The notes under the pieces: model-generated
The model's input: the letters and a program-made list of their open reading frames with translations, nothing else
The model's database searches: none
Told to the model about the DNA's origin: nothing
In this document: one piece after another, positions 1 through 34,889 of the stretch
How positions within the stretch are numbered: position 1 is the first letter of the stretch
How the letters are laid out: the number at the start of each line of letters is the position of its first letter
Translations under genes and position numbers: made by a program
IMG/VR virus record: IMGVR_UViG_3300044994_000116
Span: 1-34,889 of that record
Direction: 5' to 3' (one strand)
DNA: 34,889 bases
Source: a virus

Positions 1-734
1 GCTGGAGCTGGGCCAAACTTGAAGTAGTTCAGCGTCTGGTTTTGAATCTTGCTGCCAAGAATCGAGTTGTCATCGATCGTCAACGCGAATGTGCCGCTGC
101 CAGCAATTGTCTGCGTGTTCCCGCCGCTGACCTTCAGCCCGTCCGCCGTCGTCATTGTGATGCTGGTGACGGTGCCAGTTCCGCCGGAAGGCGTTGCCCA
201 AGTCCCATCTCCTCGAAGGAACCGATCATGGTCGCCGGCGAGCGGCTTGGGCACGAGACCCGCTTCGCCCGCTTCTGTGTCACTCGCGCCGACCATGTCG
301 GGGATCACGATCGGCAAAAGACAGACATTGGTGAGCACCTGGAGTGTCGTGGTACCCTCAGAGCCCGAGCCGAGATCAGAGCCCGAGCCGAGATCGCCGC
401 CGTCGCCGGATGCCGCAGCCAAAAACACATAGCCCGGCCCGAACGGGTTCGGGCAGCCGATCACATAACTGCCGATCGCCACCGAGGTGCTGCCCGTGAT
501 CTCGTACAGTTGCAGCGTAAGCGTGATTCCGCTGTCTACTGTTGTGTCAACCCACGCCGTACCGTTAAAATATTGCTCAACTGCTGAATATGGGTTCGCG
601 CCCGTCGAAGTGGTTTTAAATACTCTATGGGTCTGTGAGTAGTCCAGAATCTGCGTACCGCCAGCGCCCTGGGCGAACCCGGTTGCCCCGGTCCCCCACT
701 GCTGCCGCGATTGCTGCCACGATTCGGAATTCAT
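1..734 (-). CDS. Phage tail fibre / receptor-binding protein, N-terminal part (runs off left edge)
   Basis: The frame opens at an ATG at 734 (residues MNSESWQQSRQQWGTG) and stays open to position 1, giving 244 residues of a longer protein. Residues around 170-190 read LVPKPLAGDHDRFLRGDGTW, a linker signature common in phage tail fibres. It is followed by GTVTSITMTTADGLKVSGG, the GTVTS-type beta-repeat found in the same proteins. An 18-bp tandem repeat (360-395) encodes DLGSGS twice. The gene lies downstream of the tape measure and distal tail genes, where receptor-binding proteins usually sit. An AAAGGGG stretch lies about 13 nt upstream of the ATG. The C-terminal half, which would carry the receptor-binding tip, is outside the window, so specificity cannot be judged. 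Confidence 0.75.
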   Translation of the reverse strand, partial: MNSESWQQSRQQWGTGATGFAQGAGGTQILDYSQTHRVFKTTSTGANPYSAVEQYFNGTAWVDTTVDSGITLTLQLYEITGSTSVAIGSYVIGCPNPFGPGYVFLAAASGDGGDLGSGSDLGSGSEGTTTLQVLTNVCLLPIVIPDMVGASDTEAGEAGLVPKPLAGDHDRFLRGDGTWATPSGGTGTVTSITMTTADGLKVSGGNTQTIAGSGTFALTIDDNSILGSKIQNQTLNYFKFGPAP

Positions 735-761
735 AGTCTGACCCAAACCCCTTTAACCTGG

Positions 762-1085
762 ATGACCAAAATGACCGAGAACAAGAGCACCACAAAGCCC
801 TGGTATCAAACGCCCTGGAAACTCATTCTGATAATCATTTTGCTCGTCGCCATCCCAAACATACTTCTCACATTCAGTGCATCAACAACGATGACCCAAC
901 AGGACTATGAGGACAAATACATCACAGTCCCCATGACTGAGATCGAATACCAACTCGGCAAGCCGTACAAAATCAGTGTCACCCCCTATGGCGAAATCAC
1001 CACACTTGTTTACAAAACGCCGTCGGGTACCGTCACTTTCCGCAGCTTGTCAGGTCGTTGCCAACACATCACACTGACAAAGTAA
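762..1085 (+). CDS. Small single-pass membrane protein, plus-strand moron-like gene
   Basis: This 107-residue protein starts MTKMTENKST and has one strong hydrophobic segment at residues 20-39 (KLILIIILLVAIPNILLTF) behind a short polar N-terminus, so it is probably an N-in membrane-anchored or signal-anchored protein. The remaining ~65 residues look like a small exported domain (EYQLGKPYKISVTPYGEIT). It is the only convincing plus-strand gene in the late region. It sits 27 bp from the divergent tail fibre start and ends 2 bp before the convergent stop at 1088. By eye it is more AT-rich than its neighbours, which fits an independently acquired lysogenic-conversion gene. In-frame starts lie at 711 (TTG), 762 and 771, and none has a clear Shine-Dalgarno. 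I do not recognise the family. Confidence 0.6.
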   Translation: MTKMTENKSTTKPWYQTPWKLILIIILLVAIPNILLTFSASTTMTQQDYEDKYITVPMTEIEYQLGKPYKISVTPYGEITTLVYKTPSGTVTFRSLSGRCQHITLTK

Positions 1086-1087
1086 TG

Positions 1088-2044
1088 TCATAGGGTGCTG
1101 CGTGGCTTGAATAACTTGTTGAACGATGCCTTTTTGTATGGTGGTTTTGTCCCGGTCGCGGCCTCTTTTTGCCTGATCCGAATAAATGCAGGTCCGCCGG
1201 CAGAGTCGAACCCGACCGGGAATTTATTCCAACCCTGTTCGCGATAACTGAATAAATACGGCACATCGAAATAAAGCTCACCGTTTGGCCCGACGTAGGG
1301 CTGTTGTTCCCCCGCAACACCCTTAAATAAAAGCGTTTCTGCCGGGTATCCGTCGAACTCATCGTCATTTACTTTGACCAAAACATCCTCGTATTCCGGC
1401 GTTAAATCTGCCGGAATTTCGAGCCATGTATAAACCAATTCTTTTTCGTATGTGCCGAAGAAGCCAACCTCGGCGACTGGCCTTGGCGTACCTTCGTCGG
1501 TCTCAAATGTGTAGCCGGGAACACGCCTTTCTTTCGGAAGCACTCGTTCTGTTCGCCGGACGTATCGGCCTAGTTCGGCAGCATCGGTTCTGTTGAGTTC
1601 TGCCACATCGTTATCATTGAGTAGTTTGTAGTTGAGGCTCACGAATGTCGCGGAGTATTTGACCCAGCCCGCTCGTGGCCAATTCTGCAATGTGAAATCC
1701 TGCTCAAACGTGGTGCCGATTCCCGTCTCGCTATCAGCGAAATTCCCGACATCCATTGCCCGCAATTTAGAGCACCATTGGTTCACTGCCCAAGGACATT
1801 CCAGAGGCAGGTTACGATAGAATTTATCGTGGTCGACAAAGCCCGTTGTGAAGCCGAGTGCGTACCGCTTGAACGTCGCTGCATCGTCCCACGCAACCAG
1901 AATTGTTACGGTCGTGCTGTTGCCTTCCGCCCGGCTGTATTCCTCTGAATACCCCTCCGGAAACATCACCCAATAATTGATCGGCCCTTCGGACGTGTTG
2001 AGCACGCAGGCTTCCGCATTTGTGAGTGGTGCGTAACTGGCCAT
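1088..2044 (-). CDS. Probable distal tail / baseplate-type structural protein
   Basis: This is a 318-residue protein with no signal peptide or membrane segment. It is rich in aromatic residues and beta-forming stretches, such as FFGTYEKELVYTWLEIPADL near the middle and YFDVPYLFSYREQGWNKFPVGFD near the C-terminus. Its ATG shares one base with the TAA of the tape measure gene (TAATG at 2046-2042), so the two are translationally coupled. A structural protein directly after the tape measure and before the tail fibre is usually the distal tail protein or a baseplate hub. That is an inference from position, as I recognise no diagnostic motif. Confidence 0.5.
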   Translation of the reverse strand: MASYAPLTNAEACVLNTSEGPINYWVMFPEGYSEEYSRAEGNSTTVTILVAWDDAATFKRYALGFTTGFVDHDKFYRNLPLECPWAVNQWCSKLRAMDVGNFADSETGIGTTFEQDFTLQNWPRAGWVKYSATFVSLNYKLLNDNDVAELNRTDAAELGRYVRRTERVLPKERRVPGYTFETDEGTPRPVAEVGFFGTYEKELVYTWLEIPADLTPEYEDVLVKVNDDEFDGYPAETLLFKGVAGEQQPYVGPNGELYFDVPYLFSYREQGWNKFPVGFDSAGGPAFIRIRQKEAATGTKPPYKKASFNKLFKPRSTL

Positions 2045-3483
2045 TAGCTTCGCCCCCTGAGCCGTGCAATGATCGCCCCGCGATCCCCCTCCGTCCCGGT
2101 CCGTTCCTCTCGTCTTGCCGCCTCATTTATTGCCGCAATGAGGCGTTCAATAGCACCAGTCAACGCCCCTACTCCGCCCTCGTTTTCGCCGGTGTATTCG
2201 AGTGCTGCTCGATCTGCGATCCGTTCGTAGCTTGAACCAACACCACCAAAGCCCGCATCGGCCAAAACTACATCTCGCCGATCTTTGTCTTTTTTTGCCA
2301 TGCCGGAAGCGTCAAGCGGCTTCCCGTCTTCCCCGTACCCATATGGTGCGTGTCGTTCACCTCCAAGGAACCTGCCCACTCCTTCCATGCCAACAGCATC
2401 AGCAGCAAGACCCAACATCCTGGCTGGTGCAGGCCGCCTTCCGTGGAACGCATCGTTGATTGTGCCGATCCCCCCTGCTGCTGATATGAACGTTGCTGCC
2501 CAGTTGCTTGTCTTTTTTCCAAAGCCAACGTCCTCAAACATGCCGGCCCCGCCTTCTGGGGAACTTAGGCTAGTCGCCACCGATGCCAAAGCCGCACCCC
2601 ATACGCCGAGGCTTTTCATTGTTTGCCCAGCCCATCCTCCCCGGCCTTTGGCACCAGCCAGACCTGCTGCACCAGCTGCCCCGGTTCCTGCTATTGCTGC
2701 ACCTGATGCTCCGCTCCCGGCTGCTGTCGCCACACCTGCTGCTGCTGCCGCACTACCGCCTGAGAGGAACGAACCAACAGCGCCCAACCGCCCCGCAGCA
2801 AATTTCGTGGCACCGAGCAATGCCAGTGCCGCTACAGCGTTTTGCCCAGATGAGTCTAGCTGTTCCATGCCTCGCCTTAGTTTACTCATCCCTGCCGTGA
2901 CGAACTCGAGCGCGGGCTTGAGTGCGCTTGCCATTTCACGAGAGACCAAGGTAATCTCGGTCGTGAATCGGTTCATTTCAACCGTGCCCGAGAAGCCCGC
3001 CATTGCCGCGCCAAATGCTGTTGTTCCTACAGCGGCTGCTGCCCCGGCTGCCCGGCTTTGCATCGCATCTTGCCCAAAACCGATCACACTCCCCAGACTC
3101 CGGCCATACTTGTACCGCAATTCAGCCTTGCGTTCTGCATCACGTACTGATGCTTCCAACCTCGCCAGCCCTGCCCCTGTCGATAACTGCTTCGCGAATT
3201 GACCGCTCTGTACATCCCGCATCCGTCCTTGCAATTCAGCCATGCGGCTCTGGTTCGCAATCCGCGTTTTTTCCAGCCGCGCGAGGTCCGCTTCATGGCC
3301 TTTTAATGCCATCAATTCGCGGGCTTTTTTCTCGTATGCCGGGTCATTCAAGCTTTTGAGAAGTGCAGCATGTGCAGACTCAGCATCGCCCATCGATTGC
3401 TTGAGCTTTTTCAGCTCAGCGTCAATGTCTGTGATGCCACGCGCGTGCAGCTCGATGAAATCGACGAGGATTGGATCGGCCAT
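2044..3483 (-). CDS. Short tail tape measure protein
   Basis: This is a 479-residue protein. Residues ~15-135 are charged and predicted helical/coiled coil (ELKKLKQSMGDAESAHAALL, then ARLEASVRDAERKAELRYKYG). A long Ala/Gly-rich hydrophobic tract follows at roughly 140-310 (GGSAAAAAGVATAAGSGASG). The C-terminus is charged (ERLIAAINEAARREERTG). This layout is typical of tape measure proteins, which set tail length and line the tail lumen. It also directly follows a two-frame chaperone pair, as in lambda-type tails. At 479 residues it is short for the family, which implies a short tail or a tape measure lacking extra domains. The ATG at 3483 directly follows the stop of the preceding chaperone frame. 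Confidence 0.75.
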   Translation of the reverse strand: MADPILVDFIELHARGITDIDAELKKLKQSMGDAESAHAALLKSLNDPAYEKKARELMALKGHEADLARLEKTRIANQSRMAELQGRMRDVQSGQFAKQLSTGAGLARLEASVRDAERKAELRYKYGRSLGSVIGFGQDAMQSRAAGAAAAVGTTAFGAAMAGFSGTVEMNRFTTEITLVSREMASALKPALEFVTAGMSKLRRGMEQLDSSGQNAVAALALLGATKFAAGRLGAVGSFLSGGSAAAAAGVATAAGSGASGAAIAGTGAAGAAGLAGAKGRGGWAGQTMKSLGVWGAALASVATSLSSPEGGAGMFEDVGFGKKTSNWAATFISAAGGIGTINDAFHGRRPAPARMLGLAADAVGMEGVGRFLGGERHAPYGYGEDGKPLDASGMAKKDKDRRDVVLADAGFGGVGSSYERIADRAALEYTGENEGGVGALTGAIERLIAAINEAARREERTGTEGDRGAIIARLRGRS

Positions 3484-3738
3484 TTATCCTTTCTTCCGGA
3501 GGTGTGGCAAAAGCCAACTCGGTGCCTTCGGCCGCTTGCCTGCTGTGGCCTGCCGGTCGTGATATTCCTTCAACATCGCCAGTCGATCATCTGGCCTGAT
3601 CGTCTTGTCTCGAGCGCCCACGCAAAACACAGCTACCAACTCATGCGGGGTCATGTCCCAAAGTTGCTGCGGTGTCCAGTTCCGATGCTCCGCAACCTCC
3701 CGCAGCAACTTTTCAAAATCCCACTTAGCCAGGATCAC
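3484..3738 (-). CDS. Tail assembly chaperone, second frame (T-like extension)
   Basis: This 84-residue frame (ILAKWDFEKLLREV...LLPHLRKKG) lies between the first chaperone frame and the tape measure, where siphophages carry the frameshifted GT extension. The only start within it is a GTG at 3738 with no Shine-Dalgarno. Read upstream, the frame is open only back to a TGA at 3780-3778, directly before a run of nine A's in the first gene. The simplest reading is that most product is made as a fusion with the 3725-4186 gene after a +1 or -2 slip on that run, giving ...EKK(K)QLDPLKLTRVILAKWD. Residues such as WTPQQLWDMTPHELVAVF resemble the small helical chaperone domains of this position. Function is inferred from context. 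Confidence 0.6.
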   Translation of the reverse strand: MILAKWDFEKLLREVAEHRNWTPQQLWDMTPHELVAVFCVGARDKTIRPDDRLAMLKEYHDRQATAGKRPKAPSWLLPHLRKKG

Positions 3739-4186
3739 CCGCGTCAGTTTCAGAGGGTCGAGCTGTTTTTTTTTCCGTCAACGCCCTGAGTATTTCCAGG
3801 TGCACTTCAATCGCGTTTGCGTCCGTGATGATCGATTGCAGCTCGGCAAGCGATACCTCGGGATGCGTCCGGCGAGTTCGGAAAAACAACTCGATCGCCA
3901 CGCCTGTGGCAGTCTGTCGGAACAGGTCCACCGGGTCGCCCGATGGCAGTTCACCTTGTGCCTCAAGCTCGGCAATCCGTTGCACCGCCGTGGCAAATTC
4001 TGCCATGCGGTTTTGGTCTTTCAACCAGCTCAACGCAACTGAGCTTCGCTCGAAATAGCCGCCCTTCCCGAACGATTCCTTCACTCGCCGACGCAGTTCC
4101 AGAACGAGTGCCGATTCCTCGCGAATCGAGAGCGGGAGTATTGCCAATACCCTGTCAGCAACAGAAACCAGATTGCCCGTAATCAT
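3725..4186 (-). CDS. Tail assembly chaperone, first frame (G-like)
   Basis: This 153-residue mostly helical protein lies just upstream of the tape measure and just downstream of tail-tube-like genes, as expected for the first of the two tail assembly chaperones that coat the tape measure. Its ATG at 4186 overlaps the TGA of the gene before it (ATGA). Its last 20 codons contain GAA followed by nine A's (3774-3766), and the next chaperone frame opens just before this run. I see no catalytic motif. The assignment rests on gene order, the frameshift architecture and size. Confidence 0.6.
   Translation of the reverse strand: MITGNLVSVADRVLAILPLSIREESALVLELRRRVKESFGKGGYFERSSVALSWLKDQNRMAEFATAVQRIAELEAQGELPSGDPVDLFRQTATGVAIELFFRTRRTHPEVSLAELQSIITDANAIEVHLEILRALTEKKTARPSETDAGDPG
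3766..3774 (-). promoter_or_regulatory. Probable programmed frameshift site (A9 slippery run)
   Basis: On the minus strand the 3' end of the first chaperone gene reads ACG GAA AAA AAA ACA. The second chaperone frame is closed by TGA at 3780-3778 and open from the next codon. The first frame ends at TAA 3727-3725. Any productive slip must therefore occur between 3777 and 3725, and the A9 run is at the start of that interval. The -1 frame meets a stop within six codons, so only +1 or -2 slippage joins the two frames. Confidence 0.6.
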
Positions 4187-4569
4187 GTTGGAATCGCCTG
4201 CCCGTATGTAATATCCCCGCCCTTGCCTGTTACGACAACGCGGGGAACGTCTTGGTTGTTATCTGAACTTTTTTGCACGGTTTCGATCGTCGTCACCGTA
4301 ACGATATCGCACTTGTCCGCCGAGTACTTGAACGCGATCTGCGCGAGCACCGCCCCCGGCGTAAAGCCCAGAGCCTCGGGGTATCCTGCTGTGTCAATGG
4401 GGAAGCTCGCTGTCCATTGCGGGTCGACCCGCACGGGCGCGTAGCGTGTGCCTGTGGTGCCGCTCGTGGATACCTCAGTGAGTCGGCTTGTCCAGTTGCC
4501 CTGCCAGTTGGTCACATCGACCACCAAGGCCCCGACGAGAACAGGCTGCTGTGCTGCTGGTATTGCCAT
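4183..4569 (-). CDS. Phage structural protein, tail-tube-like
   Basis: This 128-residue beta-rich protein starts MAIPAAQQPVLVGALVVDV. It is a small soluble protein with many alternating hydrophobic/polar stretches (QIAFKYSADKCDIVTVTTIE) and no membrane segment. It lies between the other tail-tube-like gene and the tail assembly chaperones, the usual place of the major tail protein or an accessory tube subunit. Its stop overlaps the next start (ATGA at 4186-4183). I recognise no specific family. Which of this and the 4581-5099 product is the main tube protein cannot be decided from sequence alone. Confidence 0.45.
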   Translation of the reverse strand: MAIPAAQQPVLVGALVVDVTNWQGNWTSRLTEVSTSGTTGTRYAPVRVDPQWTASFPIDTAGYPEALGFTPGAVLAQIAFKYSADKCDIVTVTTIETVQKSSDNNQDVPRVVVTGKGGDITYGQAIPT

Positions 4570-4580
4570 AAGTTAGTTCC

Positions 4581-5099
4581 TTATGCGCTGGTTCCGAAAA
4601 TTTCCAATACGCCCGATACGCTGCCCGCACTCGGGTTATTGATCCGCAATATTTTGTGCGTCGCATCGACTACCCAGCCATCAGCGATGTCGTCGAGGAA
4701 CAGCCGCCGCTTGACTGACACATAGCTGTCAATGTCTTTCCAAGGCCCGATGAATCCGTTGGTCTGTCCCTGTGGCCCGAGGCGAATTGCCACGTCTGCC
4801 GCCGGTGCCGTCGTGATCACCAGGTCGATGCAGCGAATCTTGGCGAGCGAGAGAGCCACGTTAAGCACATCCAGTTCACCAGTTCCGCCCTTAAAGTCGA
4901 TGTCCAGGCTTATCGTTGGTGCGAGTGTGAACGCCTTGCGATAGATCACATTAATTTGCCCGCTACCTGTTCCGTAGCTGAGCCGGATATCGCGGCTCGG
5001 CTCATTGCTAACGCCGAACCGCTGAGAGGCGATCAGACCTGTATCATTGCTGGCCAGCCAGCCGCCATTCACGCGGGCCGTCAATTGTGCGTCTGGCAT
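4581..5099 (-). CDS. Candidate major tail (tube) protein
   Basis: This 172-residue beta-rich protein begins MPDAQLTARVNGGWLASNDTG and has strands such as RKAFTLAPTISLDIDFKG and IRCIDLVITTAPAADVAIRL. It ends in a hydrophobic strand (VLEIFGTSA). The ATG at 5099 shares one base with the TAA of the upstream tail-completion gene (TAATG). Size, beta content and place between tail terminator-like and chaperone genes fit a tail tube subunit. That is inferred from position and predicted fold only. Confidence 0.45.
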   Translation of the reverse strand: MPDAQLTARVNGGWLASNDTGLIASQRFGVSNEPSRDIRLSYGTGSGQINVIYRKAFTLAPTISLDIDFKGGTGELDVLNVALSLAKIRCIDLVITTAPAADVAIRLGPQGQTNGFIGPWKDIDSYVSVKRRLFLDDIADGWVVDATHKILRINNPSAGSVSGVLEIFGTSA

Positions 5100-5542
5100 T
5101 AGCGTTGCGCCTCCACCAGGATCAGATAGACTGCCGTGACCTTCACGATGTCCTCGCCGTTGATCCGCTCTCCGGTCGTCTCGCTGCTGCCGCCTGGTTG
5201 CACCCGTGACCAGATCACCGCAGCATCTTCGCAGGTGAGGGCCGCAGACGGGTCCGAATTACTGCCCGCAAATGCCGCGTCGAGGGCCTTGCGGGTTGAC
5301 TTCGCCGATGCCGCTGTGATGACGTAGCACTCGATCGTCACCCGATATTTGAGCAGCACCAGTTTGCCGCTGTTGAGCTCCCGCGATTCCTCAACCACCT
5401 TCAGCCGGGCGTTGGGCCAGGCCACGCCCTCAGCAACCCGGCCCACATAAACGCGAGCCTTCGGGATGATGCCGTTGATGCTTGCAGCCGCCCAGCGTGT
5501 GCCGATTCCGTCCGCCATGTCGTCCGGTGTGGGGAGCGGCAT
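5099..5542 (-). CDS. Tail completion / tail terminator-like protein
   Basis: This 147-residue protein starts MPLPTPDDMADGIGTRWAAA. I chose the ATG at 5542 because it overlaps the TGA of the upstream gene (TGATG). The same frame is open much further upstream, but that part is arginine-rich and antisense-like. Segments such as VVEESRELNSGKLVLLKYRV and VKVTAVYLILVEAQR at the end resemble tail terminator proteins (lambda U / HK97 gp11-like), which cap the tail tube at the head side. Order (connector, gp10-like, terminator, tube) supports this. The family call is by context. Confidence 0.5.
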   Translation of the reverse strand: MPLPTPDDMADGIGTRWAAASINGIIPKARVYVGRVAEGVAWPNARLKVVEESRELNSGKLVLLKYRVTIECYVITAASAKSTRKALDAAFAGSNSDPSAALTCEDAAVIWSRVQPGGSSETTGERINGEDIVKVTAVYLILVEAQR

Positions 5543-5913
5543 CAGACACCCCCGATGATGCGTACGAGTTGCAGATACACTCGGTCGTAAGTGTCTTCGA
5601 TGCCCTTCCAACCACGGTTCGCCAACGCCGCACCGTAGAACGCGGCAGGCAGATAGCCCACTCGCACGGTCTGACCTGCTGCGGCAATTGCTTGCGGGGT
5701 CGTGGGAACAATCGCGATCGAATCGCGGAGGTTCCAGGTCCGCCCGCGTGGAAATTCGCCACGCGGTGCGGGATTGTCGTGCGGGTATGGATTGCTGCGA
5801 GAGTAGTCCCGCTTTGCTTCGGCCTGGAGCAATACGGCAGCAGCCAATAGACGTGAGGCGAGCGCGAGCCGTGCCCGTCTCACAACGTCTTCGAGTGCTT
5901 CGCCGAAATCCAT
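5542..5913 (-). CDS. HK97 gp10-like head-tail / minor tail protein
   Basis: This 123-residue protein has an N-terminal amphipathic helix (residues ~5-35, EDVVRRARLALASRLLAAAV) followed by YSRSNPYPHDNPAPRGEFPR and TWNLRDSIAIVPTTPQ, then GYLPAAFYGAALANRGWKGI. A helix, a Pro/Arg linker with L+RDSI, and a Y...E/N-x-G segment recall the HK97 gp10 family of head-tail joining or minor tail proteins. It sits between the connector at 5914 and the terminator-like gene and overlaps the latter by one base. Confidence 0.5.
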   Translation of the reverse strand: MDFGEALEDVVRRARLALASRLLAAAVLLQAEAKRDYSRSNPYPHDNPAPRGEFPRGRTWNLRDSIAIVPTTPQAIAAAGQTVRVGYLPAAFYGAALANRGWKGIEDTYDRVYLQLVRIIGGV

Positions 5914-6555
5914 CTAGGCAATCCTCGTGCAACGTACTTCCGCGAGGCCATCGAAGGTGAACCCTACCGGCTCCGTAACCTGATACTGAACGCTCGATAC
6001 TTCCACGATGTCGCCGGCCTGCGTCGCGACTTTCTCGCCCAGCCAGAGCGTGTACTGTTTGCGTTCGAGAAACTTGCCTGCTGCGTCGGTCTCGAAAGTT
6101 GTCCGGTCCCAATTGAGCTTGCAGGCCACCGCCGTCGAAATCGTCGTATAGCTCGCTGTTCGCAGGCCGCCTGTGCCTGAGGCCACCGTAGGCCGTTTGA
6201 TGTCGCATGAATCCCGCAGCGAGTAGACCAGGATCAAGTCTCGTGCGATCAGATCCCAGTACCGCAGCATCGGGTTCCGGTTGACCGAGATCACAATCCG
6301 CTGGCTGAATCCGCTCGGGGTCAAAAGGTCCGTCGGCTTCGGCTCGAACCCAGAAATCGAATCAAAACCGAACGTAATTTTCTCATCAACCGATTGGTAA
6401 ATGCCGTTCGACCTGGCCGCCTCTTTCAGCCCCAGCGTGTACCGTGCGTAGGTCGCAATCGAGACGGTCGTATTGTTTGGGCTCGCAACGCTGGTGTAGC
6501 TCAACGCTGTCGCTTCATTCCACGGCAACAGGGATTGCGTTGACTGCGAGATCAT
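5914..6555 (-). CDS. Head-tail connector-like structural protein
   Basis: This 213-residue protein has no membrane segment. It is mainly beta/loop sequence, with ITFGFDSISGFEPKPTDLL and LRYWDLIARDLILVYSLRDS in the middle and VATQAGDIVEVSSVQYQVTE near the end. That last part resembles the small beta-barrel of head-closure proteins, such as those in the HK97 gp7 / SPP1 gp16 class. It lies in the block between the major capsid and the tail completion proteins and directly abuts the gp10-like gene. No family motif is certain. Confidence 0.4.
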   Translation of the reverse strand: MISQSTQSLLPWNEATALSYTSVASPNNTTVSIATYARYTLGLKEAARSNGIYQSVDEKITFGFDSISGFEPKPTDLLTPSGFSQRIVISVNRNPMLRYWDLIARDLILVYSLRDSCDIKRPTVASGTGGLRTASYTTISTAVACKLNWDRTTFETDAAGKFLERKQYTLWLGEKVATQAGDIVEVSSVQYQVTEPVGFTFDGLAEVRCTRIA

Positions 6556-6761
6556 TGGCGGCCTGTGCTGGTGATCACAAACGGCCCGCTGAGTTGAGCG
6601 AGCCGCAGATTGATAGCCTCTAACCGCCGGGTGAGGCTGTCGCGGGTCGTCGATACCGACACGCTCCGGCCTCCCTCGCTCATGTCGATAACGCCTGCCA
6701 ACTGAGCCAGAGTGGTGTAAATTGTGGTGCGTTCGGCTTCGAGCGATTCGGCTTCGGTCAT
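6552..6761 (-). CDS. Small helical head-tail joining protein candidate
   Basis: This 69-residue protein (MTEAESLEAERTTIYTTL...) appears to be two helices joined by a short Gly/Ser segment, with heptad-like spacing (RRLEAINLRLAQLSG). Its end overlaps the next start by four bases (ATGA). Small proteins of this kind between capsid and connector genes are often gpW-like or ruler-type head-tail joining subunits. I cannot tell which. Confidence 0.45.
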   Translation of the reverse strand: MTEAESLEAERTTIYTTLAQLAGVIDMSEGGRSVSVSTTRDSLTRRLEAINLRLAQLSGPFVITSTGRQ

Positions 6762-6764
6762 GGT

Positions 6765-6968
6765 TTATTCCACTTCGGTTACAGTCGGCGAGACAGGCAA
6801 CTCAATGATGCCCAACGATGCCTTGTAGGCATCGATTGCGGTTTCGTAGGTCTCGGCCTCGACAATGCGGTCCGGGAGAGTCACGCCCGAACACACCACC
6901 TTCCACTTCTTCGGCGAGTAAGAGACGGCTGAGATTTGCTCGGTCTTGGTTTCATCTTTCTTGGCCAT
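6765..6968 (-). CDS. Small hypothetical structural-region protein
   Basis: This 67-residue protein has a Lys/Glu-rich start (MAKKDETKTEQISAVSYSPK) and a compact C-terminal part (RIVEAETYETAIDAYKASLG). It is encoded between the major capsid gene and the small joining protein, 3 bp from the latter. There is an AGGGG-type ribosome site just before the ATG (minus strand TCACGAGGGGAAC). I do not recognise the family. Confidence 0.5.
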   Translation of the reverse strand: MAKKDETKTEQISAVSYSPKKWKVVCSGVTLPDRIVEAETYETAIDAYKASLGIIELPVSPTVTEVE

Positions 6969-7013
6969 GTTCCCCTCGTGAAATTACAGCGACAACTTTA
7001 TGTCACCCAAATG

Positions 7014-8414
7014 TTATGCACCCTTATTGCGTTGGATCGCGTAGGGGTTCAAGACTTGGTACATGACCGCGATATTCCCAACTTGCCCAGCAATAATCCC
7101 TTGCTTGGCCATCGTGTAATCACTTGGGTTCAGATCAACAACAGTGGCTTCCCAAGCTGCTCGGCGTGCGGCGAATTGGGCGGGGTCTAGGCGATACCAG
7201 CGGTAGACAGCCGCTCCCGTAAGACCCAGCCCAGCCGTGCGGTTCGCGTCGGGCTGCGTGGTACTGGCAACGTGACGAGCGTGCAGCCATCGGGAGACCA
7301 CAGGCTTGAGCACTCCCTGCCAAGGATTCTTTCCTTGAATCGACATGTTCGGGAAAGTGCCTGGTGCAGCTTGGGCCATTGCTGCTGTGGTCTGGGTCAT
7401 TGCCGTGAGTTGATCGGCACCCATGAGCCACTGCGCCCAGTGCATGAGCGGAGTCGGCAAGAGCACCGTATCCATCTGCACATCAATCGGGTTGTCGGTT
7501 ACCGGGTGGTACAGATTGGCAATCTGTAAATCGGAATTCGTGAACGCGCCAATGTCGTTGAGCGGGTTCGTGAGGTCGTTGGGAATCGTGCGAGACGTGC
7601 CTTTAGGGTTTGTGATCGTCGGCCCGTAGGTGTTATAGGTCGTGGCACTTGCGTCCAGCAACATGCCCATTTTCCAGTTGTTAGTCTGCCCCGTGATGAT
7701 GTCGAGTGCGAGTTCATTTTCGCGGAACTTGAGCGACTGGCCGAGCTCCTTGGCGCGTGCCATGATCTGGCCGCCAGTAATGTCGATGTACGCCGTTTCC
7801 TTGGTCACTTCGATGCTGGCACCGTATTTTCGCATCACACCAGGCTCGACCCAAAGAGCATCGAGTTTCATACTCGGATGGTTCTCGCCAGGACCGACCA
7901 CGGGAGCGGGTTCGTATGGCCCGAGGATGTTGATGTACCGTTCTCCGCCCTGCCAAAACACGGTGGGCCTTGTAGGAAACATATCAGCAACGTCGTATGC
8001 AGATTGCTGATAACCTTCGAGGACCGCTGCATTCATCAGCCCACCTACCGTGGCACTCCACGCCGCGACGTTCGCGAACGTGCTTGGCCCGATTGGGCTG
8101 GCCGATTCTTCCCGCAGCCATCGCTGAACCGGGAACGCCCGCCCGCTCGATTCGAGATCAAGAACCTGCGCCCAATCCTGACCGAGAATTGCCTCGGTCA
8201 CGATTCGCAAATTGAAATCACTGGGGCGGAATTTTGCGTCTTTTTTCAGCGTCGGGAATCCGTCTTCCCGTGTGTAGCGTCGGCCTTGATCGTCACAGAG
8301 GCCAACCAGTTTGCCGATCTCTTCGGCAAACAGTTGCGGCACCCGGCCCCTTTCCGATTTGCGAAAATTCTCGTAGTTTTTGGCCAATTGGCCCCGAGTC
8401 ACTGGATACGACAT
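7014..8414 (-). CDS. Major capsid protein
   Basis: This 466-residue protein is the largest in the head block after the portal and terminase. It follows the prohead protease and decoration-like genes, the standard place of the major capsid protein. Internal features fit a capsid subunit: a helical N-terminal region (residues 1-110), GMLLDASATTYNTYGPTITNP and NDIGAFTNSDLQIANLYHPV in the centre, and VQMDTVLLPTPLMHWAQWLM. It is longer than a minimal HK97 subunit. No obvious delta-domain cleavage site can be read. Alternative structural roles are possible, but no other gene here fits the major capsid better. Confidence 0.65.
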   Translation of the reverse strand: MSYPVTRGQLAKNYENFRKSERGRVPQLFAEEIGKLVGLCDDQGRRYTREDGFPTLKKDAKFRPSDFNLRIVTEAILGQDWAQVLDLESSGRAFPVQRWLREESASPIGPSTFANVAAWSATVGGLMNAAVLEGYQQSAYDVADMFPTRPTVFWQGGERYINILGPYEPAPVVGPGENHPSMKLDALWVEPGVMRKYGASIEVTKETAYIDITGGQIMARAKELGQSLKFRENELALDIITGQTNNWKMGMLLDASATTYNTYGPTITNPKGTSRTIPNDLTNPLNDIGAFTNSDLQIANLYHPVTDNPIDVQMDTVLLPTPLMHWAQWLMGADQLTAMTQTTAAMAQAAPGTFPNMSIQGKNPWQGVLKPVVSRWLHARHVASTTQPDANRTAGLGLTGAAVYRWYRLDPAQFAARRAAWEATVVDLNPSDYTMAKQGIIAGQVGNIAVMYQVLNPYAIQRNKGA

Positions 8415-8475
8415 ATTGAACCTCTTGGTAGAAAATTAGGGAGTAAGGGGCCAACTACCCCTAATTGTGTTTCGG

Positions 8476-8973
8476 TTATACGATCGCGGCTTGCAGCGTC
8501 GGTACGCTCAGTTCGAATGTCAGTTCGGTGGCACCGACAGCAGCATCACGAGTTACCTTGCCGATGGCATGGGCTGCGGTGGCAGTGATCGCCACTTTCG
8601 CGGCCTCGATTGCGTTGCCGCTCTGCTTGGCAAGCGTCACATAATCGCCAGGTACAGCAGCGCTGCCGAGAGCCGCGCAGGGGAACGTAAATTCGCCGGA
8701 CGCGATAATGCCGCCATCAGTCCCCTGGTCGCCGTCTGCGGTCTGCAACGTGGTACGGCGGACATCACTCACGCCACGCATCAGCGGGCGCAGAGCAGCC
8801 AGTGTGGTGGCCAGGTCCGTATTCCAGGCGAACGAGCTGGCAGGCTTGTCGTATCCGTCAGCAGCACGGTACACGAGGTCGCCGGTATTCACCGCGACGG
8901 ATGCTTTCCACTTCGCCGATTGGTATCGGTACGGGCCTTTGCCCGTCGACCGGTTGTTGCTGTGAACGCCCAT
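8476..8973 (-). CDS. Capsid decoration / stabilisation-like protein
   Basis: This 165-residue protein starts MGVHSNNRSTGKGPYRYQSA. It is Ala/Gly/Thr-rich with short beta segments (FTFPCAALGSAAVPGDYVTL, TELTFELSVPTLQAAIV). Position between the prohead protease and the major capsid gene, and a composition like small beta-barrel decoration proteins (for example lambda gpD or DUF2190 types), support a capsid accessory role. No membrane segment or catalytic motif is seen. Confidence 0.45.
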   Translation of the reverse strand: MGVHSNNRSTGKGPYRYQSAKWKASVAVNTGDLVYRAADGYDKPASSFAWNTDLATTLAALRPLMRGVSDVRRTTLQTADGDQGTDGGIIASGEFTFPCAALGSAAVPGDYVTLAKQSGNAIEAAKVAITATAAHAIGKVTRDAAVGATELTFELSVPTLQAAIV

Positions 8974-9018
8974 AGATTCGCCTCGTGTGGTTTGTGAACG
9001 ACAACCGCTTGCCAGTGA

Positions 9019-10104
9019 TCAATCTTGCCAGACAAACGACTTACTTTCGGTCGTGCATTGACGCTGTGTGGTGCGTGGCTTCTCGCCGGTTGAGCTGCTG
9101 CCTTTGAGTTTCTGCGCCAGTGTTTCGCGGAGTTTAGCGGAGGTGCCTGCGATGAGTTCGATGGTGCCGCGATCCAGGGTCAGGCCGTGTTTCTCGGCCA
9201 CTTCCATCGCTTCGAGGATCGCCGTGCCCTTGCGCTTGCCCCGGCTCTCGTATGTCTCTTCGTCTTCGTCTGGCTCATCGTCATCGTTTGCCACATCGGC
9301 AACATCGGCCGCGTCAATCTTGCCATCGCCGTTGATGTCGTCGTGCGAGTTGAGCAGCTTTTTGATTTTGCCAAGTGCTTCTTTCGCGTCGGTTTCGCCT
9401 GCCATCGCAGCATCAACCACGCTCATGATCGCGGCCTTAAATGCGGCACTGATCCCGTCTTCAGGGGTCATGTCGTCTGGTGGTTGGTCCATTGGAAGAT
9501 CGCCCATCGGCGCGCCGTCCACGCCTTCCATCTCGGCCAATTTCTTGACCTTGAGAATCTGCGACACCGTGGCCTTGGTCGCCACGCTTTCGAGGAATTT
9601 CTTGATTGTGTACATGCCTACGTGTCCCTTGGATTCGTGGAGGCCCTTGGTCGATGCGGGGTCAGCAACGAGGTCAACAGATTCAATTGAGTCGATGGAT
9701 TCCACGACCTCGTTTCCGTTTCGGTCGTAGCTGGTTTTGCACATGGCGACGTGAGACATGCCGAACAATGATGGATTACGTTCAGCCGCTTCGAAGACAC
9801 GCTCAGCCATCGGATGCGATCGAAGTACATTCAGGGTTGCGCGAGGTCGGCCATCATCGCCGGCCGTGACATCGGATAACCAACCGAGCCGCCGCTCAAC
9901 CGTGGCCTTCTCGCCGTGGTCACAGTTGACGACCCGGCCCTCGTATCGGTGTACTGATTTGCGGAGTACGTCGGCCCCGTAGGTGCGGTTGTTTGCGGAA
10001 CGGAAACCGCAAACGAGAACGCCGGAAATCGTTCCCGCCTCGCGGTCAACCCGCACGCCGGAAAACGGTTCCGCCACCCGCTCTGTAATGCGTTTTGTTG
10101 CCAT
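9019..10104 (-). CDS. Prohead protease/scaffold with dockerin-like EF-hand insert
   Basis: This is a 361-residue protein. The N-terminal ~165 residues fit a herpesvirus-type (assemblin fold) prohead serine protease: NRTYGADVL near 39-47, VVNCDHGE with candidate catalytic His63, FGMSHVA with candidate Ser117/His118, and ESVDLVADPAS at 141-151. The acidic, helical C-terminal half (about 180-361) looks like a scaffold domain, so protease and scaffold are probably one polypeptide. Residues 255-270 read DDINGDGKIDAADVAD, a close match to a dockerin/EF-hand calcium loop, followed by an acidic run. The gene lies between the Mu-F-like protein and the capsid genes, as expected. Confidence 0.65.
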   Translation of the reverse strand: MATKRITERVAEPFSGVRVDREAGTISGVLVCGFRSANNRTYGADVLRKSVHRYEGRVVNCDHGEKATVERRLGWLSDVTAGDDGRPRATLNVLRSHPMAERVFEAAERNPSLFGMSHVAMCKTSYDRNGNEVVESIDSIESVDLVADPASTKGLHESKGHVGMYTIKKFLESVATKATVSQILKVKKLAEMEGVDGAPMGDLPMDQPPDDMTPEDGISAAFKAAIMSVVDAAMAGETDAKEALGKIKKLLNSHDDINGDGKIDAADVADVANDDDEPDEDEETYESRGKRKGTAILEAMEVAEKHGLTLDRGTIELIAGTSAKLRETLAQKLKGSSSTGEKPRTTQRQCTTESKSFVWQD

Positions 10105-10145
10105 GCAAACAAGTATGATCCACGTTTTCCGAGTTGCAATATTGA

Positions 10146-10169
10146 CAGGTTAGCGAACAGGTTAGCGAA
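10146..10169. repeat. 12-bp tandem repeat at the end of the Mu-F-like gene
   Basis: The unit CAGGTTAGCGAA occurs twice head to tail. The right copy covers the last codons and TAA of the 10162-10980 gene, and the left copy lies in the 57-bp gap before the prohead protease. It looks like a small slippage duplication. Confidence 0.7.
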
Positions 10170-10980
10170 AGACAGGAACCAAAAAGCAACGGCAATTATA
10201 GGCGATTGTGCCATCAGGATCTAAAGGCGGGCGCGGCATCTCGGCCATGCTCGGCTGGCCCGGTTCCGGGTTGCGATAGTAGATTGTGCCGTGCCGTTTC
10301 TTGTGGTCAATCCGGCTTGTAGGTGAGTGGCCATTGTCCACGGCCTGGATCTTGTAGCCGACAATCATGCCGTCGAGTTCCTCACTAACCGCGAGTTGCG
10401 ACTCGGTAGCCACCCGCAGCCCTTCGGTGCGTGCGATACGTTGAGATGTAGACTTGATCACATCGAACCGTCGCATGAGTTCTTTGCCGATTTTGAGGCG
10501 GTCCCAGCCGTCGGCAATCGCTTGAGTGATGATGCTGGTAATGTGCTCGGGCGATGTCACTTTGGTAATCGAGATCGGCGAGAACCCGACCATTCGACGT
10601 AGGATCGCGAGATTCGGCGCGGGAAGCACCTTGTCTACCACCTGCACCCGTCGCGTATCGTTCTCGAAGAACAGCAGTGATTCCGCTGCCCGCTTGGTTC
10701 GCTTGGCCTTTGCGATGAACAGCTTGCGTGCTTCCTTCCATCCAAGTTTTGCGTGTACCTCAAATGCTTTTTTCGTGGCATTGATGAGTGCTTTGCGGAG
10801 CTTGGCGAGTGCTGCGGGTATGGTCTGCCGATAGGCCCGGAGTTCATTGGGGTCTGTACTGTCTGGCATCTTGGCGAGCAACTTATTGGCGTGGTGTTCG
10901 ACAATGGCAGTGAGCCGAGCCGCGATCAAATCGACCCGGTGCAGTGCCAGCTTGCGTAGGGCTACTGGTGTGAGCTTCAT
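10162..10980 (-). CDS. Phage head morphogenesis protein (Mu gpF-like minor head protein)
   Basis: This 272-residue protein has a basic, helical N-terminal half (residues 1-110, KRTKRAAESLLFFE...). Its C-terminal half carries SQRIARTEGLRVATESQLAV (about 180-200), DHKKRHGTIYYRNPEPG and a terminal YNCRCFLVPVF. The combination IARTE...N.A..., then D.K..RH...N and YNCRC at the end is the signature of the phage Mu F-like / SPP1 gp7 minor head family. These proteins bind the portal and aid DNA packaging or ejection. It lies right after the portal gene region, as in many siphophages. Confidence 0.75.
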   Translation of the reverse strand: MKLTPVALRKLALHRVDLIAARLTAIVEHHANKLLAKMPDSTDPNELRAYRQTIPAALAKLRKALINATKKAFEVHAKLGWKEARKLFIAKAKRTKRAAESLLFFENDTRRVQVVDKVLPAPNLAILRRMVGFSPISITKVTSPEHITSIITQAIADGWDRLKIGKELMRRFDVIKSTSQRIARTEGLRVATESQLAVSEELDGMIVGYKIQAVDNGHSPTSRIDHKKRHGTIYYRNPEPGQPSMAEMPRPPLDPDGTIAYNCRCFLVPVFR

Positions 10981-10984
10981 ATGG

Positions 10985-11266
10985 TTACACGCCGTATAAA
11001 ATCTCTACCACTGCGGTTTCATCGTCAGCGACAACGGCAATCTGGTTCAGGTTGTCCATCCACAAGGTTGAGAATGTCTCGCCAATAGCCAGCGAGATAC
11101 CATCAGTGTCGATAATACCATTTGCCACACCGTGGATTTTGATCGTGTCGGCACTGAATTCACTATTGCGAATCACAACCAGGCGGCACGGCCGGTCCGG
11201 CAAAATCGTCGGTGTGTTATCTGCGGTCACGTTTAGGCTGCGGTAGGATCGGAGATTCTGAATCAT
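10985..11266 (-). CDS. Small hypothetical head-region protein
   Basis: This 93-residue beta-rich protein (MIQNLRSYRSLNVTADNTPT) contains RPCRLVVIRNSEFSADTIKI, LAIGETFSTLWMDNLNQIAV and AVVEILYGV at its end. It is a predicted all-beta single domain similar in size to small phage structural modules. It lies between the portal and the Mu-F-like gene. I do not recognise the family. Confidence 0.5.
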   Translation of the reverse strand: MIQNLRSYRSLNVTADNTPTILPDRPCRLVVIRNSEFSADTIKIHGVANGIIDTDGISLAIGETFSTLWMDNLNQIAVVADDETAVVEILYGV

Positions 11267-11267
11267 G

Positions 11268-11336
11268 TTACTTGCCCCATGTGATGACAGCTTCGCGGAG
11301 AAGCCGGAGTATTGTTTTTAGCGTTTCCATTACCAT
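11268..11336 (-). CDS. Possible 22-residue peptide between portal and structural gene
   Basis: The short frame reads MVMETLKTILRLLREAVITW and ends in TAA one base before the next ATG. It would form one amphipathic helix. AGGG directly abuts the first ATG, so the second ATG at 11330 may be better spaced. It fills an otherwise empty 87-bp gap. Chance is possible because it is so short. Confidence 0.3.
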   Translation of the reverse strand: MVMETLKTILRLLREAVITWGK

Positions 11337-11353
11337 CCCTGCTTTTAATTAGA

Positions 11354-13036
11354 TTAACCGATTTCGTCTTCTGGTGCGCTGTCATCATCACCAGGCCCAC
11401 CGCCACCGAATATGCCCGCCATCCCGCCGCCTTGATCGTCCGGGAATTGCTCGGCCCATGCCTTGATATTTGCCGCCTCCAACGCTGGGTCGTAACCCTC
11501 CTCCGTGATCCACGTTTGAGCTGACAAGACCTTGGCATCGAACAAGGTTCTGCGTCGGTTCGTGTCCTCTGATTTGTTGGAAATCGCTACCGGCGGGGCA
11601 GTCACCTTGACCGCCACTTTGCGGATCTGCTCGTGGGTCAGGCGGCCAGACTCTGCGGCCAGAGACAGCACACGGGTCGCCAGTTGGCCCTGGAAAACCG
11701 CGTAATTCTGCTGCCGTGCTTCTGCGCTTCTCTCGAACGGTCCGCCGCTCACGAGTGTCGAGGCAAAGTTCGCGTTTGAGGAATCGCCGCTGAAATACTC
11801 TGGGCAGCCCCACCGCAGGCCGATCATTCGCAGTGTTGCTTGCTCGGCCTGGACGAAGCCGGGTATGCCTGTGTTGATTGGCCCGGCGGTGTACCGTAGC
11901 TGGTTGCTCACGTCGATGATTAGGCCGGCCTGGTGCAGGTTCAGCGTGCGGGTCCGGTCCTCGCCCGGTGTGTTGATCGATCCGAGTGAGCCCGGTCTGT
12001 TGAATATTGTCGCCGTGCCACTTGCGCCCCGGTCGATCATGGTGTGGACTTGGTCGCTGGTGGTCGTCGGTGCGTGCTCACGAATGTAGGCAATTGCCGC
12101 AAGGAGGCCACTGACATGAATCATGTTCCGAACCAGCGTGCGGACCCCGCACGCTTCGTCTTGGAGAGGCCAAAAGTCCGGGATGCCACGCTTCACGCTC
12201 GACTTCGTATTCAGCTTGTAGTGCAGCACTCTTGAAGCGGGGACCACCTCACCACCGTCGCCGCTCTCACTCTCAGGATCGACCACGTAATAGGCCAGTC
12301 GCCTCTGGTTGTCCTCCGGGTCGGTCTGGATGCCCCAGCCCCAATCACTGAGCAGTGTTTCGCCCGGCGGTGTGCGGATACACTCCGGCTCAATGTGCCG
12401 CATCTGCGGTACGCCACGTGTCGAGGAATCGCCACGAAACAGACGGATGAACGCCTCGCCGTCTTCCATCGAACGCTCATAGGTCTCGCGTTCCAGGTTC
12501 TCCATCGGCGAGGTATCGCTTACCCCGTCGCCGGATACCACGGCTTCGGTGATACTTCCCCATCCGTTGAGCCGCCGGAACTCATCAAGCACCTGCTGGC
12601 ATGCCTCGATGTCAGGGTCAGTCTCGCCGGTGTCCATGCCCTGCGAAGTCGCGCCTTTCTTCTGGCCCCGCGCCACGACTTCCCACTCAAACCCCTTGCC
12701 AACAACAAAGTTGCAGACGTGATCACGGAACCCCAGACAGACAATATTAGTCTCACACAGGAGACGACAGTAAGCCCGCATCATGCGAAGGTCTTGCTCA
12801 TTTTCAAGCGTCGGCCTGTTGCGTCCGTATGAGCGATCTTGTGGAAAGCCTGCTGGGTACAAAAGCCTGTCGCCGTCCATGAACCGTTCCCACGGCACCA
12901 CGATGGATTCTGACAGCCGCTTGTACTCTTGTTCGAGATGTGCTTTGTGGCGTGCGAGGGTGCGGAGAGCCTGACGATGCTCTCGCTGCTGCGGTGTGGG
13001 TGCGATCCAGTTTTTGAGCTGTGTATAGATGCCCAC
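11354..13036 (-). CDS. Portal protein (lambda-type)
   Basis: This is a 560-residue protein. The GTG start at 13036 shares its G with the TAG of the large terminase (TAGTG) and is preceded by a strong AGAGGGAGG ribosome site. The N-terminal region is helical (REHRQALRTLARHKAHLEQE). The middle carries RGVPQMRHIEPECIRTPPGE and RLAYYVVDPESESGDGGEVV, then ASRVLHYKLNTKSSVKRGIPD, which matches the conserved core of lambda B-type portals (VPA..I.H.......QVRG.P). Next come PGFVQAEQATLRMIGLRWGC and the Gln-rich stem region. It forms the dodecameric DNA channel at the head vertex. Position after the terminase is standard. Confidence 0.85.
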   Translation of the reverse strand: MGIYTQLKNWIAPTPQQREHRQALRTLARHKAHLEQEYKRLSESIVVPWERFMDGDRLLYPAGFPQDRSYGRNRPTLENEQDLRMMRAYCRLLCETNIVCLGFRDHVCNFVVGKGFEWEVVARGQKKGATSQGMDTGETDPDIEACQQVLDEFRRLNGWGSITEAVVSGDGVSDTSPMENLERETYERSMEDGEAFIRLFRGDSSTRGVPQMRHIEPECIRTPPGETLLSDWGWGIQTDPEDNQRRLAYYVVDPESESGDGGEVVPASRVLHYKLNTKSSVKRGIPDFWPLQDEACGVRTLVRNMIHVSGLLAAIAYIREHAPTTTSDQVHTMIDRGASGTATIFNRPGSLGSINTPGEDRTRTLNLHQAGLIIDVSNQLRYTAGPINTGIPGFVQAEQATLRMIGLRWGCPEYFSGDSSNANFASTLVSGGPFERSAEARQQNYAVFQGQLATRVLSLAAESGRLTHEQIRKVAVKVTAPPVAISNKSEDTNRRRTLFDAKVLSAQTWITEEGYDPALEAANIKAWAEQFPDDQGGGMAGIFGGGGPGDDDSAPEDEIG

Positions 13037-14589
13037 TATTGCCTCCCTCTAACATACATTTCCATGCGACGGATGAGAACGCCTGCAACGTCCGGGCCGT
13101 CATCAAATTCGCTGTTAGGCCATGACCGCCACTGGTTCACCAGTTCGCGTCCGCCTGCCGTGTTCCGCACCTTAATCTGCTTGCGACTCAAGTATGAACC
13201 AGCCTTGCGAATTCGTGCGGCCTTGGGGTCGGTCGAGGTCAGTTCCTCGTAGGTGAAGAGCCCAGTTTTGCCCCGTTCGGCCATGACTCGCTGAAGCTCC
13301 GGTGTCAGTAGTCCCATCGTGGAATTCACCTCGGCCACTACAACATCGGGCTGCCACACTTCGGCCAGCTCGATGACACGTTGACACATGGCTGTCACAT
13401 GCTCACGCCTAAGATCGGCTTCGAGGTAGAGCACGCCATCCTTGCCTAGTGCCAGGCATCCGTGCGCCTGCCAGTCTGCTGTCGTCGAGTTCGCGGCCTT
13501 GCTCGGGTCGATGCCCTGGATGCGGCAGACGGTCTCTGGCCAATCGGTGAACCACAAGTCCGGATCGTCGAACCATTCTGCTGGCCACTCGGTTGCACCG
13601 TCTGTGCCGGGCCTGTCTTGTTTCTCGCTGTCGAATGCACTCGCGCCGATTGAAGCTCGCAGCCGCATCAGGTCGTAGAGCGGTTCCCATTCGGGCCAAA
13701 GAACCACTGCCCCCCGGTCCATCTCTGCCCGGTTCGCTTCATAGTATGCTCGGGCTGTCACCTGCGCTGAATCGTCTGCTAAATTCGAGAGTATACGTTC
13801 CCACTCGCCCCACAGGTCCATACGCTCGGGCCACTCGATCACACTCCGGTAGCTGCGTGACTGCCAACCGGCTGTCCTGCGAAGCTTATGCGAGATTGCC
13901 TCTTGATGGATCGGCGTTCCGGCCACGAGGAAGTTCGTTCGCGCGGTGCCGACGCTCATCACGTCCTTGGTCCACCAGTCCCACTTACGTCGTCTCAGTG
14001 TCGGACTGTATGCATCGGCCTTCTCGTTGCAGTCGTCGCCGATGACAAGTGTCGGTCGGTCTGCGCGGTTGCTTCTACCCCGAACCCGAGAGCCTGCACC
14101 TTTGGCTACGATCTGGCAGCCGTTGCGGAGTCGTATGCGGTCGTTCCGCCACACTGGACCCACGCCTGCCGCTTGCGGATAGTCGCGGGCTATCGCTGGG
14201 TTGTCCGCCACCTCCTGCCGGATCGCGTCCAAAAACTCATTCGCTTGATCGCTGGTATCGCTTAGCAGCAGGATGTACGGCTCAATCTTCTCTAACACGC
14301 ACCAGAGCGGGTAGCCCTTGCTCACCCATGTTGTTTTCGCACTACCCCGCGCCGCCTCGTAGACTCGCCATGTACCCCGCGTTTCATGCAGGGTTGCCAG
14401 GTCACTCGCAAGATCGAGGTGGAGTTTGCTCGGTGCCGCCTTCAGGTAGTGCGGGAGGTATGTCTTCATCCACGACAGGCCGAACGGTTGTTTCTGCTGT
14501 GCTGTGGTCAATTGGTCTCGAAGTTGCGCTGTCAGCCTGAGTTGGTTCTTGGCTCGTTTGAGTAGGCTTCGCACTCGCACCGATATCAC
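13036..14589 (-). CDS. terL: Terminase large subunit (packaging ATPase-nuclease)
   Basis: This is a 517-residue protein. The ATPase domain has a Walker A-like ARGSAKTT (about 80-87) and a Walker B-like TLVIGDDCNE (about 180-189). The GTPIHQE segment at 225-231 probably carries the coupling motif. The RNase H-like nuclease domain shows IQGIDPSKAANS with candidate metal ligand Asp361, VVVAEVNSTMG near 417-426, and a terminal acidic DDGPDVAG. It cuts and translocates DNA into the prohead through the portal. The GTG at 14589 gives a 174-nt overlap with the small subunit's end. An ATG at 14469 would shorten the protein by 40 residues and still overlap. Neither has a good ribosome site, so the start is uncertain. 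Confidence 0.88.
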   Translation of the reverse strand: MISVRVRSLLKRAKNQLRLTAQLRDQLTTAQQKQPFGLSWMKTYLPHYLKAAPSKLHLDLASDLATLHETRGTWRVYEAARGSAKTTWVSKGYPLWCVLEKIEPYILLLSDTSDQANEFLDAIRQEVADNPAIARDYPQAAGVGPVWRNDRIRLRNGCQIVAKGAGSRVRGRSNRADRPTLVIGDDCNEKADAYSPTLRRRKWDWWTKDVMSVGTARTNFLVAGTPIHQEAISHKLRRTAGWQSRSYRSVIEWPERMDLWGEWERILSNLADDSAQVTARAYYEANRAEMDRGAVVLWPEWEPLYDLMRLRASIGASAFDSEKQDRPGTDGATEWPAEWFDDPDLWFTDWPETVCRIQGIDPSKAANSTTADWQAHGCLALGKDGVLYLEADLRREHVTAMCQRVIELAEVWQPDVVVAEVNSTMGLLTPELQRVMAERGKTGLFTYEELTSTDPKAARIRKAGSYLSRKQIKVRNTAGGRELVNQWRSWPNSEFDDGPDVAGVLIRRMEMYVRGRQ

Positions 14590-14962
14590 TCACTTGTTTT
14601 GAGAGTTCTGCCAGTTGCGTTTTCAGTTCTGCAATCTCCCGCCGCTCGCTGCCGAAATATTCCGGGTAAAGGCGTTCAAGCATCCACGCGGAAGCCTGCC
14701 AGACTTTCTTGCTTGCCTTGTTGATGTTGGCTACGTGTTCACAGACGCTTGACGACTCCGCATTTTTTATTGCTGCCAAAAATGCCACCCATTTAGGGGA
14801 TTTTCCTTCACGACCCCATGCAACGTATCTGCTGAGTGTTCGTTCACTAATGCCGCAAGCGACGGCCGCATACTTGCGGGGCACTCCTTTGCGGAGGTGG
14901 CCTAGCAGCTTCTCGGTCGTCTTTGGGTCCGGCTCGGGGTTCGGATTCTTCTTGCGTGGCAT
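14402..14962 (-). CDS. terS: Terminase small subunit (DNA-binding)
   Basis: This is a 186-residue protein from the ATG at 14962; a GTG two codons earlier is also possible. The N-terminal ~60 residues contain a helix-turn-helix (LRKGVPRKYAAVACGISERT, then LSRYVAWGREGK), typical for small terminase subunits that recognise the packaging site. A predicted coiled coil follows at ~100-125 (ERREIAELKTQLAELSKQVS). The tail is Pro/Thr/Glu-rich and probably disordered. The 3' third overlaps the large subunit in another frame, so the disordered tail may owe its composition to that overlap. Confidence 0.75.
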   Translation of the reverse strand: MPRKKNPNPEPDPKTTEKLLGHLRKGVPRKYAAVACGISERTLSRYVAWGREGKSPKWVAFLAAIKNAESSSVCEHVANINKASKKVWQASAWMLERLYPEYFGSERREIAELKTQLAELSKQVSDIGASAKPTQTSQEPTQADSATSRPIDHSTAETTVRPVVDEDIPPALPEGGTEQTPPRSCE

Positions 14963-14998
14963 AGCCACGAGTTTCGCACGGGTTGACCGAATTGCTAG

Positions 14999-15012
14999 AT
15001 TGACAGGTCAAT
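14999..15012. promoter_or_regulatory. Palindrome / possible operator and plus-strand promoter
   Basis: ATTGAC-AG-GTCAAT is a perfect 6-bp inverted repeat with a 2-bp centre. On the plus strand it overlaps TTGACA (15000-15005), followed 15 bp later by TATAGT (15021-15026), a possible promoter for the gene at 15126. The rest of the 163-bp gap (14963-15125) holds only the hairpin at 15030-15065. Confidence 0.35.
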
Positions 15013-15029
15013 TAACTGCATATAGTGAG

Positions 15030-15065
15030 AAAAACCCTGAACCGTTTCGCAGACGGTCCAGGGTT
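15030..15065 (-). terminator. Rho-independent terminator between early and late blocks
   Basis: Read leftward, AACCCTG-G-ACCG pairs with CGGT-T-CAGGGTT (stem arms 15054-15065 and 15033-15044, one internal mismatch, 9-nt loop). The stem is followed by a run of five T's. It would stop minus-strand early transcription before the terminase genes. The late genes would then need their own promoter or antitermination. Confidence 0.6.
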
Positions 15066-15125
15066 GTAGTTGAGTGACATCAGCATGCGGCCTCTGGAAT
15101 CATACCACGATGAGGCCCCAAATCA

Positions 15126-15482
15126 ATGAGCGCAAAAAACGTCTACTATCGGAAAAACTCCGAGGGCGAGTTTGTTGAGTGCGTACCGCGTCTTCGCCCA
15201 CCCACTAAGAAAGACCGCAATGAATTCGAAAGGTACGCTGCAAAGGTGAGAGGCAAGCTCATTGCCCGGCTTGACGATCTCTGCCACAAGAAAGTATTGC
15301 CAATCGTGGAAGAGATGAACATTGAGTGGTCGGACTGGATTAACCTATTACAGATGATCCAGCTTGCATTATTCCCAGAGGAATTTGAAGATAAAGATTG
15401 TGGTAACGAAGGGCTGATACCAAAACGTGGACTAGGTAGTATCAGCAACCAACAAATGTTAGCATTTCTAGCAACATTGTGA
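15126..15482 (+). CDS. Hypothetical plus-strand protein at the early/late boundary
   Basis: This 118-residue charged, mostly helical protein starts MSAKNVYYRKNSEGEFVECV. The centre reads RGKLIARLDDLCHKKVLPIV, and LLQMIQLALFPEEFEDKD is a hydrophobic helix. By eye it is less GC-rich than neighbouring genes. It runs opposite to almost everything else and lies between the late-block terminator and a set of small early genes. No ribosome site is obvious before the ATG. I do not recognise the family. It could be a moron or a late regulator judging by its position. Confidence 0.5.
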   Translation: MSAKNVYYRKNSEGEFVECVPRLRPPTKKDRNEFERYAAKVRGKLIARLDDLCHKKVLPIVEEMNIEWSDWINLLQMIQLALFPEEFEDKDCGNEGLIPKRGLGSISNQQMLAFLATL

Positions 15483-15514
15483 TCCGCTCGGCCCCGGGCC
15501 CCACCTTGGTCAGG

Positions 15515-15604
15515 TCATGAGACCGCCCGTTTCAGGAACCGATGCACAGCACTCGCTAGATTAAACGCCATGACGTGACTCGATACCTTTGGAGCTGGGT
15601 TCAT
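15515..15604 (-). CDS. 29-residue small protein with shared MN-APKVSSH leader
   Basis: The frame MNPAPKVSSHVMAFNLASAV... has a very strong ribosome site (AAAGGAG six bases before the ATG at 15604), which makes translation likely despite its size. The first ten residues are nearly the same as those of the gene starting at 18296 (MNTAPKVSSH), because a 31-bp sequence is repeated at both starts. The remainder is a short amphipathic basic helix (SAVHRFLKRAVS). Function unknown. It is the last minus-strand gene before the late-block terminator. Confidence 0.45.
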   Translation of the reverse strand: MNPAPKVSSHVMAFNLASAVHRFLKRAVS

Positions 15605-15605
15605 G
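15575..15605. repeat. 31-bp direct repeat, copy 1 (start of small gene)
   Basis: The sequence matches 18267-18297 at 30 of 31 positions. It covers the start codon and first ten codons of the 15604 gene on the minus strand. Outside the repeat the two genes are unrelated. Confidence 0.85.
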
Positions 15606-15702
15606 TCGTACTCCTTTGTTTGTTCAAAGAGAAATCCGGTGCATTTCTGCACCGGGGAAGACGACGCTATCCTCTTGCTAAAACCATCAAGAAATCTTGT
15701 CG

Positions 15703-15918
15703 TCACTTGTCGTCACGGGTCTCCTCGAGTGCTCGAACAGCGTTTTCTTGCCAAGGCGAAAGCTCGTACTCTTCACGATGCGGACGAAGCTTCCGTCGGC
15801 TTGCATCCCGAGCTAGCTGACGGCAAAGATCACAAAAGTAACCCCCTGGGCCTGATTTCCCGCACCGTGCGCAAAAGTAGGTACGGGCCTCTTCACAGTC
15901 TTCTACTTGCTCGGCCAT
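15703..15918 (-). CDS. Small zinc-ribbon protein
   Basis: This is a 71-residue protein. Cysteines at 16, 19, 29 and 32 form a CARCG...CDLC pair of knuckles spaced for one zinc ion. The C-terminal part is charged and helical (ARDASRRKLRPHREEYELSP). A good AGGAGA ribosome site precedes the ATG at 15918. Proteins of this kind in phage early regions usually bind nucleic acid or a host protein. No partner can be named. The downstream end runs up to 100 bp before the 29-residue gene. Confidence 0.6.
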   Translation of the reverse strand: MAEQVEDCEEARTYFCARCGKSGPGGYFCDLCRQLARDASRRKLRPHREEYELSPWQENAVRALEETRDDK

Positions 15919-15944
15919 GAAGTTCTCCTGACGTAAGGTGAGAA

Positions 15945-16196
15945 TTAGACTAGGCGGCGTGCAAAAAGCCGCCCGACGCCGTCAGATTCGATCGAAGCAC
16001 TAAAATCGAATCGAGAACCGTGTTTCTTTTTCATCCGGGTTTGATAATTGTACGCCTGTCGTGGCGACTCTTGGAATTCGCACAGTAGGAACCATTCCCC
16101 GCAAGACCGGATCGACTCCAAGAGCCGATCCAGCTCTAACCCCTTTTTCCGGTCGATTACAGTTCGCTTCGGCGACCTTTTAATTGGCCGATCCAT
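15945..16196 (-). CDS. Small basic hypothetical protein
   Basis: This 83-residue, strongly basic protein starts MDRPIKRSPKRTVIDRKKGL. It includes a central helix (LDRLLESIRSCGEWFLLCEF) and a C-terminal part with QTRMKKKHGSRFDFSAS. The GAGGT ribosome site is well placed before the ATG at 16196. The mix of a basic arm and a compact domain suggests a DNA-binding role, which is inference only. It is 26 bp upstream of the zinc-ribbon gene and probably cotranscribed. Confidence 0.55.
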   Translation of the reverse strand: MDRPIKRSPKRTVIDRKKGLELDRLLESIRSCGEWFLLCEFQESPRQAYNYQTRMKKKHGSRFDFSASIESDGVGRLFARRLV

Positions 16197-16299
16197 GATT
16201 GAACCTCAATTAGATTTTGACTGAACGATGTGGCTACCGTCTGACATGACGTGCCCATTATCTCCCATGTGTACTAGGCTCATTTTCTCTCCTTTCGCG

Positions 16300-16492
16300 A
16301 GGCGGCCCCCCGCGCGAATGCCGCCTTGTGACGGCCAGCGCCGCAACGTGCGGGCACTGGGCATTACCCGCCCGGAGGCGGGTCACTCTGCATGTCAATC
16401 ATGAGGCTGCTGACTGTGATCGGCAGCTCCAGCGTGAATAGTGCCCCGTGCCGGTGATAATGCCGGGTGACTAGTCCGGCCCGGCACGGGGC
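16300..16492. ncRNA. Structured non-coding region with three GC-rich hairpins
   Basis: The 315-bp gap 16197-16511 holds no gene I can support but has three stems: AGGCGGC/GCCGCCT (16300-16306 with 16320-16326), ACCCGCC-CGGA-GGCGGGT (16366-16383, a tetraloop hairpin), and a 12-bp perfect arm pair GCCCCGTGCCGG/CCGGCACGGGGC (16443-16454 with 16481-16492) enclosing an inner GCCGG/CCGGC stem. None is followed by a T-run on either strand. It may be an RNA element, a protein-binding region or part of a replication/packaging site. Calling it ncRNA is a guess based on structure. Confidence 0.35.
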
Positions 16493-16511
16493 AGGGTGCT
16501 CTCTACTCGTC

Positions 16512-16790
16512 TTAAAGCTGAACTTCACCAAGAATCCGGCACTCCCCGCAGCTCACTACCTTGAGTTCTTCGGGGCTTACTTCGAGGATCTCACCTGCGT
16601 TCGGCTTCCGCCCATGGCCGAGCCACACAAGCCCTGCGGTGGCCTCGTGATCGTCCCACCACGCTCCCTCCGCGTAAGAGGAGCCTGCGAATTCGTTTTT
16701 CGGCTCCCAATCGACCGGTTCACACCACCGAGTATTCGGAATTGAAGAGCTTCCGAGCACGCGAACCTTCAGAACCTTGGATGCAACCAT
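16512..16790 (-). CDS. Small hypothetical protein
   Basis: This 92-residue protein starts MVASKVLKVRVLGSSSIPNT and has Trp-rich segments (WCEPVDWEPKNEF, EGAWWDDHEATAGLVWLG) and a terminal VSCGECRILGEVQL with a CxxC. The GGAGTAGG ribosome site is close to the ATG at 16790. It looks like a compact beta-rich domain. No family is recognised. It lies downstream of the C5 methyltransferase, separated by 128 bp of AT-richer DNA without an evident gene. Confidence 0.55.
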   Translation of the reverse strand: MVASKVLKVRVLGSSSIPNTRWCEPVDWEPKNEFAGSSYAEGAWWDDHEATAGLVWLGHGRKPNAGEILEVSPEELKVVSCGECRILGEVQL

Positions 16791-16918
16791 GACCTACTCC
16801 CGTTGGGTGACTGAACTAAAGAAAGTTTAACCCGGACGTGAGCAGAGTCAATACGAATTTCTGCTTTTTTTAGATTTGGCCTTTTCCGCCAGGATTCTTC
16901 GCGGGATCCCATTACCGG

Positions 16919-17860
16919 TTAGGTGTTGTATGATCGCTGCCATAACTGGAGGCAGACAGCATTGCCGATTAGGCGAATCTTGTCCCGGCGACTTGAGACA
17001 GGCCACAGATGCGTGGCCGGAAATCCCATCGCAGCAGCGAGCTCAAGAGGCTGCAACATTCTGATTTCATGGCCATGACCATTGGGCCGAACATAAGCGA
17101 AACGGTCAATAGTCGTGACAGTCCGTAATGGCCGATCCAGGGTCTGGAACCCGCCGGCTCCGTCGCTACCGTAGTAGACCATGATGAACTCGGAGTCGTG
17201 GCCGAGTGCTTCGATAGCTCTCTTCGCTCGCTCTAACGTCGCATCAGCGTGGACTCCCTTTCGGAGAAGCCGAAACGGCCACTGCCCTTCGGTAAGAATA
17301 CTTTTTACGGTAAGCTTGGGGCCAAGAATTTTCGAGGGAAACGTGGGTACTGCTTTACGGTCGCAGATGATAAACAGCCTCTTTCTAGACTGAGGCGTTC
17401 GATAATCCTGGGCATCGAGGACACCTTTGCCGATGTTGTAGCCCAGCCCCTGAATTTGCTTGATCCACTCATCGAACCGGGGCCATAGCTGCATCCTGGG
17501 GACGTTTTCGACGATGATCCAGCGTGGCTCGAAGACCTTGGCGAAGCGGACTACTTGAAAGGCAGTCTCGCGACTAGCCTCGCAACGAGGAGCACTGCCC
17601 TTTGCCACACTGTGGTTGGTGCATTCTGGAGAGGCAAGCAGGATGTCAACCGGGCCTGTGGTTGCGTGAATTGCGACCGGGTCAACGTCGGCTGCCTTCT
17701 CCGCAGAGACTTTTGCATCTGGGAAGTTGAGCTGAAAGGTCTTCGCCGCAAACGCGTCGCGGTCGAGCCCGCCCACCACACGGACCCCGGCCATGGCCGC
17801 TCCCCTTGAGCTGCCACCACCACCGCAGAACAGATCATAACATCGTAGAGGACCCTTCAT
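16919..17860 (-). CDS. C5-cytosine DNA methyltransferase
   Basis: This 313-residue protein has the ordered motifs of the C5 family: motif I DLFCGGGGSS (9-18), motif IV LLASPECTNHS with catalytic Cys80, motif VI VENVPRM (117-123), motif VIII QSRKRLF (157-163), RPLRTVTTIDRFA in the target-recognition/IX area, and IGNAVCLQLW near the C-terminus as motif X. Motif IV reads SPEC where most enzymes have PPCQ, a known variant in phage-type enzymes. It methylates cytosine in a specific site using SAM, probably to protect phage DNA from host restriction. A GAGGTAAC ribosome site precedes the ATG at 17860, which overlaps the end of the previous gene by 26 bp. Confidence 0.88.
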   Translation of the reverse strand: MKGPLRCYDLFCGGGGSSRGAAMAGVRVVGGLDRDAFAAKTFQLNFPDAKVSAEKAADVDPVAIHATTGPVDILLASPECTNHSVAKGSAPRCEASRETAFQVVRFAKVFEPRWIIVENVPRMQLWPRFDEWIKQIQGLGYNIGKGVLDAQDYRTPQSRKRLFIICDRKAVPTFPSKILGPKLTVKSILTEGQWPFRLLRKGVHADATLERAKRAIEALGHDSEFIMVYYGSDGAGGFQTLDRPLRTVTTIDRFAYVRPNGHGHEIRMLQPLELAAAMGFPATHLWPVSSRRDKIRLIGNAVCLQLWQRSYNT

Positions 17861-18296
17861 CTGTTACCTCATTAGGAAGTGGATCCTCCGCAGCGCATCG
17901 GCGCAGGTCTGCCATCGCCTCTTCGTCGCTCGCGTAAAAATCAGGCACTGGCTTGCCCGGCCGCGAGCGTAGGTAGATAATCGCCCCCGCATTTTCGGAG
18001 CCGTAAACCTTTTCCAGAGCGTAACCCGCCTCCCCAGCCAAGTGAATCGCCCACCCAGCTCGGCAGTGCGTAGTTTCGCACGTGTGCCATCGAGCCATGT
18101 CGAGTGCACAGCCCTCCCGCTCGATCGCAGCAAGAATTGCGGCGTCGAGGTGCGGAACGATCGGCTCTTTAGTCCAGCAGATCGCAAACCCTGACTGCTT
18201 GTACCCGATGTCGAAGAATCCTCCTCCCGTAAAGAATGAAACAGCTGGGAACGTCATTAGACCTCCGTGACTCGATACCTTTGGAGCTGTGTTCAT
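17835..18296 (-). CDS. Chimeric protein: C5-methyltransferase motif I fragment fused to a duplicated phage protein
   Basis: This is a 153-residue protein in three parts. Residues 1-10 are the repeated MNTAPKVSSH leader. Residues 14-43 read TFPAVSFFTGGGFFDIGYKQ and onward to SGFAICW, the typical N-terminus and SAM-binding motif I of a C5 methyltransferase. From residue 44 (EPIVPHLDAAILAAIE) to near the end it matches the product of the next gene upstream (18293-18658). Nucleotide identity to that gene stops exactly at the join. The catalytic Cys motif and everything after motif I are absent, so it cannot be an active methyltransferase. A GAGGT ribosome site precedes the ATG, so it is probably still translated. 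Confidence 0.7.
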   Translation of the reverse strand: MNTAPKVSSHGGLMTFPAVSFFTGGGFFDIGYKQSGFAICWTKEPIVPHLDAAILAAIEREGCALDMARWHTCETTHCRAGWAIHLAGEAGYALEKVYGSENAGAIIYLRSRPGKPVPDFYASDEEAMADLRRCAAEDPLPNEVTDEGSSTML

Positions 18297-18297
18297 G
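18267..18297. repeat. 31-bp direct repeat, copy 2 (start of chimeric gene)
   Basis: The sequence matches 15575-15605 at 30 of 31 positions and includes the ATG and ten codons (MNTAPKVSSH) of the chimeric gene. The upstream Shine-Dalgarno differs between the two loci. Confidence 0.85.
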
Positions 18298-18658
18298 CGT
18301 TTACCTCATTAGGAAGTGGGTCAGCCGCAGCACAACGGCGTAGGTCTTCCAACGCCTCTTCTTTAGTCGCGTAAAAATCAGGTACGCACTGGCCTGGACG
18401 CGACCGCTGGTAGATAATCGTGCCCGCAACCTCCGAGCCGTAAACCCTTTCCAGCGCGTAACCTGCCTCCCCAGCGAGATGAATCGCCCACCCAGCTCGA
18501 CAGTGAGTCGTTGAGCAGGAATGCCACCGAGCCATGTCGAGTGCACAGCCCTCCCGCTCGATCGCAGCAAGAATTGCGGCGTCGAGGTGCGGAACGATCG
18601 GCTCGACGGGCTTGCAAACGATCGGGCCTTCGGTGGTCCTGGATTTCTTTTTTCTCAT
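18293..18658 (-). CDS. Phage hypothetical protein with TTHCRAGW motif (paralogue of downstream gene)
   Basis: This is a 121-residue protein from the ATG at 18658; an earlier in-frame start at 18712 lacks support. The core is MARWHSCSTTHCRAGWAIHL then AGEAGYALERVYGS, and near the end the segment DFYATKEEALEDLRRCA. Short proteins with a C-x4-HCRAGW-x-hLAGEAG core and a final F+ATxEEAL-DLRR helix occur widely in phages and actinobacterial or planctomycete prophages. Their function is unknown to me. The Cys/His pattern could bind metal. The stop overlaps the start of the chimeric gene (ATGA), and the two genes are a tandem duplication. Confidence 0.65.
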   Translation of the reverse strand: MRKKKSRTTEGPIVCKPVEPIVPHLDAAILAAIEREGCALDMARWHSCSTTHCRAGWAIHLAGEAGYALERVYGSEVAGTIIYQRSRPGQCVPDFYATKEEALEDLRRCAAADPLPNEVNA

Positions 18659-18706
18659 TGAATGCTCTGTTTGCGTGGGACTAATCCCAGGGCAGGCTAT
18701 CACGAT

Positions 18707-18839
18707 TCGCAAAATTCCGTCTGCCTGTCGTCTGCCTCTCCACGACAGGCAGACGGAATTGCCCTATTTTGTGGGGAATAATCGCGGTAATATTTTTGTC
18801 TGCCTCCCAACAGGCAGACGATAGGCAGAGGGGTCAGGC
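18707..18839. repeat. 133-bp dispersed repeat, copy 1, with 19-bp perfect stem
   Basis: The copy matches 27645-27777 at 130 of 133 positions. It contains a 19-bp inverted repeat (arms beginning AATTCCGTCTGCC, 10-bp loop, 18713-18760) and a second hairpin GTCTGCCT-CCCAAC-AGGCAGAC. The word AGGCAGAC or its complement recurs many times. It fills the 175-bp gap between the adenine/cytosine methyltransferase stop and the gene at 18658. The left boundary lies at that gene's TGA. Confidence 0.9.
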
Positions 18840-19724
18840 GAACTGGCTGCTACTCACCTCAACGAGTCTCTGGAGCGTGAGTTCCACTTGATCGGCTCGC
18901 AAGTCACACCCTAAGAATCGCCGGCCGTGTATTAGGGCTGCGTGGCCCGTGGTGCCGCTTCCCGAGAATGGATCGAGCACCACGCCATCTGGCGGAACAA
19001 ACCAGCAGACAAATCGTTCTGCCAGTGCAACAGGGTACGGCGCTTCATTACCCGTACTGAGACGGTGCCCTAGGTGCCCGCCTCCCACTTTTGTCCGAAT
19101 CACGTTGCCGTGGTTCGCCAGCCTCGGCACGGTGTAGCCCAAGCCTTTTTGGTAATCGCCATCAGCGGAACCACATTGGGCACTTCTCCCGTGGTTTGCC
19201 CTCTTCCCGTTGCTCAATCTGTGACTCATCTCCCCGCCTGGACCCCACTTCGGCGCATGGCCGAATGCGGTGTTGTCGCTCCACTTCAGAGGAAGCTTTG
19301 CCGGATCGGCGTAGGCGTAAACGGGTTCCCAATCACGTCGTTGATACTTCGTGCTGCCACTGCCCGGAATGCCAGCATTCTTCGTCCATGCGTACGGTGC
19401 AGGCCCACAAGTCAGGCCATCGATCCGCACCAGGTCCGCTGTCAACATTTCGATGATCGGGCTGTACTTCCAGTCCCGCACCTTGCCAGCCGCATTCACG
19501 AGCACCAGCCCACGCGATACTCGAGCTGATTCAACGACGATTGGCCGCAGCCATTGCACCCACGCTTCACCCCGCAGTTTGAATTTCAATTCGCCGTACT
19601 GCCTTGCGTCTTCATAGGGTGGGGAGAACAGCACCAGATCTACTGAATCGGTGGGGAGAGATCGCAGAAATGCGAGAGCCTCAAATTGCACGCATGAATA
19701 TCTGTTTGAGGTAATTGTCTTCAT
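18834..19724 (-). CDS. DNA N4-cytosine/N6-adenine methyltransferase (beta-type order)
   Basis: This is a 296-residue protein from the ATG at 19724. The catalytic motif LVLFSPPYEDARQYG (SPPY at 34-37) is near the N-terminus, and the SAM-binding motif I LDPFSGSGTTGHAAL (from about 250) is near the C-terminus, the permuted order of beta-class enzymes. SPPY favours N4-cytosine over N6-adenine, though both are known with this motif. The target-recognition region lies between. A TTG at 19742 overlapping the helicase stop is an alternative start. Together with the C5 enzyme it probably modifies phage DNA against host restriction. No partner endonuclease is seen. Confidence 0.85.
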   Translation of the reverse strand: MKTITSNRYSCVQFEALAFLRSLPTDSVDLVLFSPPYEDARQYGELKFKLRGEAWVQWLRPIVVESARVSRGLVLVNAAGKVRDWKYSPIIEMLTADLVRIDGLTCGPAPYAWTKNAGIPGSGSTKYQRRDWEPVYAYADPAKLPLKWSDNTAFGHAPKWGPGGEMSHRLSNGKRANHGRSAQCGSADGDYQKGLGYTVPRLANHGNVIRTKVGGGHLGHRLSTGNEAPYPVALAERFVCWFVPPDGVVLDPFSGSGTTGHAALIHGRRFLGCDLRADQVELTLQRLVEVSSSQFA

Positions 19725-19738
19725 GAGATTCGTATTCT

Positions 19739-21061
19739 TCAAATTCCAATGTTGCCGTCTTCAAATCGGGTGAAGCGGCGTGTGTAATTCAGCGGTACAA
19801 CAGCACGAGGACCATTGCGTTGTTTGGCTACGATCAGCCGAATTTCTTGCTCTGGTGATGGGTTCGCCGCATCGCATTTCTGCGGCCACAAGAGCATTGC
19901 GATATCCGCGTCCTGTTCGAGCGAACCGCTCTCCCGGAAGTCGGCAAGCGTCGGCATGCCATCGTTGCGAGCTTCCGATTCGCGATTGATCTGTGCTAGG
20001 CATATCACGGGCACGCCTAGGGCGCGGGCGAGCATTTTCAGCGATCGTGACGTGTTTCCAACGCGGGTATACTGCTGGTCTTGGCGACTCCCCTCGTGCC
20101 GGATCAATTGCAGATAGTCGATTACGATCAGGCCGACATTGTGCTTTTGCACCGCACGCCGGGCGACGGTCGCAATGCTCGTCGGCGTGTGGTCGGCTCG
20201 GTCATCAATCCAGATCGGCAAATTGTGCTGAGGTGAACCGTGGACCAAACGTGCGGCGGAATGCGTTTCGAGCGGAACCGACCCCGTGATTTGATTCAGC
20301 GGCACCTCGGTCGTGATCGACAACGCGCGGGCCGCCACCTCGGTGGCGGACATCTCCAGCGAAAACATTAGTGCAGAAGTGCCAGTTTGTGCAGCAGCGA
20401 GCAGGAACGATAAGGCCAGGGCACTTTTGCCAACGCTGGGCCGTGCACCGAGAAGTGTCAGTTCACCGCCGCGAAATCCGCCAATCACGTTGTCGAGCCG
20501 CTGGAAACCGGTCGGGATTGGCCGTTTACCGCCTGGCATGCTCCGCTGATCGATCTCCGCGAGGCATGTTGCGATTGCCTGGCTGAGTCGTACCTGGTCA
20601 CGCTTATTACCAGGCCGAGCCGAGAAATACATGGCATCGACAAAACGCGATAAAACGTCGTTTGCGGGCTCCTGAGTCTCCTGTAGGTCTTTGACCATTT
20701 CGATGGCCGAAAACAGCACCTTGCGGCGTATAGCGTGATCTAAGACCACCTCAGCGTGATACTCCGCGTTCGCGGGTGTCCCGGCCTCATCGTAGACCTT
20801 CGCGAGATACCCCGCCCCGCCCACGTCCTCGACCTGCTTCGTGCGTGCCAGGTCTTCGTAGATTATTGCCAAATCCCACGGCTTGCTCGCCGTGTGCCGA
20901 GCCATCACCGCACGAAAAATAATCTGGTGAGCATTCTGGTAAAAATCCGTGTCAGCAAGTGCGTCGAGGATGCTGAGCGCCGACTCGGGATACCGGAGCA
21001 GCATCCCGACCAACTGCTGCTCGGAAAGCTCCGAGTGTGGCGGTATGCGATTATCAAACAT
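19739..21061 (-). CDS. dnaB: DnaB-type replicative DNA helicase
   Basis: This 440-residue protein has the two-domain layout of DnaB. An N-terminal helical domain starts with SEQQLVGMLLRYPESALSIL and includes GGAGYLAKVYDEAGTPANAE. A linker is followed by a RecA-like domain with PIPTGFQRLDNVIGGFRGGE, Walker A GARPSVGKSALAL (205-217), MFSLEMSATEVAARAL, Walker B VGLIVIDYLQLI, and AQINRESEARNDGMPTLADF with the usual LRESG-like segment. It is close to full length for the family. It unwinds DNA at the phage fork, probably loaded by the O-like protein from the gene just upstream, 3 bp away. Confidence 0.93.
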   Translation of the reverse strand: MFDNRIPPHSELSEQQLVGMLLRYPESALSILDALADTDFYQNAHQIIFRAVMARHTASKPWDLAIIYEDLARTKQVEDVGGAGYLAKVYDEAGTPANAEYHAEVVLDHAIRRKVLFSAIEMVKDLQETQEPANDVLSRFVDAMYFSARPGNKRDQVRLSQAIATCLAEIDQRSMPGGKRPIPTGFQRLDNVIGGFRGGELTLLGARPSVGKSALALSFLLAAAQTGTSALMFSLEMSATEVAARALSITTEVPLNQITGSVPLETHSAARLVHGSPQHNLPIWIDDRADHTPTSIATVARRAVQKHNVGLIVIDYLQLIRHEGSRQDQQYTRVGNTSRSLKMLARALGVPVICLAQINRESEARNDGMPTLADFRESGSLEQDADIAMLLWPQKCDAANPSPEQEIRLIVAKQRNGPRAVVPLNYTRRFTRFEDGNIGI

Positions 21062-21064
21062 CGG

Positions 21065-21886
21065 TTATATACCCTGTGGATTGTCAAACGGAAGTATCGT
21101 CGTTGTGGCTGGTGGAATCGCCGATCGAACGAGGCCGATGTATTTCTCAACCTCGCCGAGTGTGACCCTTCGGCCTTCGACCCAAGGCATGTTCGCGGAT
21201 TGCCAAGCCGGGTCGCCCAGCCTCGCAACTTCGGCAGGCGTGTACGGTGGTTCAGCGGCGAGCAGCAGCTTGCGAATACGCCCGATGTGCGATCCAGTCA
21301 CGCTGGGGTCGGACGCGGTCAGGGCAACGATGGCATCAAACAAGTCGCAACGAGGTTTCGATTTGACCTTCTCCGATTCCGTTGCCGTAGGCGACGGATC
21401 GAAAGGTTTTATCTCTTTCCTCTTACCTCTTACCTTTGTCCTCCGCGCGGAGCCAGAACTTGCGTTTTGTCCTCCGCGCGGAGGAATATTGCTGACAGAT
21501 GGCATCGCATCAGGCGGGGCATTCCCGCGCCGGATCATCCGTTTTTGTGCGTATTCCGGGGCATGTTCGTACAGGTCGTGGATGGCAAAAGTGTTGTCGG
21601 GGAGTCTGTCGAGAAACCCCGCGTCCAGGGCAGCTGTCGCAAACTTGCGAGGCTCACCCATGTATTCCGCAGCCGCTTCAACGTCGAGTTCGTCGCCGAG
21701 TTTTGCTGATCCAGTCTGATAGCCCCGTCGCCACATCAGCATGAGATACCCGAGCACGTGGGGAGTCGGTTCGCCAAGCAATCGCTTGAGGCGAAGAAAC
21801 TTCCAGTGGTCGAGTAGTTCAGCCTTCAAATCAAACCTCGTTGGCTTCCTTTTTCGAGACGAATGTCGGTTCGCATCTTGATCCAA
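21065..21886 (-). CDS. O-like phage replication initiation protein
   Basis: This is a 273-residue protein. The N-terminal ~110 residues look like a winged helix (AELLDHWKFLRLKRLLGEPT, then LGYLMLMWRRGYQTG and AAALDAGFLDRL-type segments) of phage replication organisers. The middle (about 125-165) is basic, low-complexity and probably disordered. The C-terminal ~90 residues are helical (TGSHIGRIRKLLLAAEPPYT) and may contact the helicase. The helicase gene is directly downstream. The middle region also carries two direct DNA repeats that could be origin iterons, as in lambda O. The start is uncertain: TTG at 21886 is the first in this frame, and an overlapping ATG at 21897 in another frame begins MAGDWIKMRTDI. 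Confidence 0.65.
   Translation of the reverse strand: MDQDANRHSSRKRKPTRFDLKAELLDHWKFLRLKRLLGEPTPHVLGYLMLMWRRGYQTGSAKLGDELDVEAAAEYMGEPRKFATAALDAGFLDRLPDNTFAIHDLYEHAPEYAQKRMIRRGNAPPDAMPSVSNIPPRGGQNASSGSARRTKVRGKRKEIKPFDPSPTATESEKVKSKPRCDLFDAIVALTASDPSVTGSHIGRIRKLLLAAEPPYTPAEVARLGDPAWQSANMPWVEGRRVTLGEVEKYIGLVRSAIPPATTTILPFDNPQGI
21435..21483. repeat. Two 18-bp repeats with CTCCGCGCGGAG palindrome: candidate origin iterons
   Basis: TTTGTCCTCCGCGCGGAG occurs at 21435-21452 and 21466-21483, 31 bp apart, in the coding sequence of the replication protein. Each copy holds a 12-bp perfect palindrome. Next to them (about 21400-21434) is a pyrimidine-rich, AT-richer stretch with repeated CTCTTAC words. 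Lambda-type phages place their origin inside the initiator gene in this manner. Confidence 0.45.
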
Positions 21887-21909
21887 TCACCCGCCATGGT
21901 TCGGCCTCG

Positions 21910-22173
21910 TCATGTTGTGGTCAGGCTGGTTGGGTTGGCACGCACCCACCGCGTGAGCCAGTACCGGCCTTTCTCGGTGACTTTCACCGAGTCATCGCCG
22001 ACATATTCGAGCCATCCCCACTCCGCGAGTAGGTCCAGGCTGGCGGGGCCAATCACGGCCGGGCCTGCGGTTGTCCTCACCGCGATCCGGCCATCGTGCG
22101 TGATCCCGCCGTGCTCCGAGTTGTCGAGCAAAAGCAGGTCGACCATCACATCAAAGTGCGGGTAGTCAATCAC
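21910..22173 (-). CDS. Small winged-helix-like hypothetical protein
   Basis: This 87-residue protein has the pattern of a small winged helix: SLDLLAEWGWLEYVGDDSV followed by KVTEKGRYWLTRWV, in which a helix, a beta-wing and a terminal helix can be traced. The GTG at 22173 overlaps the TGA of the preceding gene (GTGA). It lies directly before the O-like gene and may act in replication or in regulation. That is inference from position. Confidence 0.5.
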   Translation of the reverse strand: MIDYPHFDVMVDLLLLDNSEHGGITHDGRIAVRTTAGPAVIGPASLDLLAEWGWLEYVGDDSVKVTEKGRYWLTRWVRANPTSLTTT

Positions 22174-22835
22174 TGCTTGTCACACCCCAGGTAATGAAAC
22201 GAGCGATCAGCCACCGCCATGTCCGTGACGTACCAGCCGAATCTTGTACCCAGCAGGTCGACCGACCAGCCATGTTGCTCCGGGAACGCCCGGGCAACCC
22301 GCTCCAGTGTGATCTGAACCATCGCCGCTTCGGAGATTGAGGGGGTCAGTTTCTGGAAGAGGTCAGGTGCCTTGTATCGCTGATCTGGAGGGAGTCCTTG
22401 GGCAATGGCATTCTCCGGCCAGTAAGGATGGAGGCACTGGATCTTTCCACCTCGGATGAACGCACGCATCTCCTTCACCAACGGCATGTCACCATACAGG
22501 GGAAGATATGCGATCGGCTGAACGGGGAGCCGCTCGCGAACTACCCAGACATCCGAGGGGAGCCCGAGCAGGTCAGCCATCTCGCTCAACTCCGCCAGCT
22601 TATCAATGTGCTGCTGAAGCTTGGAGAGATCCCGCAGATCGCAGGTGTCCTTCCATTGATGTTTGCCTGAGATGTGCCCGGTTCGAAGGAACCACGGCCC
22701 GGTTGCGGAGATCCGCAGGGCCGCTTCCCGAATTTCCGACACGCTCGGCCTGGGAACGATCTCGGTGCGGGGATAGCCGACATAGACCTGGGCGAGTCGC
22801 GGGAACCAGTAACTCAGGCAGTTCTTGTCAAACAA
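22170..22835 (-). CDS. Possible ATP-grasp-like phage protein
   Basis: This is a 221-residue protein. Residues ~45-65 read ATGPWFLRTGHISGKHQWKD, and ~100-150 read WVVRERLPVQPIAY then MPLVKEMRAFIRGGKIQCLH and PYWPENA. The order phospho-acceptor-like FLRT...SGKH, a V+E-L segment and an E-R-F--+GK------Y recalls the small ATP-grasp (R2K-type) proteins of phages. I am not certain of the key acidic metal ligands. The C-terminal part ends TLERVARAFPEQHGWSVDLL and a beta-rich tail. The TTG at 22835 has a GGAG site 8 bp upstream and is the best start. Confidence 0.4.
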   Translation of the reverse strand: MFDKNCLSYWFPRLAQVYVGYPRTEIVPRPSVSEIREAALRISATGPWFLRTGHISGKHQWKDTCDLRDLSKLQQHIDKLAELSEMADLLGLPSDVWVVRERLPVQPIAYLPLYGDMPLVKEMRAFIRGGKIQCLHPYWPENAIAQGLPPDQRYKAPDLFQKLTPSISEAAMVQITLERVARAFPEQHGWSVDLLGTRFGWYVTDMAVADRSFHYLGCDKQ

Positions 22836-22840
22836 GATGC

Positions 22841-23032
22841 TTACTCCGTGATTGGTTGATTGGTCCTTGGGTCAACTCTTTGCACGCTCAGTGCCCGGCG
22901 TGCTGTCTTGGGTGCCTTCGTGATCCGCTGGGCGTACTCAGCAGTCTTCCTCGCTCCCTCAGCAGTTCGAGCGTAGACGAGCCGTTGTTCGCCTTCGAAG
23001 ACCACGAGCCAGCGAACGTGATCATGCTTCAC
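22841..23032 (-). CDS. Small basic hypothetical protein
   Basis: This 63-residue protein begins MKHDHVRWLVVFEGEQRLVY and continues as a basic helix (RKTAEYAQRITKAPKTARRA). It overlaps the preceding gene by four bases and is followed 5 bp later by the ATP-grasp-like gene, so all are in one operon. I do not recognise the family. Confidence 0.5.
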   Translation of the reverse strand: MKHDHVRWLVVFEGEQRLVYARTAEGARKTAEYAQRITKAPKTARRALSVQRVDPRTNQPITE

Positions 23033-23217
23033 GACTTCCCTCCAGCTTGATCAAATGCCCGCTGCACGTCGGACAGCATGGTTCGCACTTCGGGGTTCAG
23101 CGTCTGTTCTTTGGCTGTGGGTTTCGACTCGCCAACCAGGTCAGTGATCATCCCCTTGGCCTTGGCCTGAAGAATGGCGGGGTGATGTTCAGGAATGATT
23201 CGGTCGTTCTTAGCCAT
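23029..23217 (-). CDS. Small hypothetical protein
   Basis: This 62-residue protein starts MAKNDRIIPEHHPAILQAKA at the ATG at 23217. A start 20 codons upstream is possible, but that part overlaps the neighbour and is not convincing. It looks helical (NPEVRTMLSDVQRAFDQAGG). It ends in an ATGA overlap with the next gene. Function unknown. Confidence 0.5.
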   Translation of the reverse strand: MAKNDRIIPEHHPAILQAKAKGMITDLVGESKPTAKEQTLNPEVRTMLSDVQRAFDQAGGKS

Positions 23218-23428
23218 CTTTAATTTCCTCAATGTGTTGCACTTCCAGCCAGCGGAGCCCAGTAAGGACCCCAACAAAAGCTTCGGGACTGATGATCACT
23301 TCATGCGTGATCTGATATTTGTCATTTGCGAACTTCAGGTTCAGACTGCCGTCCGCCCGGCGATGCGCTGTCAGGTAAGCCTTGCGAATGACTTGCTGTG
23401 GCTTCTTGGTGTTCTTGGTCTTGCTCAC
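23210..23428 (-). CDS. Small hypothetical protein
   Basis: This 72-residue protein starts at the GTG at 23428, which has CGGAG ten bases upstream. The N-terminus is Lys-rich (SKTKNTKKPQQVIRKAYLTA), and a beta-hairpin-like part follows (RRADGSLNLKFANDKYQITH). Earlier in-frame codons lie inside the CsrA-like gene in another frame. The overlap with that gene (107 bp) means one of the two ends may be misassigned. Confidence 0.45.
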   Translation of the reverse strand: MSKTKNTKKPQQVIRKAYLTAHRRADGSLNLKFANDKYQITHEVIISPEAFVGVLTGLRWLEVQHIEEIKDG

Positions 23429-23609
23429 GAAGTAACTCCGCTCGAAAAATCGGTGTTTCGTTGCTAGCCCGAAATGAAAGCCGAACTTTGTTCTTGTTGA
23501 CACTGACGTAAGTGACAGTGCAAACCTCTTCGCCCTTCGAATTCATCACGACGACACTTTCACCGACCTTGCGTGTAAGGATCAGGTGAGTCGTTTTCTT
23601 GCTGCTCAT
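23322..23609 (-). CDS. csrA: CsrA/RsmA-like RNA-binding translational regulator
   Basis: This is a 95-residue protein from the ATG at 23609, which has a strong GGAAGG ribosome site. Residues 9-62 match the CsrA fold in order: LILTRKVGESVVV (strand 1, normally LILTR+xGE), then VCTVTYVSVNKNKVRLSFRA (strands 2-4, normally VTV--V-GN-VR+G--AP) and NETPIFRAELLRE (strand 5 and helix, normally K-V-+-E+). The Arg44 equivalent (RAELL Arg) used for RNA contact is present. Canonical CsrA is about 60 residues. Here a Gln/Glu/Ser-rich tail of ~33 residues follows and overlaps the next gene. It would bind GGA motifs in mRNA leaders, of phage or host. Phage-borne copies are uncommon. Confidence 0.7.
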   Translation of the reverse strand: MSSKKTTHLILTRKVGESVVVMNSKGEEVCTVTYVSVNKNKVRLSFRASNETPIFRAELLREQDQEHQEATASHSQGLPDSASPGGRQSEPEVRK

Positions 23610-23683
23610 TTCGCCTTCCTTGGTGCGTATTCTGGTAAGCATCGGCCCAAAAAGAGCCGGTGCAATGTTGTTAAGAAGAAGAT

Positions 23684-24442
23684 TTAGAAAGTGCCGCAGA
23701 CAAGATTGGGCTCTAGCTCATAAGCCTTGGCGGCTTCGCCAAGGATGTTTGCAAGATAAACTTCATGGTTGTACTGTGCGGATTCGATCACGCCTGGCAG
23801 AGGTGTCAGCGTGAAGACTTCAGTTTGTGGATCAAGGTCGAAGTCACATTTCACCACAGTTGCAATACCGTAAGTGGATTCCCAAATCGTCGGCAGGTTG
23901 AAACTGACAACATCGGGAAGTTCGGTCGTTCCGGCAGCCGTGGCAACCATGCTCTTCGTCAGCGACACACTCCCACGTGCAATCGCAGCCGTGGTGTCGG
24001 CCGCTTTCTTTATGTCCACCTTGCAAATCTTGGTGATCAGCGAGGAATCCACCATCCCGGCGAACGTGGTGCGAAGATGCCTGTAAAGATCGCGCTGATT
24101 CAAGTTCAGTGGCCCGCTCATGAGCATCTTAAATGCCTGGTTATAATTCAGGCTCATACGGATAGTATCGCGAACCGTTGTGTATGCGGTAATGCCATTG
24201 CGTCCGTAAAACACTTGGTAGTGAGTAATTGAATCATAGTGGCTCAAAAAGGCATAAATCGCTTCTGGCGTATATGCCTTTGCTATCAATGGATTAGAAG
24301 GCATCTCAGCATGAGTGATCTCGCCATCTTTGTCGACTGCCATGTAATGAAATCCTCCTGGGAGAATCTCATAACGTGTCTTCACACCAGTGCCTTGATC
24401 AATCTGCTTGATCAAGGCTTTCATCGCGTCACCATCCATCAT
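23684..24442 (-). CDS. DUF2303/YfdQ-like phage protein
   Basis: This 252-residue soluble protein has a good GAGGAA ribosome site before the ATG at 24442. The centre includes GITAYTTVRDTIRMSLNYNQ, LNLNQRDLYRHLRTTFAGMV and KICKVDIKKAADTTAAIARG, and the C-terminal half is beta-rich (TELPDVVSFNLPTIWESTYG). A helical centre with a LP--F----P pattern and the location a few genes downstream of recT recall YfdQ/DUF2303 phage proteins, whose role is unknown. The resemblance is by layout only. Confidence 0.4.
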   Translation of the reverse strand: MMDGDAMKALIKQIDQGTGVKTRYEILPGGFHYMAVDKDGEITHAEMPSNPLIAKAYTPEAIYAFLSHYDSITHYQVFYGRNGITAYTTVRDTIRMSLNYNQAFKMLMSGPLNLNQRDLYRHLRTTFAGMVDSSLITKICKVDIKKAADTTAAIARGSVSLTKSMVATAAGTTELPDVVSFNLPTIWESTYGIATVVKCDFDLDPQTEVFTLTPLPGVIESAQYNHEVYLANILGEAAKAYELEPNLVCGTF

Positions 24443-24495
24443 CGCAATTCCTCATCATGTGGTAAAAATCGTTCGGTTTGGTTGTACTGGTCGGC

Positions 24496-24828
24496 TCACT
24501 CGCCGCCGTCGATGTCGCTGAACGTCGTCTGTTCGGGGTTCGTCGGTACCTCCGGGTTGAACATCAGCGCGCCCGAAAACTGATCCAGTCGGGCAACTGT
24601 CATAGGTGGTTGCAAGTTCGGGAGTTTGACGGAAGCCTTGGCATCAATGCCCACCTGAGCACCATCCGCGACGAAAGTCAGCGTCAGCGTCAGGGTTCTT
24701 TTTTTCCCGTCGTCTCCACGTTCACGGAGGTCTGCCCAAATCTGGGCAAGCGAGTGATCAATCACCTTGCCGACATACCCGTCGGAAAGTTGGGTCAGGG
24801 TCTCAGCGGTCAGAGGCTTTTTGGCCAT
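24496..24828 (-). CDS. Small hypothetical protein in recT operon
   Basis: This is a 110-residue protein from the ATG at 24828 (MAKKPLTAETLTQLSDGYVG), with GAAGGA seven bases upstream. The N-terminal half is helical, and the middle holds KRTLTLTLTFVADGAQVGID, a beta-hairpin. DUF-type proteins of this shape occur near recombination genes in phages (for example alongside RecT or Gam-like genes). I cannot assign a family. Confidence 0.45.
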   Translation of the reverse strand: MAKKPLTAETLTQLSDGYVGKVIDHSLAQIWADLRERGDDGKKRTLTLTLTFVADGAQVGIDAKASVKLPNLQPPMTVARLDQFSGALMFNPEVPTNPEQTTFSDIDGGE

Positions 24829-24908
24829 GGTCATGTCCTTCAGTCGAGGTTGAAAAACAGGTTGGCAGGTGGTTTCGGCGCGGTGCGGTCTATTGCCTTC
24901 TCGGATAC

Positions 24909-25814
24909 TCATTTAGCCTTCGCACATTCAGACAAATAGAATTTGAGGTGAGCGAATGCGCCGATCAGAGGCTGGCCCTTGAGTAATGTCGTGAGCGTAT
25001 CAAGGTCACTGGCCCCCGCATGCTGAATAATGCTCTCCAGCAGGTCGCCGTTGACGTGGTCGCTGTCGAGGCGTGTAAGATGCTTCTCGACACGATCGAC
25101 GATCTTCAGAAACGTCACCGCGTCCGTTGGCGTTGGCATCGCACTGACACGCACTGCGAGTTCAGCGAGGGTCTGAGGTTCAGTGCTTCTGGCTGCGGGT
25201 GGTGCTGCCGCAGGGAGTTGCACGGGTGCCGCTTGTATTGGGGCTAGCGTCTGTGTTGGCTGTTCGGCTGCGTCAGGAAGTTCATCGGACGTATACAAGC
25301 CCGATAGCTCCTGCGGAAATGCCGCACGCAGGGCAAGTGATTCTGCACATTTAGACAACATCACATCGGGCATCGTGGCCCACATGCGATTGGGAACCCC
25401 CTCTCTGTTCGTCTGAACATAGCTGGCGTATCGTGCCACTCGCACCAATGGCTCACGGAAGCCACGACGATACACACCAATTCGTGCCGCTGCTGGTGGT
25501 TCACTGCTGATCCAAACATCGCGCCATAATCCGTCGCTACCGCACCACTGCGGAGCGGTCTGCCCCTCGTATTGCCCAGTCCGCTCCGCCACAAGTCGGA
25601 AGCCGTCAATGCCTACCTGAATCTGCATGACCTCGCGTTTCTCACTCGAGTCCCATCGCTTCACGGCGTATATCTGCCGTGCGAATGGGTCCAGCCCTGT
25701 GCGGTTGCATTGCTGGATGAATAAAGCCAGCTCGTCATTGGTTGTGCCCTTGCAAATGGTCCTCTTAATGAGGTCCACTTGCTCCTGGTTGAACACTGCA
25801 GTCTCAATTGCCAT
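24909..25814 (-). CDS. recT: Bet/RecT-family single-strand annealing protein
   Basis: This 301-residue protein is recognisable from the lambda Bet core: [20 protein letters not shown] near the start, then [20 protein letters not shown] (the conserved F---CK--GLDP--++IY), [20 protein letters not shown], and [20 protein letters not shown] with [19 protein letters not shown]. The C-terminal ~100 residues are low-complexity with a Pro/Ala-rich linker and a final helical part. It anneals complementary single strands during phage recombination. No lambda Exo-like nuclease gene is seen beside it. The ATG at 25814 has a GAGG site, and the operon begins at the operator promoter 25874-25913. Confidence 0.9.
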
Positions 25815-25873
25815 ATCATGCCTCGATCAGTTGTTGGGTCGCGTCTTTGGGTTGCGAGAAGCACCCCACACCC

Positions 25874-25913
25874 ATAATAACTGAATTCGGTTATCTGTCA
25901 ACCGAATTCAGTT
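25874..25913 (-). promoter_or_regulatory. recT operon promoter with paired operators
   Basis: On the minus strand TTGACA (25901-25896), 16 bp and TATTAT (25879-25874) form a near-ideal promoter. Palindromes AACCGAATTCAGTT and AACTGAATTCGGTT (plus strand 25900-25913 and 25879-25892, starts 21 bp apart) overlap the -35 and the spacer. The layout repeats at 28677 and 31465. The repressor is probably the XRE protein at 28736. Confidence 0.7.
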
Positions 25914-26097
25914 AGTTTATTGCTGGTCGGGCCTGCTCAATGACAACGCGAACCGCTTCCGGCCCGCCGCATGTCGCATTTACGCACCGCATGGACCGCG
26001 ATTCGTTGAGCCATTGCACCTCGCCATTGCACCACGGGCATACTGCGTTCAGCAGCACGATTGGCTTGCTCGCTGGCTTTTTGTCTTTGTCGGCCAT
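25912..26097 (-). CDS. Small zinc-ribbon protein
   Basis: This is a 61-residue protein. Cys20, Cys23, Cys38 and Cys43 (CPWCNGEV then RCVNATCGGP) can form one zinc knuckle. The N-terminus is Lys-rich (MADKDKKPASKP). It is probably a small nucleic-acid- or protein-binding adaptor. Its TAA overlaps the first operator of the recT promoter, so the gene belongs to the operon upstream of that promoter. Confidence 0.55.
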   Translation of the reverse strand: MADKDKKPASKPIVLLNAVCPWCNGEVQWLNESRSMRCVNATCGGPEAVRVVIEQARPAIN

Positions 26098-26360
26098 GTG
26101 TCACCTGTGTTAGTTGGGATTTGAAACAGGCTCGGCGTGTGGTGCAATCGGTGCCACACGCGCGGGAGGATGAAACTCACGGGTTCCCGAGACCGCTTCC
26201 AGTCCCGGCAGTCATCCGCTGATTGCCAGCCCGCTTTCGAGCCATTGCACACGCCCCGAGTCGAACGGAGTAGATGTGGTCTTGTATCGATTTTGCCCCC
26301 AGCCACATCGCTGGCATCGGTAAGTCGTTGCTGCGGGTCACCGTGCCCGCCCCGTGTGCG
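26098..26360. other. Gap without a convincing gene (possible decayed zinc-ribbon)
   Basis: No frame here looks like a full gene. One minus-strand frame reads TYRCQRCGWGQ and later GRVQWLESGLAISG, which has zinc-ribbon and domain-like character but no start codon between its upstream stop and the CxxC. Another frame holds a 22-residue peptide MARKRAGNQRMTAGTGSG. The region could contain a broken or frameshifted small gene. Confidence 0.3.
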
Positions 26361-26939
26361 TTAAGAGCCAACTTCTATTGCGGAAAGCGGGTCGAATTGC
26401 CCTCGGCGGCGCTTCCCGCCTCGCTGCTCTTGAAGTTGCGGCTCGCTAAGACTCAGCTTTAAGTTCTCTTGGCCGCACGTGCTGCAGATCCGATTTGCGG
26501 GACCTGTCGAAGGGAATACCTTCCCGCACTTCAAACACGTGCGGCTCCTTTCTTCGGACTGAGCGGCCTGCGGTCCTGGCGGCTTCTGAACCCCGGCCGT
26601 GTGCGGCACGATCCGCACGCAAACGAGGCCGCCGGGAACGGGTTCACCTCGGCGGAGGTGCAAGTCGTCGATCTGGGCGTCGTCGTAATAGGCCCCGCCA
26701 TGCTGCATCGCGTCGAGCAGAGCCTTCAGGGTATTATCGAGATCACGCCGCCGGCGGTCCGGCGGGTACAGGTCGACCGTGATCGCGAGACGGCCGAGGA
26801 GCGGTCGCACCGCCCGCTTAAAGAGAATCGCTTCGACGGCTTTTCGGTACTTTCGACCTTCGCGGCTGATCAGGGTCTTTTTTCCGACTCGCCTGAGGTA
26901 GTGATTGACCGACGGCGGGTAAGGCAGTTCGTAATCCAT
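26361..26939 (-). CDS. rusA: RusA-like Holliday junction resolvase with C-terminal zinc ribbon
   Basis: This is a 192-residue protein. Residues 1-115 are RusA-like: YELPYPPSVNHYLRR at the start, VDLYPPDRRRRDLDNTLKAL (57-74) with the catalytic/metal acidic Asp66 and Asp68, and YYDDAQIDDLHLRRG with further acidic residues (Asp86/87, Asp91/92). The standard enzyme ends at about 120. Here a linker and a zinc ribbon follow, with CLKCGKVFP (Cys135, Cys138) and RICSTCG (Cys152, Cys155), then a basic tail (EQRGGKRRRGQFD). It resolves recombination intermediates, and the added ribbon may bind DNA or tether the enzyme. It lies upstream of the recT operon. Confidence 0.85.
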   Translation of the reverse strand: MDYELPYPPSVNHYLRRVGKKTLISREGRKYRKAVEAILFKRAVRPLLGRLAITVDLYPPDRRRRDLDNTLKALLDAMQHGGAYYDDAQIDDLHLRRGEPVPGGLVCVRIVPHTAGVQKPPGPQAAQSEERSRTCLKCGKVFPSTGPANRICSTCGQENLKLSLSEPQLQEQRGGKRRRGQFDPLSAIEVGS

Positions 26940-26991
26940 TTAGTCTCCAGGTATTAGGAATTGCGGCTATCCAACTTCCCAACGGCAAATG

Positions 26992-27249
26992 TCACCTCAG
27001 GTCGTCGAGGTCGTCGAAGTCCATTGGGCCAATCTCGTTCAGGTCCACAGTGCCGTCTAAGTCCGTCACCGCGTCGGCGACTACCGGCCGCCCGTCAACG
27101 ATGCGCGGGTCATCCACAAGCTCCATGGCCACAATCTCAGCCCGCAACTCGGCAACGAATGCTTCGGCTTCCGCGTCGGCCATCATCCGTAGCTCGCGAT
27201 CGATTTCCAGCATGATCCGCGATACCGCGTTGGTCACTGTCGGGGTCAT
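26992..27249 (-). CDS. Small acidic hypothetical protein
   Basis: This is an 85-residue protein from the ATG at 27249, which has a perfect AGGAGG nine bases upstream. It starts MTPTVTNAVSRIMLEIDREL, has a helix (MADAEAEAFVAELRAEIVAM) and ends with an acidic tail (GPMDFDDLDDLR). Net charge is strongly negative, a common feature of DNA-mimic or anti-restriction proteins, but that is only a possibility. Function unknown. Confidence 0.6.
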   Translation of the reverse strand: MTPTVTNAVSRIMLEIDRELRMMADAEAEAFVAELRAEIVAMELVDDPRIVDGRPVVADAVTDLDGTVDLNEIGPMDFDDLDDLR

Positions 27250-27265
27250 TGCTTTGCCTCCTGGT

Positions 27266-27625
27266 TCATGTTTGGCCTCGTGTTCGGATGCGTTTTTTGG
27301 CCAATCTCTTGGCCGCTCTCTCCGCCTGCTGGCGCTCTTGTGCTGGCGTGGGCGGTGCAACTACTCCTGGCACTGCCGCGAGAGTGGCGTAAAACCGCTG
27401 CACCTCCTCGCCCGCAAACAAATAAATCGTCGAGCCTGGCACCTGCCGGGCATGAATCCGGCCCCGGCGAATCCAGTTGCGGAGCGTCTGCCGGGTCACG
27501 CCGAATACCCGGCAGACACGGCCAGATTGGTGCAGAGTGCCGGGTGTAAAATCGGCAATCGTGATTGCGTTGGGCGCTACCACTGGTCCTGTTCCCTCAG
27601 TGTTTATGGGTTGCGTTCTTGGCAT
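27266..27625 (-). CDS. MerR/excisionase-type helix-turn-helix protein
   Basis: This is a 119-residue protein. Residues ~36-78 form a small winged HTH: GRVCRVFGVTRQTLRNWIRR, then IHARQVPGSTIYLFAGEEVQRF, as in the excisionase/MerR-like HTH_17 family. N- and C-terminal arms are Pro/Ala- and Lys/Arg-rich (AERAAKRLAKKRIRTRG). It could be the excisionase for the integrase at 29009 or an early regulator. The fold does not decide between the two. It starts right next to the 133-bp repeat copy 2. Confidence 0.6.
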   Translation of the reverse strand: MPRTQPINTEGTGPVVAPNAITIADFTPGTLHQSGRVCRVFGVTRQTLRNWIRRGRIHARQVPGSTIYLFAGEEVQRFYATLAAVPGVVAPPTPAQERQQAERAAKRLAKKRIRTRGQT

Positions 27626-27644
27626 AGCGTGACTCTAACCTGCC

Positions 27645-27777
27645 TCGCAAAATTCCGTCTGCCTGTCGTCTGCCTCTCCACGACAGGCAGACGGAATTGC
27701 CCTATTTTGTGGGGAATAATCGCGGAAATATTTTCGTCTGCCTCCCAACAGGCAGACGACAGGCAGAGGGGTCAGGC
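27645..27777. repeat. 133-bp dispersed repeat, copy 2
   Basis: The copy matches 18707-18839 at 130 of 133 positions. It lies between the stop of the 27772-28215 gene and the start of the 27625 gene, and its right edge again coincides with a TGA stop. Just outside (27775-27800) two more GGCAGACGG words extend into the upstream gene's C-terminal codons. The same 19-bp stem and second hairpin are present. Confidence 0.9.
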
Positions 27778-28215
27778 AGACGGGGCAGGCAGACGGAATC
27801 CGGCGTTGTTGGGGAGCCTTTCAATAAGACCTTCGTTAACCAGCGCTTTGATGATTGCGCGGAACGGCCCCGATGCGAACGGTTTGCCCGTCACTCCTTC
27901 TGATGCGCTGTCATGTGTGAACGTGTAGCCGGGTTTCTGCTCGGCAATCCATTCGCGGATCTCGGATTCGAGTTGCGTTTGCGGCCTAGCTGCCTGCTCT
28001 GGTGCGGCCTCTGGCTCAGGCGTAGCGGGGGCCTGCGGGGTTCGCTGCTCGATCCACCGCATGACGTGATCCGGCCGCCAACGGCGTTTGCCGTTTGGCA
28101 ACACGATCGGCGGAACGAATTCGCCGCCCTCGCACCAATAGAGTACGTCGTCGGCATCCACCTGGAGCAGGCGAGCAATGCACTCGATTTTGAGCAGTCT
28201 GTTGTGCTGTTGCAT
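27772..28215 (-). CDS. Phage DNA-binding regulator with HTH and winged C-terminal domain
   Basis: This is a 147-residue protein. The N-terminal ~60 residues look like an AlpA/excisionase-type HTH: CIARLLQVDADDVLYWCEGG, PPIVLPNGKRRWRPDHVMRW. A Pro/Ala/Glu linker follows, and residues 85-147 form a winged-helix-like tail (GPFRAIIKALVNEGLIERLP). It is probably an early regulator or replication accessory. The last ten codons are encoded by the AGGCAGAC repeat words next to the 133-bp element, so the C-terminus may have been altered by that sequence. Confidence 0.6.
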   Translation of the reverse strand: MQQHNRLLKIECIARLLQVDADDVLYWCEGGEFVPPIVLPNGKRRWRPDHVMRWIEQRTPQAPATPEPEAAPEQAARPQTQLESEIREWIAEQKPGYTFTHDSASEGVTGKPFASGPFRAIIKALVNEGLIERLPNNAGFRLPAPSA

Positions 28216-28292
28216 TGTGAGACGTTCCTACCACCAGCAACAGGGGCAAAAAAATTCCCGGCGTTGTGCGCCGGGTGTCTGACTATCGTCTG

Positions 28293-28634
28293 TTATTCCA
28301 CGTCGCCCATCGCTTCAAACTCGGCCATAGCCTCGCGGAATTGCAGGTCACGGGCTGCGATATCGACAGCGGTCTTTTCTTCGTCGGTCGCAGCCGTTGC
28401 TGCGAGCATTTCGACGAGCGTGAGCCAGCCGCCACCAGCTTCATAGCATGATCGAAAGCAGTCTTCGATTTCCTGGGTGCGTGTGCGAAGTATGCTGTGC
28501 TGGCTCGATTCCATCGCTGTGCGTTCGCAAATCAGAGCAATAACAGGCCGCCCCTTGTGCCCATTCGAGAGCACGATCCTAACTATGCTGGTGAATGTCC
28601 GGCCATCGCTGAAACGTGTGAGTTCGATGTTCAT
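28293..28634 (-). CDS. Early hypothetical protein under the divergent operator
   Basis: This is a 113-residue protein from the ATG at 28634, which has a GGAGAGA ribosome site. It starts NIELTRFSDGRTFTSIVRIV, has CYEAGGGWLTLVEMLAATAA and ends in an acidic helix (REAMAEFEAMGDVE). It is the first minus-strand gene left of the XRE repressor and so occupies the position of the first early gene. It is controlled by the promoter at 28677-28717. I do not recognise the family. Confidence 0.6.
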   Translation of the reverse strand: MNIELTRFSDGRTFTSIVRIVLSNGHKGRPVIALICERTAMESSQHSILRTRTQEIEDCFRSCYEAGGGWLTLVEMLAATAATDEEKTAVDIAARDLQFREAMAEFEAMGDVE

Positions 28635-28676
28635 GATTCTCTCCGTTTTGGGTTGCGATAAGCACCCCACACGCAT

Positions 28677-28717
28677 ATAGTAACCGGATACGGTTACCAC
28701 GTCAACCGAATCCGGTT
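28677..28717 (-). promoter_or_regulatory. Early leftward promoter with paired operators
   Basis: On the minus strand TTGACG (28705-28700), 17 bp and TACTAT (28682-28677). Operators AACCGGATACGGTT (28682-28695) and AACCGAATCCGGTT (28704-28717) are 22 bp apart, one in the spacer and one over the -35. The XRE gene starts divergently at 28736, so the same sites could autoregulate it. Confidence 0.7.
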
Positions 28718-28735
28718 AGTTTATTACGGTGATGT

Positions 28736-28963
28736 ATGGCTGATTTTTCCGACAAACTGAAGGCGTTGATGCTCGCTGCGAATTTGAGCGGTAACATGAT
28801 GGCCAAGTTATCAGGCGTGCCGCAGACCACGATCAGCAACTACATACTGAGACGCAACCGCCCATCGTGGGACCATGTACAACGGATCGCCAAGGCGCTT
28901 GGCGTGTCGTGTACGGATCTGATGGACGATGAGCCCGAACCGAAAAAGAAGAAGAAGCGATAG
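28736..28963 (+). CDS. XRE-family (cI/Cro-type) repressor
   Basis: This 75-residue protein is a single HTH domain of the lambda-repressor class: LKALMLAANLSGNMMAKLSG with the recognition helix in VPQTTISNYILRRNRPSWDH, then VQRIAKALGVSCTDLMD. A Lys-rich tail (PEPKKKKKR) follows, and there is no dimerisation or cleavage domain, so it is closer to Cro or a short repressor than to full-length CI. It is the only plus-strand gene in the early region and faces the paired operators at 28677. It is the best candidate to bind all three operator sets in the window. Confidence 0.8.
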   Translation: MADFSDKLKALMLAANLSGNMMAKLSGVPQTTISNYILRRNRPSWDHVQRIAKALGVSCTDLMDDEPEPKKKKKR

Positions 28964-29008
28964 TGAACCAGTGTATATAACCTGCAATCCTGTCTCGGTC
29001 AAATCTGC

Positions 29009-30250
29009 TCAGCCGATTTCACTCGCCACTCTCGCTGCCAGCTCGAGGTCCGCTCCGGCGTAGCCCTCCGTCGCACCGCCCACGAGGTGCCCGAGATAGA
29101 CCCGGCTGGCCTCCCTGCCGTACTTCTGCTGCACGCTCACCCCAACCTGGTGCCGTATCTGGTACGGTGTCCACGTTGGAATACCAGCTGCCGCGCAAGC
29201 CCGCTTGACCGCGTTCAATAGTACCGTTCGATGATATCGTGGCCCCGGCTTGCGTTTCGCCTTGCTGCCCTTCAATGGCTTGTATGATCCGTAGCCTACC
29301 CGCTTCGACTTGTTCTTCGCCACGGCCTGCGCAGTGCCTTCAACCGGGCGGAAAACATGGTCCCCCGCCGCTCTGCCCGCAATCAGTGGGGATAGTATCG
29401 CTTGGCATTTTGGGCCGAAGAACAGCACACGGTCGTAGCCGCGAGAGGCCGTCTTGTGCTCGGTGAAAACCGTGGCCCATACTTTGTGCTTGTCGAGGTC
29501 GATCGCTACCCCGCTGAGTGCGTGCAGTGTGCCTCCCTGGACGATCTCGCCGCAGCGTAGCCCCAGCAGCTCAGACGGCCGCGCGCCGGTCAGTGTAAGC
29601 AATCGCAGGCAAGCCGCGATCGGTGCGGATACATGCCCGAGGACCGCCTCCACTGTGGAAGCTGGAACGCCCCGGCGCTTCTTCGCCTCCTTAACCTGGC
29701 CCCGCGCGGGTGCCTCCACCAGCTCGAGTTCTCGGTATTGGTCGTACTGGATATGTCCGCCGATCAAACCCCAGGCAAAACACTTCCGGACGATGGCCAC
29801 ACATTTTGAAACGGTGTCCCGCGACAGAAGCTTGTCACCGTTGGGCCGGGTGATGCCGCAGAGCATCCGTTGCCATGACCGCAATTCCGCGCCCCGGAAT
29901 GCCGTGGCCCTGGTGTAGCGGTGCGGGCCTGGTGCCTCCGCTGACCCGAACAAATACCGCTCGGCACGAGCGGCCGCAGCAGCCGATACCCCTGCACCCT
30001 CGGGCGAGTCGCGCCAATCCGCCCACAGCACGATCAGCAGGGTATCGCCGGGCTTGCTGATCTGTGCTGCCGGGTCGGACCTCCAGAGAGCCACCAGTTC
30101 CGCGAGGCGTTGCACCGCCGCCGCTGAGGGTCTGTCCTGCTCGATGTCCCAGGGACCCAGGTAGAACTGTCGGCCACGAAAATTGACAATCGCCCTTGCC
30201 CCGTGGCGTTTAGGAGTGAGTTCGTGCGGTTGCTTGGCTCTCCTGCCCAT
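29009..30250 (-). CDS. int: Tyrosine integrase (site-specific recombinase)
   Basis: This is a 413-residue protein from the ATG at 30250, chosen for its GGGAGG ribosome site. The frame is open further upstream, but that part covers the att region. It has an N-terminal arm-binding-like part (KRHGARAIVNFRGRQFYLG), a core-binding helical domain, and a catalytic domain with TGARPSELLGLRCGEI (first Arg), a Lys-containing turn, PYQIRHQVGVSVQQKYGREA (a Y-x-x-R-H version of H-x-x-R), and VYLGHLVGGATEGYAG with the Tyr nucleophile in the last segment. It recombines attP with attB. The tRNA-like fragment just upstream is its likely crossover site. Confidence 0.9.
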   Translation of the reverse strand: MGRRAKQPHELTPKRHGARAIVNFRGRQFYLGPWDIEQDRPSAAAVQRLAELVALWRSDPAAQISKPGDTLLIVLWADWRDSPEGAGVSAAAAARAERYLFGSAEAPGPHRYTRATAFRGAELRSWQRMLCGITRPNGDKLLSRDTVSKCVAIVRKCFAWGLIGGHIQYDQYRELELVEAPARGQVKEAKKRRGVPASTVEAVLGHVSAPIAACLRLLTLTGARPSELLGLRCGEIVQGGTLHALSGVAIDLDKHKVWATVFTEHKTASRGYDRVLFFGPKCQAILSPLIAGRAAGDHVFRPVEGTAQAVAKNKSKRVGYGSYKPLKGSKAKRKPGPRYHRTVLLNAVKRACAAAGIPTWTPYQIRHQVGVSVQQKYGREASRVYLGHLVGGATEGYAGADLELAARVASEIG

Positions 30251-30273
30251 GCTACCTCCCCTGGCAATTGGCG

Positions 30274-30299
30274 GATAAACATGACCAGTCATGTTTATC
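30274..30299. promoter_or_regulatory. 26-bp palindrome, arm-type sites (P side)
   Basis: GATAAACATGAC-CA-GTCATGTTTATC is a perfect 12-bp inverted repeat between the integrase start and the tRNA fragment. The half-site recurs twice on the far side of the fragment (30506-30530). It could bind the integrase, an excisionase or a repressor of int. Confidence 0.65.
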
Positions 30300-30345
30300 G
30301 GTGGCACTCGGCAGAATATGGATGATGCCTGGAAATGCAATGAAT

Positions 30346-30362
30346 CCCTAGGAATCCTAGGG
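30346..30362. repeat. 17-bp palindrome next to the tRNA fragment
   Basis: CCCTAGGA-A-TCCTAGGG is a perfect 8-bp inverted repeat, 12 bp from the tRNA fragment's 3' end. It may be a protein-binding site or the remnant of a terminator behind the tRNA gene. Confidence 0.55.
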
Positions 30363-30373
30363 GTTCGGGAGAT

Positions 30374-30417
30374 TGGGCGATACAGGGATCGAACCTGTGA
30401 CTTCGTCCGTGTGAAGG
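30374..30417 (-). other. attP core: 3' fragment of a tRNA-Val(CAC)-like gene
   Basis: On the minus strand 30417-30374 reads as the 3' part of a tRNA: anticodon loop TTCACAC (CAC) with 3' stem GGACG, variable AAGTC, T-stem ACAGG, loop TTCGATC, stem CCTGT, then ATCGCCC and discriminator A. The 5' half (expected acceptor strand GGGCGAT and D-arm) is absent, and the anticodon stem stops pairing two bases in. Phages that integrate in tRNA genes carry such 3' fragments as their attP core. Confidence 0.75.
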
Positions 30418-30505
30418 CGGTTTGCTGGTTCGCCAATTACTTGATTTGCCTTATTTTTAGGCACCTCTCTTTGGGTATTGCGATGTTTGCGACGGGGAAA
30501 ACGCC

Positions 30506-30530
30506 GATAAACATGACAAATAAACATGAC
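30506..30530. repeat. Tandem ATAAACATGAC arm-type sites (P' side)
   Basis: GATAAACATGAC (30506-30517) and ATAAACATGAC (30520-30530) lie in direct repeat to the right of the tRNA fragment. With the two half-sites at 30274-30299 this makes four copies bracketing the core. Confidence 0.65.
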
Positions 30531-30549
30531 AAATCGGGCTGATGGCTGC

Positions 30550-30592
30550 CGCCGATCGTACGAGGCCGATGTATTTCTCAACCTCGCCGAGT
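30550..30592. repeat. 43-bp copy of the replication gene's 3' part
   Basis: The sequence matches 21119-21161 (in the O-like gene) at 42 of 43 positions, in the same orientation. Outside it the two regions share nothing I can see. Confidence 0.85.
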
Positions 30593-30610
30593 ATCGCGTT
30601 CAGCAGCGAT

Positions 30611-30829
30611 TCACGTTCGGTCATCGAGGCCGTCCTTTGGCATATAGCCACCAGCAAACCCGCGAGCTGGGTCGCCGTAGTAGTCCACCAGTCCTGAGAC
30701 GATTTCACCTGCCATGAACCGCTGAATAAGATCCGGTTTCGCTGCCATCAGCACAACTTTTTGGCGGCCGTCACGGTCGGTCTGGTCAGCCAGAAACGGA
30801 ATACCTTCTCTGGCTGCTGCCTCTGGCAA
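30611..30829 (-). CDS. Small hypothetical protein upstream of the chimera
   Basis: This 72-residue frame from a TTG at 30829 reads PEAAAREGIPFLADQTDRDG, then AAKPDLIQRFMAGEIVSGLV and DYYGDPARGFAGGYMP. It looks protein-like (a helix followed by a Gly-rich, hydrophobic end). There is no ATG near the start and no ribosome site, so it may be the surviving 3' part of a longer gene. It ends just inside the MTERES start at 30624, suggesting former coupling. Confidence 0.35.
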   Translation of the reverse strand: MPEAAAREGIPFLADQTDRDGRQKVVLMAAKPDLIQRFMAGEIVSGLVDYYGDPARGFAGGYMPKDGLDDRT

Positions 30830-30854
30830 TTCGGGGATAAATTCTCCCCGAAGA

Positions 30855-31436
30855 TCAGCATAGGGCGAATAAACACTTTAGGCATAAGGGATGCCTTGAT
30901 CCACGCACATCCCCTTTCGCCCAGTCGATAAGCGCTCGGGAGAGCGCCGTCATTGCGCCAACTCTAGCTTCCCAAACAAGGTTATTGCTTGGGAAAACTA
31001 AGCATTGTGGTATGTAAAAAGACTCCTTTTCGAGCTCGTCAAGTTCAACGCGCTGGAAGCGATACAAATCATCTTCTTTTTTCGGCCATTTATCGTACAG
31101 CCAAACAAATCGCACTGGATGTTCCTTGACGATAATCGGACCGAAAGTCATCCATGTACTAACGGCACAATACATTTCGTCGATAAAACCTCTTCGAGTG
31201 TATGGATTTTGGTATTCTTGACCATAATTTGACCAAGATAAATTTCGCTTAGTACGACATAAATTGCAAACACCGCACCAACGGTGTCCTGTTTTAGCTA
31301 TTTCAATCTCTGCGCGAATAAACATCGCGTGTGCAGGTTCGCCGTTCTCCTCCAGCCAGTCGGCGTAGACAAGTCTGACTACATCGTCTTTAGGGTTGGC
31401 CAGTACAGCTGCCAACAACGCTTCACGTTCAGTCAT
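30855..31436 (-). CDS. TIGR02996-domain protein with cysteine-rich region
   Basis: This is a 193-residue protein from the ATG at 31436 with AGGAG nine bases upstream. Residues 1-50 are the TIGR02996 domain (MTEREALLAAVLANPKDDVV, then RLVYADWLEENGEPAHAMFI), found almost only in planctomycetes, function unknown. Residues ~53-60 have CGVCNLC, and the rest (YQNPYTRRGFIDEMYCAVST, SFYIPQCLVFPSNNLVWEAR) looks like the usual follow-on region of these proteins. Its promoter at 31465 carries the phage operators. It is the clearest host-lineage marker in the window. Confidence 0.75.
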   Translation of the reverse strand: MTEREALLAAVLANPKDDVVRLVYADWLEENGEPAHAMFIRAEIEIAKTGHRWCGVCNLCRTKRNLSWSNYGQEYQNPYTRRGFIDEMYCAVSTWMTFGPIIVKEHPVRFVWLYDKWPKKEDDLYRFQRVELDELEKESFYIPQCLVFPSNNLVWEARVGAMTALSRALIDWAKGDVRGSRHPLCLKCLFALC

Positions 31437-31464
31437 CAGTTTGCTCCTGTTGCATACGCCCCAC

Positions 31465-31505
31465 ATAATAACCGAACTCGGTTGACAGGTAAACCGAGTT
31501 CGGGC
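31465..31505 (-). promoter_or_regulatory. Promoter with paired operators before the TIGR02996 gene
   Basis: On the minus strand TTTACC (31493-31488), 17 bp and TATTAT (31470-31465). Operators AACCGAACTCGGTT (31470-31483) and AACCGAGTTCGGGC (31492-31505, last two bases off consensus) are 22 bp apart. The layout and the following GTGGGG leader match the promoters at 25874 and 28677. Confidence 0.65.
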
Positions 31506-31522
31506 GTTTACCTCACGGAGCA

Positions 31523-32266
31523 TCAGGAGTTGGCCGATTGGCAATAAATCTTTCGCAGAATATCGCCGTAATATTCGGTCTCCCATTCGACCCGTCCTCG
31601 CTCAGTCCCTTTCGGACCTCCAATTGTGCTGACCCGTATTTGCTCACGATTCCAGCGACCACCCCCGAGCATCGCATATGATGGATGCACAGGCAAATTG
31701 TGATAGGCAAGCCATCCAAAAACATCATCTGCAGACCACCACCCGATCGGATGACATGAGCTTGTCGTCGCGATCCCTCTCATTTTGATTGATATTTTAC
31801 GAACTCCGGACTCTGCAGCGCGGATCCCACCGATGTATCGTGAAGTTTGGTATTTCTCGGATACACGACGTATGCCAATGTCGAGTGCTGGTGATCGCTT
31901 GCCATTTGCCGGGATAGGTAGCAAATCAACAACTTCCTCGTGATACTCCGCTACTGGGAATCTTGACAGGAAATCGTCTCGAACATCAGGGACGTATTGA
32001 TCGTATCCGAGACCATGCTGAGCAATGTTTACCAAAGGGATTTGCAAGCCCGACAGGTGTAGTAAATGAGCCAATACGGTGCTATCTTTGCCCCACGATG
32101 TTGCCACGTAGCAGGGTCCTTCATCCGAAAATTTCCGCATTACTTCGATAGCGATTTCGCCACGGCGTGAGCGTGATAATTGTTCGCCGTGGACAAAATC
32201 AGCGGCTTCCAATTCTGCCCACAACGCCAAATCTGCCACTCTATGCCGGTTGCTTTTTAACAACAT
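31523..32266 (-). CDS. cysH: CysH-like PP-loop ATPase of a type IV-B CRISPR locus
   Basis: This is a 247-residue protein from the ATG at 32266 (AAAGGA 8 bp upstream). The P-loop of the PAPS reductase / DndC-like family is clear: VATSWGKDSTVLAHLLHLSG (SWGKDS at 57-62). A second family element is YIGGIRAAESGVRK (144-157), followed by SSCHPIGWWSADDVFGWLAY and HPSYAMLGGGRW. The ECGIH-type C-terminal cysteine of true PAPS reductases is absent; the only cysteines are 52, 171 and 242. It probably activates a substrate by ATP-dependent chemistry, not PAPS reduction. CysH-like genes are a known companion of type IV-B effector genes with unknown role. The start overlaps the cupin gene by 26 bp. Confidence 0.85.
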   Translation of the reverse strand: MLLKSNRHRVADLALWAELEAADFVHGEQLSRSRRGEIAIEVMRKFSDEGPCYVATSWGKDSTVLAHLLHLSGLQIPLVNIAQHGLGYDQYVPDVRDDFLSRFPVAEYHEEVVDLLPIPANGKRSPALDIGIRRVSEKYQTSRYIGGIRAAESGVRKISIKMRGIATTSSCHPIGWWSADDVFGWLAYHNLPVHPSYAMLGGGRWNREQIRVSTIGGPKGTERGRVEWETEYYGDILRKIYCQSANS

Positions 32267-32633
32267 TGAGGCGGTCCTTTGCGGCGGCATCGCGGTGAGA
32301 GTTACCAATAGCTATTAGTGTTAACTCGGTGTCAGCACGAATCCCGTGGCGAACCATGCTGGGGATCAGATAAATGTAGCCCTTTTCGAGCTTGTGGGGC
32401 TCACCATCATAATCAACCCATCCCTCTCCACCCAGCACATATAGAATGTGGTCGCCGACATGGGTGTGATCCGGAACGCAGCCTCCGGCGGGGAAACGGA
32501 GCATATCGGCACCAAAATCACCACGCTTGACCAGACGATGGGCGGTTGCGTCCGAAGCGTGCATTCTGACCGGCAATGGGCCTGTGCGGTGAATAGCTAA
32601 TACGTCAGCGATTTGAAGCAGATTACTTAGCAC
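32241..32633 (-). CDS. Small cupin-fold protein embedded in the type IV-B operon
   Basis: This is a 130-residue protein. The cupin motif 1 reads GGCVPDHTHVGDHILYVLGG EG split over 50-71 (G-(x)-H-x-H-x-(3,4)-E pattern with His56, His58 and a missing or shifted Glu). Motif 2 is KGYIYLIPSMVRHGIRADTE with the final His at about 99. Residues FGADMLRF and WVDYDGEPHKLEKG fill the barrel. The GTG at 32633 overlaps the csf3-like stop by 7 bp and has AGAGGTGG upstream, and its end overlaps cysH, so it is made with both. Cupins bind metal and small ligands or act as enzymes; the ligand is unknown. I know of no cupin as a standard part of type IV systems. Confidence 0.75.
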   Translation of the reverse strand: MLSNLLQIADVLAIHRTGPLPVRMHASDATAHRLVKRGDFGADMLRFPAGGCVPDHTHVGDHILYVLGGEGWVDYDGEPHKLEKGYIYLIPSMVRHGIRADTELTLIAIGNSHRDAAAKDRLNVVKKQPA

Positions 32634-33331
32634 GGAACAACCACCTCTGTAAATCGGTCTGGATGCCAGTAAGGGGGGATACAGGCGGCAAAATCACGCC
32701 TCGAACCCTGTAGGTTTTGCGGTAGCCAATCGCCGACCGGCAACGGCCGCATTAACACAGGCCCGGCATGATGCGGAGCGTACCACCAGCATTGATCAAG
32801 GTCCCGCCGTTGGTCACACCTCCACGAGCCTGGAACCACAGCGCCGTATCCCTGACTATGTTTGGTTCCGACGTGTGTTACGCCCTCAACGAGGCTCAGT
32901 AAATCGCATGGCCGCATTCGCAAATTGACAATCCAGCACAGTCGGCCCGTGAGACGGACACGCAACGGCAATCGATAGCTCTTTGTCCACGTCATTGACG
33001 TGGCCACCATGCTCAATTCCGATGATCGGAGCATGTTAGCCGATTCGTTTACAGGGAACCGCCGGTGAAAGTGCTTGTGCCGATCGTCTATGACATTGCT
33101 CATGATACACGCGGAAGCATGGCTCACGGGCCAACCGTTGAGCCGAGTAAAATCGATAGGCATTCGTGACTCATGGGTGTCGTAAATTGAAGGCGGAAGG
33201 CGGTCCGTTCGCCATAATTTCGGCAACCCCAATATTGTTGCTAGACGCATTTCCACAAGAGAATCCAGCCCTGGTGGATGAGCACCGCCAAGGCCAGAGG
33301 CAAGCTCGCAAGAGACCAAAAACGCACTCAC
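32627..33331 (-). CDS. csf3: Csf3-like Cas5 subunit of type IV CRISPR-Cas
   Basis: This is a 234-residue protein. Its layout matches Csf3: a first beta strand FLVSCELASGLGGAHPPGLD, LDSLVEMRLA (18-30; the L+-L- helix after P-HLD), a variable middle with TWTKSYRLP, then VTHVGTKHSQGYGAVVPGSW (151-170), the glycine-rich loop of Cas5/RAMP proteins where G-K++--G-G-V--W is typical, and near the end ACIPPYWHPDRF, a Csf3-like PPYW turn. It would cap the 5' end of a guide RNA. The GTG at 33331 overlaps the csf2 stop (GTGA). Assignment is by motif order; a profile search would be decisive. Confidence 0.7.
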   Translation of the reverse strand: MSAFLVSCELASGLGGAHPPGLDSLVEMRLATILGLPKLWRTDRLPPSIYDTHESRMPIDFTRLNGWPVSHASACIMSNVIDDRHKHFHRRFPVNESANMLRSSELSMVATSMTWTKSYRLPLRVRLTGRLCWIVNLRMRPCDLLSLVEGVTHVGTKHSQGYGAVVPGSWRCDQRRDLDQCWWYAPHHAGPVLMRPLPVGDWLPQNLQGSRRDFAACIPPYWHPDRFTEVVVPC

Positions 33332-34320
33332 GCCGGCACCTCTTTATCAGCCACTTGGGTTTTCTTACCCTTGCTTGCCTTTGCTGCTTTAGCTGACTTT
33401 TCTTCAGATACCCCAAAGGCGCGGCGTAGCCATAATGCAAAAGAATCAATGTGCTCAAATACGTGTTGAACGTACTCCTCGTCAGCACCAACGTACTCAT
33501 CAGGGAAGTGGAATTGCGAGTATAGTTTGCCATGCCCAACTCGGCCCATTCCACCAAACGAATTCCCGGAAGCCACCCAAAGACGAAGAGACCACAATAG
33601 TGCGCCAACCTCAAGACGTTTCGGGTGAGCCAGACAGTAACGGTGAACGAACACCGCACCCGGCATAATCGATTCGCCGGAGTAAATCATTTGGTTCGAT
33701 TTATCCTTCGACTCTCCGGGCGGTGTTCTGCCAGATTTGAATCGGAGCATCGAATCCTCTTCTTCCGAAAACATACCGGCAGTGCCTTTTTCCGACCCAC
33801 TGCGAGTGTACTGGTAGCCTGTAGTAAAATCGCTTGCCGGAGCCAGTTGGTACGTGGAGATATCAACACCTGGAGGCAAAAAAGATCGCAGCCGAAAGCG
33901 GTTCTCTTCACAAACCAATACTCCGGAATCACAGCTGAGAGAGCCGGCGAACATTTGCTTTGGCGTCACGCCTCCAAGCAGGCCGCACAGTGGAGAGACC
34001 CGCGACAACTCCACAATATCCTGAAGCGATTCACGGCCGCCATTGCCCACGTACTCTGCGCCACCGCGCAAGAGGAAATACGCTTCTGGCTTAGTTAATC
34101 GCTCACTCAACCCAGTCTGTTCAATCAACCATCGGAAACCAGGCTCCCTCACTGACCGAGTACGAAATGCGTTCCCTGTGAGCGACGGAACTTGCCTAAC
34201 ACCAAGCGGAGTCTTGACCTCGTCGCGCTGGATGATCATCCGATTGCCGGACGACCCTTGGGCTTGGGTAATCCGGCTTTGCGCTACTGACACAGCGTAG
34301 ACAATTACAGGGCTAGGCAT
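33328..34320 (-). CDS. csf2: Csf2-like Cas7 backbone subunit of type IV CRISPR-Cas
   Basis: This is a 330-residue protein from the ATG at 34320, chosen because AGGGGG precedes it and it overlaps the preceding stop by 8 bp. An ATG 51 bp upstream is possible. It has the RAMP-type order of Csf2: PSLTGNAFRTRSVREPGFRW (45-64, the P-L-GNS-RG-LR equivalent), LLRGGAEYVG (83-92), SPLCGLLGGVTPKQMFAGSL (109-128, the P---LFGG--G--G-L equivalent), and ASGNSFGGMGRVGHGKL (250-266), the terminal Gly-rich loop. It would form the filament along the guide RNA. Length is close to the usual Csf2. A Lys/Ala-rich tail follows. Confidence 0.75.
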   Translation of the reverse strand: MPSPVIVYAVSVAQSRITQAQGSSGNRMIIQRDEVKTPLGVRQVPSLTGNAFRTRSVREPGFRWLIEQTGLSERLTKPEAYFLLRGGAEYVGNGGRESLQDIVELSRVSPLCGLLGGVTPKQMFAGSLSCDSGVLVCEENRFRLRSFLPPGVDISTYQLAPASDFTTGYQYTRSGSEKGTAGMFSEEEDSMLRFKSGRTPPGESKDKSNQMIYSGESIMPGAVFVHRYCLAHPKRLEVGALLWSLRLWVASGNSFGGMGRVGHGKLYSQFHFPDEYVGADEEYVQHVFEHIDSFALWLRRAFGVSEEKSAKAAKASKGKKTQVADKEVPA

Positions 34321-34810
34321 CTGGAGATTCCCCCTTGAATGGCTTGGCTTCGTTTCGGTTTTTTTTTGCAAATCCGATAGCTATTGCCATGGTCGGACCT
34401 GATAGGTATGAGATCACTGCCTCGCGATATTCAGCGCCCTTGGCAGTCACTGCCTCGATGATGTTTTGGAAAGGCTCGTAGCACGCTGCTGTCACTGGAT
34501 CGCACTGGACTGACGCCAGGCAATTACACGCGAAAGTTGCAAAGTCGTCCGGGTCGATGCCAACGCCGGCCGTTGCCAACGCCTTTCCACACCACTCCCA
34601 CATCTTCATGCGGTCATCAGGGTTTGATTGCCCCATAAGTTCCGCGAGAACTCCCACGAATTGCACAGATTCATTGCGGATCGATAGCTTAACCGACGGG
34701 TCATGAGTAGCCGAACGCGCTGCCAATTTCGGGTTGTCACCGACCAATTCACGGCGGAATTGTTCCGTGTCGATGCGTGCTAACGGGTCAGGAGACCAAG
34801 TTGCATTCAT
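34313..34810 (-). CDS. Cas11-like small subunit of type IV-B effector
   Basis: This is a 165-residue protein from the ATG at 34810 with AGAGGA 8 bp upstream. It is predicted mostly helical: SVKLSIRNESVQFVGVLAEL, MKMWEWCGKALATAGVGIDP, and FQNIIEAVTAKGAEYREAVI. Short, all-helical and between csf1-like and csf2 genes, it occupies the place of the type IV-B small subunit Cas11, which lines the belly of the Cas7 filament. I see no sequence motif that proves it, as Cas11 proteins diverge strongly. It overlaps csf2 by 8 bp. Confidence 0.5.
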   Translation of the reverse strand: MNATWSPDPLARIDTEQFRRELVGDNPKLAARSATHDPSVKLSIRNESVQFVGVLAELMGQSNPDDRMKMWEWCGKALATAGVGIDPDDFATFACNCLASVQCDPVTAACYEPFQNIIEAVTAKGAEYREAVISYLSGPTMAIAIGFAKKNRNEAKPFKGESPDA

Positions 34811-34889
34811 TACTAGAATCCTCTTTCTTGGGGGTGAGATAAACGGCAAGTCGTGACAAAGGCTCACACCAAACGCGGGACCATTCCTC
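34788..34889 (-). CDS. C-terminal 33 residues of upstream gene, possibly csf1
   Basis: A frame open from the right edge ends at TGA 34790-34788: EEWSRVWCEPLSRLAVYLTP, then KKEDSSNECNLVS. It overlaps the cas11-like start by 23 bp, like other overlaps in this operon. In type IV-B loci the gene at this place is csf1, the large-subunit-like zinc protein. A second frame is also open to the edge (the cas11 frame extended), so this tail could be spurious. Confidence 0.35.
   Translation of the reverse strand, partial: EEWSRVWCEPLSRLAVYLTPKKEDSSNECNLVS

Follow-up and report, generated by a model that had tools for sequence, protein, structure and literature searches.

A probable attP with paired arm sites around a tRNA-Val(CAC) core in a temperate phage of a Gemmataceae-like planctomycete

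Within the viral DNA analysed here (the window, 34,889 bases, which is also the entire record), positions 30274-30530 very probably form the complete attP of a temperate tailed phage of a Gemmataceae-like planctomycete, sequenced in a joined form, that is, circular, concatemeric or packaged. The site itself is of an ordinary kind. More unusual is the regularity of the design in related prophages, where every element has a palindrome of its own, set at a fixed distance from the tRNA.

Results

Core and arm sites

An exact search of the 34,889-bp record for the 11-bp motif ATAAACATGAC returns four copies and no others, at 30275-30285 (plus strand), 30288-30298 (minus), 30507-30517 (plus) and 30520-30530 (plus); the next-best matches elsewhere in the window carry 2 mismatches. 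This search bears out the initial annotation of this DNA, according to which four copies of the motif surround a 44-bp 3' fragment of a tRNA-Val(CAC)-like gene beside the integrase gene. The count stands as given, and the arrangement is amended to one palindrome plus one direct pair. On the integrase side, the two copies lie in a perfect 26-bp palindrome with 12-bp arms, GATAAACATGAC-CA-GTCATGTTTATC (30274..30299, unstranded), which extends from +75 to +100 relative to the tRNA 3' end, 23 bp ahead of the integrase start codon, and is positioned like the dyads of related elements. On the far side, the two copies are direct repeats with a 13-bp spacing (30507..30530, plus strand). The gaps between arms and core are 74 and 91 bp. 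The two far-side copies of the 11-mer compare with 0.08 in shuffles, and the length of the int-side dyad was matched by none of 200 shuffles of the int-side sequence. The arm-site feature is real, and chance repeats are rejected.

The core between these arms (30374..30416, minus strand) is the 3' part of tRNA-Val(CAC), starting at the anticodon stem-loop and ending with the discriminator base, and 42 of its 43 positions are identical to the intact tRNA-Val(CAC) of two genomes, G021 and G022. The reverse complement of 30374-30417, CCTTCACACGGACGAAGTCACAGGTTCGATCCCTGTATCGCCCA, reads as tRNA-Val from the anticodon loop (CAC) to the discriminator base. Since base 30417 differs from all intact host tRNAs seen, we take the shared core to be 43 bp; the 44 bp first assigned to it were correct for 30374-30416, which match intact host tRNAs, and one base too long. 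ARAGORN detects no whole tRNA in the window, and the 5' half of tRNA-Val is absent. Just 3' of the tRNA piece lies an inverted repeat able to form a hairpin (30342..30366, unstranded; 12-nt arms, one mismatch, 1-nt gap), which, judging from its sequence, could perhaps be a terminator for the tRNA, maybe supplied by the phage. Stem-loops are found at the equivalent place in other elements as well.

The integrase

The gene next to the palindrome (29009..30250, minus strand) encodes a tyrosine recombinase of 413 aa, recognised by PHROG as 'integrase' (E=1.9e-8) and weakly, below the cut-off, by Pfam PF00589. In an alignment with five Gemmataceae integrases the catalytic residues R224, K266, R366-H367, H388 and Y397 are invariant; at the first H of the HxxRH box, the window integrase has Tyr and its relatives have Tyr or Asn. 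Homologues occur in 59 of 95 Gemmataceae genomes. The best of these are 42-44% identical over the full length, and most relatives align only from about residue 140 onward, which is consistent with a divergent N-terminal domain. Both of the closest integrases (42-44%) are chromosomal neighbours of an intact tRNA-Lys, immediately 3' of it, and the genes upstream of them were judged by eye to be chromosomal. The second-closest (L052, in G051:C248) contains an in-frame TAA; this prophage integrase may be broken, or the assembly may be in error. A scan for sigma-70-type promoters at int came back empty, which says little for planctomycetes.

Gene layout of the record

Most genes in the window are on the minus strand. 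Read from the right, the order is cargo (34.9-30.6 kb), attP, integrase, RusA, RecT/Bet, replication initiator, DnaB helicase, two DNA methyltransferases, terminase, portal and head morphogenesis, followed by family-unassigned genes to the left end. The presence of terminase, portal, head, helicase, RecT and RusA genes counts in favour of a temperate-phage attP; on the other side, the record has no terminal repeats that would show it to be a circle. The two methyltransferases of the early region, of cytosine-C5 and N4/N6 type, are located at 16919-17860 and 18834-19742, and an HTH gene of Cro/CI type, a candidate for the phage repressor, at 28736-28963. The terminase large subunit (13036..14589, minus strand; PHROG 5.5e-72) has homologues, 43-55% identical, in prophages of Gemmataceae, and these mark the related prophages; no terminase homologue was found in the viral contigs searched, and phage records yielded no DNA similar to the window.

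To the right of attP, on the minus strand, we find a TIGR02996 gene (30855..31436; NCBIfam E=2.6e-19), a cargo type common in Gemmataceae prophages, then genes for a CysH/PAPS-reductase-like protein (31523..32308; Pfam PF01507 1.9e-6, PHROG 8e-26) and a cupin protein (32241..32633; Pfam PF07883 2.5e-12). These are followed by genes for a type IV Cas5 (Csf3-like; 32627..33331; PADLOC 3.1e-18), a type IV Cas7 (Csf2-like; 33328..34371; PADLOC 5.7e-53, with NCBIfam csf2 at 2.6e-8, below its cut-off) and a type IV Cas11-like small subunit (34313..34828; PADLOC 3.4e-14), after which the contig end cuts the locus. No direct repeats of at least 18 bp, and no CRISPR array, are seen beside the type IV genes (31523-34889). 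Subtype IV-B comprises csf1, cas11, csf2 and csf3 with a cysH-like gene and no array (PMC8175902). By its gene content the right-hand locus, with cas11, cas7, cas5, a cysH-like gene and no array, appears consistent with subtype IV-B, and csf1, if present, would lie past the contig end. Type IV-B with CysH has been described in viruses of Bathyarchaeia, and there are earlier reports of type IV from plasmids, prophages and lytic phages (PMC10848311). A search for homologues of the Cas7 protein found none in the 95 Gemmataceae genomes, phage records or viral contigs, and one distant match (29%) in a plasmid record.

A further minus-strand frame, at 30457-30624, reaches the far arm sites; its start, MTERESLLNAIL, resembles the start of the adjacent TIGR02996 protein (MTEREALLAAVL). 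From this likeness, the frame is likely to be what is left of a second TIGR02996 gene that was truncated at attP.

Since TIGR02996 genes adjoin the terminase in related prophages, they represent phage cargo, and are not by themselves a sign of chromosome. The DNA right of the core had initially been taken to belong to the phage too, and this is upheld: phage-type DNA lies on both sides of attP, with no chromosomal housekeeping genes to its right. For the DNA right of 30.5 kb, phage cargo is the preferred interpretation. Host chromosome was considered for this DNA and rejected, given that it contains no housekeeping genes and that TIGR02996 genes occur inside prophages too.

Host assignment

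The core lies inside the intact tRNA-Val(CAC) of Gemmataceae, differing at a single one of 43 positions in G021 and G022 and at two to four positions elsewhere in the family; among 398 genomes of the class, only those two come within one mismatch. The exact 44-bp core has no match in the genome and viral collections, in part because its first base (window 30417) falls outside the shared core. A degenerate form of the core has no match in the viral contigs either, so that no other viral contig in the collection carries it. Relatives of TIGR02996, a Gemmata-type domain, belong almost entirely to Gemmataceae or other planctomycetes among the genomes. We infer that the phage host is a Gemmataceae-like planctomycete.

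A related prophage with both ends

In genome G024, both ends of a related prophage are found, 46 kb apart (loci L138, L133, L134). Its attL consists of an intact tRNA-Ile, then the palindrome GTTTCGTGGTA-GCT-TACCACGAAAC (or a near-identical dyad with a 3-nt centre), then int; its attR consists of a 50-bp copy of the core and the same palindrome again. Joining the two ends gives palindrome-core-palindrome, which is the anatomy of the window, with arm-core gaps of 63 and 127 bp as compared with 74 and 91 bp. The prophage and the window share the order tRNA-palindrome-int, homologous terminase, portal and other structural-region genes, arm sites at both ends, a palindrome in the case of the prophage, and a tRNA 3' core cut at the anticodon loop. 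They differ in that the prophage uses tRNA-Ile, has an integrase only 27-28% identical to that of the window, carries other cargo, and has a palindrome as its far arm where the window has a direct pair. Its cargo near attR includes a 1037-aa protein that resembles a DNA methylase by eye. The separation of the arms to attL and attR is seen in this prophage, as it is in the tandem arrays described below, and each of its junctions holds one arm cluster, with the intact tRNA on the integrase side, as the initial annotation had expected of a lysogen.

Palindromes at a fixed distance from the tRNA

The position of the int-side palindrome recurs among planctomycete elements. When inverted repeats with arms of at least 7 bp are counted, 22 of 34 non-redundant Gemmataceae tRNA-int pairs show one whose centre falls between +82 and +92 relative to the tRNA 3' end, as against 0.23 (maximum 2) in dinucleotide shuffles, a rate that is approximate because the genomes are related and the int positions come from tblastn. 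Among 12 tRNAs without a following int, one has such a dyad. When the best dyad is taken from each of 35 int-side sequences (the window included; loci L029-L134), all are distinct, and 21 have their centre in the same interval, compared with 2.0 (maximum 5) in shuffles. The tRNAs involved include Val, His, Pro, Arg, Ile, Gly and Met. The palindrome of the window, centred at 87.5, fits this pattern; the two closest integrases, at tRNA-Lys, do not. We found no description of fixed-distance palindromes in the part of the literature that was covered.

Distinguishing attP from an integrated junction

The gene for tRNA-Val(CAC) is an integration hotspot in Gemmataceae (loci L083-L102): in several genomes, two to four cores are stacked in arrays spanning no more than about 140 kb. 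Some cores in these arrays are intact tRNAs and others are bare 3' fragments, and int may follow either kind; it follows a bare fragment at L084, L085, L088 and L098. For this reason the missing 5' half of the tRNA does not, by itself, exclude integration or prove attP, and the expectation that an int-side junction holds an intact tRNA, while true of the G024 prophage, fails as an absolute rule at these four loci. In the arrays, the int-side motif of one core recurs upstream of the core at the next junction, and exact words of at least 10 bp are common to the arm regions in 9 of 11 adjacent pairs. Near 3056939 of G009:C3 (L086/L123), ARAGORN calls a whole tRNA-Val(CAC) whose 5' half is unlike the usual host sequence; this half is possibly a tRNA-like piece supplied by the end of an element, or the call is false.

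Across 20 chromosomal tRNA-Val(CAC) junctions, no arm motif occurs above background on both sides of one core; compared with these, matching arms across a single core are found only in the window. A lysogen junction has host DNA on one side and a single arm cluster, and the window instead has arms, together with phage or cargo genes, on both sides. The presence of ATAAACATGAC on both sides of the same core implies that the sequenced molecule is joined at attP, whether as a circle or concatemer, as permuted virion DNA, or at the inner junction of a dilysogen of identical phages. Thus the original argument that arms on both sides and no 5' half indicate attP is supported, once it is taken together with the phage-type DNA on both sides, the G024 prophage and the 20 junctions.

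The inner junction of a dilysogen, which would arise by tandem double integration of the same phage, would contain a sequence identical to attP, and the hotspot arrays, with int able to follow a bare 3' fragment, lend this reading some substance. All of the arrays seen, however, consist of different elements with private arm motifs, and none of identical copies; moreover, neither host flank is in the record, and an extra event is needed. We consider such a dilysogen improbable. Tandem integration had been named from the outset as the main alternative, and it survives only in this form. In its other form, where two different elements meet and the DNA right of 30.5 kb belongs to a neighbouring element or island, it has the precedent of the four loci named above, and GC does drop right of 31 kb, where the genes are cargo-like. 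Yet one and the same 11-bp motif flanks the core left and right, a pattern above background in none of the 20 real junctions, and the G024 prophage also has cargo near its far arm (the large methylase-like gene), so that a junction of different elements is very improbable.

A perfect palindrome that precedes a start codon by 23 bp also resembles an operator, and the Cro/CI-type gene is nearby, which raises the question of whether the palindrome and its copies are repressor operators rather than recombination sites. No copy is found near the HTH gene or anywhere else in the window outside the att region, though, and related elements repeat the motif beside the attR core at their far end, besides having it at a fixed distance from the tRNA. 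We therefore reject this reading, to which we leave scarcely any probability, and retain that of a phage attP sequenced in joined form.

Discussion

As in attP sites of the lambda/L5 type, with bivalent integrases, the window combines tyrosine recombinase residues, a core from a tRNA 3' end (42/43) and arms on both sides. The sequence itself shows the identity of the core, the copies of the arms, the catalytic residues of the integrase, the gene content and the attL/attR split in G024; integrase binding, strand exchange, autoregulation and host identity are what we infer. The integrase would recombine the 43-bp core with the 3' end of the host tRNA-Val(CAC), and the tRNA would be rebuilt and stay functional because the phage supplies an identical 3' part. 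The N-terminal domain of the integrase is predicted to bind the ATAAACATGAC arms, both those paired as a palindrome next to int and those repeated directly across the core, with strand exchange presumably taking place in the anticodon-loop end of the core. Upon integration, the int-side palindrome would stay with the restored tRNA, and the direct pair would move to the other junction. Because the start codon of int follows the palindrome by 23 bp, occupancy of the palindrome by the integrase probably represses int as well.

Among described sites, the nearest in anatomy is attP of the Cluster K mycobacteriophages. In CrimD and Adephagia, of Cluster K1, four arm sites of 11 bp are arranged as two pairs, and a stem-loop adjoins the core (PMC3203893). 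As in the window, the core is a copy of the 3' part of an RNA gene and is flanked on either side by an arm pair; attP lies 5' of a tyrosine integrase, the stem-loop is situated between the core and one arm pair, and related integrases have different arm sequences (PMC3203893), as do the relatives of the window. The two differ in core, host phylum and arm sequence: CrimD and Adephagia use the 3' part of tmRNA, with P3/P4 inverted relative to P1/P2, whereas the int-side pair of the window is a head-to-head palindrome. In att-int modules of the KplE1/HK620 type, the att region overlaps the space before int, and the integrase of KplE1 represses its own gene (PMC2951348). There too, int lies beside a tRNA 3' end and arm sites near the int start suggest autoregulation (PMC2951348), but the arm arrangement and host differ, and no RDF gene was identified in the window.

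These results place CysH and type IV Cas genes inside a phage genome, and assign an uncultured phage to a Gemmataceae-like host. They also supply a clear sequence test for telling an attP from an integrated junction, according to whether a motif is repeated across the same core or is common only to the neighbouring junction. We give roughly even odds to the broader proposal that planctomycete tyrosine integrases share an undescribed attP design, in which a palindromic arm pair is held at a fixed distance, centred about +86 bp from the 3' end of whichever tRNA is used. Within this proposal, the arm sequence would be private to each element, and so many elements could stack in one tRNA gene and each excise alone. 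The palindromes provide a ready data set on how integrases come to change arm specificity with the core unaltered, and on the means by which tandem arrays avoid cross-excision.
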